Source: Exiguobacterium sp. 9-2 (GTDB lineage Bacteria; Bacillota; Bacilli; Exiguobacteriales; Exiguobacteriaceae). From it: a stretch of DNA of 64,000 bases. The stretch is taken from positions 212,001-276,000 of the forward strand of contig NZ_CP142850.1 in the NCBI RefSeq assembly GCF_036287235.1. Reading direction: 5' to 3'. Below, one piece after another: positions 1-64,000 of this stretch (the stretch's first letter is position 1; the number at the start of each line of letters is the position of its first letter). The notes beneath the pieces are model-generated. The model saw nothing but the letters and a program-made list of their open reading frames with translations. It searched no databases and was not told the origin of the DNA. A program made the position numbers and the translations under genes.

Positions 1-1150
1 CGATGATTCGTTCTGCCATCTTCCGGTACCCAGTCAACTTACCACCGGCGATTGACATCAGACCGGATTTCGAAACGAAGATTTCGTCTTTTCGGGACAG
101 TTCACTTGGATCTTTTCCATCTTCATGAATGAGTGGACGTAGTCCAGACCACGTTGATTCGACATGCTCAGGTCGTAACTCGACGTTGAACATTTGATTC
201 GTCGCCTCTAGGATGTAATCCTGATCCTCGACGGTGACACCAGGCTCAAGAATATCTCCTTTATAGTTCGTATCCGTTGTTCCGACATACGTTTTCCCTT
301 CACGTGGAATCGCAAAGATCATCCGACCGTCTGGAACATCGAAGTAAACGGCTTGTTGCAACGGGAAATGTACTTGATCGATGACGAGATGAATCCCTTT
401 TGTCAGGTGTAATGACTTTCCAGACTTCGAACCGTCTTTTTCGCGCAGTTCATCGACCCAAGGACCCGTCGCATTAATGATCTTCTTCGCCCGAATCGTA
501 TACGTTTTACCACTTAAGACGTCGCGGACTTCGACACCAACGACTTTTCCATTGTGGTAGACAAGCGATTCCGCTTTCGTATAATTGACGGCACGTCCGC
601 CGTAACCGATGGCTGCTTTTAAGACTTCGACCGTCAGTCGAGCGTCATCCGTTTTATATTCGACATACCGACCACCACCGACTAAGTGTTCCGAGCGTAG
701 CAGTGGTTCGTAACGTAATGTTTCTTCTTTGCTAAGCATCGTCCGACGTTCATGGCGTTTGACACCAGCGAGTTGGTCATAGACACGTAAGCCGATCGAG
801 GTCGAGAAGCTACCGAATGTACCACCTTCGACAAGTGGAAGCATCATCCACTCCGGTGTCGTCACATGCGGTGCGTTCTCATACACGATGGCACGTTCTT
901 TCCCGACTTCGGCGACGAGTTTAATCTCGAACTGCTTCAGATAACGCAATCCACCATGGACAAGTTTCGTCGATCGGCTCGATGTCCCTTCGGCGAAGTC
1001 CTGCATTTCAATCAAGCCTGTTCGCATGCCGCGACTTTGTGCGTCAAGCAGAATACCAGCTCCCGTGATACCGCCCCCGATGACGAGGACGTCTAGAAGT
1101 TCTTGTCCCATCTCTTCTAACCATGCTGTCCGTTCCGTACTTGAAAACAT
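1..1150 (-). CDS. glpD: Aerobic glycerol-3-phosphate dehydrogenase (partial, 3' end outside window)
   Basis: FAD enzyme that oxidises sn-glycerol 3-phosphate to dihydroxyacetone phosphate at the inner face of the membrane and passes electrons to quinone. Only the first 383 codons are present; the C-terminal part lies beyond base 1. Translation of the complement shows a Rossmann FAD motif [13 protein letters not shown] (residues 20-32), then [17 protein letters not shown], which is characteristic of GlpD/GlpA, and later [12 protein letters not shown]. The ATG is preceded by GGGGGAAG at good spacing. It starts 33 bases after the Gfo/Idh/MocA gene on the same strand, so the two may share a transcript. 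The family assignment is firm; nothing can be said of the missing part. Confidence 0.95.
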
Positions 1151-1183
1151 CTTGTCTTCCCCCTGTTCGTCTGAAATGAATAG

Positions 1184-2152
1184 TTAGTCTACTTCTATCC
1201 ATGTACCCACTTTTGCACTCTTTTGAGCACGATCAATGATTTTCATGACGAGTTCAGCCTGTTTCGCAGAGACAGGTGGTGTGGTTCGCTTACGGATGGC
1301 TGGAGCGAGATCCGTATAATAATCCCCAAAATGACCGGAAACAAAAGGGAAGTCTTGCAGAGGTCCATTTGCTTCAGCCAATTGATAGGTCGTCCGTTTT
1401 GTATCGACTTCATCAACGAAGTAACTCGCCTGTGTTCCGTGCACCATCAGGGAGGGACCAACAGCTGGAACGATGGAACCGATATGCAAAATAGCGCGTC
1501 GCGTGCCAAAGGCTAAAATTAGATGTGTATAGTCATCAACGATCCCATCTTGTCGTTGAATCGTTTGATCACAAAAGACACGGTCTGGAATTTCATCGAA
1601 GGCGACGAGTGCTTGATCGATCAAGTGTGAACCAAGGTCGTACAATAGTCCGGCACCAGGAACGTCCTGTTCGCGCCAACGCTCCTGCACATCGGGACGG
1701 TAACGGTCATAATGCGCTTCGAACGTCTGGAGCGTACCGAGTCGTCCAGATTTCAATAAGGTCATCAGCGTCCGAAAGTCCTTCGTGTACCGCCGATTAT
1801 GATAAACTGTCAGTAACCGACCGTATGTCCGTGCTAGTTCTGTCAACGTTTCGGCTTCTTCGAGCGTGACGGTGAACGGTTTCTCGACAAGTACATCACA
1901 GCCCGAGAGCAAGGCGAGACGCGCGAGTGGATAATGCAGATCATTTGCCGTCGCGATGACGACTAAATCGATTTGTTCCGCTTCAAGTAATGCTTCAAGT
2001 GTCGGATAGACAGGGAGCGTCGCGTCGTACGCAGCGACCGCTTCCGGGCGACTCGACTGAACAGCGACCAACTGATAATCAGGTGCGTGTAAATAAGGCG
2101 CATGCAAATGTTCACCGGCAAGACCAAAACCAACTAATGCGGTACGAATCAT
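1184..2152 (-). CDS. Gfo/Idh/MocA family NAD(P)-dependent oxidoreductase
   Basis: Predicted sugar or polyol dehydrogenase of 322 residues; the substrate cannot be read from sequence. The N-terminal Rossmann fold begins IRTALVGFGLAGEHLHAPYL, and the family signature VEKPFTVTLEEAE follows near residue 90, with the EKP lysine that is usually catalytic. I chose the ATG that gives MIRTALVG because AAAAGGAT lies about ten bases before it; a GTG three codons upstream would have the ribosome binding site touching the start. glpD follows on the same strand after a 33-base gap, but that does not by itself show a role in glycerol metabolism. Confidence 0.88.
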   Translation of the reverse strand: MIRTALVGFGLAGEHLHAPYLHAPDYQLVAVQSSRPEAVAAYDATLPVYPTLEALLEAEQIDLVVIATANDLHYPLARLALLSGCDVLVEKPFTVTLEEAETLTELARTYGRLLTVYHNRRYTKDFRTLMTLLKSGRLGTLQTFEAHYDRYRPDVQERWREQDVPGAGLLYDLGSHLIDQALVAFDEIPDRVFCDQTIQRQDGIVDDYTHLILAFGTRRAILHIGSIVPAVGPSLMVHGTQASYFVDEVDTKRTTYQLAEANGPLQDFPFVSGHFGDYYTDLAPAIRKRTTPPVSAKQAELVMKIIDRAQKSAKVGTWIEVD

Positions 2153-2209
2153 AGAAAACACATCCTTTTCAAGTTCATACCCTCAATCTACCATAAGGAG
2201 GAATACAAG

Positions 2210-2476
2210 ATGATTACCGAGCAACACATCATCGAAAAGATGCGCCAAGCGATGCAACGTATTGACCAAACAACAGGAGCTGCGCAGAAAGAACAGATTG
2301 CAGCGATGAAGGTTTACTGTGAACTACTGCTCGAATCCGATTCGACGTCGAGTTCGACAATATCGCTTCCTACGTCAACGCCTCAGGCAACCCCAGCGGT
2401 CGATCCGATGTTAGCGCGTTTCATGGGTGTTTCGCAGGAAAAAGAAGAAAAAGGCACTTCATTGCTCGATTTTTGA
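2210..2476 (+). CDS. ywdI: YwdI family protein (DUF5327)
   Basis: Small soluble protein of 88 residues and unknown function. The N-terminal helix ITEQHIIEKMRQAMQRIDQ and the following helix EQIAAMKVYCELLL match my memory of the Bacillus YwdI family. The middle is low complexity (Ser, Thr, Pro, about residues 44-64) and the C-terminus MLARFMGVSQEKEEKGTSLLDF is another conserved patch. The start is well supported by AAGGAGG eight bases upstream. It is divergent from the oxidoreductase gene and is followed by an SDR gene 60 bases downstream, so it may head a short transcription unit. No biochemical role can be assigned. Confidence 0.8.
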   Translation: MITEQHIIEKMRQAMQRIDQTTGAAQKEQIAAMKVYCELLLESDSTSSSTISLPTSTPQATPAVDPMLARFMGVSQEKEEKGTSLLDF

Positions 2477-2536
2477 ATGAAATGACGCAATTCAGGGAAT
2501 AACCATCACAGTTAAAATGAGAAAGGGAGATACGTC

Positions 2537-3187
2537 ATGAAAACAGTCATCGTCATTGGAGCAGGACCAGGAAACGGATATGAAATCAGTAAACGATTCG
2601 GGCAAGAAGGGTTTCAAGTCGTTTGTGCGGCGCGGACACAAGAAACGCTTGCAGCCGTCATCACGGAACTAAAAGAAGAAGGTGTAGAGGCGGTGGGGGT
2701 AGAATGTGATGCTTCTCGAAAAGCCGATATCGCATCACTCATCGAATGGACAGAGGAGCAGTATGGACAAATCGATGTCTTAGTCTATAATGCTTCGATT
2801 TTACATCAAGCATCTGTCCTTGAAGTCTCGGCAGAACAGATTACGAAAGAGTTCGAGATCGATGTTCTCGGTGCACTGCATGCCGCACAACTCGTTGCTC
2901 CTTCGATGCAGGAACGAAAAGACGGCGCCATCCTGATTACAGGAGGTGGCGCTGCGATGCAAGCAATCAAATCGTTACCAGGGCTTTCGATTGGCAAGGC
3001 AGGCGTTCGTCAAGTGACGCACATGCTCCATGATACGTTGAAGGAAGACGGTGTCTACGTCGGAACCGTCACGATTGCCGGAGAAGTGAAGCGTGGAACG
3101 GCACTTGATCCGAAAAACGTAGCGGAAGCGTTCTATACACTCTATACAAACCGTAACGAAGTAGAGACAGTTCTATCAGCAGACTAA
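2537..3187 (+). CDS. SDR-fold protein with degenerate catalytic site
   Basis: Short-chain dehydrogenase/reductase fold protein of 216 residues. The dinucleotide motif is GAGPGNG (residues 8-14) in place of the usual TGxxxGxG, and the structural Asn is kept in VYNAS (N85). The usual Ser and Tyr of the catalytic triad look replaced: the SS stretch aligns to ITGGGA (about residues 134-139) and YxxxK aligns to LSIGK, with Leu150 where Tyr is expected and Lys154 kept. It therefore binds a nucleotide cofactor by inference but may not do standard SDR chemistry. The start has GAAAGGGAG upstream. The nuclease gene begins 75 bases after its stop. Confidence 0.8.
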   Translation: MKTVIVIGAGPGNGYEISKRFGQEGFQVVCAARTQETLAAVITELKEEGVEAVGVECDASRKADIASLIEWTEEQYGQIDVLVYNASILHQASVLEVSAEQITKEFEIDVLGALHAAQLVAPSMQERKDGAILITGGGAAMQAIKSLPGLSIGKAGVRQVTHMLHDTLKEDGVYVGTVTIAGEVKRGTALDPKNVAEAFYTLYTNRNEVETVLSAD

Positions 3188-3262
3188 CTTATGAACAAGG
3201 TGACGTATGCGGGTTCGGACATTGACCGAATCCGTATTTTCATGGAAAGGAGAGAAATAGAA

Positions 3263-3973
3263 ATGAGACGATCTGTATTCATAAGTCTACTTTTTTTATT
3301 CGTCCTCATCGGTTGTGCACCAGAAGAAACCGATCTGCTTGGCATCAAGCAACCAGACGATGAAAAGATTACGAAAGCGACAGTGCAACGCGTCATCGAT
3401 GGGGATACATTAAAAGTGAGGCTAGCAGACGGCAAAACGGAGGATGTTCGTTTGTTGCTCGTCGATACACCGGAAACTGTTAAACCGGATACGCCGGTTC
3501 AACCTTATGGAACGGAAGCTTCAGCGTTTACAAAAGAGACATTACCGAGCGGGACAGCTATTCGGTTAGAGCGTGATCATTCCCGGGCTGACCGATACGG
3601 ACGACTGCTCGCATATGTCTGGTACGGCGATAAAATGTTGAATCAAGAGTTACTCCGAAAAGGTCTTGCGCGTGTGGCGTTCGTCTATGAACCAGACACA
3701 CGTTATGTCGATGTGTTTGAACAGATCGAACAGGAAGCCAAGCAGGCAAAGAAGAAAATCTGGAAGCACGATGGCTACGTCACGAATCGCGGATTCAATG
3801 TTCAAGCGATTACAGAAACGAAATCCTGCGATATCAAAGGTAATATCAATCGGTCAGGTAAAAAAATTTACCATGTCCCGGGTGGTCAGTCTTACAATGA
3901 AGTGAAGCCGGAGCAACGGTTCTGTACGGAGAAAGAAGCACAAGAAGCCGGATTCGTCCGAGCAACACGCTGA
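3263..3973 (+). CDS. Thermonuclease-family lipoprotein with C-terminal sunset-type domain
   Basis: Extracytoplasmic DNA/RNA endonuclease of the staphylococcal nuclease family, 236 residues. A lipoprotein signal ends at LIGC (Cys18). The nuclease core runs about 38-170 and keeps the catalytic set by alignment with staphylococcal nuclease: GDT (D48), VRLLLVDTPE (R63, D68, E71) and RYGR (R114). The last 48 residues (CDIKGNI..KIYHVPGG..FCTEKEAQEAGF) look like the small sunset domain found at the ends of secreted nucleases. An in-frame ATG 72 bases upstream exists, but the chosen start gives the signal peptide at the N-terminus and has AAAGGAG in front. A terminator follows at once. Confidence 0.9.
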   Translation: MRRSVFISLLFLFVLIGCAPEETDLLGIKQPDDEKITKATVQRVIDGDTLKVRLADGKTEDVRLLLVDTPETVKPDTPVQPYGTEASAFTKETLPSGTAIRLERDHSRADRYGRLLAYVWYGDKMLNQELLRKGLARVAFVYEPDTRYVDVFEQIEQEAKQAKKKIWKHDGYVTNRGFNVQAITETKSCDIKGNINRSGKKIYHVPGGQSYNEVKPEQRFCTEKEAQEAGFVRATR

Positions 3974-3980
3974 TAAACGC

Positions 3981-4012
3981 AAAAAAAGCCATCGCTAGCG
4001 ATGGCTTTTATC
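3981..4012. terminator. Bidirectional rho-independent terminator
   Basis: Perfect palindrome AGCCATCGCTAGCGATGGCT at 3987-4006 with A residues before and T residues after it. It lies between the convergent nuclease and cation exporter genes and can serve both strands. Confidence 0.88.
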
Positions 4013-4014
4013 TA

Positions 4015-4989
4015 TCATACAGGTGGTGGCGGTGGTTGATACTGCTGTACGTTATCATCTTCATCAAAGGAGATCGTGACATCGGTGATTCCTTTAAGGA
4101 TGCGAATTTGCAATTCGAGTCGATCTTTAATGTCGTCCGCTTGCGCAATTGTCAAGTTGGGATCAACTTCAATCTCCGTTTCGACATGGAAGTGATCTCC
4201 TTCCTTGATGACTTCAAGTTTTTCGATGTCCCGAACCGCTTCATCACGTAACAAGATTTCACCGATTTTGGCTGTCAGTACTTCATCAACCTCACCGAGC
4301 GCACCGGCAGCATTTTGAATAAAGACGTTGTAGACGACATAAAACATCATGAGTCCAATCAAGATGGATGCAATGCCTTCTGCTTGATAAAACGATGTAT
4401 AATGCGAAATCAGGACAGCGATAATGGCGATGACGCCACCAAGAGTTGCGACAAGATCTTCCATGAAGACAAGACGTGTCGCCGGTTTGGCTTGTCCAAG
4501 ATGGGCGAAGCTTTGACCAACAAGTGTCAGTCCGCTCGATTTGAGTCCCGTCTCATGCGCGATTTCTTTCATCGCTTTATAGAACACCCCGACTTCCAGT
4601 ACAACACCAATGCTAAGTGCCGTCAGGATGATCCACAAACCACTTGTCTTTTCTCCAGGACCGTGCGTGATATGCAAGATGCCTTCCCGAATCGTCTCGT
4701 AAGCAAGGAGAGCGACGACAATGATTGCAGCAAGTAAGACGAGATTAACGAGCCGACCAAAACCGTTCGGAAACCGTTTCGTTGGTGCTTTTTTACTGAG
4801 AGCAGAACCGATGTAGACGAAGAACTGGTTCGCTGCGTCACCGATCGTATGCATCATTTCAGCGAACATCGCTACATTCCCAGTTAAGATATAGGCGACG
4901 AACTTGATCGCGGCAATGATCGTATTGACGATGGCGGCAGCAAGGGCTGACTTATTTCCGCGACGGATCAATGAGAAAAAAGTGGTCAT
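4015..4989 (-). CDS. Cation diffusion facilitator family transporter
   Basis: Membrane protein of 324 residues that should export a divalent metal ion such as Zn, Fe or Mn in exchange for protons. The N-terminal half has about five or six hydrophobic segments and contains FAEMMHTIGDAANQ (about 42-55), matching the HxxxD metal site of helix 2 in the CDF family. The cytoplasmic C-terminal domain (about 235-305) shows a ferredoxin-like pattern ending KGITDVTISFDEDDN. An unusual proline-rich tail (QPPPPPV) closes the protein. The long GxFGRLVNLVLLAAII segment resembles the SLC30A9/YdfM-like branch. Which metal is moved is unknown. Confidence 0.88.
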   Translation of the reverse strand: MTTFFSLIRRGNKSALAAAIVNTIIAAIKFVAYILTGNVAMFAEMMHTIGDAANQFFVYIGSALSKKAPTKRFPNGFGRLVNLVLLAAIIVVALLAYETIREGILHITHGPGEKTSGLWIILTALSIGVVLEVGVFYKAMKEIAHETGLKSSGLTLVGQSFAHLGQAKPATRLVFMEDLVATLGGVIAIIAVLISHYTSFYQAEGIASILIGLMMFYVVYNVFIQNAAGALGEVDEVLTAKIGEILLRDEAVRDIEKLEVIKEGDHFHVETEIEVDPNLTIAQADDIKDRLELQIRILKGITDVTISFDEDDNVQQYQPPPPPV

Positions 4990-5021
4990 GAGCGGTCCTC
5001 TCCTTGTCTACTCAAAATAGG

Positions 5022-5813
<792 letters not shown>

Positions 5814-5825
5814 TCACTCCTTCAT

Positions 5826-6689
5826 TTATTGTTTCGTAAATCCAATCATGATTCCACCAGCAACGACTAAAATACAACCGATGATGACGAAGGTCATCTC
5901 TTTCTTCGTTTTCGTTTCTTTCAGTAAGAGGACGCCACCGATGGTTGAGATGACGACACCTGTTTGAGAAAGGGAGAAGCTTGTTGCGACCCCGACTTTT
6001 GCCGTAGCAAACAGTAAAGCGACGTTCCCGACAGCCCACATGAGTCCGCCGATGGTATTGCCAGCTGTTTTCTTTGTGAAGAGGTCTCCTTCTCGTAAAG
6101 AAAGAAGAATTGCGCTAACGACCATCCCGATCGCTTGCGGTAATACGGCTTCCCAGCCATTAATATCGAACCAGCGGGCGATGACGACATATCCGACATA
6201 TCCGACAGTCGAGATGAGGAGGAGCGTCAATCCTTTGCCGATATTCTCATCTTCTTTACTCTTATCTTCCTTATAAGACGTGAAAGCTGCTCCGGCAATG
6301 ATCAATACAAGCGCACTGATTCCGAGAATCAAGGCAGTTGTCGTTGACCACTCGCCAAAAGCAAGAACACCGAACAACGATGTTCCGACGAGTTGCATCC
6401 CTGTTGAAATTGGCATCGTTTTTGAGACACCCATTTGACGAAATGCGGCAAATTGATTTTTTTGACCAAGTGCCCAAAAGGCACCAGAAAAGAATCCGGC
6501 AACCCAAGCGGTCGTCGACATCTCTGGGCTGACAAAAAAGAAGGTGACGATCGCGAAAAGTAACGCACCCAGAGTCGTACCGATGATTTGTTGCGCCGTT
6601 GAACCTCCGATTTTCGAAACGACAAGCGGCAACGATCCCCACATCAATGCGGGAACGATGGCAATTAGAATATCAATCAAGTGTTTCAC
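5826..6689 (-). CDS. glcU: Glucose uptake protein, GRP transporter family
   Basis: Proton-linked sugar permease of the drug/metabolite transporter superfamily, 287 residues with about ten hydrophobic segments starting [20 protein letters not shown]. The segments [20 protein letters not shown] and [22 protein letters not shown] match the GlcU/RhaT-like GRP family as I know it. It is the first gene of a two-gene unit with gdh. A SigB-like promoter lies 33 bases before the start. Substrate specificity for glucose is inferred from family and partner. Confidence 0.9.
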
Positions 6690-6721
6690 CTCTCCTTACT
6701 ATTATCTCTCTACTTGAAGCT

Positions 6722-6747
6722 GTACCCCGCAAGGCGATAGGAAAAAC
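6722..6747 (-). promoter_or_regulatory. SigB-like promoter for glcU-gdh
   Basis: On the minus strand GTTTTT, 14 bases, then GGGTAC. The SigB consensus is GTTTAA, 12-15 bases, GGGWAW, so the -10 matches five of six and the -35 four of six. It lies 33 bases before the glcU start. Pattern only; no mapped start. Confidence 0.45.
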
Positions 6748-6775
6748 CTTATGGTGCGAAGATGAATTATTCTGA

Positions 6776-6803
6776 AATAAAAAACGTCCACCGAGGTGGA
6801 CGT
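6776..6803 (-). terminator. Rho-independent terminator of the ABC1 kinase gene
   Basis: Stem ACGTCCACC, loop GA, GGTGGACGT at 6784-6803, followed on the minus strand by a run of T residues. It lies 15 bases after the stop codon of the kinase-like gene. Confidence 0.88.
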
Positions 6804-6818
6804 CTGCTCATGTGTTAT

Positions 6819-8447
6819 TTAACGGAATGGTTCATCGGCGATCCGGACGATTTGTCGTCCGATCCGGCGACCGTTCCATAAAGCGATGACAGCGATCGTC
6901 AAGGAAATGCCCATGACGTCGTACTGCGTAAAATAATAGCCGAGATAACTAAAAGGCAGGCTGATGATCCCGACGAGCGAACTCGTCCACTGTCGGATTT
7001 TGAGTGACTCGATGTTCGCAACACGAGAGAACTTTTGTTGCTCCATGATCCGCCAACGTGTCGGTTCGCTTAAGGCATCGTTAACAAGACGCGGGAAGGC
7101 GAGCAATCGCGCGCCGTAAGAACCAGCAATCTGTAGGTAACGGTTTTGATTTTTCCCTTCGTCATCGAGCCAGCGTCGAACCATTGGTTTAGCGAGTTCC
7201 AGCAGGTTGATTTGCGGTGAAAGAATCTGAAGGATTCCAAGAATCGTTGATGCGGCACGTCCAAAGAAAGCAAACTCAGCAGGAAGCTGGATCGGTTCAT
7301 TTCGGACGAGCAATTCGATATCGGATAAGACCTTCTCGATCAGTTTTGTATCCACGTTTTCCATATCACTTTCGAGATAGAACGTGACTGCTTTTTCAAT
7401 TGCTTGTCGGATATTTTGCTTATTCGCATTTGGCAATAAGAATCGTAGATCTTCTAAACCATCGACGATTGCATCGTAATCCAATGTGACGAAGGACTGA
7501 AGAATCCGCTGGATCGCTCGCATATCATCGGGCGTCGTCGCTCCGATCATCCCAAAATCAAGCAAGACGATTTTGCCATCGGACTGGACGAGGACATTGC
7601 CTGGGTGCGGATCGGCGTGGAATTTCCCGCCGAACAATAATTGTTCTCCAGCGTTCAAAAATAAATTACGTGCTAGTTCTTCACGGTCAATCTGATGTTC
7701 GGCTAGATAATCCAGATCCGTGATGCGTGTTCCTTCAATCCATTCCATGACAAGCACCCGATTTGTACAATGTTCTTCATAATAGCTCGGGATATAAATG
7801 ACAGGGTTTGTTTCATACATCTTTTTAAAGTAGAGACCGTTTTTTAATTCGGTACGGTAATTCAATTCATCACCGATTACGAAGACCATTTGGCGATATA
7901 AGCTTTGCAAATCAGTCGATTTGTTTAACGACGTCCGGCGCAACATGGCAATGACGATACGCATGGCACGGAAATCGGTTTTGATGATTTGTTCGATATT
8001 TGGTCGCTGGACTTTGATCGCGACTTTTTTACCGTTTGATTTTAAGGTTCCGCTGTACACCTCACCAATCGAGGCAGAAGCGACAGGACGGGAACTGATA
8101 TCCGAGATGATTTCTTCGATCGGCATACCCCAATCCTCTTCGATGATCTTTCGTGACTCTCCAAGTTTACTTGAAGGAACTTTATCGACCAGTTCGGTCA
8201 GTTCCATCAAGACGGACGGAGGAAACAGGTCGGCTCGAATTGATAAGAACTGACCGAGCTTGATCAATAATCCTTCTAACCGTAATGCTTTTTTCTTATA
8301 GTCACGCGCAATTCGGATCATGATGCGCTCAAACTCTTCGTTGTTCGTACCTGGCCGGTTTTTCCGGGTGAATCGATAGATCGTAAAGATGTAACGTGCG
8401 AACATCGTCACGATGACGACGATGCGATAAAGCGCCCAACGTTTCAT
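6819..8447 (-). CDS. ABC1 kinase-like protein (AarF/UbiB family)
   Basis: Atypical protein-kinase-like ATPase of 542 residues, of the family whose members support quinone or lipid metabolism. Visible motifs: the family-specific LIKLGQFLSIRADLFP (KxGQ, about residues 61-76), ASASIGEVYSG in place of the glycine loop, KVQRP with the ATP-site Lys, FHADPHPGNVLV catalytic loop and LLDFGMIG. One or two hydrophobic segments near the C-terminus (about 485-525) suggest membrane attachment. The start is preceded by AGGTGACC. It is a single gene bounded by its own terminator. The actual substrate in a menaquinone-using bacterium is not known. Confidence 0.88.
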   Translation of the reverse strand: MKRWALYRIVVIVTMFARYIFTIYRFTRKNRPGTNNEEFERIMIRIARDYKKKALRLEGLLIKLGQFLSIRADLFPPSVLMELTELVDKVPSSKLGESRKIIEEDWGMPIEEIISDISSRPVASASIGEVYSGTLKSNGKKVAIKVQRPNIEQIIKTDFRAMRIVIAMLRRTSLNKSTDLQSLYRQMVFVIGDELNYRTELKNGLYFKKMYETNPVIYIPSYYEEHCTNRVLVMEWIEGTRITDLDYLAEHQIDREELARNLFLNAGEQLLFGGKFHADPHPGNVLVQSDGKIVLLDFGMIGATTPDDMRAIQRILQSFVTLDYDAIVDGLEDLRFLLPNANKQNIRQAIEKAVTFYLESDMENVDTKLIEKVLSDIELLVRNEPIQLPAEFAFFGRAASTILGILQILSPQINLLELAKPMVRRWLDDEGKNQNRYLQIAGSYGARLLAFPRLVNDALSEPTRWRIMEQQKFSRVANIESLKIRQWTSSLVGIISLPFSYLGYYFTQYDVMGISLTIAVIALWNGRRIGRQIVRIADEPFR

Positions 8448-8545
8448 ACGGTCACCTAGCTTCCTGTACAGTTTGTTTCAGTATAGGTTACTTTACCTAA
8501 AAACGTCACTCGCAAACGGTCGAAACGGTGACAGAAAATTAATGC

Positions 8546-8573
8546 TTTACGGAAACTAAAAAGAGAGTATAGT
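8546..8573 (+). promoter_or_regulatory. Predicted SigA promoter of the TRIC-family gene
   Basis: TTTACG, 16 bases, TATAGT, ending 39 bases before the start codon. Both hexamers are near consensus; there is no experimental support. Confidence 0.45.
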
Positions 8574-8612
8574 AAGTATTGGAATTTCTTTGTAGAAAGG
8601 TGAAATGTGCGC

Positions 8613-9218
8613 ATGTCCTGGGACTTATTGAATATCATCGGCACGGTCGCTTTTGCGATGAGTGGTGCGATCGTCGCGATGGAAGAAAAATATGATTTAT
8701 TCGGCGTTTGGTTACTTGCTTTGATCACAGCATTTGGTGGCGGTGCCATTCGTAATCTATTGATTGGTGTACCAGTATCTGCTCTCTGGTCGCAAGGTGG
8801 TCTCTTTTTAGTCGCGATTCTCGTTGCGTTGTTGATTTTCATGTTACCCCAGTTATTCTTGCCGCACTGGACACGTTGGGGTGTCCTCGCGGATGCGCTC
8901 GGATTGTCTGCGTTTGCGATTCAAGGTGCCCTGATGGCGACAGCAAAAGGACTGCCGTTGTCAGCAACAATTTCAGCGGCTGTACTGACCGGTGTTGGTG
9001 GCGGAGTGATTCGCGATTTACTCGCTGGTCGGAAACCACTCGTCTTGCATAAAGAGATCTATGCGATGTGGGCTGTCATGGCAGCACTCGTGATTGATCG
9101 CTTCCAATTGACGAATCCTCTACATTTGTTCACATTGCTCGGACTCATCACCGTTTTACGTATGCTATCGTATTATTATGAATGGAATTTACCAGCACGA
9201 CGGTTAGGGGGAGAATAA
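8613..9218 (+). CDS. Trimeric intracellular cation channel family protein (YvgT-like)
   Basis: Membrane protein of 201 residues with six to seven hydrophobic segments, a prokaryotic member of the TRIC/UPF0126 family; archaeal and bacterial relatives form trimeric cation-permeable channels. The internal repeat is clear: FGGGAIRNLLIGVPVSALW in the first half and GVGGGVIRDLLAGRKPLVL in the second, both with the conserved GGG and R. I chose ATG giving MSWDLLNIIG, which agrees with my memory of the Bacillus YvgT N-terminus; a GTG two codons upstream is also possible. A DUF423 gene starts two bases after its stop, so the two form an operon. Confidence 0.88.
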   Translation: MSWDLLNIIGTVAFAMSGAIVAMEEKYDLFGVWLLALITAFGGGAIRNLLIGVPVSALWSQGGLFLVAILVALLIFMLPQLFLPHWTRWGVLADALGLSAFAIQGALMATAKGLPLSATISAAVLTGVGGGVIRDLLAGRKPLVLHKEIYAMWAVMAALVIDRFQLTNPLHLFTLLGLITVLRMLSYYYEWNLPARRLGGE

Positions 9219-9220
9219 CT

Positions 9221-9589
9221 ATGAAAGTATTCATTATGATTGGCGCGATCTCGATGATGCTATCGGTCGCACTAGGTGCATTCGGTGCACACGCCTTAAA
9301 AGATATGTTGACGGAGCGGATGCTCGCGAACTGGCAGACAGGCGTACTTTACCAGATGGTACACTCGCTCGGCATCCTAGCACTCGGAGGACTCTTATTA
9401 AAGGCATCGATCCCACAATGGTCATTGGCTGCATGGCTGATGCTCGCCGGAATCGTCTTCTTCTCAGGTAGTCTGTACGTCATGGCATTGACGAATGTAA
9501 CGAAACTGGGTGCCATCACACCGATCGGTGGCGTCTTGTTCATCGCGGCGTGGATCTTTGTCGCAATTGGTGCCTATAAAGGATTATGA
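9221..9589 (+). CDS. DUF423 family membrane protein
   Basis: Small membrane protein of 122 residues with four hydrophobic segments and unknown function. The N-terminus MKVFIMIGAISMMLSVALGAFGAHALKD and the segment GVLYQMVHSLGILALG are the recognisable DUF423/YwdK pattern. The ATG was chosen because TAGGGGGAG lies eight bases upstream; an earlier in-frame ATG would overlap the previous gene by 37 bases without a binding site. It is cotranscribed with the TRIC-family channel gene, and a terminator follows. Confidence 0.85.
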   Translation: MKVFIMIGAISMMLSVALGAFGAHALKDMLTERMLANWQTGVLYQMVHSLGILALGGLLLKASIPQWSLAAWLMLAGIVFFSGSLYVMALTNVTKLGAITPIGGVLFIAAWIFVAIGAYKGL

Positions 9590-9594
9590 GAACG

Positions 9595-9633
9595 GACCGT
9601 GTTTCTTCAGTCATGGAGAAAGACGGTCTTTTT
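9595..9633 (+). terminator. Rho-independent terminator after the DUF423 gene
   Basis: Imperfect stem beginning GACCGT and closing ACGGTC with an inner TTTCTTC/GAGAAA pairing, followed by TTTTT. Confidence 0.75.
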
Positions 9634-9639
9634 CATATG

Positions 9640-9668
9640 AAAAACGCCTACTCATGATAGAGTAGGCG
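9640..9668 (-). terminator. Rho-independent terminator of the 49-residue protein gene
   Basis: Stem CGCCTACTC, loop ATGATA, GAGTAGGCG at 9645-9668, followed on the minus strand by a short T run. It sits 18 bases after the stop codon of the small gene upstream, which supports that gene as real. Confidence 0.85.
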
Positions 9669-9685
9669 TAGGTATCAAAACGGAT

Positions 9686-9835
9686 TCACCGCTTTGTGGT
9701 TTGTGTTTTGTTTAGCTTCGATAATGCTTGCTCATAGCGATCCAGTACACGATCTGCAACCGGTTTCAGCTCTTTTGAAAGCACAGCGAATTGCAATTCA
9801 CGCGATCGTGTCGATCGGTTCATAGCATTCCCCAT
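9686..9835 (-). CDS. Hypothetical 49-residue basic protein
   Basis: Short gene read directly from the complement: it starts MGNAMNRSTRSRELQF and ends ALSKLNKTQTTKR. Two signals support it. A near-perfect ribosome binding site TAAGGAGG stands seven bases before the ATG, and a strong terminator follows 18 bases after the stop. The product is predicted to be a mostly helical, basic, soluble protein (net positive, no hydrophobic segment). I do not recognise a family. It lies after hemQ on the same strand with a gap of about 90 bases, so it may have its own promoter or be the tail of the hemQ transcript. Function unknown. Confidence 0.7.
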   Translation of the reverse strand: MGNAMNRSTRSRELQFAVLSKELKPVADRVLDRYEQALSKLNKTQTTKR

Positions 9836-9927
9836 GGTAATTCCTCCTTACGTCATTCAACTTACTGTTTTATAGCCGCAAGGAGTATATTCCCATGAGA
9901 TATTTCAATCAAACGTCATTCAACACA

Positions 9928-10704
9928 TTAAAGTGCAAAATGAGTATTTAATTGTTCACTTTCGAGACGGTTACCGATGAAGAATTCACCGAACTCGCCA
10001 TATTTCGCGCTGACTTCATCAAAACGCATTTCGTAGACGATTTTCTTGAACTGAAGAATGTCATCTGAGAAGAGCGTAACGCCCCATTCCCAATCGTCAA
10101 ATCCAGTTGATCCACCGATGATTTGCTGAATCTTCCCAGCGTAACTCCGACCGATCATACCGTGACGATACATGAGCTCTTTTCGTTTCTCCATTGAGAG
10201 TGTATACCAGTTATCGCCATCGCGACGTGACTTGCTCATTGGATAGAAGCAGATGTGCTTCGCTTGTGGCAGGATCGGATAGAGGCGGTCACGCACATAT
10301 GGATTCTCGTATGGGTTTCCTTCGCCTGAACCACGGTACGTACCAAGTTCGACGACAGAGACATAAGAATATGTTGGAACCAAATAATCATATAGATCGA
10401 GTTTCTGCATCTTGACTTCGACGTCTTGGATTTGTTCCATCGTAGGACGAAGAACCATCAAGACGAGATCTGCTTTTTGACCAATGATCGTATAAAGTGC
10501 GTGGCTTCCGTCTTTAGCTTCTTCCACACCAGAAAGCTCTGCGAGGAAGGCTTGGAACTCTTCAATCATGCGCGCGCGCTCTGTCGCGTCGACTTGTTTT
10601 AAGCGTGACCAATCGATCCGGCGAAAATCATGTAATGTATACCAGCCGTCGAGTGTTTCAGCGGCTTGTTGCGTAGCAGTCGGTTCAGATGTTTGGTGTT
10701 GCAT
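9928..10704 (-). CDS. hemQ: Coproheme decarboxylase (hydrogen peroxide-dependent heme synthase)
   Basis: Last enzyme of the coproporphyrin-dependent heme pathway; it converts coproheme III to heme b by two oxidative decarboxylations. It has the chlorite dismutase fold and 258 residues. The catalytic Tyr154 and Lys158 are in FYPMSKSRR and the proximal heme ligand His181 is in [14 protein letters not shown]; the 27-residue spacing between Tyr and His equals that of the Staphylococcus enzyme (Y145, H172). I chose the ATG giving MQHQTSE because AGGAGGTCATCTC stands before it, although the frame is open for 36 codons further. The divergent pta gene is also its neighbour in Bacillus. Confidence 0.95.
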
Positions 10705-11048
10705 GAGATGACCTCCTGAGTCTGAAATAAATTGTCTTTTTCCATATCCTATCTTATCACATTCTATTAAAAGGCTTCGTCTTAAAAGGTTTTGTCCATG
10801 AGATCGTAACACATGAAAAAAGCAGAGAGTGGGTAAAAGGGATAGGGGGTCCTGTTTTTCTCGAAAACGGCTTCTGTACTATTTTATAAAAAAGCTGTAG
10901 TAGTCGATGAATATGGCTTCAGTGCTTTTGTTAGATAACTTTTTTGCAAATTGTTTTAACAACGATTGAGAACTGTGTATAATAAACGGTGGAAAAGAAA
11001 ATGGATCAAATCGACGTCGTCGTGTTTACCTAAAAAGGAGAGAAACTC
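10705..11048. promoter_or_regulatory. hemQ-pta divergent intergenic region
   Basis: This 344-base region has no gene I can support. It must hold the promoters of hemQ and pta. On the plus strand TATAAT lies at 10978-10983, 66 bases before the pta start, but only a weak -35 candidate (TTTAAC, 10955-10960) stands at 17 bases. I did not find a convincing CcpA site here, although pta is CcpA-activated in Bacillus. Confidence 0.4.
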
Positions 11049-12035
11049 ATGCAATTATTCGATATGTTAGAACAAAAGATTAAAGCGCACCAACCGAAAA
11101 TCGTCTTCCCAGAAGGAATTGACGCGCGTGTTCTCGGCGCAGCTGTCCGTTTGAAGAAAGACGGTCTTGTCACACCGGTCGTCATCGGACCGCGTGCACA
11201 AATTGAAGAAACAGCAACAGCGAACGGCATCGATGTAACTGGACTTGATACAATTGATCCTGCTTCTTACGCTGGCATTGATGAGCTCGTCGCATCGTTC
11301 GTTGAGCGTCGTAAAGGGAAAGCAACAGAAGAACAAGCACGTGCTGTCATCTTAAAAGATGTGAACACGTTCGGTACAATGCTTGTTCACACTGGACAAG
11401 CAGAAGGTCTCGTATCGGGTGCGATGCACGCGACAGGTGATACAGTTCGCCCGGCACTTCAAATCATCAAAATGCAAGAAGGCTATAAAAAAACATCTGG
11501 CGTCTTCATCATGGTTCGTGACGATGAGCAATACGTCTTCGCAGACTGCGCGATCAACATCGCACCGGATGCGAACGATCTAGCAGAGAACGCGATCGCA
11601 TCTGCGAAAACAGCGAAAACATTCGGGATCGATCCGAAAGTCGCATTGCTCAGCTTCTCAACAAAAGGTTCAGCAAAATCACCAGAGACAGAGCGTGTCG
11701 TTGAAGCAACGCGTATCGCAAAAGAACGCGCACCAGAACTTGCGATCGATGGCGAACTTCAATTTGATGCTGCTTTCGTTCCAAGTGTCGCAAAATCAAA
11801 AGCACCAGAATCAGATGTCGCGGGTCAAGCGAACGTCTTCATCTTTCCAAGTCTTGAAGCTGGAAACATTGGCTACAAAATCGCACAACGTCTTGGTGGC
11901 TTCGAAGCAATCGGTCCGATCCTTCAAGGTTTGAACAAACCGGTCAACGATCTTTCACGCGGTTGTAACGAAGAAGATGTCTACAAACTCGCGATCATCA
12001 CGGCGGCACAAGCGGTCGAAGAACGCCAAGCCTAA
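11049..12035 (+). CDS. pta: Phosphate acetyltransferase
   Basis: Interconverts acetyl-CoA and acetyl phosphate, the first step of overflow acetate formation with acetate kinase. The 328-residue length is typical of the short class I enzymes of Firmicutes without the DRTGG extension. Motifs that mark the family include KIVFPEGIDARVLGAA near the N-terminus, MLVHTGQAEGLVSGAMHATGDTVRPALQ in the middle and the C-terminal PVNDLSRGCNEEDVYKLAIITAAQA. The start has AAAAGGAGAG upstream. It is a single-gene unit between hemQ and the purine riboswitch. Confidence 0.96.
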   Translation: MQLFDMLEQKIKAHQPKIVFPEGIDARVLGAAVRLKKDGLVTPVVIGPRAQIEETATANGIDVTGLDTIDPASYAGIDELVASFVERRKGKATEEQARAVILKDVNTFGTMLVHTGQAEGLVSGAMHATGDTVRPALQIIKMQEGYKKTSGVFIMVRDDEQYVFADCAINIAPDANDLAENAIASAKTAKTFGIDPKVALLSFSTKGSAKSPETERVVEATRIAKERAPELAIDGELQFDAAFVPSVAKSKAPESDVAGQANVFIFPSLEAGNIGYKIAQRLGGFEAIGPILQGLNKPVNDLSRGCNEEDVYKLAIITAAQAVEERQA

Positions 12036-12053
12036 GCACAGTGTGAAAAAGTC

Positions 12054-12081
12054 TTTACTTTTTCGCTAAACCCCGTACAAT
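12054..12081 (+). promoter_or_regulatory. Predicted SigA promoter of xpt-pbuX
   Basis: TTTACT, 16 bases, TACAAT, about 40 bases before the riboswitch aptamer, as expected for a leader-regulated operon. Pattern match only. Confidence 0.45.
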
Positions 12082-12121
12082 GGTACACATCACGAAAATC
12101 ACGAAACGTAAACGTATAGCA

Positions 12122-14164
<2,043 letters not shown>

Positions 14165-14181
14165 CAATTGTAACTTTCCGA

Positions 14182-14228
14182 AAGGAGCTATCCTGTATAC
14201 TACATAGTAGCAGGTAGTTCCTTTTTTA
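14182..14228 (+). terminator. Rho-independent terminator after pbuX
   Basis: Long imperfect stem opening GGAGCTATCCTG and closing CAGGTAGTTCC, followed by six T residues. Confidence 0.8.
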
Positions 14229-14284
14229 TACTGCTAACGTAATCAGAATATTCCGAGTATGTGGATTTAGTGAAAAATATACAT

Positions 14285-14322
14285 TGAAAACGTTTACAAA
14301 ATCGACACATCTTCTTTATACT
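14285..14322 (+). promoter_or_regulatory. Promoter with overlapping consensus CcpA (cre) site
   Basis: TGAAAACGTTTACA at 14285-14298 matches the cre consensus TGWAANCGNTNWCA at every position. The -35 hexamer TTTACA (14293-14298) lies inside it and TATACT (14317-14322) follows after 18 bases. A CcpA dimer bound here would block RNA polymerase, so repression of the permease gene on preferred sugars is the expected outcome. The start codon is 63 bases further. Confidence 0.75.
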
Positions 14323-14384
14323 GACAACGTAGCGGTACGGGGAACTGCTAAGAAACAAACAGAGACTGGAAGGACGTCGTAAAA

Positions 14385-15761
14385 ATGAAACAACAGACAG
14401 AGTTGAATCGGGGACTGGAAGAACGTCACATTACACTCATGTCGCTGGGGGCGGCAATCGGTGTTGGACTCTTCCTCGGATCAGCGAAAGCGATCCAATT
14501 GGCAGGTCCAGGGATCTTACTTGGTTATCTTATCGGTGGTGTCATCATTTTCATTATCATGCGAGCACTTGGGGAGCTTGCAGTGCGGGAGCCGATCGCT
14601 GGTAGTTTTGCGGAATATGCCCGAAAGTATGTCAGTCCATTAGCTGGTTTTTTAACGGGTTGGAATTATTGGTTACTCTGGATTTTTACGTGTATGGCGG
14701 AAATCACAGCAGTCGGTATTTACATGAAAGTATGGTTCCCGGATTCCCAGGGGTGGGTATGGGCGCTAGCAGCACTTGTCTTGATGACAAGCATCAACTT
14801 CATTGCTGTTAAATTTTATGGTGAATTCGAATTTTGGTTTGCGTTGATTAAAATCGTCGCGATCGTCGCCATGATCATCTTAGGAACTTTGACGATCGTC
14901 ATTGGTCTTGGAAACGGCGGCACACCGGTTGGGATTTCGAACCTTTGGTCACATGGTGGATTCCTGCCGAACGGATTCGGTGGAGTACTCCTTGCCATGC
15001 AGATGGTCATGTTTGCCTTCTTAGGAATTGAAGTGATTGGGGTCACAGCAGGGGAAGCGAAGAACCCGAAAAAAACGATTCGAAAAGCTGTTAACAACGT
15101 CTTCCTTCGAATCTTAGTATTCTACATCGGGGCGCTCTTCGTCATTTTATCGATTTATCCATGGGATCAAGTCGGTGCGAACAACAGCAGTCCGTTCGTA
15201 TTATTATTTGATTCACTTGGCATTCCGGCAGCAGCCGGCATCATTAACTTCGTTGTCTTAACGGCAGCACTCTCGTCATGTAACTCGGGTATCTTCTCGA
15301 CAGCCCGGATGATGATGAACTTATCCGAGAACAGTGAAGCACCACGTCGTTTCTCGAAAATCTCGAAAAACGGTGTTCCGGCACTGGCGACGATTCTTTC
15401 AGGTGTCGCATTGCTCGTCGGTGTCGCTTTGAACTATTTCTTACCGGAAGACGTCTTTGCGATCGTTACGAGTATTGCGACGTTTGGCGCCGTCTGGACG
15501 TGGGCAATGATTCTAATCGCTCAGATGCGAGCACGGAAAGTACACGGTTCAGCAGAATTTGGTGTTCCGTTCTTCCCGATTGCGAACTATATCGCCCTCG
15601 CGGCGCTTGCCGGTGTCATCGTCTTGATGGCATTTGACGCAAGTACACGGATCGCTCTGGTCGTTGGACCACTCTGGTATGCGATTCTGATTGCTGTCTA
15701 TTATGCACGGGGAATGCATAAGGAGACACGTCAGTCGACGCGTCAGGCATCAGGAGAATAA
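14385..15761 (+). CDS. Amino acid permease, APC superfamily (AAT family)
   Basis: Proton-coupled amino acid importer of 458 residues with about twelve membrane segments. The N-terminus LNRGLEERHITLMSLGAAIGVGLFLGSAKAI holds the GAAIGVGLF substrate-backbone motif of the family, and ALSSCNSGIFSTARMMMNLSE is the conserved segment of helix 8. It resembles the AnsP/AapA/proline permease group; the substrate cannot be fixed from sequence. It is a single-gene unit with a consensus CcpA site over its promoter, which suggests that the amino acid serves as a secondary carbon or nitrogen source. Confidence 0.9.
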   Translation: MKQQTELNRGLEERHITLMSLGAAIGVGLFLGSAKAIQLAGPGILLGYLIGGVIIFIIMRALGELAVREPIAGSFAEYARKYVSPLAGFLTGWNYWLLWIFTCMAEITAVGIYMKVWFPDSQGWVWALAALVLMTSINFIAVKFYGEFEFWFALIKIVAIVAMIILGTLTIVIGLGNGGTPVGISNLWSHGGFLPNGFGGVLLAMQMVMFAFLGIEVIGVTAGEAKNPKKTIRKAVNNVFLRILVFYIGALFVILSIYPWDQVGANNSSPFVLLFDSLGIPAAAGIINFVVLTAALSSCNSGIFSTARMMMNLSENSEAPRRFSKISKNGVPALATILSGVALLVGVALNYFLPEDVFAIVTSIATFGAVWTWAMILIAQMRARKVHGSAEFGVPFFPIANYIALAALAGVIVLMAFDASTRIALVVGPLWYAILIAVYYARGMHKETRQSTRQASGE

Positions 15762-15807
15762 GCGTATAGATGAATGGAATGGAAACGAGATACGAGATGA
15801 TCTCGAT

Positions 15808-15842
15808 AAACTGAGTCCGGTAAATACTGGACTCAGTTTTTT
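15808..15842 (+). terminator. Rho-independent terminator after the amino acid permease gene
   Basis: Stem AAACTGAGTCC with GGACTCAGTTT and a following T run. Confidence 0.88.
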
Positions 15843-15859
15843 AGCATTAAAATATATTT

Positions 15860-15909
15860 TGAAAGCGCTTCATAAATGAGTTGACGCCACACTGATTCCG
15901 TCGTATTCT
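15860..15909 (+). promoter_or_regulatory. Promoter of the beta-glucoside operon with cre-like site
   Basis: TTGACG (15881-15886), 17 bases, TATTCT (15904-15909) is a good SigA promoter. Just upstream, TGAAAGCGCTTCAT (15860-15873) fits the looser cre pattern WTGNAANCGNWNNCW with one mismatch. Transcripts from here would begin just before the first antiterminator element. Confidence 0.65.
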
Positions 15910-15934
15910 AATAGGGAAAAGAATAAACCATTCA

Positions 15935-16016
15935 GGATTGTTACTGCAAAAGCAGGCAAAACCTAAATTGATATCTGTTGCGTGTTGCGGCGATGGATAT
16001 GAATTTAGGTTTTTTC
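15935..16016 (+). promoter_or_regulatory. Ribonucleic antiterminator (RAT) and overlapping terminator, first copy
   Basis: The element GGATTGTTACTGC ... GCAGGCAAAACC at 15935-15963 is a near-consensus binding site for BglG/LicT-type antiterminators. Its 3' end overlaps the start of a terminator: AAACCTAAATT (15958-15968) pairs with AATTTAGGTTT and a T run follows. Binding of the dimeric antiterminator should stabilise the RAT hairpin and let transcription proceed into the antiterminator gene itself. Confidence 0.92.
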
Positions 16017-16055
16017 TTTTCAATTCGATGCTCAAGGGTGGAGGTGAAAGATTCC

Positions 16056-16907
16056 ATGCAGATCGTGAAAGTGTTTAATAATAACGTGGTGGCGATTGAA
16101 TCGAATGGGCAAGAACACGTCGTCATGGGGCGAGGAATCGCGTTTCAAAAACGAATGGGTGATGTGATTGACGAATCACGGATTGAAAAAACCTTTACGC
16201 TCGAGAGTAAAGAGAGTCGAGAACGATTTATCGATTTTTTAAATGAGATGCCACAAGCTGAAATCGAAACAGTCAAGGAAATCGTTAAGATGGCAGAAGC
16301 GAGGCTCAACAAATCGCTTCATGACACGATTTACGTAACGCTAGCCGACCACATTCATTATGCGCTATCACGATATGCGGAGGGAATTGTGATTCGAAAT
16401 CCGCTCGTCTGGGAAGTCAAACGATTTTATGGTCCGGAATTTGCCGCTGGAAAAGAGGCAGTTCGACTCGTCAATGAACGGCATGCAGTTCACTTGGAAG
16501 AAGAAGAAGCGGTCTCGATTGCGTTGCACTTCGTCAATGCGTCGATGTCTGGAGTCAAGGGGGAGAGCCTGCATATCGTTACGGAAATGACGAAAGCGAC
16601 ACAGGCGATCATGACGATCATCACGTATCACTTCCAAGTAGAATTGGATGAGGAATCTCACGCATACGCTCGCTTTTTAACGCATTTGAAATTTTTTGTA
16701 CAACGGATTGTTTCAAAAACGATGCTAAAAGTTGGTGGAGACGAGGAATTATATGAAATGGTCAAATCGCGTTATCCACTCGCATTTAATTGCGTCGAGA
16801 AAATTGCTAATTTGATTACAGGCAAGTATGACTATGAAGTATCGAAAGATGAGCGACTCTATTTAATGATTCATATCGAAAATTTGATGAAACAGAATCA
16901 ATCCTAA
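16056..16907 (+). CDS. licT: BglG/LicT family transcription antiterminator
   Basis: RNA-binding antiterminator of 283 residues that opens the beta-glucoside operon when its sugar is present. The N-terminal CAT RNA-binding domain is MQIVKVFNNNVVAIESNGQEHVVMGRGIAFQKRMGD (1-55 in all), followed by two PTS regulation domains; PRD1 has ADHIHYALSRY and PRD2 has ARFLTHLKFFVQRI and LMIHIENL, with conserved His that are phosphorylated by HPr or the EIIB in this family. I chose the ATG after GGAGGTGAAAG, which gives the standard N-terminus. RAT elements lie on both sides of the gene, so it likely controls itself as well as bglP. Confidence 0.93.
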   Translation: MQIVKVFNNNVVAIESNGQEHVVMGRGIAFQKRMGDVIDESRIEKTFTLESKESRERFIDFLNEMPQAEIETVKEIVKMAEARLNKSLHDTIYVTLADHIHYALSRYAEGIVIRNPLVWEVKRFYGPEFAAGKEAVRLVNERHAVHLEEEEAVSIALHFVNASMSGVKGESLHIVTEMTKATQAIMTIITYHFQVELDEESHAYARFLTHLKFFVQRIVSKTMLKVGGDEELYEMVKSRYPLAFNCVEKIANLITGKYDYEVSKDERLYLMIHIENLMKQNQS

Positions 16908-20312
<3,405 letters not shown>

Positions 20313-20319
20313 AAAGATA

Positions 20320-20362
20320 AAGCCCTAAAAGCGGACTAGAAGCGTCTGCTTTTAGGGCTTTA
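20320..20362 (+). terminator. Rho-independent terminator of the beta-glucoside operon
   Basis: Stem AAGCCCTAAAAGC and GCTTTTAGGGCTT with an inner GAC/GTC pairing, followed by a short T-rich tail. Confidence 0.85.
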
Positions 20363-20530
20363 ATATGTAATGTGGAATTGAACTTAAATGAATCTATATC
20401 TTTGTTGTCGATCTCCGAACCATTTGGATTCTGCTTTATAAAATAAGAGGATTCCTATAATACGGTTTCGTTTTGTTTTAACGATAGATTTGCTACACTT
20501 ACGACAGAACCATACAGGAGGTCATACGAG

Positions 20531-20830
20531 ATGAAAACGATTCATGTAGATGAATTACAAGAGCGATTAGAGGCAGGTGAGGCGTTGCATGTCGTCGACG
20601 TCCGTGAGCAGGATGAATACGATGCAGGACATATTCCGAACGTCCGCTTCCTTCCGATGTCTGAGATCGGCGAACGCTATACGGAATTGCAAGAAGGCGA
20701 AACCTACTACTTGATCTGTAAAGCGGGTGCGCGGAGCGAAAACGTCGGTCGTTTCCTCGAGCAATATGGATACGACATCGTCAACGTCGAAGGCGGTATG
20801 ATGAACTGGAAGGGCGATCAAGAAGCATAA
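20531..20830 (+). CDS. Rhodanese-like domain protein
   Basis: Single-domain sulfurtransferase of 99 residues, able in principle to pass a sulfane sulfur to cyanide or thiol acceptors. The fold motifs VVDVREQDEYDAGHIPN (21-37) and the active-site loop YYLICKAGARSENVG with Cys63 are intact. CAGGAGG stands nine bases before the ATG. It is a monocistronic gene between terminators, so context gives no hint of the sulfur acceptor. Cytoplasmic, no signal peptide. Confidence 0.92.
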   Translation: MKTIHVDELQERLEAGEALHVVDVREQDEYDAGHIPNVRFLPMSEIGERYTELQEGETYYLICKAGARSENVGRFLEQYGYDIVNVEGGMMNWKGDQEA

Positions 20831-20848
20831 GGTAAGCGTTACCAAGGA

Positions 20849-20876
20849 AGACGACTCGAACTGAGTCGTCTTTTTT
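20849..20876 (+). terminator. Rho-independent terminator after the rhodanese gene
   Basis: Stem AGACGACTC, loop GAACT, GAGTCGTCT, then six T residues. Confidence 0.9.
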
Positions 20877-20910
20877 CATGTGAACTAGTACACGTTTATC
20901 GATTTTTCTA

Positions 20911-20938
20911 TGAACATTTTTCGTTATTCTTCCGATAG
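20911..20938 (+). promoter_or_regulatory. SigD-like motility promoter of the chemoreceptor gene
   Basis: TGAA, 16 bases, TCCGATAG. The SigD consensus is TAAA, about 15 bases, GCCGATAT; the match is three of four and six of eight. It ends 45 bases before the start of a chemoreceptor gene, the class of gene SigD normally reads. Confidence 0.6.
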
Positions 20939-20983
20939 AGAAGGTAGAATAGCGAGTCCTTGCACTCGAGAATGGAGTGACAC

Positions 20984-22963
20984 ATGGAACAAAAGATCAA
21001 ACGAACAATGAGCATCAAACAAAAATTAATCGTGACATCCATTCTACTTTTGATGATTCCTGCATTAGTAATCGGCTTTGTCGCATATGACCTCGCGAAA
21101 CAAAAGATGACGGAACAGATTCTTCAATCTGCTCATAGTGGAGTCGACCGGATGAATGATGAGATTCAAAACATCATTGATCCGATGCGGCGCGATGTCG
21201 CCTTTTTTGCGGACCGAATTGACGGAACGCTCTATCAAAAAGGAAAACAAAATGCTGCGTTAAAGGAAAAAATGACTGAATATCTCGATATGCATCCGCA
21301 GGCGGCGAACATCTATTTCGCGACGACGGACGGGGATATGAATATTTTCCCGGAACAGGTCATGCCAGATGATTATGATCCACGGGAACGCTCGTGGTAT
21401 CAATCGGCAGAAGCAGCAGGTGGCAAGGTCGTCATCACGGATCCGTACGTCGATGCTGCCTCGAACAAGATGATGGTCACGCTCTCGCAGACGACTGGTA
21501 ACGGAAAAGGTGTCGTGGCGATTGATGTCGATGTCGACCGGATCGCGGAAATCGCGAAAAAGATCAAAATCGGAAAAGAAGGATACGTAATGATTCTTGA
21601 TTCTACGAAAAAAATCGTTACGCATCCGACATTAAAACCAGGTGAGAAAGCGACAGGCAAATGGGTGTCATCACTTTACGCTAACCCAGCAGGGCAATTT
21701 GGCTATGAGTTTGAAAACAAAGGCAAACAGATGGACTTCATGACGAACGACCTGACGAAGTGGAAGGTTGCCGGAACACTGTACGATCATGAAATCACGG
21801 ATGCGACATCGAGTATTCTTTGGACGACGCTTGTTGTCATCGGCGGGATGTTGCTCGTCGCAGCCATCTTCATCTACTTCATTCTTCGCTCGATTCTTCG
21901 CCCACTCGGTCATTTAACACGTGGAGCAGAACGGATTCAATCTGGTGATTTGACGGAGCCCGTCATCGTTGAATCAAATGATGAAGTGGGGAAAGTGGCG
22001 CAAAGCTTTAACGTCATGGTTGACTCACTCCGTTCGATCATCATTAATCTCGATCAGTCGATTACACAAGTAGCTGGCTCTTCTCAGGAATTGATGGCGA
22101 ACTCAGCTCAGACGACATCGGCATCGGAACAGATCGCGGGATCGATTCAACAGGTCGCAGCAGGGGCGGATCAATCGAAACGCCAACTCGATGCGAATGC
22201 TGTTTCGCTCCAATCGATTACAGCAGGCATCATGCGAATCGCTGAGAGCTCAACCGATGTCTCGGAATTGTCACGTTCAACGGCAACAGAAGCCGAGAAT
22301 GGAACAGTTGCTGTGCTGAAGAACGTTGAGCAGATGAAAGAAATCGATGCTTCTGTTCAGAACTTCGGTGGTGTCATCAGCTCACTCGCCCATCGTTCGA
22401 ATGAAATCGGAAAAATCGTCGATGTCATCAACGGTATCGCTGAGCAAACGAACTTGTTAGCACTGAACGCAGCGATCGAAGCAGCACGCGCAGGCGAAAA
22501 TGGAAAAGGATTCGCTGTCGTCGCGAGTGAAGTGCGTAAACTAGCAGAGCAATCACAGGATTCAACGAAACAGATTGCACAGCTGATTCAAAACATTAAA
22601 CAGGAGACGGATCAGTCGGTCACGATGATGAAGGAAGTCTCAGGACAGACGAAAGCCGGTTTGTCGACGACAGAAGCATCAGCAGAGCGTTTCCAAAAGA
22701 TTCTCGAACGAACGCAGGAAATGACGCCACGGATCGAAGACGTGACGGCGACTGTCGAAGAAATTGCAGCGAACGTCCAAGAAGTATCTGCGTCAGCGAC
22801 GGAAATCGCACATATCGCGCAAGAGAATTCGTCCGCTTCGAAACAAGTCGCAGCGACGACGGAAGAACAGTTGAGTGCGATGGAAGAGATTTCGCAATCC
22901 GCCAAAGTATTATCCGATATGGCGGAAGAACTACAGGTACTCGTTGCCCGTTTCCGTGTTTAA
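20984..22963 (+). CDS. Methyl-accepting chemotaxis protein with dCache sensor domain
   Basis: Membrane chemoreceptor of 659 residues. A first membrane segment (about 14-35) and a second (about 286-306) bracket an extracellular double Cache domain. Within it R136, W138, Y139 (RERSWY), Y155, D157 (DPYVD) and D181 (AIDVD) match the pattern known for amino-acid-binding dCache domains. A HAMP domain follows (about 306-360) and the signalling hairpin [40 protein letters not shown] is intact. The expected partners are CheW and CheA. A SigD-like promoter stands upstream and a terminator downstream. Amino acid sensing is inferred from the motif. Confidence 0.92.
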
Positions 22964-22975
22964 ATGATCAAATCA

Positions 22976-23011
22976 AAAAAAGGCAAGGAAGCCCGTCTTC
23001 CTTGCTTTTTT
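22976..23011 (+). terminator. Rho-independent terminator after the chemoreceptor gene
   Basis: Stem GCAAGGAAG, loop CCCGT, CTTCCTTGC, then six T residues. Confidence 0.9.
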
Positions 23012-23026
23012 GTCTGTCAACATTCG

Positions 23027-23054
23027 GTGACAAACGGAACAAATAGCTTATAAT
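23027..23054 (+). promoter_or_regulatory. Predicted SigA promoter of the DUF2157 operon
   Basis: GTGACA, 16 bases, TATAAT: five of six and six of six matches. The transcript would have a 5' leader of about 70 bases that holds an inverted repeat. Confidence 0.65.
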
Positions 23055-23077
23055 CCCTGTGAATCCGGGCTTGAGAC

Positions 23078-23113
23078 AGTGTTAAATCGGGAATTTAATT
23101 AGTATCTAACACT
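23078..23113 (+). repeat. Inverted repeat in the DUF2157 leader
   Basis: AGTGTTA and TAACACT, seven bases each, with 22 bases between. It ends four bases before the AAGGAGGTG ribosome binding site. It could be an operator or an RNA hairpin that limits translation; nothing further supports either. Confidence 0.4.
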
Positions 23114-23131
23114 TCGAAGGAGGTGGGTACG

Positions 23132-24319
23132 GTGAAGCAGTTTCGTAAAATAAGAGAGTGGCAAGATGCAGGTCTTTTGGATGAAGCAACTGTTGAACGA
23201 ATTCTGAACTATGAAAATCAACGTTCAACAAAACAACGTCTGCCTTTGTTATTAATCATTGGAGGTACCTTCGTCGTATTGGCTGTATTCAGCTTTTTGG
23301 CTGCTAATTGGCAAGCGATGCCAGTCGGCTGGAAAATCGGACTCGTCGTAGTACTCATGTGGAGCTGTTACATCGTGGCAGATCTTTCGGAACGTCGTCA
23401 TATTCTTCATCCGATTGTCTTTCGAATCGGTGGAATCCTAGCATTTGGTGCCTCAATTCTCGTCGTGGTTCAAAGTTTTCATTTGCCGATGGAAGGATCA
23501 TTACTCGGTTGGTGTGTGTTTGTCGCCGCGTTAGTACATTATGTACTTTGGCGTCATGAGGCATACGGTGTCGTCGCCTTTCTTTCCGGATGGACGATCT
23601 TCACGAGTCTTGGGGGATTTGGTCAGGAGCAGGCGAGTTATCTTGACTGGACGTCCTTTAGTCTTATGATTATACTTTCGTTCAGCTGGTTTTACTTCAG
23701 TCAACAGCTGCCGTCGCTTTTATTTAGCTGGCTGTTTCTTTTTTTCAGCGGTCTATCCTTGTTTCTCCTCGTATCATATGACGGATTCCTGTGGCCGATT
23801 TGGACGCTATTTTTGCTTGTTCCAGTTCTCTGGCTTGTTCGTGAGGAATCCAATCGCCGTATCGTCGAGATGGTCTATCTGGTCGTCGCTGCTATCAGTT
23901 CGATCATCTATTTATCCGTTCGTGCGGAATCAAACGTCGTATTACCCTCCGTGACAGAAGCGGTACTGTTAGCTATCGTCTCCACCGGTCTAGGAATCTT
24001 TCTCTATCAAAAACGTCGTGGATTGTTGTTCATCGTACCGCTTGGATTCGTCGGAGTACTCTGGATTGATGAACAGGCAATTCTACTTGCCATTCTCTTT
24101 GAATTATCCGCGCTACTGTATCTGTTATATCAAGAACGCCGTCATGCAGTCGTCTGGCCAGCCTTTCTCTATTTCATTCTCGTTCAAATTGCGATATATG
24201 TCATATATGCATGGGATCGTTTAAACATGTCCTTATTTTTCCTCATTGGTGCGCTACTCATCTTCTTATTGTCCGGTGTCTTATGGTGGTTACGCCGTAA
24301 AGGAGGTGTGGCGTCATGA
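23132..24319 (+). CDS. DUF2157 domain membrane protein
   Basis: Integral membrane protein of 395 residues and unknown function. A soluble N-terminal helix pair (KIREWQDAGLLDEATVERILNYE) is the DUF2157 signature and is followed by about ten to twelve hydrophobic segments. I chose GTG giving MKQFRKIREW because AAGGAGGT lies seven bases before it; a GTG three codons earlier overlaps that site. Its stop overlaps the next gene (GDYXXLXY family) by four bases. The two families are often found side by side, which suggests one membrane complex; this is inference. Confidence 0.85.
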   Translation: MKQFRKIREWQDAGLLDEATVERILNYENQRSTKQRLPLLLIIGGTFVVLAVFSFLAANWQAMPVGWKIGLVVVLMWSCYIVADLSERRHILHPIVFRIGGILAFGASILVVVQSFHLPMEGSLLGWCVFVAALVHYVLWRHEAYGVVAFLSGWTIFTSLGGFGQEQASYLDWTSFSLMIILSFSWFYFSQQLPSLLFSWLFLFFSGLSLFLLVSYDGFLWPIWTLFLLVPVLWLVREESNRRIVEMVYLVVAAISSIIYLSVRAESNVVLPSVTEAVLLAIVSTGLGIFLYQKRRGLLFIVPLGFVGVLWIDEQAILLAILFELSALLYLLYQERRHAVVWPAFLYFILVQIAIYVIYAWDRLNMSLFFLIGALLIFLLSGVLWWLRRKGGVAS

Positions 24320-24759
24320 AGCGTTATCTGATACCAGTATTGCAGACATGCGCCGTCGGTCTGTTGATCGTCAGCTTTTTTGCGACCTCCTGGTTCGGGA
24401 CATCGTACCGTTTTCGGGCAGAACCGTTTGATCCGTTTGATCCCGTTTACGGCGAATACGTGATGCTTCAGTACCCAGATTTAAAACCTGGTCCGAGGAT
24501 TCAAAACGGACGTGTCTATGTCAGCTTCAAGACGGATGCTTCCGGTTATGCTCAAATCGATCGGATTTCGAATGAACGATTCTTCGGAAGTATCGCCGGC
24601 GATTATTACGAGCAATATGTATCGATTCCGCAGTTGACGCAGTATTATGTCGAACAGGGAAGCGGAAAACAATACGAAAAAGCAAAAGCACTGGAAGTCC
24701 GAGCGGATGTGTCACCATGGGGAACGATCCGGACGACGAATTTAAAGATTTCTGAGTAA
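24316..24759 (+). CDS. GDYXXLXY family protein
   Basis: Membrane-anchored protein of 147 residues. One N-terminal hydrophobic segment (about 5-27) leads to an extracytoplasmic domain that starts RAEPFDPFDPVYGEYVMLQYPDL, the signature that names the family (here GEYVMLQY). Function unknown. The ATG overlaps the DUF2157 stop, with AAAGGAGGTG well placed, so the two proteins are translationally coupled and probably act together. No terminator was seen directly after it; the T-box leader begins within about 100 bases. Confidence 0.83.
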   Translation: MKRYLIPVLQTCAVGLLIVSFFATSWFGTSYRFRAEPFDPFDPVYGEYVMLQYPDLKPGPRIQNGRVYVSFKTDASGYAQIDRISNERFFGSIAGDYYEQYVSIPQLTQYYVEQGSGKQYEKAKALEVRADVSPWGTIRTTNLKISE

Positions 24760-24765
24760 AAAACC

Positions 24766-24794
24766 TTGCGCCAGGAATAAAACGGTTGTACTAT
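24766..24794 (+). promoter_or_regulatory. Possible promoter of the T-box operon
   Basis: TTGCGC, 17 bases, TACTAT. Both hexamers are partial matches, but the position just before the T-box leader fits. Read-through from the GDYXXLXY gene is an alternative. Confidence 0.35.
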
Positions 24795-24830
24795 TAATTT
24801 AAATTTTCAGACAACTGAATCTGCATGTGT

Positions 24831-25099
24831 AGATGGGAAGAGTAAAGTGATTGGAAATCGATAGAGAGTCTCTGTTGCTGGAAATGAGACGATTTCGATA
24901 CTTGAAGATGGTCCCGGAGCAGTCGGAAGAACGTGAACCGTGTTCATCAGTAGAACCGACCGGTAGGAAGGATACCGTTAGCATTCCATGGAGTCTCGTA
25001 CTCCTAGAGGTGGCTGAGCGTGAGTTGAGTCATGAACGAAGGTGGTACCACGTGATCAGACATCACGTCCTGAGAAATAAGGGCGTGGTGTCTTTTTTT
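24831..25099 (+). promoter_or_regulatory. T-box riboswitch, specifier reads ATG (methionine)
   Basis: The conserved T-box AACGAAGGTGGTACCACG is at 25035-25052, and a terminator (GACATCACGTCC with GGGCGTGGTGTC, 25059-25092, then seven T) follows. Stem I can be drawn from GGGA (24835) to TCCC (24915), with GTCTC/GAGAC and GAAATC/GATTTC as the upper helices and an AGAGA bulge. The specifier loop reads GAAG-ATG-G (24904-24911), which places ATG at the specifier position. The TGGT bulge of the antiterminator would pair with an ACCA end, that is discriminator A, as in methionine tRNA. Uncharged tRNA-Met should thus allow expression. The T-box is certain; the amino acid is read by eye. Confidence 0.93.
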
Positions 25100-25132
25100 G
25101 TGGAGACGTTCCCGCAGGAGGAGGATGACGAG

Positions 25133-25990
25133 ATGGCAGAAGCATTGGTATTGCAATCAGACTTTGGCGTGAGTGATGGGGCAGTGAGTGCGATGTATGG
25201 GGTGGCCCATAGCATCAATCCGGAGATTCGGATTTTTGATTTAACGCATGACATTCCGCCATTCCACATTTGGGAAGCGTCCTATCGGTTACTGCAGACG
25301 GTGCCGTACTGGACGGAGCAAACGGTGTTCGTTTCTATCGTCGATCCGGGTGTCGGGTCGAGGCGAAAGAGTGTCGTCGCGCGAACACGGACCAATCAAT
25401 ACATCATTACACCGGATAATGGGACGTTGACGCATCTTTGGCAAGCCGGATACATTGCGGAAGTGAGACAACTCGATGATCGCCGGCATCGTCTGCCTCG
25501 GATGGGAGAATCGTACACGTTTCACGGACGAGATATCTTTGCCTTCACGGGTGCGCGATTATCGAGCCACGTCATCACGTTCGAAGAGATGGGACCGCTT
25601 TTACCTACTGAAGAACTCGTCTTACTCGACCGGACACCTGCCTCGTCGTCGGATATCGGTGTCACGGGTATCGTCGAGATTCTCGATGTCCGCTTCGGAA
25701 ACGTCTGGACGAACATTCCCGTCGCACTCGTCCGTCAGACAGGTCTCGATATCGGGAGCCACGTCAAGGTAAGGGTTTCGTACCGAGACCGGATCGTCTA
25801 CGAACAAACACTGCTCTTCGGTCATTCGTTCGCAGATGTGCCGGTCGGTTCAGGAGTTGTCTACATCAATTCGCTGGATCAGATTGCTCTTGCCTTGAAT
25901 CAAGGTTCGTTTGCACATGCATTTGAAGTTGGAATCGGAAATGATTGGAGTGTTAGCGTACAACACATTAAAGGAGGAGATCGAACATGA
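25133..25990 (+). CDS. SAM hydroxide adenosyltransferase (DUF62 family)
   Basis: Enzyme family that cleaves S-adenosylmethionine with water or hydroxide to adenosine and L-methionine; relatives are fluorinase and chlorinase. The 285-residue protein shows [19 protein letters not shown] at the N-terminus, [15 protein letters not shown] in the middle and [13 protein letters not shown], the Asp, Arg and His motifs of the hydroxide-using subgroup. The halogenase loop is not apparent. The chosen ATG follows AGGAGGAGG; the frame is open upstream only because it runs through the T-box leader. It is the first gene of an operon with ECF transporter genes. Physiological role of this family is still open. 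Confidence 0.88.
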
Positions 25991-26538
25991 AAGGATTTAC
26001 GACAAAACAAATCGTCGCAACTGGGATCGGAGCAGCTGTATTCATCATTTTAAGTCGATTCGCTGCGATTCCGACAGGCGTACCGAACACGTCAATCGAG
26101 ACAGCCTATGCATTTCTCGCATTCATGGCGGTCTTGTTCGGACCGGTTACAGCCGGCTTGATCGGTCTGATCGGTCATGGCTTAAAAGATGCGATTTTAT
26201 ACGGTTCCCCGTGGTGGAGTTGGGTCATCGTCTCCGGGTTCGTCGGGTTTGGTATCGGATTGATTGCTAACCGAATTCGTTTAGAAGAAGGCGGATTGAC
26301 GACTCGTAAAATCGTTTTATTCAACGCCACACAAGCCATCGTGCAAGCGATTGGTTGGATCATCATCGCACCTGTACTCGATATTTTAATTTACACGGAG
26401 CCGGCGAATAAAGTCTTCGTTCAAGGTGCGGTCGCTGCGACATCAAACATCTTGACAGTCGGTGTCATCGGAACGTTATTACTCGTCACGTATGCCAAAA
26501 CAAGAAGTAAAGCAGGCAGCTTGAAACGCGAAGTTTGA
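25987..26538 (+). CDS. ECF transporter S component, UPF0397/MtsT-like
   Basis: Substrate-binding membrane subunit of an energy-coupling factor transporter, 183 residues with about five or six membrane segments. The stretch [34 protein letters not shown] and [22 protein letters not shown] matches the UPF0397 family. The start overlaps the SAM hydrolase stop by four bases, with AAAGGAGGAG upstream. The A and T subunit genes follow, so the transporter is of the dedicated group I type. From the methionine T-box I infer that the substrate is methionine or a related sulfur compound or nucleoside; sequence alone does not show it. Confidence 0.87.
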
Positions 26539-26543
26539 CCGAA

Positions 26544-26589
26544 TGAGCTATGATCCTGTGCGAAGAAACGGCAGGGACATAGCTCATTT
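26544..26589 (+). repeat. Strong hairpin between the ECF S and A genes
   Basis: ATGAGCTATG with inner CCTG pairs to CAGG and CATAGCTCAT around a loop of about a dozen bases. Only three T residues follow, so it is not a clear terminator. It may stabilise the upstream message or reduce read-through to set the ratio of S to A subunits. Confidence 0.65.
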
Positions 26590-26608
26590 AGCTTGGGGGG
26601 AGAAAGAC

Positions 26609-28312
26609 ATGACAAACGTGATTGAATTTCAGGATTTTTCATTTACATATCGGAGTCAGTCGGAACCGACACTCCGGCAGATTCAGTTAACGATTCAAGC
26701 AGGCGAACGCATCTTAATTGTTGGACCTTCGGGTTCAGGAAAAAGTACGCTTGCTCAGTGCATCAATGGGTTGATTCCATTCTCGTACCCGGGAACGTGG
26801 AAAGGACAGGTTCTGATCAAAGGGCAGGATGCCCGGACGTTATCGTTATTTGATCGTTCGCTGCATATTGGCACGGTGTTACAGGATCCAGATGCGCAGT
26901 TCGTTGGTTTATCGGTTGGCGAAGACATTGCCTTTGCGCTCGAGAACAAACAGACAGGGCGACCGGAAATGCACGAGATCGTCGAACGCGTCGCACGGAT
27001 GACGGACGTCGAGACGCTTTTGCAAGCGCGATTAAATGATTTATCAGGAGGTCAGCGACAACGGGCGGCATTGGCTGGAGTTCTCGTCGAAGATGCGGAT
27101 ATCTTATTGTTTGATGAACCACTCGCAAATCTCGATCCGGTAGCGGGTCAAGAAGCGATGATGTTAATGGATCGACTGCAACGCGATACGAACCGAACAC
27201 TGATCGTCGTTGAACACCGAATCGAGGATGTACTGGTCATTCCATTTGATCGCATCATCGTCATGGTCGACGGAGAAATTATCGCCGATCATCATCCTGA
27301 CGTCATCTTAAGTAACGGAAAACTGCAACAAGCAATATTGCGTGAACCCCTCTATGTCAGTGCCGCACGCTGGGCTGGCATGACCGTGGAGTCTGTAGAT
27401 CAGCCGAGCCGCATCGATCCTTTTTTAGAGCAGTTCAACCAGAAAGACGTGTTAGAACGTTTAGAAGAAGCTCCTCAAAAAGAGGCTGCAATCTCTGATT
27501 CATTGCTTGAACTTGAGCAGTTGGCGTTTCATTATCATCAAGGAACGCCAGTGCTTGAAGATGTGACGGCGACTTTTCAAAAAGGAACACTGACAACGAT
27601 CGTCGGTCAGAATGGTGCAGGGAAATCAACGCTTGCGAAAGTGTTGAGTGGTTATCAACGGTCAACGAGTGGCCGAATCCTACTTAACGGGACCGACATT
27701 ACGCACCAACCGATCGCCGAGCGGGCAGGGTCAATCGGATTCGTCCTGCAAAATCCGAATCATATGATTTCGAAGCACCTCGTGCAGGAGGAAATTCGCT
27801 ACGGGATGCAGACACTCGGATTGAGTGAAGCGGAAGAAAACGAGCGTCTCGAGCAGACGTTACGTCGCTGCGGATTATATCCGTTTCGCAATTGGCCGAT
27901 CCAAGCACTAAGTTTTGGTCAGAAGAAACGGGTGACGATTGCTTCGATTCTCGTTCGACGACCGGATATCTTGATTCTCGATGAACCGACAGCTGGTCAA
28001 GATTACCGGCATTATTCGGATATGATGGGCTTTTTAGAAGGATTGAAACAAGAGGGGATGACGTTACTCATCATCACGCATGATATGCATCTCGTCTTAG
28101 AGTACAGCGATCAAGTCTGCCTGGTGCAAGCTGGACGCATCCGTTACGCCGGAACGTCATTTGGACTGCTAAATCAAGAACAGTTGCTGCATCATGCCCA
28201 TTTAAAGCAAACATCGCTCTTTACGATAGCGAAACATCTCGACATCGATGCGGAACGATTCGTCGAGTCCGTGATTACGGCGGAGCGAAAGGAGCGGGAA
28301 CAATGGCTGTAG
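26609..28312 (+). CDS. ECF transporter ATPase, two fused ABC domains
   Basis: Energising subunit of the ECF transporter, 567 residues with two ATP-binding cassettes. Domain 1 (about 5-240) has GPSGSGKST, LSGGQRQRAALA and ILLFDEPLANLDP; domain 2 (about 305-540) has GQNGAGKST, LSFGQKKRVTIA and ILILDEPTAG. The second signature LSFGQ departs from LSGGQ. The fusion replaces the separate EcfA and EcfA' found in shared systems, as in YkoD-like proteins. I chose ATG giving MTNVIEFQDFSF with GGGGGGAG upstream; the frame is open 22 codons further through the hairpin. It overlaps the T component gene by ten bases. Confidence 0.92.
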   Translation: MTNVIEFQDFSFTYRSQSEPTLRQIQLTIQAGERILIVGPSGSGKSTLAQCINGLIPFSYPGTWKGQVLIKGQDARTLSLFDRSLHIGTVLQDPDAQFVGLSVGEDIAFALENKQTGRPEMHEIVERVARMTDVETLLQARLNDLSGGQRQRAALAGVLVEDADILLFDEPLANLDPVAGQEAMMLMDRLQRDTNRTLIVVEHRIEDVLVIPFDRIIVMVDGEIIADHHPDVILSNGKLQQAILREPLYVSAARWAGMTVESVDQPSRIDPFLEQFNQKDVLERLEEAPQKEAAISDSLLELEQLAFHYHQGTPVLEDVTATFQKGTLTTIVGQNGAGKSTLAKVLSGYQRSTSGRILLNGTDITHQPIAERAGSIGFVLQNPNHMISKHLVQEEIRYGMQTLGLSEAEENERLEQTLRRCGLYPFRNWPIQALSFGQKKRVTIASILVRRPDILILDEPTAGQDYRHYSDMMGFLEGLKQEGMTLLIITHDMHLVLEYSDQVCLVQAGRIRYAGTSFGLLNQEQLLHHAHLKQTSLFTIAKHLDIDAERFVESVITAERKEREQWL

Positions 28313-29127
28313 AAATGCTTGGCTATATTGAAAAAGCGTCACCGATTCATCGATTGACGGGAACGACGAAACTGATCGGATTCTTGTTATTTACGACAGC
28401 AACGATGTTTACCTATGATACGCGTGTCTTACTTGTTCTTGGTTTAGTCAGCATCGTGTTATTCCGATTGTCACGTATTCAGTTTCGGGAAGTCCGATTC
28501 GTTTTGATCTTTACAGCAATATTTGTCCTGATTAATGCACTCGCCGTTTATCTATTCGAACCAGAGCAGGGCGTTGAAATCTACGGTTCGCGTCACGTTT
28601 TATTTGAAGGCGTTGGTCGCTTTACGATAACATCAGAACAATTGTTTTATCTGTTTAATCTCATCTTAAAATACAGTGTGATCGTTCCGATTGCTGTGTT
28701 GTTTCTCGTCACGACCCATCCGACAGAATTCGCGTCCTCGTTGAACCGGATTGGTGTACCGTATAAAATCGCCTTCGCTGTCTCATTAGCGCTCCGTTAC
28801 ATTCCAGACGTACAAGCGGACTTTCGGACGATTGCGAACGCTCAGGAAGCGCGGGGAATTGCCGTCTCGCATGGTTCGCTTTGGCAACGGGCGCGTAATA
28901 GCATCCAGATTTTACTTCCGTTGCTGTTTACGAGTCTCGAACGAATTGAAACCGTCAGCAATGCGATGGATCTCCGTGGATTTGGTGCGGGACGAAAGCG
29001 GACGTGGTACAACCAACAGACGATGACACGCATCGATTATGTCGCCATCAGTTGTGTAGTACTTTTGACAATTTTCTCGTTTGTCGTCACTTTCCATGAC
29101 GGCAATCGATTTTATAATCCGTTCTAA
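28303..29127 (+). CDS. ECF transporter T component
   Basis: Membrane scaffold subunit that links the S component to the ATPase, 274 residues with about five or six membrane segments. The two coupling helices carry the family signature AxRG-like motifs, seen here as NAQEARGIAVSHGSLWQRARN and AMDLRGFGAGRKRTWYN. It closes the operon and overlaps the ATPase gene by ten bases. With the S and A genes all the parts of a dedicated ECF importer are present. A bidirectional terminator follows. Confidence 0.91.
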   Translation: MAVEMLGYIEKASPIHRLTGTTKLIGFLLFTTATMFTYDTRVLLVLGLVSIVLFRLSRIQFREVRFVLIFTAIFVLINALAVYLFEPEQGVEIYGSRHVLFEGVGRFTITSEQLFYLFNLILKYSVIVPIAVLFLVTTHPTEFASSLNRIGVPYKIAFAVSLALRYIPDVQADFRTIANAQEARGIAVSHGSLWQRARNSIQILLPLLFTSLERIETVSNAMDLRGFGAGRKRTWYNQQTMTRIDYVAISCVVLLTIFSFVVTFHDGNRFYNPF

Positions 29128-29140
29128 GCATGAGATACGA

Positions 29141-29170
29141 AAAAGGCAGTGGATGCGTCCACTGCCTTTT
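29141..29170. terminator. Bidirectional terminator between the ECF operon and cstA
   Basis: Stem GGCAGTGGA, loop TGCG, TCCACTGCC, with A residues before and T residues after. Confidence 0.9.
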
Positions 29171-29188
29171 ATCATATAACTAATCCGC

Positions 29189-30982
29189 TTACGCAGAACG
29201 TTTTTGATTTTCCCAACGTGGTGAGTTCAATAGTTCAATCCATTTCTTGACGGCTGAGATCGTAATGACGATCGCGAGCAGTCCCATCGTTACGGATAAG
29301 ACGGTATTCAAGACGCTAAATCCTGGAGAATCTGGATTTGCATAAACGTTTGCGACCATCCAGATATCAGCAAATGTTACTGTGATCAGGAGGTAGACGA
29401 GCGGGATGAACGTCGTCAGGGCATAGACTTTTTTATCGGCGATTTTCAAGATGATCGTCGTTCCGATGATCAAGCCGATTGAAGCCATCAGCTGATTTGA
29501 TACCCCGAATAATGCCCAAATCGAACCGATGTCACCTGAGAACAGGAGATAGCCCCAGAAGAACGTACCGAGTGCTGAAGCAAAGATTGCACCTGGAATC
29601 CAGTCGACGCGTTTGAGTGGTTTATAGAATTCACCGAAGAAATCTTGAATCAAGTAACGGGCGACACGTGTTCCTGCGTCGATTGCAGTTAAAATGAAGA
29701 CCGCTTCGAACAGAATGACGAATTGGAAGAAGAAACCGGCAATCTCTTTGAACCATGGGATGGCGCGGAAGATGAACGTCATACCGACGGCGAGTGAAAC
29801 GGCACCACCCGTTCGACCTGCAAGGTCGAGTCCGATTTCACGAGATAAATCATCCAAGTAGACCGTGCTCATACCTAGAGTTGCGAATACTTCTGGTGTT
29901 GAGTTGATGGCAAAGTAATCACCGACTTCAAGAGATGTCGCAGCAATCAATGCCATGACGGCAACAAGACATTCAACAAGCATGGCACCAAAAGCAACCG
30001 GTTTGATGTCACTCCACCGATTGATCATCTTCGGTGTCGTACCAGAACCAACGAAAGCGTGGAAACCAGAGATTGCACCACAGGCAATCGTGATCGAGAT
30101 GAATGGCCAGACTGGACCAGCGATGATTGGACCACCGCCATCAACGAACTTCGTGAATGCTGGGAATCGAATGTCCGGGTTGATGATGAAGACACCAACG
30201 ATTAAGGCAAGGAAAACACCGATCTTCATGAAACTTGATAGATAGTCGCGTGGTGCGAGCAAGAGCCATACAGGCAGTGCCGCAGCGAAGAATGCATAAA
30301 TCGGTAGAGCGATTGCGAGCTGACGAGAGGACAGGTCGAACCAGTCACCGATGAATGTTTCCGTCAACTGAGGACCAAAACCAATCGCAGCTAAGATGAG
30401 TAGAAAACCGACTGTTGAAGCAAGGGCTAGGTTACCACCTTTACGTAAGTAAATCCCAACGAGCATCGCGATCGGAATCGTCGAGAAGACAGCGAATGTG
30501 CCCCATGGATTATGTTCAAGTGCGTGCAGGACGACCATCGATAGTCCCGCCATCGTAATCGTGATGATGAAGAGCATCGCAAGACCGGCACAAAAACCAG
30601 CGACGGGACCTAATTCTTTTTTAGCGACTTCGGACAACGATTGACCATCTTGACGCATCGAGGCAAACAGGACGACCATATCATGGACCGCTCCCCCGAT
30701 GACGGCACCGATCAAGAGCCACAGTAAGCCGGGTAGGTAGCCGAACTGAGCAGCAAGGACAGGTCCGACGAGTGGACCAGCAGCAGCGATTGCCGCAAAA
30801 TGGTGTCCGAATGAGACCCATTTGTTCGTTGGAACGTAATCTTTTCCGTCCGCTAGTTTATGAGCAGGCGTTTCGCGATCATCTTTGATTTTTAAGACTT
30901 TCGCAGCCATGAATGTACCGTAGAGACGATACGCGATTAATAAGATACAGATGACAGCAATGACGATGGGAGTAGCGCTCAT
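29189..30982 (-). CDS. cstA: Carbon starvation protein CstA family transporter
   Basis: Large membrane protein of 597 residues with about sixteen segments, a peptide or pyruvate/proton symporter family. Family landmarks are KDYVPTNKWVSFGHHFAAIAAAGPLVGPVLAAQFGYLPGLLW near the N-terminus, HDMVVLFASMRQDGQS, and HAFVGSGTTPKMI. The E. coli paralogues are CstA (YbdD partner) and BtsT, a pyruvate importer controlled by a LytS/LytTR pair. Here the next genes upstream are lytR and lytS, which favours a pyruvate role by analogy. A cre-like site lies 50 bases before the start, over the promoter. The ATG follows GAGGAGGAATTTTAG. Confidence 0.92.
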   Translation of the reverse strand: MSATPIVIAVICILLIAYRLYGTFMAAKVLKIKDDRETPAHKLADGKDYVPTNKWVSFGHHFAAIAAAGPLVGPVLAAQFGYLPGLLWLLIGAVIGGAVHDMVVLFASMRQDGQSLSEVAKKELGPVAGFCAGLAMLFIITITMAGLSMVVLHALEHNPWGTFAVFSTIPIAMLVGIYLRKGGNLALASTVGFLLILAAIGFGPQLTETFIGDWFDLSSRQLAIALPIYAFFAAALPVWLLLAPRDYLSSFMKIGVFLALIVGVFIINPDIRFPAFTKFVDGGGPIIAGPVWPFISITIACGAISGFHAFVGSGTTPKMINRWSDIKPVAFGAMLVECLVAVMALIAATSLEVGDYFAINSTPEVFATLGMSTVYLDDLSREIGLDLAGRTGGAVSLAVGMTFIFRAIPWFKEIAGFFFQFVILFEAVFILTAIDAGTRVARYLIQDFFGEFYKPLKRVDWIPGAIFASALGTFFWGYLLFSGDIGSIWALFGVSNQLMASIGLIIGTTIILKIADKKVYALTTFIPLVYLLITVTFADIWMVANVYANPDSPGFSVLNTVLSVTMGLLAIVITISAVKKWIELLNSPRWENQKRSA

Positions 30983-31019
30983 CTAAAATTCCTCCTCTTG
31001 AATGAACTATGATGGATTT

Positions 31020-31046
31020 AGTATACAAGTTGTGGAAGCGCTTTCT
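31020..31046 (-). promoter_or_regulatory. cstA -10 region with cre-like CcpA site
   Basis: On the minus strand AGAAAGCGCTTCCA (31033-31046) fits WTGNAANCGNWNNCW with one mismatch and is followed eight bases later by TATACT (31020-31025). No good -35 was seen, which would suit a promoter that needs an activator such as the adjacent LytTR regulator. CcpA binding between -35 and -10 would repress. Confidence 0.6.
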
Positions 31047-31107
31047 TTAATTTTTAGATGAGTTGTCGATTTTGTACGACGAAAGGTTGAAAAAGGACCT
31101 TGAATCA

Positions 31108-31141
31108 CAAAAAAGAAGCACTCAAATACCGAGCGCTTCTT
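31108..31141 (-). terminator. Rho-independent terminator of lytSR
   Basis: AGAAGC and GCTTCT with inner ACTC/GAG pairing, overlapping the last codons of the response regulator gene, followed on the minus strand by a T run. Confidence 0.7.
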
Positions 31142-31817
31142 TCAATAGTTTGACATACGTCCGACTGACCGGCACATCGATTTGGTGAATCTTTAAGTTG
31201 TAAGCCCCGTTAAACCAAGGTTCAATCGCGTCAATCGCTGATAAGTTCACGAGATACGAGCGATGAACCCGTAAAAACCGATGATCTTGAAGCTTTCGTT
31301 CAAGTTCGAGTAAGGTCTCGTTTGAAGGATACGCTTCATGTTCCGTTACGATTTTCGTTTTCCCGTTTTCAGCGACGATGTAATCAATATCTTGCGGAGA
31401 TAAGAGTTTGAGTCGATCTCCCGTTTCGACAGCTAAACGTTCAAGTCGAGGTGCTTTTTTCGGAAGCGGTCGTGCGACTTTTTCGATGGCGCGCACGATC
31501 CGTGCCGGATCATACGGTTTCAAGATGTAGTCATAGGCATTGAGTTCAAAGGCTTCAAGTGCATGAGCATCATATGCCGTTACAAACAAAAGAGCCGGAG
31601 GACGTGGCATCGACTTCAATCGTTTGGCGACTTCAAGACCGCTTCCGTCCGTCAGCTCGATATCAAGAAAGACTAAGTCGGGTTGAAGGGAGCGGACGAG
31701 TCGTTCCGCTTCTTCGACACTACCGGTTTCTCCGACGACTTCAAGACCGGCTGCGGTCACGTGATAACGGAGCTCGTCACGTGCGAGCGGTTCATCTTCA
31801 ATCAACAAGGTGCGCAT
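31122..31817 (-). CDS. lytR: LytTR family response regulator
   Basis: DNA-binding response regulator of 231 residues, partner of the LytS-type kinase. The receiver domain begins MRTLLIEDEPLARDEL and has the phosphorylated Asp in LVFLDIEL (about residue 54) and the Lys in YDYILKPYDP. The C-terminal LytTR domain includes YIVAENGKTKIVTEHEAYPSNETLLELERKL and FLRVHRSYLVNLSAI. The frame is open for 81 codons upstream, but the chosen ATG gives the standard N-terminus with AAAGGAGAACC before it. It overlaps the end of lytS by 20 bases, so translation is coupled. cstA lies next downstream. Confidence 0.92.
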   Translation of the reverse strand: MRTLLIEDEPLARDELRYHVTAAGLEVVGETGSVEEAERLVRSLQPDLVFLDIELTDGSGLEVAKRLKSMPRPPALLFVTAYDAHALEAFELNAYDYILKPYDPARIVRAIEKVARPLPKKAPRLERLAVETGDRLKLLSPQDIDYIVAENGKTKIVTEHEAYPSNETLLELERKLQDHRFLRVHRSYLVNLSAIDAIEPWFNGAYNLKIHQIDVPVSRTYVKLLKEALGI

Positions 31818-33564
31818 GCTGGTTCTCCTTTCTGACTTCAATGGGAAGGCGAATTGTAATCGTCGTTCCGTTTTGACCGTCACTCGTGATCGTAAACTGT
31901 CCTTTTTCACCGTACAGGCTTCGAATCCGTTCTGCCGTATTGAATAACGCGGTACCGGTACCAGAAGATGGAACGACTTCTCGACCGAGACGAGCAAGGC
32001 GAGAGGCTTCAATCCCGCGTCCGTTATCGACGACTTCGAGGTAAAGTTGATCTGCCTCACACCATGCCGTCACCCCGACATATCCCGTCTGCTCATTCAA
32101 AAAAGCATGAAGGAACGCATTCTCGATCAACGGTTGTAAGATAAACGGTGGAACGAGTAAAGACGTCGTCTCTTCCGCTAAATCGATATCGAGGAACGGT
32201 CGATTTGGAAAACGAGCAGCTTCAAGGGATGTATACGCTTCGATATGCTCGAGTTCCTTTTGGAGCGGAATTTTCGTCGAGCGTGCTCCTTGGAGGTTAC
32301 TACGGAAAAACGTTGATAATTCGAGCAACAATGTCCGTGCCTGTTCGACATCCGTTCGGCACAGTGCATAAATCGTATTGATGGCATTGAACAGGAAGTG
32401 TGGATGAATTTGTGCTTCGAGTGCCCGGATCTCGGCATCCTTCAGTAAATCAGCTTGGCGCTGTGCGTTCCCGAGTGCCAGTTGTGTAGAAAACAGTTTT
32501 GCTAATCCTTCAATGAGTTCGACTTCCACGGCGTCGAGCAATTCGGCGTGGGGATAGTAGACTTTTAACGTCCCGATCGTCGTTTCCCCGACGATGAGCG
32601 GAGCGATGATGCCCGCTTGAAGTGGGCAATCCGTTACGGGACAGCCGATATCGAGTCGTTCCGTCACAAGACGAACTTGTCCATCCTGTAAGACATGTTC
32701 GGTTGGTTTTGTCGTCCAGTGACTACCTGCTTGATGGTGATCACTTCCGATGCCAAGGTGAGCAAGGATAACGGATTGATCCGTCAAAGAGACGGCTTCG
32801 GCTCGTGTTTGCTGCAACAGAATTTCCGCGACAGCTTCTGCCGTATGGATATGTAGACCACGCGTCAGGTGCGGAAGCGTCAAATCGGCGATATGCAACG
32901 ACCGTTCTGCTTCTCGTGCACGGACGGTTTCTTCTTCTCGCGCAGCAAGGCGGATGATCGATAAAAATAACCAGACGCCAAGGACGTTAATGAGTGTCAT
33001 CGGCAAGAAGATAAACTGGACGAGTTCAACAGCCGCGTCAAAGGGGCGGGCGAACAGTAAAATCAATGACATTTCAAATAGCATCAAAAAAGCGGTCAGA
33101 CAAACAGGTAACAATGCTTGGCTGCCGAGTCGGTCACGCCAGTAAGGGCGAAGTAATCCACTGACACCACCGGCAATGACGGTCGAAAGCGTACAAGCAA
33201 ATGCTGTGAACCCGCCGAGGGAATACCGATGAATCCCGACGATCAGTCCAGTCATCAATCCACCAAGCGGACCAGCGAGTAACCCACTGATGACAACGAT
33301 CATCGTTCGTGTATTCGCGATTGCCGATGTTCCGTCGACCTCTTCGAGCCAAGCATGGGGCAAGAATTCTGCTAAGTCGACTTTGACCCCTGTATAGTTA
33401 CTTAAGATCCCATACGTCGCAAAAAACAGGACGAGGACACGGAATTGCCAACCTGCTTCCGGTTGACGCAACAAGCGTCGCGTTGGTCCCCACTGGGCGA
33501 GGATGAACGCTAAGATGATCATGATACCAAGTCGCTCGAGTAAAAAAGGAATCAGTTCCAACAT
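31798..33564 (-). CDS. lytS: LytS family sensor histidine kinase
   Basis: Membrane sensor kinase of 588 residues. The first 200 residues form the 5TM-5TMR_LYT module (starting MLELIPFLLERLGIMIILAFILA), a GAF domain lies at about 220-360, and a HisKA-7TM-like kinase follows with ALEAQIHPHFLFNAINTIYALCRTD (phosphoaccepting His in QIHPHFLFN) and the ATP lid with VVDNGRGI. The start has GGAGGAA at eight bases. In Bacillus LytST and in E. coli BtsSR, kinases of this family respond to external pyruvate and drive pyruvate transporter genes; here the neighbour is cstA. A cre-like site lies 25 bases upstream of the start. Confidence 0.93.
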   Translation of the reverse strand: MLELIPFLLERLGIMIILAFILAQWGPTRRLLRQPEAGWQFRVLVLFFATYGILSNYTGVKVDLAEFLPHAWLEEVDGTSAIANTRTMIVVISGLLAGPLGGLMTGLIVGIHRYSLGGFTAFACTLSTVIAGGVSGLLRPYWRDRLGSQALLPVCLTAFLMLFEMSLILLFARPFDAAVELVQFIFLPMTLINVLGVWLFLSIIRLAAREEETVRAREAERSLHIADLTLPHLTRGLHIHTAEAVAEILLQQTRAEAVSLTDQSVILAHLGIGSDHHQAGSHWTTKPTEHVLQDGQVRLVTERLDIGCPVTDCPLQAGIIAPLIVGETTIGTLKVYYPHAELLDAVEVELIEGLAKLFSTQLALGNAQRQADLLKDAEIRALEAQIHPHFLFNAINTIYALCRTDVEQARTLLLELSTFFRSNLQGARSTKIPLQKELEHIEAYTSLEAARFPNRPFLDIDLAEETTSLLVPPFILQPLIENAFLHAFLNEQTGYVGVTAWCEADQLYLEVVDNGRGIEASRLARLGREVVPSSGTGTALFNTAERIRSLYGEKGQFTITSDGQNGTTITIRLPIEVRKENQHAHLVD

Positions 33565-33588
33565 ATGTATTCCTCCATTCGAGTTAAG

Positions 33589-33602
33589 TGTAAACGCTCG
33601 CA
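33589..33602 (-). promoter_or_regulatory. cre-like CcpA site upstream of lytS
   Basis: TGTAAACGCTCGCA on the plus strand matches TGWAANCGNTNWCA with one mismatch. The site is nearly palindromic, so strand is not meaningful. It lies 25 bases before the lytS start, within the likely promoter or early leader. Confidence 0.6.
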
Positions 33603-33626
33603 AAACGAAGGGCAATGCTGATAAAC

Positions 33627-33665
33627 AAAAAAGCCGTACTCCCTCTAGTGGAGAGGAAGTACGGC
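33627..33665 (-). terminator. Rho-independent terminator of folE2
   Basis: Stem GCCGTACT with inner CCTCT/AGAGG and AGTACGGC, followed on the minus strand by a T run. It ends a few bases before the folE2 stop codon. Confidence 0.88.
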
Positions 33666-33673
33666 GAGCTTGC

Positions 33674-34579
33674 TTATTGTGCGTCTTTATCGAACGTGAT
33701 GCGTGCGATTGCATCATGTTGATGAATCGTTTCTTCGTTGCGACATTCGACGTAGAACGAAGCAATTGGATCCATTTCGTATAGGTCAGCAGCAATCAAG
33801 CGCACCATGTCTTCTACGAAACGTGGATTTTCGTATGCCATCTCTGTCACGCGTTTTTCATCCGGACGTTTGAGTACCGGGTGAAGTGGGGCAGAAGCAT
33901 TTGATTCAGCCGCATCAAGCAATGATTGTTTCCAGTCAAAGTCTTCTGCTTCATCACGTAACGAAGCTTCCATCGTGACGTAGCCACGTTGGTTGTGGGC
34001 ACTGTACTCGCTGATTTCTTTCGAACATGGGCAAAGTGTCGTGACGTTGATCGTCAAGCCGACAGATAATGTCGCTTCATTCGTTTCCGTGTTGACGCTG
34101 ACCGTTTGCCATACTTCGGCATTCATCAACCCACTAAGTCCCGTTGCAGGTGCTTTACGTGTAAAGAACCATGGGTAACGGATCGTCAATTGACCTTCTG
34201 TTTGTTCCATACGGTCCGCTAAATCACGCGCGAATTGAATAAGTGATTCATTCGTAACTGTCCAACCTTCGTTATGGTATTGATCAAGTTGTTCCGTTAA
34301 GCGACTCATGTTGATCCCTTTACGGTCTTGTACGAGTGACGTCGACAACTCGAACGTTGCGACTGTCGCTTGTGTTTTGTCCCCGTCTTGGATGACGACA
34401 GGATGTTTAACGTTTGAGATTCCAACAGCGTCAAGTGCGAACAGGAAGTTCTTCGGTGTATTTTGCAAGTCGACCATTTTATCTTTTTCAGTCGGTTTTG
34501 TTCCTTTGATTGGTGGTACCGAACCGAACAGCTTATGGCGCTCTTCTTTCGTTGGTAACGTAATCGGGTAGGTAGACAT
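33674..34579 (-). CDS. folE2: GTP cyclohydrolase FolE2 (type IB)
   Basis: Converts GTP to dihydroneopterin triphosphate, the first step of folate synthesis, using a non-zinc metal site. The 301-residue protein contains VTTLCPCSKEISEYSAHNQRGYVT with the conserved Cys, and FVEDMVRLIAADLYEMDPIASFYVECRNEETIHQHDA, both typical of the FolE2/MptA family. I chose ATG giving MSTYPITLPTKEERHKLFG. Bacillus folE2 is induced on zinc starvation through Zur; I looked for a Zur palindrome upstream and did not find one. Confidence 0.93.
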   Translation of the reverse strand: MSTYPITLPTKEERHKLFGSVPPIKGTKPTEKDKMVDLQNTPKNFLFALDAVGISNVKHPVVIQDGDKTQATVATFELSTSLVQDRKGINMSRLTEQLDQYHNEGWTVTNESLIQFARDLADRMEQTEGQLTIRYPWFFTRKAPATGLSGLMNAEVWQTVSVNTETNEATLSVGLTINVTTLCPCSKEISEYSAHNQRGYVTMEASLRDEAEDFDWKQSLLDAAESNASAPLHPVLKRPDEKRVTEMAYENPRFVEDMVRLIAADLYEMDPIASFYVECRNEETIHQHDAIARITFDKDAQ

Positions 34580-34903
34580 ATTTATGGGCCCCTTTGTCCT
34601 TTTGTAGTGTTTCAATAGTAATAACATGACAGGAATGCTAGAGACGAGCAAGTCTGATGATTCCGCAAATGTGTTTCATCGTTTCATTACTAAAGTGTTG
34701 TCTTGAATTTTATCACGAACGTTCGATAAACGAAACTCGCACGACTTAAAATCGACACATTCCATAGCCGGAGGAATAACATGCTTGCAATCGGGTACAT
34801 TATCCTATAGTATATGTTCAGGTGAACGTGTAATTATTGTTTTTGTCATAGTCATACAATGTATTTTTGATTTTACAGATAGTCAGAGAAAGGGATGACA
34901 GAG
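34580..34903. promoter_or_regulatory. folE2-terC divergent intergenic region
   Basis: The 324-base region holds no gene I can support. It contains a ten-base palindrome CGAACGTTCG (34716-34725), a possible promoter for the first TerC gene (TTGCAA at 34785-34790, TATAGT at 34806-34811, spacing 15), an inverted repeat GTTCAGGTGAAC just after it (34816-34827), and a nine-codon reading frame (34781-34810) behind GGAGGAATAAC. No yybP-ykoY manganese riboswitch was recognised, although such switches often precede TerC genes. Confidence 0.35.
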
Positions 34904-35761
34904 ATGGATTGGCAGTTATTACTTCAATATGCCTGGGTCGTACTCGTCTTGATCGCGCTTGAAGGATTACTTTCGGCAGATAATGCACTCGTACTCGCGG
35001 TCATGGTTAAGCACTTACCAGGAGAACAACAAAAGAAAGCACTTTTTTATGGATTAGCTGGAGCATTCGTTTTACGGTTCGCGGCACTGTTCGCGATTTC
35101 ATTCCTCGTCGATATTTGGCAAATCCAAGCACTTGGAGCAGCGTACTTGCTCATCATGGGATTACGGCATATTTATAAGACCGCTAAGGCAAGGAAACTC
35201 GGTGAGAATCATGGCGCCGAAAATGAACTCGATGCAGAGCCGAAGTCGGAAGAGCCAGTTTCAAAAGGTGAATTCTGGCGGACAGTCGCGAAGATTGAAT
35301 TCGCTGACTTAGCATTTGCTGTCGATTCGATTCTTGCTGCAGTTGCTTTAGCAGTCGCACTTCCGAACTGGGGATCGGGCGAAATCGGTGGTTTGAACAC
35401 CGGTCACTTCATCGTCATCTTAACGGGTGGTTTAATGGGTGTTGTCCTCATGCGTTTCGCGGCCCGTGTCTTCGTGAAATTACTTGCAGAACGTCCAGGT
35501 CTTGAAACAGCAGCCTTTGCAATCGTTGCCTGGGTCGGTGTGAAGCTAGCTGTTCTTGCGCTCGAACATCCGAAATACCATGCATCAATCGAAGGAACAG
35601 TCTTCGAAGCCTTAAAACTTCCGGAAGGATTTGCTCACAGTACACCGTGGCAAGCATTCTTCTGGACGGTCATGGTCGGTCTTGCCCTTTGGGGTTGGTT
35701 CTCTTCACCAAAAACGAAAGCAAATCCAGATGCTGAAAAGAAAGTTGATCAAAACTTATAA
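34904..35761 (+). CDS. TerC family integral membrane protein, copy 1
   Basis: Membrane protein of 285 residues with about seven to nine segments. The two half signatures LEGLLSADNALVLAVMVKHLP and EFADLAFAVDSILAAVALAVALP contain the Asp residues typical of the TerC/Alx family, whose members are linked to manganese export and metalation of secreted proteins. An acidic hydrophilic loop (about 98-120) separates the halves. I prefer the second ATG (MDWQLLLQ) because AGAAAGGG lies nine bases before it. A paralogue lies next in the same orientation, separated by a terminator. Confidence 0.88.
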   Translation: MDWQLLLQYAWVVLVLIALEGLLSADNALVLAVMVKHLPGEQQKKALFYGLAGAFVLRFAALFAISFLVDIWQIQALGAAYLLIMGLRHIYKTAKARKLGENHGAENELDAEPKSEEPVSKGEFWRTVAKIEFADLAFAVDSILAAVALAVALPNWGSGEIGGLNTGHFIVILTGGLMGVVLMRFAARVFVKLLAERPGLETAAFAIVAWVGVKLAVLALEHPKYHASIEGTVFEALKLPEGFAHSTPWQAFFWTVMVGLALWGWFSSPKTKANPDAEKKVDQNL

Positions 35762-35768
35762 GAAATGG

Positions 35769-35797
35769 AACGATCCGTCGATGACGGGTCGTTTTTT
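35769..35797 (+). terminator. Rho-independent terminator between the TerC paralogues
   Basis: AACGATCCGTC, loop GAT, GACGGGTCGTT, then T residues. Confidence 0.85.
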
Positions 35798-35925
35798 GGT
35801 GTTAGGTTTTCTTAAACAATGGGAATAAAACACAAGGTTAAGTACTTCAGTCGAGCTTTCATCTTTTTCTTTCCGATCGACCGGCATATAATGAATAGAC
35901 TGAACAAAAAAGGGGATTCGTTAGT

Positions 35926-36690
35926 ATGGATATTGGATTAATTACACAGTATGCGACCGTCGGGCTCGTACTGATTATTTTGCAAGGGTTATTATCTGCC
36001 GACAATGCGATGGTCATGGCTGTCCTAGTCCGACCGTTACCAGACGATCAGCGTAAAAAAGCACTTTTCTATGGTCTCGTCGGGGCACTCGTCTTACGTT
36101 TCGTCGCAATCTTCTTTGCCTCGTACCTAGCGACGATTTGGGAGCTTCAGGCACTCGGAGCGATATACCTCTTTTACGTGGCGTTTAAAGGAATCGTTGA
36201 GGCACGATCGAATAAACACCAAGTACCGGACTCGATTGCTTCACAAAAAGCCTCACCGAATTTTTGGTGGACGGTTGTTAAAGTCGAATTCTCTGATTTA
36301 GCGTTCGCTGTCGACTCGACACTTGCCGCTGTCGCCATGGCAACGACACTGCCGATGATCGGAGGAACGATTGGTGGTCTGAATACAGGTCAATTCTGGG
36401 TCGTCTTCTTCAGTGGGATCATTGGTCTCGTCATTATGCGTTACTTTGCGAGTTGGTTCGTTGTCTTGCTCCAAAAGCGACCAGGTATCGAAGAAGCAGC
36501 GTTTTGGCTTGTCGCTTGGGTTGGCGTAAAACTCGTCGTCATGACACTTGCGCATCCGTCAATCGACGTCTTGCCGCATGAGTTTCCAGAGAGTACACTA
36601 TGGCAAACGATCTTCTGGGTCGTACTTGCCCTGATTTTAATCATTGGTTGGTTCCGTAGCGGAAGTAGTTCAACCAAATCAGCAAAATAA
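35926..36690 (+). CDS. TerC family integral membrane protein, copy 2
   Basis: Paralogue of the preceding protein, 254 residues, clearly from a tandem duplication: LQGLLSADNAMVMAVLVRPLPDDQRKKALFYGL and EFSDLAFAVDSTLAAVAMATTLP repeat the same motifs. The internal hydrophilic loop is shorter and less acidic than in copy 1. It has its own promoter region (TATAAT at about 35889) and is preceded by a terminator, so the two copies can be expressed separately. Metal specificity is unknown; AAAAAAGGGG precedes the start. Confidence 0.88.
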   Translation: MDIGLITQYATVGLVLIILQGLLSADNAMVMAVLVRPLPDDQRKKALFYGLVGALVLRFVAIFFASYLATIWELQALGAIYLFYVAFKGIVEARSNKHQVPDSIASQKASPNFWWTVVKVEFSDLAFAVDSTLAAVAMATTLPMIGGTIGGLNTGQFWVVFFSGIIGLVIMRYFASWFVVLLQKRPGIEEAAFWLVAWVGVKLVVMTLAHPSIDVLPHEFPESTLWQTIFWVVLALILIIGWFRSGSSSTKSAK

Positions 36691-36741
36691 TACAATGGCG
36701 GGCAGGGTACTCTCTGTCCGTCTTTCGTTAGGAGAGATTTT

Positions 36742-37875
36742 ATGCAAAACGGTAATTTCATTCGGATGCTGACGCGGATGCAAAACGTTCCACGGTGGGA
36801 TGAATATGCACCACGTTTTCCGGATAACGCAGCCAGTCATAGCTTTCGTGTTGCCTTATTCAGTTTGATGGCAAGCTATTTAGAAGAAGCAGACGGACAA
36901 ACACCAGTCGACCGCCTGACATTGCTCGGAAAAGCCCTATTCCATGACATGAACGAGGTCATCACCGGACCAATCAAACACCGGACGAAAAAAGAGCCAA
37001 CGCTACATGCACACATTCAGGCAATGGAACAACAGGCGAGTGAACAGCTCGTCGCCTTACTCTCGAAGTCGCTTCAACCAGCCTTTACGACGTATCTTGT
37101 TCATGCAGAAGATGATTCACCGGAAGGACGAATCGTTGAAGCCATCGATACGTTTGATGCGATGTTATATGCACGCCGGGAAGCACGGATGACAGAGTCC
37201 GTCTTTTTCGAACAAAAAGCAGCGGAATTACAGGCTGTTCTGGAACGACACCCACTCGTTTCAATCCGTCGCTTGACACAATCCGTCATGGAAGAGGACG
37301 AGATGTCTCATTTTATCGAAAACGTCTTGATGATGGATACGATTCGGCGCTGGAAAGGACGTTTTAATACGATTGATGATAACGACGCGACACATGCGTT
37401 TCGAGCAGCTTCGCTTGGTATCTTCAATGGATTGATTGAATCAGAAAAATACGGCGTCACGATCGACATTGAAGAAGTCGTCTCTCGTCTCTTGTGCCAT
37501 GATCTCGTTGAAGGAACGACAGGAGATGTTCTTGGACCTGTCAAACATGCGACGCCGGTCACGGCAGCAGCCTTCGAAGCTTATGAACGGGCAGAAGGAG
37601 AGACGTTGATCAACAATTTACCAGAAGACATCCGAGCACCGTTCCGTCGATTCGTCGTTGAAGCAAAAGACGAGACGTACGAAGGGCAAATGGTCGATGT
37701 GATCGATAAACTCGATGCGTTGATCAAAATGAACATGGAACGAAAGTTAAATGGTGTCGAGTATGAGACCGGTTATCGGGCCCAACTCAAAAAGGTACAG
37801 ATGACATATGAAAATCCATCGGTCGTCTTTTTCCTCGCTTATGTCTTGCATGATTTGGATTACGTGACGTCATGA
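36742..37875 (+). CDS. Tandem-HD hydrolase (two fused YfbR-like domains)
   Basis: Metal-dependent phosphohydrolase of 377 residues formed of two HD domains in a row. Domain 1 (about 1-185) has ASHSFRVA, LFHDMNEVITGPIKH and IDTFDAML; domain 2 (about 190-377) has ATHAFRAA, LCHDLVEGTTGDVLGPVKH and IDKLDALI. Both thus keep the His, His-Asp and Asp ligands. RWDEYAPRF and RWKGRF precede the motifs as in YfbR 5'-nucleotidases, which act on deoxynucleoside monophosphates as single-domain dimers. The fusion would build that dimer in one chain. The MFS exporter gene overlaps its stop by four bases, which links the two. Confidence 0.85.
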   Translation: MQNGNFIRMLTRMQNVPRWDEYAPRFPDNAASHSFRVALFSLMASYLEEADGQTPVDRLTLLGKALFHDMNEVITGPIKHRTKKEPTLHAHIQAMEQQASEQLVALLSKSLQPAFTTYLVHAEDDSPEGRIVEAIDTFDAMLYARREARMTESVFFEQKAAELQAVLERHPLVSIRRLTQSVMEEDEMSHFIENVLMMDTIRRWKGRFNTIDDNDATHAFRAASLGIFNGLIESEKYGVTIDIEEVVSRLLCHDLVEGTTGDVLGPVKHATPVTAAAFEAYERAEGETLINNLPEDIRAPFRRFVVEAKDETYEGQMVDVIDKLDALIKMNMERKLNGVEYETGYRAQLKKVQMTYENPSVVFFLAYVLHDLDYVTS

Positions 37876-39074
37876 CAAAGACGACGATGACACCAGGCCG
37901 CTTGACGTTGATCTTGATCCTCGGTTCACTCGCTGCACTAGGACCGCTCTCGATCGACATGTATCTACCTGCTTTTCCGGATATGTCACGCTCGTTTGAT
38001 GCGAGTGCGTCACTGATCCAATTGAGTTTGACGGCTTGTATGCTCGGAATGGCGCTCGGACAATTGATCGTTGGTCCGCTCAGTGATGTTCGTGGACGTA
38101 AGCGTCCGTTAATGATTGCTTTACTTGCGTATCTGCTCGCTTCTCTTGCGTGTGCGATGGCACCAACGATTGAAGTGTTGATTGCGCTGCGCTTCATCCA
38201 AGGGGCAGCCGGAGCGTCAGGAATTGTCATTTCCCGGGCAATCGTTCGTGATCTATTCGAAGGACCGGAATTAACGCGGTTCTTTGCTGCCTTGTCCCTC
38301 GTCAACGGAACGGCACCGATTCTAGCACCCGTCATCGGGGGACAGTTGCTTCGGTTCGGTGACTGGCATTTTGTCTTTTACTTGCTGGCGATTTTAAGTA
38401 CGTTGATGTTGCTCGCTGTTGCACTGCGTTTGCCGGAAACACTTCCACTCGAAAGACGCGTTGAAGGGAATTTGACGACGACGTTGAAGACATTCGGACG
38501 TTTGTTGACGGACCGTGTCTTCATCGGCTATGCGTTTGCGCAAGCATTCGTCATGGGCGCGATGTTTGCCTACATCTCCGGTTCACCGTTCGTCTTACAA
38601 AATATTTATGGCGCTTCGCCGCAACAGTTCAGTTTTTTGTTCGGCTTAAACGGAATCGGAATCATTTTAGCGGCTCAAATCGCTGGACGTCTTGCTGGTC
38701 GAGTTGATTCAGAACGTCTGATGCGAATCAGCTTGACGGTTGTTGCGAGTGCAAGTATCTTTTTGTTCCTCGCTTTAACGTTAACGGACCAATTGATTTT
38801 CGTCATGATTCCACTTTTCTTCGTCGTCTCAAGCGTTGGTTTGATCTCAACGCTCGGTTTTACCTTAGCGATGCAAAACTACGGAGCAACGGCTGGAAGT
38901 GCCTCGGCACTTCTTGGTTTACTCCCGATGCTCGTCGGTTCGCTCGTGTCACCACTCGTCGGCATCATGGGGGAGCAATCGGCCGTTCCGATGGGGCTGA
39001 TTATCATGACGCTTGATTGTTTGGCACTCGTCCTTTATTACGGACTAATCGTCCGACGTCCCGACCGCTCATAA
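37872..39074 (+). CDS. Bcr/CflA-type multidrug efflux MFS transporter
   Basis: Drug/proton antiporter of 400 residues with twelve segments. The N-terminus LILGSLAALGPLSIDMYLPAFPDMSRSFDASASLIQLSLTACMLGMALGQLIVGPLSDVRGRKRPL is the DHA1 Bcr/CflA pattern, and RFIQGAAGASGIVISRAIVRDLF is the antiporter motif C region. Substrate unknown. Its ATGA start overlaps the tandem-HD gene, which is an uncommon pairing. A terminator follows. Confidence 0.9.
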   Translation: MTKTTMTPGRLTLILILGSLAALGPLSIDMYLPAFPDMSRSFDASASLIQLSLTACMLGMALGQLIVGPLSDVRGRKRPLMIALLAYLLASLACAMAPTIEVLIALRFIQGAAGASGIVISRAIVRDLFEGPELTRFFAALSLVNGTAPILAPVIGGQLLRFGDWHFVFYLLAILSTLMLLAVALRLPETLPLERRVEGNLTTTLKTFGRLLTDRVFIGYAFAQAFVMGAMFAYISGSPFVLQNIYGASPQQFSFLFGLNGIGIILAAQIAGRLAGRVDSERLMRISLTVVASASIFLFLALTLTDQLIFVMIPLFFVVSSVGLISTLGFTLAMQNYGATAGSASALLGLLPMLVGSLVSPLVGIMGEQSAVPMGLIIMTLDCLALVLYYGLIVRRPDRS

Positions 39075-39090
39075 ATACTTGTTAGTCAAA

Positions 39091-39125
39091 AACGTTTGTC
39101 CTATTTATGGGACGAACGTTTTTTT
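39091..39125 (+). terminator. Rho-independent terminator after the MFS gene
   Basis: AACGTT and GTCC arms pair to GGAC and AACGTT around TATTTATG, then T residues. Confidence 0.85.
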
Positions 39126-39158
39126 ATTTAATGAAAGGAAAAGAAATGGAATTCATTT

Positions 39159-39185
39159 TGAAACATTTTCTAGATGGTTTGCGTA
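39159..39185 (+). promoter_or_regulatory. SigW-like promoter of the flotillin operon
   Basis: TGAAAC, 17 bases, CGTA. The ECF sigma factor SigW of Bacillus reads TGAAAC, about 16 bases, CGTA, and its targets include the flotillin operon yuaFGI. The -35 is exact. It ends 41 bases before the first gene. Confidence 0.7.
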
Positions 39186-39225
39186 GAAGAGGGAGAAAGC
39201 CAGTACTTCAGAAAGGAGTGGAGCG

Positions 39226-39453
39226 ATGAAACAGGAGTTGCCGCGTGAACGAGAACCGTCGATTGAGGCAAGATTAGCACGTCATTTTGCCGCGCAAAAA
39301 AAATACTTACGTCGTCAAGAAGAGGCGATTGATCAGCGAGACAAAGAGTTGGCTCGTTTATTGTATGAAGAAAACCGGACTGCGTATCAGCGGGCTTATC
39401 ACGAACTGTATGGTTCACATCCTTACATCGAGGTGAACGAAAATGGACGTTAG
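39226..39453 (+). CDS. Small hypothetical charged protein, first gene of the flotillin operon
   Basis: Soluble protein of 75 residues, rich in Arg, Glu and Lys, with a predicted long helix (about 11-60: SIEARLARHFAAQKKYLRRQEEAIDQRDKELARLLYEENR, heptad-like). No hydrophobic segment. I do not know the family. AGAAAGGAGTGGAG precedes the start, and the stop overlaps the next gene by eleven bases, so it is a true member of the operon. It may be a cytoplasmic partner of the NfeD-like or flotillin protein; that is inferred from position only. Confidence 0.72.
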   Translation: MKQELPREREPSIEARLARHFAAQKKYLRRQEEAIDQRDKELARLLYEENRTAYQRAYHELYGSHPYIEVNENGR

Positions 39454-39964
39454 TACACTTTATTTATATGCGTTAGCGGCCGCTGCTTGTGGTGTGTTTG
39501 TGTCCATCCTATTCTCAGACGTCATTCCGGGTGTCGATCAAATTTTCCATCCTACGTTGATCTTATCTTTCGTCATCATCACGTCAGCGATCGGCTTCGG
39601 ACTCGAACAACTGAGTCCGCTTGGTTCAATTTTGATTTTGATCATCAGCAGTGTCATCGCGTTGTTGGTGACGACGCTGATGCATATTTTTTTGTTCGTT
39701 CCGATGGCACAAGCCGAACAGTCGCTTGGATTTTCGGAACAGATGCTAGAAGGGCGTAGCGCAACCGTCATCGTGCCGATTCCGACTGAAGGATATGGTG
39801 AAATTTTACTTGATGACGTCTCAGGACGTGTATCGAAGTCAGCCGTCCTGTTTGAAGGTCCTGCCTTACCACAAGGAACAAAAGTACTTGTTATCGAGAT
39901 TAAACAAGGCGTCGCGTCTGTCGTGACGTACCCCCAACAATGGAAAAAGGAGATGTTTACATGA
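39443..39964 (+). CDS. NfeD-like membrane protein (YuaF type)
   Basis: Membrane protein of 173 residues with three or four hydrophobic segments (about 5-25, 36-52, 58-82) followed by a C-terminal OB-fold-like domain (about 103-165: GRSATVIVPIPTEGYGEILLDDVSGRVSKSAV..VLVIEIKQGVASVV). This is the short NfeD1b layout, which lacks the ClpP-like protease domain and is always found beside flotillin genes. The start overlaps the upstream small gene and its stop overlaps floT by four bases. In Bacillus the partner YuaF affects membrane fluidity together with flotillin. Confidence 0.87.
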   Translation: MDVSTLYLYALAAAACGVFVSILFSDVIPGVDQIFHPTLILSFVIITSAIGFGLEQLSPLGSILILIISSVIALLVTTLMHIFLFVPMAQAEQSLGFSEQMLEGRSATVIVPIPTEGYGEILLDDVSGRVSKSAVLFEGPALPQGTKVLVIEIKQGVASVVTYPQQWKKEMFT

Positions 39965-41481
39965 ATCCAGTGTTAATCGTATCGATCGTTGCAGTCGCAT
40001 TGATCGTTGCATTGATTGTCCTATTCATCACGAAGTACCGAACGGTTGGTCCGGAAGAAGCATTAATCGTATCCGGTAGTTATCTTGGAGGACGCAACGT
40101 TAATACCGATGAGTCCGGCAACCGGGTGAAGATTATTCGCGGCGGCGGAACATTCGTGTTACCTGTCTTCCAACAAGCAACACCACTTAGCTTGTTATCG
40201 AGTAAACTCGAAGTCACAACACCAGAAGTGTACACGGAGCAGGGTGTACCGGTCATGGCGGACGGAACAGCGATCATCAAGATCGGCAGCTCGATTTCTG
40301 AGATTGCAACAGCAGCAGAGCAGTTCCTCGGAAAATCAAAAGAAGAGCGCGAAGGGGAAGCGCGTGAAGTTCTTGAAGGGCACTTGCGTTCGATCCTCGG
40401 TTCGATGACTGTCGAAGAAATTTATAAGAACCGCGATAAGTTCTCGCAAGAAGTCCAGCGGGTCGCATCACAAGATCTGGCGAAGATGGGACTCGTCATC
40501 GTTTCGTTTACGATCAAAGACGTCCGAGATAAAAATGGATACTTAGAATCCCTCGGTAAACCACGGATTGCACAGGTGCGCCGTGATGCGGACATCGCAA
40601 CAGCAGACGCGGAAAAAGAGACACGCATCAAACGAGCGGAAGCTTCAAAAGATGCGAAAAAAGCAGAACTCGAACGTGCAACGGAAATCGCTGAAGCGGA
40701 AAAAGAAAATCAGTTGAAGATGGCAGACTACCGCCGCGAACAAGATATCGCGAAGGCGAAAGCCGACCAAGCGTATGATCTTGAGAATGCACGTGCACAA
40801 CAAGAAGTCACCGAGCAACAGATGCAAATCAAAATCATTGAGCGTCAAAAACAAATCGAGCTCGAAGAACGAGAAATCCTCCGTCGTGAGAAACAATACG
40901 ATGCGGAAGTCAAAAAACGTGCCGATGCCGATCGTTACTCGATTGAGCAAGCTGCCCAAGCGGACCGTGCGAAGCAATATGCGGAAGCAGATGCAACGAA
41001 ATACCGGATTGAAGCATCGGCAAAAGCGGATGCAGAACGAATTCGTCTGGATGGTCTTGCGAAAGCGGACGCTGAGCGAGCACAGGGGGAAACAGAAGCA
41101 GACATCATTCGTTTGAAAGGTCTTGCCGAAGCGGAAGCGAAAGAAAAAATCGCGCAGGCGTTCGAACAATTCGGACAAGCAGCAATCCTTGACATGGTCA
41201 TTCGGATGATGCCAGAGTACGCGAAAGAGATTGCAGCACCACTCGGTAACATCGATAAGATCACGGTCGTCGATACAGGTAGTGGTGAAGGTGGCGGTGC
41301 GAACCGTGTCACAGGGTACGCAACGGATTTGATGGCGTCACTGCAAGAGACGTTAAAAGCGTCGTCAGGATTAGATGTCAAAGAGTTGATCGAGAACTTC
41401 TCTGGTAAAGGAACAGCAAAGCCGTTAACGGTCAACTTGAATTCTCATGATGCGGTGGCAGCGTCGAAAACAGAAGACTGA
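39961..41481 (+). CDS. floT: Flotillin-like SPFH protein
   Basis: Scaffold protein of functional membrane microdomains, 506 residues. One N-terminal hydrophobic segment (about 3-25) is followed by the SPFH/band 7 domain (about 27-200, with LEVTTPEVYTEQGVPVMADGTAIIKIG) and a long Ala/Glu/Lys coiled-coil domain (about 205-430, with repeated EAEA/KADAE units). AAAAAGGAGATG lies before the chosen ATG; an ATG seven codons earlier lies within the upstream gene. The SigW-like promoter ahead of the operon suggests response to cell-envelope stress. Confidence 0.93.
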   Translation: MNPVLIVSIVAVALIVALIVLFITKYRTVGPEEALIVSGSYLGGRNVNTDESGNRVKIIRGGGTFVLPVFQQATPLSLLSSKLEVTTPEVYTEQGVPVMADGTAIIKIGSSISEIATAAEQFLGKSKEEREGEAREVLEGHLRSILGSMTVEEIYKNRDKFSQEVQRVASQDLAKMGLVIVSFTIKDVRDKNGYLESLGKPRIAQVRRDADIATADAEKETRIKRAEASKDAKKAELERATEIAEAEKENQLKMADYRREQDIAKAKADQAYDLENARAQQEVTEQQMQIKIIERQKQIELEEREILRREKQYDAEVKKRADADRYSIEQAAQADRAKQYAEADATKYRIEASAKADAERIRLDGLAKADAERAQGETEADIIRLKGLAEAEAKEKIAQAFEQFGQAAILDMVIRMMPEYAKEIAAPLGNIDKITVVDTGSGEGGGANRVTGYATDLMASLQETLKASSGLDVKELIENFSGKGTAKPLTVNLNSHDAVAASKTED

Positions 41482-41530
41482 TATCATTACTATGTACTAG
41501 TAGAAGTAGTTTCTGAAAGGATATCTCATC

Positions 41531-41746
41531 ATGGATGGTTTAGCGTTACTGCAAGAGCGTTGGATGTTGTTGCTCCCGTTCGTTGTCGTCTTCTTGATCA
41601 ACGTCGGGTTATTGACAGCCCTTCTAAAGAAGCGAAATGATTTACCGAAGATGCTGGTCTTTGGAATGGGTGGGATGGCGATCGTATTCATCGTCTCCTC
41701 GCTCGGCTTAAGCGTAGCACTGCTATTCTTCGGCTATAATTCCTAA
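41531..41746 (+). CDS. Small two-segment membrane protein, last gene of the flotillin operon
   Basis: Protein of 71 residues with two hydrophobic segments (about 12-33 and 43-68) joined by a short basic loop KKRNDLPK. Family not recognised. It starts 49 bases after floT, with GAAAGGATA upstream, and is followed by a strong terminator, so it is probably cotranscribed with floT. The size suggests a membrane microprotein that could act in the flotillin assembly; this is inference from position. Confidence 0.7.
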   Translation: MDGLALLQERWMLLLPFVVVFLINVGLLTALLKKRNDLPKMLVFGMGGMAIVFIVSSLGLSVALLFFGYNS

Positions 41747-41785
41747 AAAAACGGGACAGACTCGATTAAGAGTCTGTCCCGTTTT
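41745..41785. terminator. Bidirectional terminator between the flotillin operon and degV
   Basis: AACGGGACAGACTC and GAGTCTGTCCCGTT around GATTAA, with A and T runs on the two sides. Confidence 0.92.
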
Positions 41786-41808
41786 AAATGAAGTAAGAAT
41801 GAATGCTG

Positions 41809-42657
41809 TTAACGTGGAAGGTCGTAACCAATGACGACGAGTCCCGGTCCAGTATGTGAACCGATGGCTGCGCCGGCGATCGTCAAGATGACTTCGCTTG
41901 GTGAGAATTGTGCTTCAATCGATTGTTTTAACTGTTCTGCCCGTTCGATCGAATCCCCGTGACCAATCATGATTCGGTGTCCGTCAATCGCAGGACGTGC
42001 TTCTTCCATCCACTCGACGATCCGGTTCATGACCTTTTTCTGACCTCGGATTTTTTCTTTCGGAATCAGCTTCCCATCTTCGACGGTCAACAGTGGCAAG
42101 ATCGATAGGAGACCACCAATGAAGGCGCTAGCTCGCGAAACGCGTCCACCGCGCATCAAATATTCGAGTGATTCGACTGTAAACAGATGACGAATCGTAT
42201 TCACCTTGGCTTCAGCGTAAACCACTGTTTCTTCAAACGAATGCGTTTGTGCATACTCTGCAACGTCGAGAACGAATAGTCCTTGTCCCGTTGAAGCGGT
42301 TTTCGTATCGAGCACGAGATAGGGGACGTTCGGATATTTTTCGGCGAGTTCATCTGCGAGCATCTTCGCGGTTTGGTATGTTCCAGATAACTCACTTGAA
42401 AAAGCGAGATAGAGGAAGGGATCACCTTGTTCGAAGTGACGCGTGAACACCTCGACCATCCGGCTGACTTCTACTTGGAATGTCTTTGGTGCTGCGCCAT
42501 CGCGCATCTTATCATACAGTTGTTTTGGAGATATCGATTCTCCGTCGAAGAACGTGTCTTCGTCGATCAATACGCCGAACGGCATGATCGTAAAATCATA
42601 AGCATCTAACATGTCTTTTGGTGCATCAGCACCACTGTCTGTGATCAATCGGATCAT
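41809..42657 (-). CDS. DegV family fatty-acid-binding protein
   Basis: Cytoplasmic protein of 282 residues; DegV/FakB proteins hold a fatty acid for phosphorylation by FakA and entry into phospholipid synthesis. The N-terminus MIRLITDSGADAPKDMLDAYDFTIMPFGVLIDEDTF and the middle TETSQxV-like PKTFQVEVSRMVEVF and LAFSSELSGTYQTA are family landmarks, as is VLDTKTASTGQGLFV. I chose ATG over the adjacent GTG one codon upstream; both have AGGAGAG in range. It follows lipL by 16 bases, so an operon in acyl metabolism is plausible. Confidence 0.9.
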   Translation of the reverse strand: MIRLITDSGADAPKDMLDAYDFTIMPFGVLIDEDTFFDGESISPKQLYDKMRDGAAPKTFQVEVSRMVEVFTRHFEQGDPFLYLAFSSELSGTYQTAKMLADELAEKYPNVPYLVLDTKTASTGQGLFVLDVAEYAQTHSFEETVVYAEAKVNTIRHLFTVESLEYLMRGGRVSRASAFIGGLLSILPLLTVEDGKLIPKEKIRGQKKVMNRIVEWMEEARPAIDGHRIMIGHGDSIERAEQLKQSIEAQFSPSEVILTIAGAAIGSHTGPGLVVIGYDLPR

Positions 42658-42673
42658 CACGTTCTCTCCTTTC

Positions 42674-43495
42674 TTAACCTAGGGCTTTTTCATTTCGATC
42701 AAGCATTCGACTCAAGTTGACACCGAACCGCTCGTTCTCGAGTTCCGTCAAAGCCGCTGGTGTTAAATCAGCGCCGAGCGCAAGTAATGCCTCATAGGCA
42801 CGACGTAAACATTCCTCAATCGTCAATGAGGTACCGAGTAATTCTTCAAGCGAAGCCATCGTTTCCGGGACAATGGTTGGATAGACGAATTTCGTCGCCT
42901 CGCCTTGAAGCGCTGCCGCGTAAAAGTCGCGGACTAAAGCGGCGCGCTGACTCCCGCTTCCGTTAACACAGAGGTAGATTTGGACGGCAACGCCACCGCG
43001 GACACGGCGCTGCGAGATACCGGCGAACTTTTTACCGGCGATCGACAGGTCGTAAGAACCGGGACAATACGATCCAACGACTTCACCGGCGACGATCGCG
43101 TCTGTTTCTTGCGCGAACATGCCACGGACGAGCGCAAGCATCGCTTCGTAACCACTGTCGATATCGATCCCACCGCGTTCCGGTAAGACTAGCGAAATAT
43201 TCAAGACACCAGCGTCAAGGACGACGGCAAGACCGCCTGAGTTACGGACGACGGGCGAGAAACCATGTTCGTGCAAAACAGCTACGCCGTCTGCGAGGTG
43301 AGGAAGGCGGGCATCCTGGATGCCGAGGACGACAGTTTCGTGGTGAATCCAAGAGCGGAGTGCAGCTCCTTCTGTTGCAACGGAAGCGCATAATGTGTCG
43401 TCTATCGCAAACGATTGTGTCGCATGAAAAGCAGTTCCGAGTGACGTTTGATCAAAAATACGATAATGTTCTTGTTTTAAGAGTTCGATTCCCAT
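42674..43495 (-). CDS. lipL: Octanoyl-[GcvH]:protein N-octanoyltransferase
   Basis: Moves an octanoyl group from GcvH to the E2 subunits of 2-oxo acid dehydrogenases during lipoate synthesis. The 273-residue protein of the lipoate-ligase fold has VVRNSGGLAVVLDAGVLNISLVLP and EVVGSYCPGSYDLSIAGKKFAGISQRRVRGG, with catalytic Cys144 and Lys155 as in Bacillus LipL (Cys150). This Cys distinguishes LipL from true lipoate ligases. In Bacillus it lies beside hemQ and pta; here it is about 30 kb from them, next to degV and ywfO. Confidence 0.92.
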   Translation of the reverse strand: MGIELLKQEHYRIFDQTSLGTAFHATQSFAIDDTLCASVATEGAALRSWIHHETVVLGIQDARLPHLADGVAVLHEHGFSPVVRNSGGLAVVLDAGVLNISLVLPERGGIDIDSGYEAMLALVRGMFAQETDAIVAGEVVGSYCPGSYDLSIAGKKFAGISQRRVRGGVAVQIYLCVNGSGSQRAALVRDFYAAALQGEATKFVYPTIVPETMASLEELLGTSLTIEECLRRAYEALLALGADLTPAALTELENERFGVNLSRMLDRNEKALG

Positions 43496-43640
43496 AGGCT
43501 CGTTCCTTTATTGTAGATTTGCGACATCATTATAGCACAGGGTGTATAAAGTTTCTGTGCGAAGCGCCGCAGGAGACAGGAATCCTTGGAGACAAAACCG
43601 AACAACAACGACATAGACACGATTTAAAGGAGAGAAACAT

Positions 43641-44948
43641 ATGTATCAATCATTAGGTCAATTAAAGGAAACGAAGGTCTTTAAAGATCCTGTTCATCGG
43701 TATATCTATGTCAGTGATCAGTTGATTTGGCAATTGATCGGTACACGTGAGTTTCAACGACTACGTCGAATCAAACAACTGGGAACATCCTTTTTGACGT
43801 TTCATGGGGCGGAACACACGCGATTCCATCATTCACTCGGCGTCTATGAGATCACGCGCCAACTGATCGACGTCTTCAATGGTCGCGCCGATTGGGATGA
43901 TCAGTACCGAGAGTTGACGCTGGCTGCGGCACTCTTACACGATGTCGGTCATGGTCCGTTTTCGCACGCATTCGAGAATGTTTTTGGTGTCAATCATGAA
44001 ACATGGACAGAGCGAATCATCCTCGGGAATACGGAAATCAAGAAAGTTCTCGACCAAGTGGGAGAGGGATTCGCGGAAGAAGTGGCGTCGATCATCAATA
44101 AAACGCACCCGAATCAACTGCTCGTCACGATGATCAGCTCTCAACTCGACGTTGATCGAATGGATTATTTATTACGCGATGCGCACTTTGCTGGCGTCAG
44201 CTACGGAAAATTTGATCTTGAGCGAATGCTTCGGGTATTGCGTCCGGCGCCGAATCAAATGGTCGTCAAGCAGTCCGGGATGCATTCGATTGAAGACTAC
44301 ATCATGCGTCGGTATCAGATGTATTGGCAAGTCTACCTGCATCCGGTGACACGATCGAGTGATTACCTATTAAAAGCCATTCTCGAACGAGCACAGGAGC
44401 TGTACCTTTCCGGTTATCCGTTTGCGATTGCACCGATTCATTTAATGCCGCTGTTTGATCAGAAGATGGAGTTGCGTGATTTCCTTGGACTCGATGAGAC
44501 GATCGTCTACTTCTATTTTCAGCAGTGGGCGAACGAACAGGATCCGATCCTTTCTGATTTATCAGAAAGATTCGTTGACCGAAAGTTGTTCAAGTATGTT
44601 GATTACCCTGCTGAAAAACGTGAACTCGTCCATGAAAAATTATGCGAGCTGTTTGACGCGATCGGCTTGAATCCGACGTATTATCTGCTAGAAGATAAAC
44701 TCAGTCGTCTTCCTTACGATTTATATGGAGATAATGGTGAAATCAGCAAACAACCGATCATGCTACAGATGAAGGGTGGGCAGATGAAAGAGATTTCGCA
44801 AGTTTCACCGCTCGTTCAAGCCATCGCGACGTCACGCCAAACGGATGAGAAGCTGTTCTTCCCGCAAGAAATTTTGCACGACTTGCGCGAACATGCGAAT
44901 GAGAAGATGCAAATCGACCAGTTATTGATTGGTAATGTGACATCATGA
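43641..44948 (+). CDS. ywfO: HD domain phosphohydrolase YwfO (dNTPase-like)
   Basis: Cytoplasmic HD-domain protein of 435 residues; related enzymes hydrolyse deoxynucleoside triphosphates, and the Enterococcus relative is nucleotide-activated. Motifs: FQRLRRIKQLGTSFLTFHGAEHTRFHHSLGVYE (1st His), AALLHDVGHGPFSHAFE (His-Asp) and SSQLDVDRMDYLLRDAHFAGVSYG (last Asp). Length agrees with the family. AAAGGAGAG precedes the start. The next gene overlaps by four bases. Confidence 0.93.
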   Translation: MYQSLGQLKETKVFKDPVHRYIYVSDQLIWQLIGTREFQRLRRIKQLGTSFLTFHGAEHTRFHHSLGVYEITRQLIDVFNGRADWDDQYRELTLAAALLHDVGHGPFSHAFENVFGVNHETWTERIILGNTEIKKVLDQVGEGFAEEVASIINKTHPNQLLVTMISSQLDVDRMDYLLRDAHFAGVSYGKFDLERMLRVLRPAPNQMVVKQSGMHSIEDYIMRRYQMYWQVYLHPVTRSSDYLLKAILERAQELYLSGYPFAIAPIHLMPLFDQKMELRDFLGLDETIVYFYFQQWANEQDPILSDLSERFVDRKLFKYVDYPAEKRELVHEKLCELFDAIGLNPTYYLLEDKLSRLPYDLYGDNGEISKQPIMLQMKGGQMKEISQVSPLVQAIATSRQTDEKLFFPQEILHDLREHANEKMQIDQLLIGNVTS

Positions 44949-45802
44949 TATCGTCCGCTGTCCTTACGAAAATCTTACAACAGTTTGGACAGGAGGGAGG
45001 AGAGGTCGAAGTCTTAAAAGGTGCGACATCCTCCCTTGTTTTTCGGGTCGGTGAGGGAATTCTTCGCGTCCATACGAATCAGGACTGGCTACATGAGGAG
45101 CCTGATCTTGTCTTGCACGAGGTGTTTGCGTTACGAGCAGCAGGTGACTTAGCACCAGATGTGTTGGACTATCAAACAGATGTTAGGGACGAAATACCGC
45201 CTTGGTTATATATGACGCGTTCACCGGGAGAGATCCGGCTTGATCAGGTGGATGAGCAATATGTCGAACGACTAGCACAGATGCTTGCGGCAATCCATAC
45301 AATACCGGTACCAGAATCTCTTTATGTCTATCAGCCGTATGCGACGGAACGTTACGTTCCGACGTGGACGCAGCATCCGGAGAGATGGCGTCAGCTACTG
45401 GCGGTCGAACCGATCGAAAGTCAAACAATCCGATTTATTCATCGGGATTTCCATCCGGTCAATGTGTTATACGAAATGGACAGAACGTGTCATACGATTG
45501 ATTGGATTAATGCATGTGTAGGTCCCATTGAAGTCGACCTTGCGCATTGTCGTTTGAATCTTGCCTTGCTCGAATCCGTCGAGATGGCGGATCATTTTTT
45601 AAAAAGTTACCTTAAACAGACGAACCGTTTGTACGATCACGCGTGGGATATTCGGGCTGTTTTTGATTTTGGACCTGAAACAATTGACGTCTATTCGGGG
45701 TGGAAAGCATATGGAAGGCAAAACCTCAGTCAGGACAATGTTCGGGAACGCTTGGAAAAGTTTGTCTTGAAAGTCTATGAAAATAACGAAAGCGGTTACT
45801 AA
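44945..45802 (+). CDS. Aminoglycoside phosphotransferase-like (APH family) protein
   Basis: Kinase-fold protein of 285 residues that should phosphorylate a small molecule. The catalytic loop IHRDFHPVNVLYE (HxDxxxxN) and the metal motif TIDWINACVGPIEVDLAHCRLNL are intact, and LEVLKGATSSLVFRVGEG forms the N-lobe. Similar chromosomal proteins are mostly of unknown substrate, so an antibiotic resistance role is not implied. The start overlaps the ywfO stop (ATGA), so the pair is coupled. Confidence 0.86.
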   Translation: MISSAVLTKILQQFGQEGGEVEVLKGATSSLVFRVGEGILRVHTNQDWLHEEPDLVLHEVFALRAAGDLAPDVLDYQTDVRDEIPPWLYMTRSPGEIRLDQVDEQYVERLAQMLAAIHTIPVPESLYVYQPYATERYVPTWTQHPERWRQLLAVEPIESQTIRFIHRDFHPVNVLYEMDRTCHTIDWINACVGPIEVDLAHCRLNLALLESVEMADHFLKSYLKQTNRLYDHAWDIRAVFDFGPETIDVYSGWKAYGRQNLSQDNVRERLEKFVLKVYENNESGY

Positions 45803-45924
45803 ATGAACTTTTTCTCTTGTAGTTCTTCGAAATATTGATTATTCTATTACTTGGAAAGAGATTAAACGTCAGACATCGTACGAATGTACAACTGATAAAC
45901 AACTAATAGATAGAGGGGTACTTC

Positions 45925-47103
45925 ATGAAATATCTTATCGCACTACTCGGACTGGCTATCGTTTTCGGCTTGGCACTCCTTGTCAGCAGCAATCGTAAAG
46001 GCATCAAATTGAAACCGCTTGCGGTCATGCTAGTTCTTCAGCTCGTACTTGGGTTCATTTTACTCAATACATCGTTCGGATATATCGTCATTCGTGGCGT
46101 CGCGAAAGTCTTTGAAAAACTGCTGAGTTATGCGGCAATCGGGATTGATTTCGTCTTTGGTGGACTAGCGAACGAAGGTGCACAACCGTTCTTCATTAAC
46201 GTCTTGCTACCAATCGTTTTCATCTCTGCCTTGATCGGAATTTTGCAATTCACAAAGATTTTACCGATCTTGATGCGCGGGATTGGTTTCGTCTTGTCGA
46301 AAATCAACGGGATGGGGCGTCTCGAGTCTTACAACGCGGTTGCTTCAGCTGCGATCGGACAATCAGAAGTATTCATCACAGTAAAAAAACAAATTGGTCA
46401 ATTACCAGCAAACCGTCTTTACACATTGTGTGCATCAGCAATGTCGACGGTTTCGATGTCAATCGTCGGTGCGTACATGACGATGGTAGAACCAAAATAT
46501 GTCGTTACAGCAATCGTCTTGAACTTGTTCGGTGGTTTCATGATCGTCTCAATCATCAACCCATACACGGTTGACCCGGAAGAAGATATTCTTGAAATCG
46601 TCGAAGAGAAGCAAACGTTCTTCGAAATGCTCGGCGAATACATCATGGATGGATTCAAAGTCGCAATCATCGTTGGTGCGATGTTGATCGGTTATAATGC
46701 TTTGATCGGAATGGTCAACGATATCTTCCTGATGGTTCTCGATATCTCGTTCCAAGAAATTCTCGGATACATCTTTGCACCATTCGCATTCATCATGGGT
46801 GTTCCATGGGCGGAAGCCGTCAGTGCCGGTAGTGTCATGGCCACGAAATTGATCACGAATGAATTTGTCGCGATGTTAAGCCTTCCTGAGTACACGAAAG
46901 AGTTCTCGGAACGTACACTCGGAATCGTTTCTGTCTTCTTGATCTCGTTCGCGAACTTCTCGTCGATCGGAATCATCGCTGGTGCGGTTAAAGGATTGAA
47001 TGATCGCCAAGGAAGCGTTGCAGCTAGTTTTGGTTTGAAATTACTGTATGGTGCAACTCTCGTCAGCGTCTTGACGTCAATCGTCGTCAGCGTCTTGCTG
47101 TAA
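45925..47103 (+). CDS. nupC: Concentrative nucleoside transporter
   Basis: Imports nucleosides with protons; 392 residues, about nine or ten membrane segments. Family landmarks are the N-terminal RKGIKLKPLAVMLVLQLVLGFILLNT, GRLESYNAVASAAIGQSEVFI with the substrate-binding Gln-Ser-Glu, and ALSxxFANFSSIGII near the C-terminus (here FLISFANFSSIGIIAGAVKGL). AGAGGGG precedes the start. It is a single-gene unit with its own terminator. Pyrimidine or purine preference is not visible. Confidence 0.93.
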   Translation: MKYLIALLGLAIVFGLALLVSSNRKGIKLKPLAVMLVLQLVLGFILLNTSFGYIVIRGVAKVFEKLLSYAAIGIDFVFGGLANEGAQPFFINVLLPIVFISALIGILQFTKILPILMRGIGFVLSKINGMGRLESYNAVASAAIGQSEVFITVKKQIGQLPANRLYTLCASAMSTVSMSIVGAYMTMVEPKYVVTAIVLNLFGGFMIVSIINPYTVDPEEDILEIVEEKQTFFEMLGEYIMDGFKVAIIVGAMLIGYNALIGMVNDIFLMVLDISFQEILGYIFAPFAFIMGVPWAEAVSAGSVMATKLITNEFVAMLSLPEYTKEFSERTLGIVSVFLISFANFSSIGIIAGAVKGLNDRQGSVAASFGLKLLYGATLVSVLTSIVVSVLL

Positions 47104-47116
47104 TCGTTACACATGT

Positions 47117-47153
47117 AAAAGAGCAATGGATCAGCAGATCCATTGCTCTTTTT
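47117..47153. terminator. Bidirectional terminator after nupC
   Basis: GAGCAATGGAT and ATCCATTGCTC around CAGCAG, with A residues before and T residues after; serves nupC and the convergent gene. Confidence 0.92.
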
Positions 47154-47158
47154 GTCTA

Positions 47159-47803
47159 TTATTTCGTTTCACCGTGCGAAGCAATTCCGACACGGACGCG
47201 ATGGTGGGTTCCGTCACGGTAGACTTCGTAAGCGAACTGCGCAACGTTCTCCCGGGGAACCGGTCCTGTCGATGCAGTGAAGCGTGTCGTCTCAATCAAC
47301 AAGTCGTCAGCATCAAGTGCTTTATCTTCTGTCAATTGTGTTGGGCAGATGACGGTGAAGTCGACGTCTGCATCTTTTAAAGTTAAATAAGCTTTCAGGT
47401 GATCCTCTGCTGCGATTGTCGAGCGGCGACGGGATTCACTCGATTGGAAACGATACTTTCCAGGTTCTTCTGACGCATCGAGAATGCCTGCTGTACCAAT
47501 GAAGACGATCCGTTCGATGCCTGCTTCCTTCATCTTGGTGACGAGATGTGGAATTGCTGTCGAGAGAACCTGCTGTTGATCGGTACCGAGACAACTGAAG
47601 ACAGCGGTACTTCCTGCGAGTGCTTGTTCAAGATCGTCCGGGTTTGTCGCGTCTCCCGTCAGGATATGAAGGCGATCGTGAACTGGTAAGTCCGATGACG
47701 CGGAACGCACGAGTGCTTGGACATCGTAGCCATCTTTTAATAAACGATCGATTAGAGGGCGACCCGTTCGACCGGTCGCGCCAAATACAGTAACAGTAGT
47801 CAT
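47159..47803 (-). CDS. NAD(P)H-binding atypical SDR family protein
   Basis: Rossmann-fold protein of 214 residues, of the NmrA/NAD(P)H-binding SDR type. The cofactor loop is VFGATGRTGRPL (residues 6-17), and the ends FTVICPTQLTEDKAL and REDVAxFAYEVYRD-like (RENVAQFAYEVYRDGTHHRVRVGIAS) match the family. No YxxxK active site is evident, as is common in this group, which includes quinone oxidoreductases and redox sensors. Substrate unknown. AAGGAGG lies in front. A tautomerase gene lies 72 bases upstream on the same strand. Confidence 0.87.
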   Translation of the reverse strand: MTTVTVFGATGRTGRPLIDRLLKDGYDVQALVRSASSDLPVHDRLHILTGDATNPDDLEQALAGSTAVFSCLGTDQQQVLSTAIPHLVTKMKEAGIERIVFIGTAGILDASEEPGKYRFQSSESRRRSTIAAEDHLKAYLTLKDADVDFTVICPTQLTEDKALDADDLLIETTRFTASTGPVPRENVAQFAYEVYRDGTHHRVRVGIASHGETK

Positions 47804-47875
47804 AAGAATTCCTCCTTGGAGATCAAGTAGATGGGAAAAAGAGACGTGCGGTAACGACCGGACGTCTCTTGTTGA

Positions 47876-48061
47876 TTATTTATCTGCAAACATGACGCCA
47901 GCTTGACCATAATCTGTTTTTTCCATCTCTTCGATGAAGACCGTGATGTTTTCTTTTGGAGCATTTGTCGTTTCCGATACCGCTTCCGTGACTTTTTCAA
48001 TCAAGGCGCGTTTTTGTTCGACTGTACGACCCGATAACATTTTAACCGTGACATATGGCAT
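47876..48061 (-). CDS. 4-oxalocrotonate tautomerase family enzyme
   Basis: Small enzyme of 61 residues that uses the N-terminal proline left after Met removal as catalytic base: MPYVTVKMLSGRTVEQKRALIEKVTEAV. The remainder ENITVFIEEMEKTDYGQAGVM is typical of YwhB/4-OT proteins, which form hexamers. The ATG was chosen because Pro2 is essential and GGGGGAAATG lies upstream; an earlier start would bury it. Natural substrate unknown. In Bacillus ywhB also lies near ywhD and speE-speB. Confidence 0.92.
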   Translation of the reverse strand: MPYVTVKMLSGRTVEQKRALIEKVTEAVSETTNAPKENITVFIEEMEKTDYGQAGVMFADK

Positions 48062-48230
48062 GACTTCATTTCCCCCTCTAGCATGATGACGATACGCCAT
48101 CAGTATAGCGCATTCGATAGGGGATTCGTCAATTCGAACATCGTTTTCGAAAAAGAAGGGTATAAGGTAGGAGCTATTCTTGTCGGAAGCGAAGGTAGTC
48201 ATACACATACGGCAGAAAAGGAGAGACATA

Positions 48231-48755
48231 ATGGACGCGATCATACGAAAAAAAATTCATACGCTACTGATTTTTGATCGGACGTTACCAGAAGATACAG
48301 CTTATCCATTGTCTGGCCCTAAAGGACTCGAGGTTGCAGATATCGTCTTTGAACAGAACATCCCGTTCGGTCGACTCGTAACGGATAAAGAACTCGCTCA
48401 ACTGCTGAATCAAAAAGAAGCGAAGCGATACGGGATGCTGACATTGCTTGAAGATGATGTACGTTTCAAACCGTTGTTTCAAAATCGAAAACCGACAGCC
48501 GACATGGAAGAAGAGGTTGAGGCAAAGGTGCGAGAACTGGCGCATCAGTTACGTGCGATTCGGTCGCGGTGTTCTTCGCTGGAACGTCTCTTTTTATTCG
48601 GTCGTGCAGCGCAAACCCTGTTTGATCGTGCTTTGCTTCATCTCGAAGAGGTCAATCCCCCAGCCCACGAGGAGATTGCATCCATGACGTGTTATCGTCT
48701 CCCGACGATTCGCCGAGCGACAGAGGAACAATTACAGCTCCTCCGTTACGAGTGA
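48231..48755 (+). CDS. Hypothetical protein, 174 residues
   Basis: I do not recognise this family. It is soluble and basic, without signal peptide or membrane segment. Visible parts are a beta-rich N-terminus (MDAIIRKKIHTLLIFDRTLPED), a central MEEEVEAKVRELAHQLRAIRSRCSSLERLFLFGR that looks helical, and a C-terminus with many Arg and Leu. AAAAGGAGAGACATA gives a very good ribosome binding site for the chosen ATG, 17 codons inside the longest frame. It lies 65 bases before ywhD on the same strand and may be cotranscribed. Confidence 0.75.
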   Translation: MDAIIRKKIHTLLIFDRTLPEDTAYPLSGPKGLEVADIVFEQNIPFGRLVTDKELAQLLNQKEAKRYGMLTLLEDDVRFKPLFQNRKPTADMEEEVEAKVRELAHQLRAIRSRCSSLERLFLFGRAAQTLFDRALLHLEEVNPPAHEEIASMTCYRLPTIRRATEEQLQLLRYE

Positions 48756-48820
48756 CTGGTTGCAGACACCTCGGAATGCGGTATGATAGAAGCAACAGGA
48801 ATAAAAGGGGACAAAACACG

Positions 48821-49315
48821 ATGGAAAAAAAGATTAACTTCAATATCATTTCAGATAACTCTACAGACGGTCACGGAGGATTCGGTGTCGGAACACTCAG
48901 TTTAAATAGTATGTCACCAGTCATCATTTCTCCGGAAGACGGCGAAGCTTACATTGATATGGGTGCGATGCACGCAAAAGCAGCAATCGAGAAACGCGTC
49001 AAGTTCACGACGGATAAAGCCGATACGCCAAACGGTAAACTGTACTGGATCGTCTGGGTGACGGTCGGCCGTAAGCCAGAAGGCTTCTATTACGGTGGTG
49101 TGGCTGCTTGTGACCTGCTAGTCGATGCAGAAGCACGGCGCGGATTCAAGATTCTCGCCGACCACGTCAATAAGATGGATAAATCCCTTAAAGGACGGAT
49201 CGTCGTCGATCACATGGATGAGCGTTCAAAGGAATTGTTACGTGATTTCTTACAGACTCATAAACCTGAGATGTGGGAAAATGCTGACACTGCTTTACAT
49301 GAAGCGTTGGTCTAA
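48821..49315 (+). CDS. ywhD: YwhD family protein
   Basis: Cytoplasmic protein of 164 residues and unknown function, matching the Bacillus YwhD family: MEKKINFNIISDNSTDGHGGFGVGTLSLNSMSPVIISPEDGEAYIDMGAMHAKAAIEKRVKF, then LYWIVWVTVGRKPEGFYYGGVAACDL. I chose the ATG behind AAAAGGGGAC; the frame is open for 44 more codons. In Bacillus the next genes are pbpG and speE-speB; here speE-speB lies about 4 kb away with a phosphoesterase, a BCCT transporter and a nitroreductase between them. Confidence 0.9.
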   Translation: MEKKINFNIISDNSTDGHGGFGVGTLSLNSMSPVIISPEDGEAYIDMGAMHAKAAIEKRVKFTTDKADTPNGKLYWIVWVTVGRKPEGFYYGGVAACDLLVDAEARRGFKILADHVNKMDKSLKGRIVVDHMDERSKELLRDFLQTHKPEMWENADTALHEALV

Positions 49316-49316
49316 A

Positions 49317-49351
49317 CAAAAGAACGTGTGCCGCGGCACACGTTCTTTTTT
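49317..49351. terminator. Bidirectional terminator between ywhD and the phosphoesterase gene
   Basis: AGAACGTGTGCC and GGCACACGTTCT around GC, with A and T runs. The T run touches the stop codon of the convergent gene. Confidence 0.92.
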
Positions 49352-50196
49352 CATGGTCGTTTCAGCGTCAAGACGACGAGTTCTGGATGATTGAACAGAC
49401 GAAACGGAAACAGGCTGTTCCCGAGACCACGACTGACGATCAGTTCAGTCTGCTGTTCCTGATAGCGGCCTGCCGTCACGGTTGGAAAGAATCCTTGACC
49501 AGGCGCATACAGACCTTCCGTAAAAGGTAAGCGGATCTGTCCGCCGTGGGCGTGACCGGATAAGACGAGATCAACGGAACGCTCTGCATACAAGGATTTA
49601 TATTCCGGACGATGCGCAAGCAGGAGCTGGAACGCATCAGGCGATACGTCTTGCAGTGCTTGATTGAGACTTTGACGAATCCCATCCGGTTCTGATAGTC
49701 CTTCGCGCCAATGTGTCGTCGTCGGATCATCGATACCCAGTAACGAAATCGATTGTCCTTTATACTCGATGACACGCGTTTCATTCCGAAGAACGGTGAC
49801 ACCGAGCTGCTCAAGTTTCGGTAAAATCGTTAAATTTCGTCGGACTTCATGATTCCCGGTGACGAAGTAGACAGGGTATCGATCGACGAGCGCTTTCATA
49901 AGTGTAAGGGCAGCTTCTTCTCCGTTTCGCCTCGAGTCAATCAAATCGCCAGTCATGACGACGAGATCTGGTGATTTACGACTAATTTTTTTCAATAGTC
50001 GTTGTTGATCCGATCCGAACGCTTTGCCATGTAAGTCGGCGATTTGAACGACGCGATAGCCATCAAATGATTTTGGCAAGCGACCCGACGTCACTGTGAT
50101 CTCTGAGACGTCGATGACGTTATTTTCACGATATAAAAACCAACTACCTAGGGCGAGAATCCCAAGGGATACGAGCCAACGTGTACGTTTTCGCAT
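49351..50196 (-). CDS. Metallophosphoesterase (YkuE/YaeI-like), membrane anchored
   Basis: Calcineurin-like phosphoesterase of 281 residues. An N-terminal hydrophobic segment (about 7-20) anchors it, with the catalytic domain outside or as a Tat/Sec substrate. Metal motifs are complete: IADLHG, VVMTGDLIDSRR, VTGNHEVRR, LLAHRP and SGHAHGGQIRLP. Relatives (YkuE, LpxH-like, YaeI) act on cell-wall or lipid-linked phosphates, but the substrate here is not known. Confidence 0.88.
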   Translation of the reverse strand: MRKRTRWLVSLGILALGSWFLYRENNVIDVSEITVTSGRLPKSFDGYRVVQIADLHGKAFGSDQQRLLKKISRKSPDLVVMTGDLIDSRRNGEEAALTLMKALVDRYPVYFVTGNHEVRRNLTILPKLEQLGVTVLRNETRVIEYKGQSISLLGIDDPTTTHWREGLSEPDGIRQSLNQALQDVSPDAFQLLLAHRPEYKSLYAERSVDLVLSGHAHGGQIRLPFTEGLYAPGQGFFPTVTAGRYQEQQTELIVSRGLGNSLFPFRLFNHPELVVLTLKRP

Positions 50197-50237
50197 GAGT
50201 CACCTCATTTCTTTCTGTTCAGCATAATTCAGGATAA

Positions 50238-50274
50238 CAAAAAAGACCTCCTTCCGTATGCGACGGAAGGAGGA
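50238..50274 (-). terminator. Rho-independent terminator of the BCCT gene
   Basis: CTCCTTCCGT, loop ATGCG, ACGGAAGGAG, followed on the minus strand by a T run. Confidence 0.9.
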
Positions 50275-50286
50275 GTTCAAAACAAT

Positions 50287-51843
50287 TTAAGCATCTTGCT
50301 TCAAATCAGTTACTTCTTTTTGGGCATCAGGTTCATCTGATAACTCCTTAAATAGAGCGATAATCATCATACCGACGACGAAGATGAACGGAAAGGCGGC
50401 AAGAACTGAAGCAGCCTGCAAGGCGCTCAATCCTCCGGCATAAAGTAAGACAGCGGCAATCGAAGACTGGAGAACACCCCAAGCGAGCTTAATGCGTAAG
50501 CTTGGCATGAGACTACCACCAGACGAAAGCATCCCGAGAACATATGTCGCGGAGTCAGCCGAAGTAATGAAGAACGTCGTGATCAAGAAGACAGCGACGA
50601 TACTGAGGAATGTGCCTAATCCACCGAATGTCTCAAACAGAGCGAACATGCCGGTTTCGACTCCTTTATCGTTAATCGTCGTGATCAAATTGACGTTTTG
50701 GAACAGTTCATTCCAAATTGCTGATCCGCCAAAAACAGAGAACCAAAGCAATCCGAAAATCGTTGGGACGAGCATGATTCCGATGACGAACTCACGAATC
50801 GTTCGTCCCTTCGAGACACGAGCAATAAACGTACCGACGAATGGTGACCATGAAATCCACCACGCCCAGTAGAAGATCGTCCAATCGTTGATCCAGCCGC
50901 GTTCCTCTGGATTAAAAGCAGATGCGCGGAAGCTCATGACTGGTAAATTTTGCAGATAAGCTCCTGTCGTTTGGACGAAGAGGTCCATGATGAAACTAAA
51001 CGGTCCGAGGAAAAGGACGGCGACCATCAATAGAACAGCAAGAACAATGTTGGCGTTACTGAGACGAACGATTCCTTTATCAAGACCAGATGCGGCACTC
51101 ATCATATAAAGGACCGAGACGATCACGATAATGATCATTTGTGTAGCAAATGAGTTCGGAATACTACTTGTCAAGAAGTTCAATCCACCTGAGATTTGTT
51201 GCGCACCGAGACCAAGTGACGTCGCGACACCGAACGCCGTTGCGACGATGGCGAGTACTTCGACGGTACCTTTACCGGCTGAAGCGAACTGAGGCTTCAT
51301 CAATGAAGCGACCGTGTCGCCAATCGTAGCAGGACGTCCTTTTCGGAATGTCGAGTACGCGATGGCAAGTCCGACGATCGCATACAAGGCCCACGGATGT
51401 AATCCCCAGTGGAAGAACGAATAGCGCATCGCGAGTCGTGCCGCTTCCGTCGGATCATCCGTTGCGACCGGCGGTGTATGGAAATGCGTCAAAGGCTCTG
51501 AGACACCCCAGAAGACAAGACCGATCCCCATACCGGCACTAAAGAGCATGGCAAACCAAGAAATGAGACCATATTCAGGTCGGTCCGAATCCTTACCGAG
51601 TCGGATGGAACCGAAGCGGGAAAAGATTAAAAAGATAGCAATGATTAAAAAAGCACTCATGCCGAGAAGATAAAGCCAGCCAAATCCGTCAGAGACAAAG
51701 GATTGTGCTTGAGCTGTGACATTTCCGAGACTAGCTGCACCGATTAGGGATTCCGGTAAGATTCCCCATATGGTAAAGAGCACACAGAAAATGACGGATA
51801 CCATAAAGACTTTTGTAATCTTACTTTTTCGATTATTTTCCAT
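50287..51843 (-). CDS. BCCT family betaine/carnitine/choline transporter
   Basis: Sodium- or proton-coupled importer of glycine betaine, choline or related trimethylammonium osmolytes; 518 residues, twelve segments. The segment IFYWAWWISWSPFVGTFIARVSKGRTIREFV carries the tryptophan-rich signature that forms the substrate cage, and GMGIGLVFWGVSEPL is the conserved helix 3 region. The chosen ATG (MENNRKSKITKVF) follows AAGGTGTGGA; the longer frame has no binding site. It resembles OpuD. The short C-terminal acidic tail could serve osmosensing. Confidence 0.92.
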   Translation of the reverse strand: MENNRKSKITKVFMVSVIFCVLFTIWGILPESLIGAASLGNVTAQAQSFVSDGFGWLYLLGMSAFLIIAIFLIFSRFGSIRLGKDSDRPEYGLISWFAMLFSAGMGIGLVFWGVSEPLTHFHTPPVATDDPTEAARLAMRYSFFHWGLHPWALYAIVGLAIAYSTFRKGRPATIGDTVASLMKPQFASAGKGTVEVLAIVATAFGVATSLGLGAQQISGGLNFLTSSIPNSFATQMIIIVIVSVLYMMSAASGLDKGIVRLSNANIVLAVLLMVAVLFLGPFSFIMDLFVQTTGAYLQNLPVMSFRASAFNPEERGWINDWTIFYWAWWISWSPFVGTFIARVSKGRTIREFVIGIMLVPTIFGLLWFSVFGGSAIWNELFQNVNLITTINDKGVETGMFALFETFGGLGTFLSIVAVFLITTFFITSADSATYVLGMLSSGGSLMPSLRIKLAWGVLQSSIAAVLLYAGGLSALQAASVLAAFPFIFVVGMMIIALFKELSDEPDAQKEVTDLKQDA

Positions 51844-52219
51844 CGTGTTCCACACCTTCTTTCGAATTTTACATGGTTGTTCTGTATCAATTGATGACAA
51901 CGACATTATCATTACCCCGTGCATCCGATAACAAAACCTAATCACGCAGGGTACTACCGTAACAAACATTTTGGTAAAAAAGCAAATTAACCGGGAAATG
52001 AAAACAAAGAAACCATTAGTTTACAGGAAGGGATTCTAAAAAAAAGGCGGTGTTTAAACGCTCTTAAAAAATTAGAAATAAAGAAAGAGAAAACGTTAAT
52101 CTGTTATTTCCCGTTTCGTCTTAAATCTAACGTGAAGCTTGATCTGAGCAAATCAGAGGCGGTCCGAAATTGGATTTGATATAACAAAAGCAGTCATCAT
52201 TTTAAAGGAGGCATTTCTT
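51844..52219. promoter_or_regulatory. Divergent intergenic region, BCCT and nitroreductase genes
   Basis: The 376-base, AT-rich region has no supportable gene. It must carry both promoters. TATAAC at 52180-52185 is a weak -10 for the nitroreductase. A small hairpin TCTGA-GCAAA-TCAGA lies at about 52143-52157. I saw no riboswitch, attachment site or repeat longer than this. Confidence 0.35.
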
Positions 52220-52891
52220 ATGGAAAAACAACAACAAAAACAAGCGATTCTCGAAGCATTTCAATCTCGTCATGCCACAAAGGCATTTAACGGTCAAATG
52301 ATCCCAGAAGAGGATTTCCGTTTTATCTTGGAAACGGCGCGTCTGTCACCAAGCTCGTTCGGTTATGAGCCATGGAACATGCTCGTCATTCAAAATCCAG
52401 AAATCCGTGAAGCGCTTAAAGAAATTTCTTGGGGCGCACAAGGACAATTACCGACAGCGAGTCATTTCGTCTTGTTCCTCGCTCGGACAGGAGAACAAAT
52501 GCAGATAGATGGACCGCATGTTACGCAGATGATGGATTTCCTTGGTTTATCTGAAGAAGCGAAAGCCGGACGGACGAAGCGATACGGTCTGTTTTTAAAG
52601 GAGGATTTCGCGATCGGTCATAACCCGAAAGCGATGGAAGACTGGGCAGCGAAACAAGCCTATATTGCACTCGGAAACATGATGTCGACGGCAGCACAAA
52701 TCGGGATTGACTCCTGTCCAATCGAAGGGTTTGACCAACAAGCAGTCGAGCAATTACTCGTCGGTCGTGGACTGCTCGATCGTTCTGTTTTTACGGTTCC
52801 GGTCATGGTCGCATTTGGTTACCGGGCAGACGAACCGAAACGTGATAAGCAACGTCGCCCGCTTGATGAAATCGTAACGTTCGTCGAATAA
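52220..52891 (+). CDS. Nitroreductase family NAD(P)H-dependent oxidoreductase
   Basis: FMN-dependent oxidoreductase of 223 residues that reduces nitro compounds or quinones with NAD(P)H. The FMN-binding N-terminus ILEAFQSRHATKAFNGQMIPEEDFRFILETARLSPSSFGYEPWNMLVIQ and the C-terminal KQAYIALGNMMSTAAQIGIDSCPIEGFD are typical of the NfsB-like group. AAAGGAGGC gives a strong binding site. Physiological substrate unknown. Confidence 0.92.
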   Translation: MEKQQQKQAILEAFQSRHATKAFNGQMIPEEDFRFILETARLSPSSFGYEPWNMLVIQNPEIREALKEISWGAQGQLPTASHFVLFLARTGEQMQIDGPHVTQMMDFLGLSEEAKAGRTKRYGLFLKEDFAIGHNPKAMEDWAAKQAYIALGNMMSTAAQIGIDSCPIEGFDQQAVEQLLVGRGLLDRSVFTVPVMVAFGYRADEPKRDKQRRPLDEIVTFVE

Positions 52892-53035
52892 ACACGGAAG
52901 ACAAAAATTTTCAAATTATATAGAAGTTTCTTTCGAAATTCGGTATACTCGCATTTGTATGATTAAGAAGCGCCGTAAACGCCACTCGCATACGAACAAC
53001 TTTTGTCTTGATGAAAGAAAGGGGTTCTATCGCAA

Positions 53036-53878
53036 ATGGAACAAAAATTAAAGTTATGGTTCACGGAACACCAAACGGAAGATTACGGTATCACATTCCG
53101 TGTCAACCACGTTTATGAGAGCGAACAAACGGAGTTTCAACGCCTAGAGATGGTTGAAACGGACGAGTTCGGTACGATGTTGTTACTTGACGGAATGGTC
53201 ATGACGACAGATAAGGACGAGTTCGTTTACCACGAGATGGTCGCGCACGTCCCATTGTTCACACACCCGAATCCAAAATCGGTTCTGGTCGTTGGTGGAG
53301 GAGACGGCGGAGTCATCCGTGAAGTCTTGAAACACCCGTCCGTCGAAAAAGCTGTTTTGGTTGAAATCGACGGAAAAGTCATCGAGTATTCGAAAAAATA
53401 CCTCCCGAACATCGCAGGTGGATTGGACGATGCACGCGTCGAAGTCATCGTTGGGGATGGATTCATGCATATCGCAGAAGCAGAAAACGAGTATGATGTC
53501 ATCATGGTCGATTCGACAGAACCAGTTGGTCCAGCGGTCAACTTGTTCACGAAAGGCTTCTACTCTGGTATTTCAAAAGCATTAAAAGAAGACGGTATTT
53601 TCGTCGCACAATCGGATAACCCATGGTTCACACCAGACTTGATCCGTGATGTTCAACGCGACGTCAAAGAAATCTTCCCGATCACGAAGCTCTACATCGC
53701 TAACGTTCCGACATATCCAAGTGGTCTTTGGACGTTTACGATCGGATCAAAGAAACACGATCCGCTTGCTGTCGCACCAGAGCGTTTCCACGAGATCGAT
53801 ACGAAGTATTACACGCCTGAGCTTCACACGGCAGCTTTCGCGCTTCCGAAGTTCGTTAAAGATTTGACGAACGGCTGA
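53036..53878 (+). CDS. speE: Spermidine synthase
   Basis: Transfers the aminopropyl group of decarboxylated SAM to putrescine. The 280-residue protein shows EYxYHEM-like [53 protein letters not shown], with the GGGDGG cofactor loop, and [25 protein letters not shown] with the catalytic Asp. AAAGGGG lies before the start. speB follows on the same strand after 114 bases, as in Bacillus. Confidence 0.96.
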
Positions 53879-53901
53879 GTTCAGTCACTATAGCACACAT
53901 G

Positions 53902-53968
53902 AACAGAGCGGTTTCGATCTTCGAAATCGCTCTGTTGTCAGGTAAAGAGGCGTTTGCAGCAGCAAACG
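53902..53968 (+). repeat. Two consecutive hairpins between speE and speB
   Basis: AACAGAGCG/CGCTCTGTT with inner TTTCG/CGAAA (53902-53936), then CGTTTGC-AGCA-GCAAACG (53951-53968). Neither is followed by a T run. They may act in message stability or partial attenuation between the two genes. Confidence 0.7.
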
Positions 53969-53992
53969 ACCAATGAACAGGGGGAATGGATC

Positions 53993-54865
53993 ATGCGTTT
54001 TGATGAAGCATATTCAGGAAAAGTCTTTATCGCGAGTCAACCGACTCACGAGGATGCAAAAGGAATTTTATACGGCATGCCGATGGACTGGACGGTCAGT
54101 TTCCGTCCCGGTTCACGATTCGGTCCGGCACGTATCCGTGAAGTCTCACTTGGTTTAGAAGAATATAGCCCGTACTTAGATGGCGACATCGCCGACGCGA
54201 AGTTGTTTGACGCGGGAGATATCCCGTTACCATTCGGGAATGCACAAAAATCACTTGATATGATTGAAGAATACGTCGATTCATTACTGGCAGCAGGCAA
54301 GTTCCCGCTCGGTATGGGTGGCGAACATTTAGTCACGTGGCCAGTCGTCAAAGCGTTCGATAAACACTATGATGATTTTGTTGTGCTTCACTTTGATGCG
54401 CATACGGACTTGCGTGACGAGTACGAAGGTGAGCCGTTGTCACACTCGACGCCACTCAAGAAAATCGCGAACTTGATCGGACCGGAGAACTGCTATTCGT
54501 TCGGAATCCGTTCGGGGATGAAAGAAGAGTTCGAATGGGCGAAGACGTCAGGCTACAACCTTTTCAAATACGAGATCGTCGAGCCACTTCGTCAAGTTCT
54601 TCCAACACTTGCCGGGAAAAAGGTCTACGTCACGATCGACATCGATGTCCTTGATCCGTCAGCAGCACCAGGAACAGGGACACAAGAAATCGGTGGGGTG
54701 ACGACGAAGGAACTACTCGAAGTCGTTCACATGATTGCACGAGCAGACGTCGACGTCATCGGCGCGGATTTGGTAGAAGTATGCCCAGCGTACGATCAAT
54801 CCGACATGACAGCGATCGCGGCAGCAAAAGTGTTGCGCGAGATGATGATTGGATTCATTAAATAA
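53993..54865 (+). CDS. speB: Agmatinase
   Basis: Hydrolyses agmatine to putrescine and urea, supplying the substrate of SpeE. The 290-residue ureohydrolase has all the dimanganese motifs: GMGGEHLVTWP, LHFDAHTDLRDEYEGE and TIDIDVLDPSAAPGTGT. The chosen ATG (MRFDEAYSG) follows GGGGGAATGG and gives the same length as Bacillus SpeB; an ATG 13 codons earlier lies in the hairpin region. It completes the arginine-to-spermidine route with a speA-type decarboxylase that is outside the window. Confidence 0.95.
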   Translation: MRFDEAYSGKVFIASQPTHEDAKGILYGMPMDWTVSFRPGSRFGPARIREVSLGLEEYSPYLDGDIADAKLFDAGDIPLPFGNAQKSLDMIEEYVDSLLAAGKFPLGMGGEHLVTWPVVKAFDKHYDDFVVLHFDAHTDLRDEYEGEPLSHSTPLKKIANLIGPENCYSFGIRSGMKEEFEWAKTSGYNLFKYEIVEPLRQVLPTLAGKKVYVTIDIDVLDPSAAPGTGTQEIGGVTTKELLEVVHMIARADVDVIGADLVEVCPAYDQSDMTAIAAAKVLREMMIGFIK

Positions 54866-54875
54866 ATAGACAAAG

Positions 54876-54904
54876 GAGACCAGACGTGATGTCGGTCTCT
54901 TTTG
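54876..54904 (+). terminator. Rho-independent terminator after speB
   Basis: GAGACC and GGTCTC with inner GAC/GTC pairing, followed by TTTTGTTTTG. Confidence 0.85.
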
Positions 54905-54910
54905 TTTTGT

Positions 54911-55174
54911 TCAGAAGAAGAACTGAACGACTCCGAATGCACCGAATCCGATGATCAGACTGACAGATGTCTATTGGACGACGCGTAGAACGGACGTCGC
55001 AATCTGGTGTTTAAGCAGGTGTGTGATGTTTGCCAGGATGCTCCCCCAGGTGGCAGAACCAAGAAAAATACCGATTAGAAACAAAACGGCATCCTGTCCG
55101 CTCGTCATCGGATTCAAGAACGTCAGAAGTAAAACGGACAGGTAGGCACTTAACCGTGACGAGGCTGTATCATA
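54911..55174 (-). pseudogene. Decayed LysE/RhtB-family amino acid exporter, C-terminal remnant
   Basis: No intact gene lies in this stretch, but one frame of the complement reads as the end of a LysE-type exporter: LLLTFLNPMTSGQDAVLFLI, GIFLGSATWGSILANITHLL, then a TAG stop after LRVVQ, and after it SLIIGFGAFGVVQFFF up to a TGA. NP in the first segment, GxFLGSxxW and the closing IGFGxFG helix are family features. The N-terminal half is missing and no start or binding site remains, so I call it a pseudogene of about 85 codons. The bases upstream are AT-rich and show no transposon end. Confidence 0.7.
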
Positions 55175-55231
55175 ACTAACCTTCTTTTCAATTGATTTGT
55201 TATGTATTTTATTTCGAAAACAAAAAGAAGG

Positions 55232-55267
55232 TCAGTGTGTTTTCAAAACAAGTTCATAGCACACTGA
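55232..55267 (+). repeat. Inverted repeat upstream of the DUF4397 gene
   Basis: TCAGTGTG and CACACTGA, eight bases each, 20 bases apart. Possible operator or relic; the long spacing makes a protein site uncertain. Confidence 0.35.
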
Positions 55268-55290
55268 AATCTTTACACATATACGGAAGT

Positions 55291-55306
55291 ATCTTAAGTT
55301 TAAGAT
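55291..55306 (+). promoter_or_regulatory. Perfect 16-base inverted repeat, candidate operator
   Basis: ATCTTAA-GT-TTAAGAT, 85 bases before the DUF4397 start. The size and symmetry suit a dimeric MarR- or ArsR-like regulator, but no specific factor is recognised. Confidence 0.4.
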
Positions 55307-55390
55307 GTCACCACGACGGAAATATTCTGAAGTGTAAGAACATTGGTTTGAGAGCGATGTACATTTGACAATCAGAAAGGTGGAAAAAAG

Positions 55391-56179
55391 ATGAAGAAAC
55401 TCTTATCGTTTGTGACTGCTACGTTACTGTTTGCACTATTCGTGCTTCCGGTAGGCGCAGCAGATGACGCAATGGTTCGTGTCATTCATGCTTCACCAGA
55501 TGCTCCGGCAGTCGATATCGCGGTCGATGGCAAAAAAGCCGTATCAGGAGCAAAATTCAAAGATGTCACAGATTACCTCACACTACCAGCTGGCGAACAT
55601 AAAGTAGAAGTATTCGCTGCAGGAACAACAAAAGATCCTGTGCTCTCTCAAACACTCAATGTGGAAGCTGGTAAATTCTATTCTGTCGCAGCAATCGGTA
55701 AACTTGCTGATATTAAACTTGCTGTCATGGAAGACAACGGCAAAGGCGAAGACGGCAAATCAATGGTCCGTGTCGCACACTTTGCACCAGATGCACCTGC
55801 TGTTGATGTCGCACCAAAAGGTGGAGACCCACTCTTTAGCAACCTTGAATTCTCAAAAGTCTCTGACTACGGTACACTCGATGCAGGTACGTATGACCTT
55901 GAAGTCCGCCCTGCGGGCGCAACGGATGTCGTCAAAGCACTTGATGGCGTCAAACTCGACAGTGGCAAAAACTATACAGCTCTCGCAATCGGTTTACTAG
56001 AAGGCGAGCCAGCGTTTGATGTTCTCTTAATTCCAGATGGCGGTGAAATGGCATCAATGCCAGATACAGGACTTGGTGGTTCTGCTGATACGACTTCTGC
56101 TACACCATGGGCAGTCGCAGCAGCAGCTGCCTTGTTAGTAGGAACAGCGTATGTCGTCCGTCATAAACAAAACGCTTAA
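55391..56179 (+). CDS. Cell-wall-anchored DUF4397 protein with MPDTG sorting signal
   Basis: Secreted surface protein of 262 residues. A signal peptide (about 1-23, ending VGAADD) is followed by two DUF4397 repeats, each starting with the same motif: VRVIHASPDAPAVDIAVDGK (about 29) and VRVAHFAPDAPAVDVAPKGG (about 126). The C-terminus is a sortase signal: MPDTG (223-227), a hydrophobic stretch and the tail RHKQNA. Met replaces the usual Leu of LPXTG. AGAAAGGTGG precedes the start. The class F sortase gene overlaps its end by 29 bases, so it is very likely the dedicated substrate. The ligand or role of DUF4397 is not known. Confidence 0.88.
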   Translation: MKKLLSFVTATLLFALFVLPVGAADDAMVRVIHASPDAPAVDIAVDGKKAVSGAKFKDVTDYLTLPAGEHKVEVFAAGTTKDPVLSQTLNVEAGKFYSVAAIGKLADIKLAVMEDNGKGEDGKSMVRVAHFAPDAPAVDVAPKGGDPLFSNLEFSKVSDYGTLDAGTYDLEVRPAGATDVVKALDGVKLDSGKNYTALAIGLLEGEPAFDVLLIPDGGEMASMPDTGLGGSADTTSATPWAVAAAAALLVGTAYVVRHKQNA

Positions 56180-56756
56180 GAGTAGTCTGCTTCTCTTACT
56201 CGTATTAGCCGGATGCCAATCGGAATCACCTCCAGGTACTACAAAGCCGGAAAAACCAAAACAAACTGAAACGACGTCTTCTTCGTCCACTTCATCCGAA
56301 ATGGTGGACGAAGAAGCATTCATTCCAACGCGTATTATGATTCCGACGCTCGATGTGAAAGCAAACATCGAAGTCGTCGGGAAGGATAAGCAAGGACGGA
56401 TGGATGTGCCAAAAAAAACGGATCAAGTCGCGTGGTATAAATACGGTGCGAAAGCCGGTCAAACCGGAAATGTCGTATTAGCAGGACATCTAGACGATGA
56501 AAAGGGACCTGCTGTCTTTTATGATTTAGCCAAGATGAAAAAAGGGCAACGGATTGAAGTGACAGGGAAAACAGGACAACAGGTGTCATACGTGGTGACG
56601 AACGTCATGTCCTATCCCGTCGATGAAGCACCAGTCGGATCAATCTTTGGTGCGACCGTCATGAACAAACTGACGCTCATTTCATGCATTGGTACGTTTA
56701 CAAACTCAAAAGGGTACGATCAACGTCTTGTCGTCACGGCAGAACAAGACAATTAA
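56151..56756 (+). CDS. Class F sortase, lipoprotein-anchored
   Basis: Transpeptidase of 201 residues that would cleave the sorting signal of the preceding protein and link it to the wall. Catalytic His113 (VLAGHLDDEKG), Cys179 (LTLISCIG) and Arg192 (YDQRLVVTA) are all present, in the compact arrangement of class F. The N-terminus has a lipobox LVLAGC (Cys22) in place of the usual membrane helix, followed by a Ser/Thr/Pro/Glu-rich linker (23-52). It starts inside the DUF4397 gene, which indicates translational coupling. A strong terminator follows. Confidence 0.88.
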   Translation: MSSVINKTLKSSLLLLLVLAGCQSESPPGTTKPEKPKQTETTSSSSTSSEMVDEEAFIPTRIMIPTLDVKANIEVVGKDKQGRMDVPKKTDQVAWYKYGAKAGQTGNVVLAGHLDDEKGPAVFYDLAKMKKGQRIEVTGKTGQQVSYVVTNVMSYPVDEAPVGSIFGATVMNKLTLISCIGTFTNSKGYDQRLVVTAEQDN

Positions 56757-56763
56757 AAATGAA

Positions 56764-56812
56764 ACAGGTCTCTCACTTCGGCTATGACCGAAAAAGAGAG
56801 ACCTGTTTTTTA
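56764..56812. terminator. Bidirectional terminator between the sortase and hemAT genes
   Basis: ACAGGTCTCTC and GAGAGACCTGT with an inner CGG/CCG pairing, then six T residues; also functions for the convergent hemAT gene. Confidence 0.88.
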
Positions 56813-58111
56813 GTGTGTTTCTGAAGCTGCGACAAGATCCGTCGTCAGTGTCGTCAAGCCTTGCGTCGTTTTACTGAGACCTTGGATCGTCTCGACGATT
56901 TGTCCAAGGTTTTCTTTATTACGACCAAACAACGTCAGTGAGTTTTCCATTTCACTCTTAACGGTTTGGATTCCTTGTTTGACTTGTTGTAATTCTTGCT
57001 GAGATGCAGTGTTGGCGCGTGTGATGTCTTCCATCTGAGAAACCAGTTGTGTAATGTTGCCATTGTTCTTTTGAATCAGACCATTGATGCTGCTACTTAA
57101 TGACTTGGCATTTTCAGCAAGGTTCCGGACTTCCGTCGCTACGACAGCGAATCCTTTACCGTGTTCACCGGCGCGGGCTGCTTCAATCGAAGCATTTAAC
57201 GCGAGTAAGTTCGTTTGATTGGCGATCGCTTCGATGCTTTGTGTCATCTGGACGATCTCATCCGACGTCGTTTTCAATTCGTGGATGCTTTCAAGCGAAG
57301 TACCAACTTGTTGTGTTGATTGAGCGAATTGTTGCTCCATCTGTTGCATCTGTCGTTCGTTAGCAATCGTCATTTGGACGAGTTGCTGGCTCGTCTGCTC
57401 CGTCTGATCTGTTTCTGCCAACACTTGTGAAGCACGTCGGCTCGTTTCGATGATGGCATGATCCGTATGTTCGACGGAGCTTGCGACTTCTTGACTGACA
57501 CGAACGACGTCTGTCAGCAGTTGACGGCGCGACTCGTTCGCTGCCGTTACTTCATGAAGACGAGAATCGACGTACTGACTCGTTACGATTTGAGCATCTA
57601 AGTTCATCGCGTGAGTCAATGCAAGCACGGCTGTTGTCAGTTGCGCTGGGTCATGCTGATAATGTTCGACGATTTTAGGAATCAACAACGTCTGAAACGC
57701 AGCATATGAAGCGATGAACCAAGTGACGGGAACGAAGTTGTGTTTATGCGTCTGTCCCATCCGTGTCCGCATCGCAAGGAAGGATTCATCCATGTTTCCT
57801 GTCAGAAGACTCGTGAAGTAGTCCGCAAAGACTTTTTTCAATCGTTCGCGTGTCGATGATTGTTTCGCGATCGTTGCCATCTCTGGATTCAATAATAGAT
57901 GGTCAAGCACTTGCTCGAGGACCTCATCTAAGATGCCTTGAACGACAGGTGCCATCGATTTAAGTGTCTGTAGCTGTTCTTCTGTATACCCCATGTATAC
58001 GAGACGAGATGTAAGATCAGGATCTGCCGTCTTCGTGATGAGATGAGAATCAGGAAAGCCGATTGTAGCTTGATAAACCGAAGTAGTCTTACTTTTAAAA
58101 GGATTGCGCAC
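56810..58111 (-). CDS. hemAT: Heme-based aerotaxis transducer (globin-coupled chemoreceptor)
   Basis: Soluble oxygen sensor of 433 residues, one longer than Bacillus HemAT. A globin-coupled sensor domain occupies about 20-180 and the proximal heme His is probably H122 in [16 protein letters not shown]. The C-terminal MCP signalling domain has [41 protein letters not shown]. There is no membrane segment or HAMP domain. The start is GTG, supported by TTGGAGGCAACTAC; no ATG fits. A SigD-like -10 (ACCGATAA on the minus strand, 58159-58166) lies about 50 bases upstream, but the -35 is poor. Confidence 0.9.
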
Positions 58112-58233
58112 GTAGTTGCCTCCAATACTCAAGATGTGAATAAAATGATGTCTGTTTCTTATCGGTTCATCTTGACGAAGCGATACTGGTTTTCGAAAAA
58201 AAGACGAGAATATTGAAAAACATTGACCGGAAA

Positions 58234-58261
58234 CAAAAAAACTCATGGCAAGTGCCATGAG
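58234..58261 (-). terminator. Rho-independent terminator of the 74-residue protein gene
   Basis: CTCATGGC, loop, GCCATGAG (58242-58261) with a T run on the minus strand; 20 bases after the stop of the small gene. Confidence 0.82.
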
Positions 58262-58281
58262 GAGAATGAAAAAAGACAGGA

Positions 58282-58506
58282 TTAGACAGGTTGATCTTCC
58301 TGGAATGCTTTTTTGGCGTCCACGATCGAGCGCATTCGTTGAACGCAGGTCTGAACGAATTGAATATCGATGGAGGTGAAACGGGTGACAGGTCCACGAG
58401 CTGACTCGGCACTGAATGTGAAGGTTCCGAGATTCCAAAGTTCGATTTTGAATCGTTTTCCTTTGTTGTCGTCGAAGTGTTCTACGAATTCGATTTGCGG
58501 TACCAT
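58282..58506 (-). CDS. Hypothetical 74-residue protein
   Basis: Family not recognised. The protein is soluble and mixed in charge; it starts [35 protein letters not shown], which looks like a beta-rich fold, and ends in a helix ([21 protein letters not shown]). The start is strongly supported by TAAGGAGGGG eight bases upstream, and a terminator follows, so the gene is real and monocistronic. It lies between hemAT and the copper operon without a clear link to either. Confidence 0.72.
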
Positions 58507-58542
58507 ACGAACCCCTCCTTACTCCGTATATTCCCGCTTTTC

Positions 58543-58583
58543 AAAAAATAAAAAAGCCAAACTGCGTGTTAGAAGCAGTTTGG
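58543..58583 (-). terminator. Rho-independent terminator of the copper operon
   Basis: GCCAAACTGC and GCAGTTTGGC around GTGTTAGAA... with a long T run on the minus strand. Confidence 0.9.
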
Positions 58584-58592
58584 CATGGATGT

Positions 58593-58799
58593 TTAAGCAG
58601 TCGGCACATCATAGCCGATCTCTTCGATTGCATCGACGAGGCGCTCACGAGGAACGTCTTCATGCTGTACCGTCACTTGGTTTTGTTCCAGTGAGACAGT
58701 AGCATGTTGTACACCTTCAACTTCAGATAAAGCTGATTCGACACTCGCTTTACAGTGATTGCATGTCATACCGATAACAGATAACGTTGTTTCTTTCAT
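58593..58799 (-). CDS. copZ: Copper chaperone CopZ
   Basis: Cytosolic Cu(I) carrier of 68 residues that delivers copper to CopA. One HMA domain with the metal loop GMTCNHCKASVESAL (Cys13, Cys16). The ferredoxin-like fold is complete to IGYDVPTA. It overlaps the end of copA by four bases and is the last gene of csoR-copA-copZ, before a strong terminator. AAGGAGGAAC precedes its start inside copA. Confidence 0.95.
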   Translation of the reverse strand: MKETTLSVIGMTCNHCKASVESALSEVEGVQHATVSLEQNQVTVQHEDVPRERLVDAIEEIGYDVPTA

Positions 58800-60925
58800 G
58801 ATGAAGTTCCTCCTTCAGATAGTGGGGTACGTTTTAATCGTAACGCATTCGTCACGACAGAGACAGAACTGAATGCCATGGCGGCGCCCGCAAGCCATGG
58901 AGCAAGCAGACCAAGAAAAGCAACAGGGATGCCGATCGTATTGTAGCCGAGTGCGAAAACGAGATTTTGACGAATGTTTTTCATTGTCTGCTCACTTAGT
59001 TCGATCGCAAGTAAAACTTGTTTTAAATCGTGTCCAAGCAACGTCACGTCGGCTGCTTCGAGGGCGACATCCGTGCCGCTGCCGAGCGCGATGCCGACGT
59101 CCGCCGTTACAAGAGCGGGAGCATCATTGATACCGTCTCCGACCATCGCGACACGTTTCGTTTGTTGAAGTGACTGAATGACATCTGCCTTTTCAACAGG
59201 TAAGACGTCAGCAAAGACGAACGCTCGATCGAGTCCGAGTTCTTCCGCTAGATGATCAGCAACTTCACGACGATCACCGGTCAAGAGATACACGTCCTTA
59301 GTCTCTCGCAACCGCTGGATTGTTTCTTTCGCTGAATCTTTTAACGCGTCACGGATGGCATATCCGGCAGCGACTTCTCCATCGACGGCGACATACACGA
59401 GTGTCGCTCCGAGTGACGTCCAGTCAGGAAGGGCGATGTTTCGTTCCTGGATCATTCGCGCTGAACCAACGATCAAATCATGTCCCATGATTTGTCCCGT
59501 GATCCCACGTCCTGATTCGACATGGAACTGTTCGATATCAAACACGACATCCCGCTCTGCTGTGATGGCACGGGCAAGAGGATGTTCGGATTGACGTTCG
59601 AGCGCGGCAGCGAAATCGAGAGCTGTCTCCGTGCCAAACGTCTCGACGACGACAGGGCGACCGACTGTCAATGTTCCAGTCTTATCAAAGACGACAGCAT
59701 CGACATGTTGGAGGTTCTCCAGTTGAGCACCGCCTTTAAAGAGAATCCCTCGTTCCGCTCCTTTTCCGGTTCCGACCATGATTGAAGTTGGTGTCGCAAG
59801 CCCGAGTGCACACGGACAGGCGATAACGAGAACCGCGATGGCAGGACGAATCGCTTCTGCAAAGGAACCGGTGAACATCCACCAAGCGGCTAACGTCAGA
59901 AGCGCAATGGCAACGACGATCGGTACGAACACACCAGAAATCCGATCGGCTTGGCGCTGAATCGGCGCTTTTTCGGTCTGCGCTTGCTCGACGACGCGAA
60001 TGATTTGTGCGAGAACCGTTGCTTGCCCGATCTTTGTCGCCTCGATTTGTAAGGAACCGTTCGTATTCAGAGTACCACCAATGACGGATGCGCCAACAGT
60101 CTTATGAACAGGAACGGATTCACCGGTCAACATCGACTCATCGAGATACGCATCACCTGCACGAACAATACCGTCTGTCGGAATTTTATTTCCGGGTTTT
60201 ACGAGCAACACCATCCCGGCTTGGATCGCCTCAATTGAAACGATCCGTTCCTGCCCATCTTCCAAAACGATGGCTTCTTTCGCTTGTAAGGAAAGCAGAC
60301 TTTTAATCGCTCCTGTCGTCTGTTGTTTCGCACGGTCTTCGAGAACCTTCCCAAGCAAGACGAGTGTAATCAGAATCGCACTTGTCTCAAAGTAGAGGTG
60401 TGGCATATCAGAGACGAACAGCATTTCAGCAACGGAATAGAAGTAGGCTGCCGATGTCCCGAGCGCGACAAGGACATCCATGTTAGCACTCCCGCTCCGT
60501 AAGCTTTTATAAGCCCCGCTATAAAAGGGCGCACCGATGATGAATTGAACCGGTGTCGCTAAAGCAAATTGTAGCCACGGATTCATCAAAAATGGAAGAT
60601 GGAATGGACTATTCGGAATATGTGTCAGCATGCTCGCGAGCAAAGGGAGCGAAAGAACGGCTGCGATGACGAAGCGATACAGCATCCGACGATTCGATTT
60701 TGTTGCGTGTGGTGCTTGTTTGACCGTGGCCTCGTAGCCGATTTTGCGAATTTTTTCGATAATCGCTTGATCATCATAGGCATCAGAAATCGAGACACGA
60801 GCCGTCTCGAGTGGTAAGTTGACCGTTGCTTCGACGCCGTCCATCCGGTTTAGGACTTTTTCAATCCGAGCGGAACAGGCGGCACATGTCATCCCTTCAA
60901 TATCAAACTCAATCGTTTTTGACAT
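58796..60925 (-). CDS. copA: Copper-exporting P1B-type ATPase
   Basis: ATP-driven Cu(I) exporter of 709 residues. A single N-terminal HMA domain (GMTCAACSARIEK, about 12-24) is followed by eight membrane segments with the CPC translocation site in VIACPCALGLATP, the phosphorylated Asp in VFDKTGTLT, the SEHPLARAI histidine motif and VAMVGDGINDAPAL. Bacillus CopA has two HMA domains, so this is the short form. AAGGAGG precedes the start. csoR lies 13 bases upstream and copZ overlaps downstream. Confidence 0.96.
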   Translation of the reverse strand: MSKTIEFDIEGMTCAACSARIEKVLNRMDGVEATVNLPLETARVSISDAYDDQAIIEKIRKIGYEATVKQAPHATKSNRRMLYRFVIAAVLSLPLLASMLTHIPNSPFHLPFLMNPWLQFALATPVQFIIGAPFYSGAYKSLRSGSANMDVLVALGTSAAYFYSVAEMLFVSDMPHLYFETSAILITLVLLGKVLEDRAKQQTTGAIKSLLSLQAKEAIVLEDGQERIVSIEAIQAGMVLLVKPGNKIPTDGIVRAGDAYLDESMLTGESVPVHKTVGASVIGGTLNTNGSLQIEATKIGQATVLAQIIRVVEQAQTEKAPIQRQADRISGVFVPIVVAIALLTLAAWWMFTGSFAEAIRPAIAVLVIACPCALGLATPTSIMVGTGKGAERGILFKGGAQLENLQHVDAVVFDKTGTLTVGRPVVVETFGTETALDFAAALERQSEHPLARAITAERDVVFDIEQFHVESGRGITGQIMGHDLIVGSARMIQERNIALPDWTSLGATLVYVAVDGEVAAGYAIRDALKDSAKETIQRLRETKDVYLLTGDRREVADHLAEELGLDRAFVFADVLPVEKADVIQSLQQTKRVAMVGDGINDAPALVTADVGIALGSGTDVALEAADVTLLGHDLKQVLLAIELSEQTMKNIRQNLVFALGYNTIGIPVAFLGLLAPWLAGAAMAFSSVSVVTNALRLKRTPLSEGGTSS

Positions 60926-60938
60926 CAGAAAACCCTCC

Positions 60939-61235
60939 TTACTTTTTCAGACGGGCAATGACTGCCATCAACTCATCGACGTAAGCGTCCGTACTGTCTT
61001 GACGAGTCGCGACCTCATGCATGCACATTTTGACGTGGCGTTCGATGATTTGTAGTTCGACCTGTCGAAGTGCTGCTTGAATCGATGCGGTTTGCGTCAA
61101 AATGTCGATACAATACCGGTCTTCAGAAACCATGTTGGCAATCCCGCGGACTTGTCCTTCGATACGCTTTAATCGTTTCATTAAAGCGTCTTGTTCTTCA
61201 TGTGTTCGTGGGACGACAGGGTGATCGTGTGCCAT
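60939..61235 (-). CDS. csoR: Copper-sensing transcriptional repressor CsoR
   Basis: Helical DNA-binding repressor of 98 residues that leaves its operator on binding Cu(I). The metal ligands are in place: Cys42 (RYCID), His67 and Cys71 (RHVKMCMHE), the CHC set that marks copper-sensing members as opposed to nickel or formaldehyde sensors. AAAGGAGGCACGACT precedes the start. It is the first gene of the copper operon and a matching operator lies about 50 bases upstream, so it is autoregulated by inference. Confidence 0.94.
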   Translation of the reverse strand: MAHDHPVVPRTHEEQDALMKRLKRIEGQVRGIANMVSEDRYCIDILTQTASIQAALRQVELQIIERHVKMCMHEVATRQDSTDAYVDELMAVIARLKK

Positions 61236-61284
61236 AGTCGTGCCTCCTTTAGTAATCTTGTTGTTATCTTCACTCTAACATATA

Positions 61285-61299
61285 GGTATGGGGGGTACC
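61285..61299 (-). promoter_or_regulatory. Predicted CsoR operator
   Basis: On the minus strand GGTACCCCCCATACC, an interrupted palindrome GGTA...TACC with a C run in the centre, like known CsoR sites with GTACC and a G or C tract. It is 50 bases before csoR. Confidence 0.7.
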
Positions 61300-61315
61300 A
61301 GTATATAGCTCAAAC

Positions 61316-61349
61316 AATAAAAAAAGCAGTCGCGAGAGACGACTGCTTT
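61316..61349 (-). terminator. Rho-independent terminator of the DHA2 exporter gene
   Basis: AGCAGTCG, loop CGAGAGA, CGACTGCT (61325-61347) with a T run on the minus strand. Confidence 0.9.
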
Positions 61350-61354
61350 TGCAC

Positions 61355-62890
61355 TTATTGATTGGAGACTTGCGGTTTGACGATCGTTTCGTTCAATGAG
61401 CGTTGATCGCTAATGATGTCTTCAGCTTGTGTCGCCCGTTTAATGAAGAAGGCGAGGACGAATGCTAGACCAGCAATGAACGTCGAGATGAAGAACGCAT
61501 AGTTGATTCCGTCAAGCGTCGCTTGCATCGTAATCTGCTGTTTCAAAGCAGCAGCTGCTTCAGCTGTCGGTTGACTTGCCATGTTCTTCGCCGCTTCGGT
61601 CGCGAGCTCTGTGCCACGAGTCTTCGCATGCGTTGACATGATCGTTACGAGCAACGCCGTTCCGATTGCACCAGATACTTGTTGCAACGTATTGTTCATC
61701 GCTGTGCCGTGTGGATAGTAGCGTGTTGGTAACTGATTCAAACCGTTCGTTGAGACCGGCATCATGACCATTGACATCCCGAACATCCGTAACGAATACA
61801 GGATGATCAGATGCGTATACGTCGTATCCATCTCAAGTTGACTGAAGTAATAACTCGTGACGACTGTGATGAATAAACCAGTCAATGCAAGAGGACGACC
61901 ACCGATCTTATCAAACAGCTTCCCGTTGATCGGTGACATGACGGCCATTAAGATGGCACCCGGTAACAGCATGAGACCCGCATCAAGTGGTGAAATACCG
62001 CGAATCGTCTGGACATAGATCGGAAGCAATAACATGCCCGAGAACATCGCCATCGTGACGACCATCGAGATCGCAGAAGACAAGGCGAACATCGGGTAAC
62101 GATAAATCTTGAAGTTGAGCATCGGACGTTCCATATGCAGCTGACGATAAATGAATGTCACGAGTGCGATGACCCCGACGATCAGTGCTCCATAGACGTG
62201 GAAACTATCCCAACCTTTAGAGCCGGCAGAACTGAATCCGTACAATAAGCCACCGAAACCAAGTGACGAAAGTGCAACGGAAGCCAGATCGATCCGAGCG
62301 GCAGACCGTTCCTTGACGTCACGAAGTAAGAAGAAACCAGCGACGAGAACGATTAAGGCGATTGGTGTGATGAAGTGGAACAGCATCCGCCAATCGTAGT
62401 GCTCAATGATCCAACCGGATAACGTTGGTCCGATCGCTGGAGCCCCCATCATAATCAATCCGAAGAAGCCCATCGCAGTCCCGCGTTTTTCAATCGGGAA
62501 ACTGACGAGCATGACGTTCATCAGTAGCGGCATCATGATGGCAGAACCCGACGCTTGAATCATCCGTCCTGCGAGCAACACAGGGAAGACGTCTGCGAAT
62601 CCGGCAAGAATCGTTCCGGTCGAGAAGAGGGTCATCGCAAGTAAGAACAAGCGACGAACCGAATACTTTTGAATCAAGAAAGCAGATGTCGGAATTAAGA
62701 CACCATTGACGAGCATGAAACCAGTCGACAGCCATTGAGCAGTAGCTGGTTCGATCGCTAGATCCTTCATGATTGAAGGAAGGGCGATGTTGAGCAAGGT
62801 ATTATTTAAGAAAGCGATGAATGCCCCGATCATCAAAACGGCGAGGATGCCGTAAGGAGCTCGAGCTGTGTGAGTTGCACTTTGTTGCAT
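61355..62890 (-). CDS. DHA2 family drug efflux MFS transporter (EmrB/QacA type)
   Basis: Drug/proton antiporter of 511 residues with fourteen segments. The N-terminus GAFIAFLNNTLLNIALPSIMKDL contains the LNxTxxNIALP motif of the DHA2 group, and GRMIQASGSAIMMPLLMNVML and APAIGPTLSGWIIEHYDWRMLF (motif C, GPxxxG) follow. An Ala/Gln-rich loop (about 400-440) precedes the last two segments. TAGGAGGATATTC supports the start. An inverted repeat lies 27-57 bases upstream, so repression by an unlinked or nearby TetR-like regulator is possible. Confidence 0.91.
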   Translation of the reverse strand: MQQSATHTARAPYGILAVLMIGAFIAFLNNTLLNIALPSIMKDLAIEPATAQWLSTGFMLVNGVLIPTSAFLIQKYSVRRLFLLAMTLFSTGTILAGFADVFPVLLAGRMIQASGSAIMMPLLMNVMLVSFPIEKRGTAMGFFGLIMMGAPAIGPTLSGWIIEHYDWRMLFHFITPIALIVLVAGFFLLRDVKERSAARIDLASVALSSLGFGGLLYGFSSAGSKGWDSFHVYGALIVGVIALVTFIYRQLHMERPMLNFKIYRYPMFALSSAISMVVTMAMFSGMLLLPIYVQTIRGISPLDAGLMLLPGAILMAVMSPINGKLFDKIGGRPLALTGLFITVVTSYYFSQLEMDTTYTHLIILYSLRMFGMSMVMMPVSTNGLNQLPTRYYPHGTAMNNTLQQVSGAIGTALLVTIMSTHAKTRGTELATEAAKNMASQPTAEAAAALKQQITMQATLDGINYAFFISTFIAGLAFVLAFFIKRATQAEDIISDQRSLNETIVKPQVSNQ

Positions 62891-62916
62891 GAATATCCTC
62901 CTAACTAAACTAACGG

Positions 62917-62947
62917 TACAGATTTCTATACGGTCGTTCTATCTGTA
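62917..62947 (-). promoter_or_regulatory. Inverted repeat, candidate operator of the drug exporter
   Basis: TACAGAT and ATCTGTA, seven bases each, with 17 bases between them, upstream of the exporter start. The layout suits a TetR-type operator over the promoter. No regulator gene is adjacent in the window. Confidence 0.45.
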
Positions 62948-63062
62948 GTTTATCTTAATCCGATTTAGTTCGAATTACAAATAATAATAGCTAAGAAAGA
63001 TAATTTTATTTTTTATGTAGTTTTGAAAGCGTTTTTCTAAATGAGGAAAATGATTCGTAGGA

Positions 63063-63107
63063 AATAAAAAAGCGCAATCCTTCTCGTTAGAGGAAAATTG
63101 CGCTTTG
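63063..63107 (-). terminator. Rho-independent terminator of ytxJ
   Basis: AAGCGCAAT and ATTGCGCTT with an imperfect inner stem, and a T run on the minus strand. Confidence 0.82.
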
Positions 63108-63149
63108 TCTTCAGTTTGAAACAGCCAGAAGCTTGTTTCATAGTTAGCG

Positions 63150-63476
63150 TTACTGAACGTTCGTTTCGAGTGCATCCTTTGTAATGTCGTAGTGAGATGC
63201 TGTCCAGACAGATTTGCCGTCCTGAATGAAAAGAACTTGTGGCGACTCATGTCGGACATTATAGTGTTCAGCGATGTGATTCGATAAGGTCCGAGCTTCT
63301 TGGACGAAGAGATATGCTGTCGGAACAGATGTTTCATCCGCGAACTTCGTATACTCTGAGAATCCTGCGGCACTGATCGGACACGTCGTACTGTGTTTGC
63401 AAATCACGAACGCGCTATGCTCGGACGCAAATTGATCAAAATCAGAAATAGACTGCAGTTTACGTGGTTGTGTCAT
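63150..63476 (-). CDS. ytxJ: Bacillithiol system redox-active protein YtxJ
   Basis: Thioredoxin-fold protein of 108 residues (DUF2847), thought to act as a monothiol bacilliredoxin that removes bacillithiol from proteins. The active site is HSTTCPISAAGF, with CPIS carrying one Cys, and the end SPQVLFIQDGKSVWTASHYDIT holds the cis-Pro and GK strand of the fold. Its ribosome binding site GGAGGGTGA lies within the end of the upstream acetolactate-synthase-like gene, six bases away, so the two are cotranscribed. A terminator follows. Confidence 0.92.
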   Translation of the reverse strand: MTQPRKLQSISDFDQFASEHSAFVICKHSTTCPISAAGFSEYTKFADETSVPTAYLFVQEARTLSNHIAEHYNVRHESPQVLFIQDGKSVWTASHYDITKDALETNVQ

Positions 63477-63482
63477 AATATA

Positions 63483-64000
63483 TCACCCTCCATACGTCCG
63501 GAGACGTTCACTTAACTTTAGATTTTCCCGGTAATCGACCGGACAGTCAATCAATACGGGTCCATCGCTCGCGAAAGCTTGATCAAGACAATGGGCAAGC
63601 GAACCGTGTTCACCGACGCGAAGTCCAAGCGCACCGAAAGCATGAGCCAGTTGAACGAGATCCGGATTATCAAAGGTGATGTACGATGATTTTCCATATG
63701 CTTGTTGTTGTTTCCATTCGATGAGACCATATGTCCCGTCTCGCCAAATTAATACGACGAGTGGCAGCTTCAAACGAACGGCGGTCTCGAGGTCCTGACC
63801 GTTCATAAGAAAAGCTCCGTCTCCAGCGGCGCAGACGATACGTCGGTCGGGGTAGAGAAGTTTGGCTGCGAGTGCACTCGATAAACCATAGCCCATTGAA
63901 GCAAACCCATTCGAAATGAACAATTGATCTGGATGTGTCGTTTGATAATGGCGAGCGAGCCAGACTTTATGTGCTCCGACATCCGAGAAAACCATTCCGG
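63483..64000 (-). CDS. Thiamine-diphosphate enzyme, acetolactate synthase-like (partial, 5' end outside window)
   Basis: Only the C-terminal 172 codons are present. The diphosphate-binding motif is AAGDGAFLMNGQDLETAVRLKLPLVVLIWRDGTYGLIEWKQQ, with GDG and, 26 residues on, RDG where N is more usual. The start ISNGFASMGYGLSSALAAKLLYPDRRIV and the end GPVLIDCPVDYRENLKLSERL agree best with catabolic acetolactate synthase (AlsS), which condenses two pyruvates; a related pyruvate oxidase or carboligase is possible. The true start lies beyond base 64000. ytxJ follows directly. No alsD-type gene is next to it on this side. Confidence 0.82.
   Translation of the reverse strand, partial: GMVFSDVGAHKVWLARHYQTTHPDQLFISNGFASMGYGLSSALAAKLLYPDRRIVCAAGDGAFLMNGQDLETAVRLKLPLVVLIWRDGTYGLIEWKQQQAYGKSSYITFDNPDLVQLAHAFGALGLRVGEHGSLAHCLDQAFASDGPVLIDCPVDYRENLKLSERLRTYGG

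Follow-up and report, generated by a model that had tools for sequence, protein, structure and literature searches.

A small gene in constant first position in a SigW-type nfeD2-floT operon of Exiguobacterium

In Bacillus subtilis, the flotillin FloT and the membrane protein NfeD2, there called YuaF, form one assembly (PMC4928834, available sections), and both FloA and FloT are controlled by SigW (PMC8581546, available text). PspA has already been described joined to YuaF-type and flotillin genes (excerpts of PMC11237479), and the accessible text of PMC8581546 also reports recruitment of PspA by an SPFH protein. The function of bacterial flotillins and their soluble partners are still debated. 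A SigW-type flotillin operon is thus already known from Bacillus, and what is new here is a gene, orf1, found genus-wide in first position in the Exiguobacterium operon. We found no account of orf1 in literature on Exiguobacterium flotillin or SigW, on flotillin-NfeD operons or on flotillin with small proteins, a search that took in few subscription papers.

The operon and its promoter

The locus lies in a window (the whole 64-kb stretch of DNA that was analysed) within a single 3.06-Mb contig (G000). A sequence-only reading of the window had described a promoter followed by orf1, nfeD, floT and orf4, and all of these are present (Table 1). As that reading also held, the two small genes overlap or closely adjoin the known ones: orf1 begins 40 nt after the CGTA end of the promoter and overlaps nfeD by 11 nt, the nfeD stop and floT start share ATGA (a 4-nt overlap), and orf4 follows floT after a gap of 49 nt. 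Terminator-like hairpins on both flanks indicate that the unit is bounded by the terminator of the MFS gene upstream and by the hairpin before degV downstream; the latter has a short T run, was missed by the terminator listing and was picked up by its folding energy. No terminator was listed between floT and orf4, and no known RNA element was found in the unit with Rfam. Elsewhere in the window (34895-37875), two tandem homologous membrane proteins of 288 and 254 aa, TerC-like by eye, are followed by a 377-aa protein (36742-37875) that, again by eye, resembles two HD domains in a row.

Table 1. Features of the flotillin unit, in window coordinates
Feature	Position	Strand	Remarks
Terminator-like hairpin closing upstream MFS gene	39088..39123	+	16-bp stem, -19.6 kcal/mol, z -6.1
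ECF/SigW-type promoter TGAAAC-17-CGTA	39159..39185	+	kept in 18/18 floT-bearing Exiguobacterium genomes
orf1, 75-aa charged protein, predicted two-helix hairpin (residues 13-33, 37-62)	39226..39453	+	
GAGGTGA, nfeD Shine-Dalgarno inside orf1 3' end	39430..39436	+	identical in 18/18 genomes
nfeD, 173-aa YuaF/NfeD2-type membrane protein	39443..39964	+	2k14 YuaF match; PF01957 below cut-off
floT, flotillin, 506 aa from true start ATG 39961	39961..41481	+	NF058507, PF01145, PF15975
Scar of lost orfX	41482..41530	+	orfX, 136-aa membrane protein gene, retained by six same-clade relatives
orf4, 71-aa protein, two hydrophobic segments, clade-specific at floT locus	41531..41746	+	
Hairpin between orf4 and convergent degV, likely terminator	41748..41785	+	16-bp stem, -29.2 kcal/mol, z -8.6

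The flotillin had been named correctly, with a score of 837.5 bits against the FloT equivalog NF058507 (cut-off 700) and further matches to PF01145 and PF15975. The product of the gene before it had been called NfeD1b-like. This label is wrong, because NfeD1b is reserved for proteins defined by an N-terminal ClpP domain (PMC2636767, available part) and the 173-aa product has no ClpP-type family match. Its best PDB match is 2k14 YuaF (E 5.4e-15, residues 89-162), which gives it a C-terminal OB-type domain like that of YuaF, and PF01957 is matched at E 0.005, below the family cut-off; the protein is of YuaF/NfeD2 type.

We compared the locus across a family of 38 genomes (19 Exiguobacterium and 19 of a sister genus) and a wider sample of 398 genomes of the class. 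Eighteen of the 19 Exiguobacterium genomes bear floT and form two clades of nine, A and B. The putative promoter consists of TGAAAC (39159-39164), a 17-nt spacer and CGTA (39182-39185). Its motif is not above chance within the 64-kb window (1 match against 0.42 expected) and is above chance genome-wide, with 35 matches against 7 for a reversed-pattern control. Only one gene in the genome passes the cut-off of the SigW model TIGR02948 (match beginning at 153425), and this gene has its own copy of the motif just upstream, the site ending at 153373. In alignment, TTTTGAAAC and CGTA are retained in all 18 floT-bearing genomes with spacers of 16 or 17, and the intergenic DNA around them has diverged, chiefly from one clade to the other and inside clade B. 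The locus thus joins the two sequence marks of a SigW regulon member, a TGAAAC-16/17-CGTA site ahead of it and a SigW gene encoded in the same genome, and the earlier proposal of a SigW-like promoter is upheld by the copy ahead of the SigW gene, the genome-wide excess and the retention within the genus. In the sister genus, TGAAAC-17-CGTA precedes the first gene in 12 of 12 loci examined (of 19 genomes). The available text of a cold-adaptation paper on E. antarcticum (PMC4247613) mentions sigW, giving contradictory directions for its regulation, and does not mention flotillin.

Orf1, the constant first gene product

The operon is led by orf1 in 18/18 floT-bearing Exiguobacterium genomes, with constant order and spacing of orf1, nfeD and floT, so that conservation in relatives bears out its proposed place as an operon member. 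The one floT-less genome, G025, is also without orf1. Orf1 therefore behaves within the genus as a dedicated partner, one found always and only with floT, would behave (18/18 floT-bearing and 0/1 floT-less genomes), the loss of floT in G025 counting as one event. Between the MFS gene and degV, where floT and orf1 are missing, G025 encodes on the minus strand (L196, 8096-9193) an unrelated membrane protein of 365 aa that carries histidine boxes and that by eye we take to be desaturase-like. The named relatives of orf1, nine loci, are all from Exiguobacterium, and no other genus among the 398 class genomes has the gene. Weak matches in eight of the 398 (E 0.001-0.008) fall inside unrelated frames of 361-368 aa, the one in G209 more than 1 Mb from floT, and do not count as orf1. 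Two separate weak matches, in G032 and G033 (31% and 29% identity), lie away from floT and were likewise set aside.

Between clades, Orf1 proteins are 53-59% identical over their full length in alignments and share the invariant blocks LARH-AAQKKY-RR and LL-EENR. The 29 clade A pairs give orf1 a dN/dS of 0.054 and the 28 clade B pairs one of 0.087, both computed without the last four codons, values that indicate strong purifying selection; between clades dS is saturated, and differences per codon position (0.24, 0.28 and 0.60) show a third-position excess. The corresponding clade A values are 0.022 for nfeD, 0.003 for floT, 0.11 for orf4 and about 0.11 for orfX. By dN/dS, both orf1 and orf4 are real coding genes.

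AlphaFold2 models Orf1 as a two-helix hairpin (residues 13-33 and 37-62) with loose ends and most residues above 90 pLDDT; helix 1 is basic, with a charge of +3. Profile and structure searches gave no family or structure match: the structure search returned generic two-helix hairpins, for example of encapsulated ferritin-like proteins, and no hit reached E 0.001. Near the end of orf1, GAGGTGA lies within E-V codons and is followed by the nfeD start in 18/18 genomes. The conserved Orf1 tail EVxEDGR is therefore forced at least partly by the ribosome site and start codon of nfeD, and is no evidence of a binding motif. The same arrangement would be expected if orf1 served mainly as a leader whose translation governs that of nfeD by way of the overlap, its protein doing little. 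We consider this improbable, because amino-acid selection is strong across the frame even with the last four codons excluded, the invariant residues lie far from the overlap and the predicted fold is confident.

Because Orf1 matches no family or structure, a partner role has to be argued from gene order. We think it somewhat probable that this locus represents, in Exiguobacterium, the SigW-controlled envelope-stress operon of nfeD2-floT (yuaFG) type and, jointly with this, that Orf1 is a soluble, cytosolic accessory partner of the NfeD2-FloT assembly. Consistent with this are the constant gene order in 18/18 genomes, the joint absence of orf1 and floT in G025, the low dN/dS, the kept promoter, the confident hairpin model and the nfeD Shine-Dalgarno inside orf1 in 18/18, together with the FloT-NfeD2 assembly of B. 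subtilis (PMC4928834, in the sections available) and the sister-genus and PspA cases described below. Envelope stress would act through SigW to turn the unit on, and FloT would oligomerise in the membrane together with NfeD2. Orf1 would be the first product made, in step with NfeD2, and as a soluble, charged hairpin of two helices may then bind the cytosolic side of the assembly, at the NfeD2 OB domain or the FloT coiled coil. The 3' genes orfX and orf4 would encode optional membrane proteins, subject to gain, exchange and loss from one species to another; the window species is already without orfX.

A charged, soluble protein encoded first in a SigW-type unit might, instead of partnering FloT, have a regulatory function, acting for instance on SigW or RsiW. 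Orf1 has no DNA-binding or anti-sigma family match, and its gene is tied to nfeD-floT and not to sigW, which makes a regulatory role highly improbable. As a candidate partner in the FloT operon, orf1 is short, genus-wide, translationally coupled and easy to delete, tag and pull down. If Orf1 has no role there, it is an ordinary lineage-specific small gene.

The variable 3' end

Unlike Orf1, Orf4 is not always found with floT: orf4 stands at the floT locus in nine of the 18 floT-bearing genomes, all of clade A. In six of these nine loci orfX lies between floT and orf4; in these six relatives it overlaps orf4, and in four of them a TGATG run is common to the floT stop and orfX. The window species has lost orfX, as have G030 and G036, and all three retain a 49-nt scar; the four-gene arrangement is thus a reduced one. 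Of the nine clade B genomes, two have an intact orfX and one a truncated copy. The gene was found at no other place in the other Exiguobacterium genomes searched; beyond the genus, two weak matches at E 0.003-0.007, of which one contains a stop, were dropped.

Relatives of orf4 (29-39% identity) occur at unrelated loci in two clade A, two clade B and ten sister-genus genomes. One of them, in G026 (C8, L072, 1498-2421), also encodes 71 aa ending in GYNS; it adjoins a gene for a secreted protein with a phospholipase A2-like motif by eye, with a secreted nuclease-like protein near. The sequence-only reading had proposed both flanking small proteins as dedicated microdomain components. That orf4 lies inside the hairpin-bounded unit with no terminator listed after floT, and overlaps orfX in six relatives, fits this proposal. 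We nevertheless hold it to be very unlikely, since orf4 is absent from the floT locus in half of the genomes (9/18), is parted from floT by orfX in 6/9 loci, and relatives of it turn up at unrelated sites in both genera. Orf4 is best read as a general small membrane protein riding in the operon in one clade. What therefore stands of the first description is a flotillin operon of SigW type that carries extra small genes, of which orf1 is a dedicated member and orf4 is not.

Comparison of G028 (L086) and G037 (L090) points to local exchange of orfX between species. Identity peaks over orfX, at 95.6% against 89.5% for floT and 83.8% for nfeD, and dS is 0.08 for orfX against 0.65 for floT and 0.90 for nfeD. 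In G023 (L089), an orfX remnant of 54 aligned residues lies 15 to 176 nt past the floT match and is followed by an unrelated gene for a 259-aa membrane protein, which marks the gap between floT and degV as a turnover spot.

The first position in other genera and in known systems

In the sister genus, a 133-aa charged helical (coiled-coil) protein is encoded first in 12/12 loci examined, with the nfeD start at its end. Outside the family, we located floT by tblastn at 48 loci from 47 genomes (G187 twice), of which three have pspA beside the operon. In G216 it stands ahead of nfeD behind a SigW-type site, in G176 it closely precedes nfeD in the same orientation, and in G166 it immediately follows floT. 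Among the loci listed, most of the others begin with nfeD. Homology of Orf1 to the 133-aa protein or to PspA was rejected. Orf1 has no significant relation to the 133-aa protein (hhalign probability 0.5%) or to PspA_IM30 (1.1%, with no Pfam match), and we retained a functional likeness as a rival explanation.

These cases raise the tentative idea, which we rate as possible and no higher, that the leading position of SigW-driven nfeD2-floT modules is a slot for a helical effector of the cytosol, refilled in evolution by unrelated proteins: Orf1, the 133-aa coiled coil and, in some other Bacilli, PspA. Flotillin-NfeD2 assemblies would in that case be docking platforms for interchangeable membrane-repair effectors, with Orf1 a new minimal effector family, and there would be an evolutionary reason to seek a cytosolic NfeD2-FloT effector and a link to PspA-type membrane repair.

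A narrower proposal is that Orf1 and the sister-genus coiled coil are functional stand-ins for PspA, small effectors of the cytosol binding stressed membrane and recruited by a flotillin-NfeD2 scaffold. They occupy the slot that pspA has in G216 and G176, pspA lies just past floT in G166, and helix 1 of Orf1 is basic (+3); PspA is also encoded with YuaF-type and flotillin genes in the available parts of PMC11237479 and is recruited by an SPFH protein in those of PMC8581546. We judge such substitution unlikely. Profile comparisons of Orf1, the coiled coil and PspA with each other are not significant (probabilities 0.1-1.1%), pspA adjoins the operon in only 3/48 outside loci, and a PspA_IM30 match elsewhere in 19/19 Exiguobacterium genomes (8 over cut-off) leaves no obvious need for a replacement. 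In the sister genus 11/19 genomes have such a match, none over cut-off. The match in G000 (C1:617459-617905, minus strand) reaches 31.5 bits against a cut-off of 33.9; its 232-aa frame is kept throughout the genus and is a candidate for a divergent PspA.

Our preferred reading, Orf1 as a probable accessory partner of NfeD2-FloT, sets the Exiguobacterium operon beside three described systems. It shares with B. subtilis yuaFGI (nfeD2-floT-yuaI) a SigW-type promoter and a YuaF-type NfeD gene directly before floT (PMC2636767, available part). It begins with orf1 where yuaFGI begins with yuaF, and the acetyltransferase gene yuaI is absent, orf4 and, in relatives, orfX following floT instead. Like the PspA-YuaF-flotillin operons (PMC11237479, excerpts), it joins the gene for a helical protein of the cytosol to YuaF-type and flotillin genes; however, Orf1 is only 75 aa long and has no detectable relation to PspA, and the Exiguobacterium unit contains neither a CesT/Tir chaperone nor an AAA gene. 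Finally, B. subtilis pspA-ydjGHI (PMC8581546, available text) is likewise a SigW operon with a cytosolic helical protein first and an SPFH protein last, but there the SPFH protein is YdjI and not FloT, no NfeD is encoded and the first protein is PspA.
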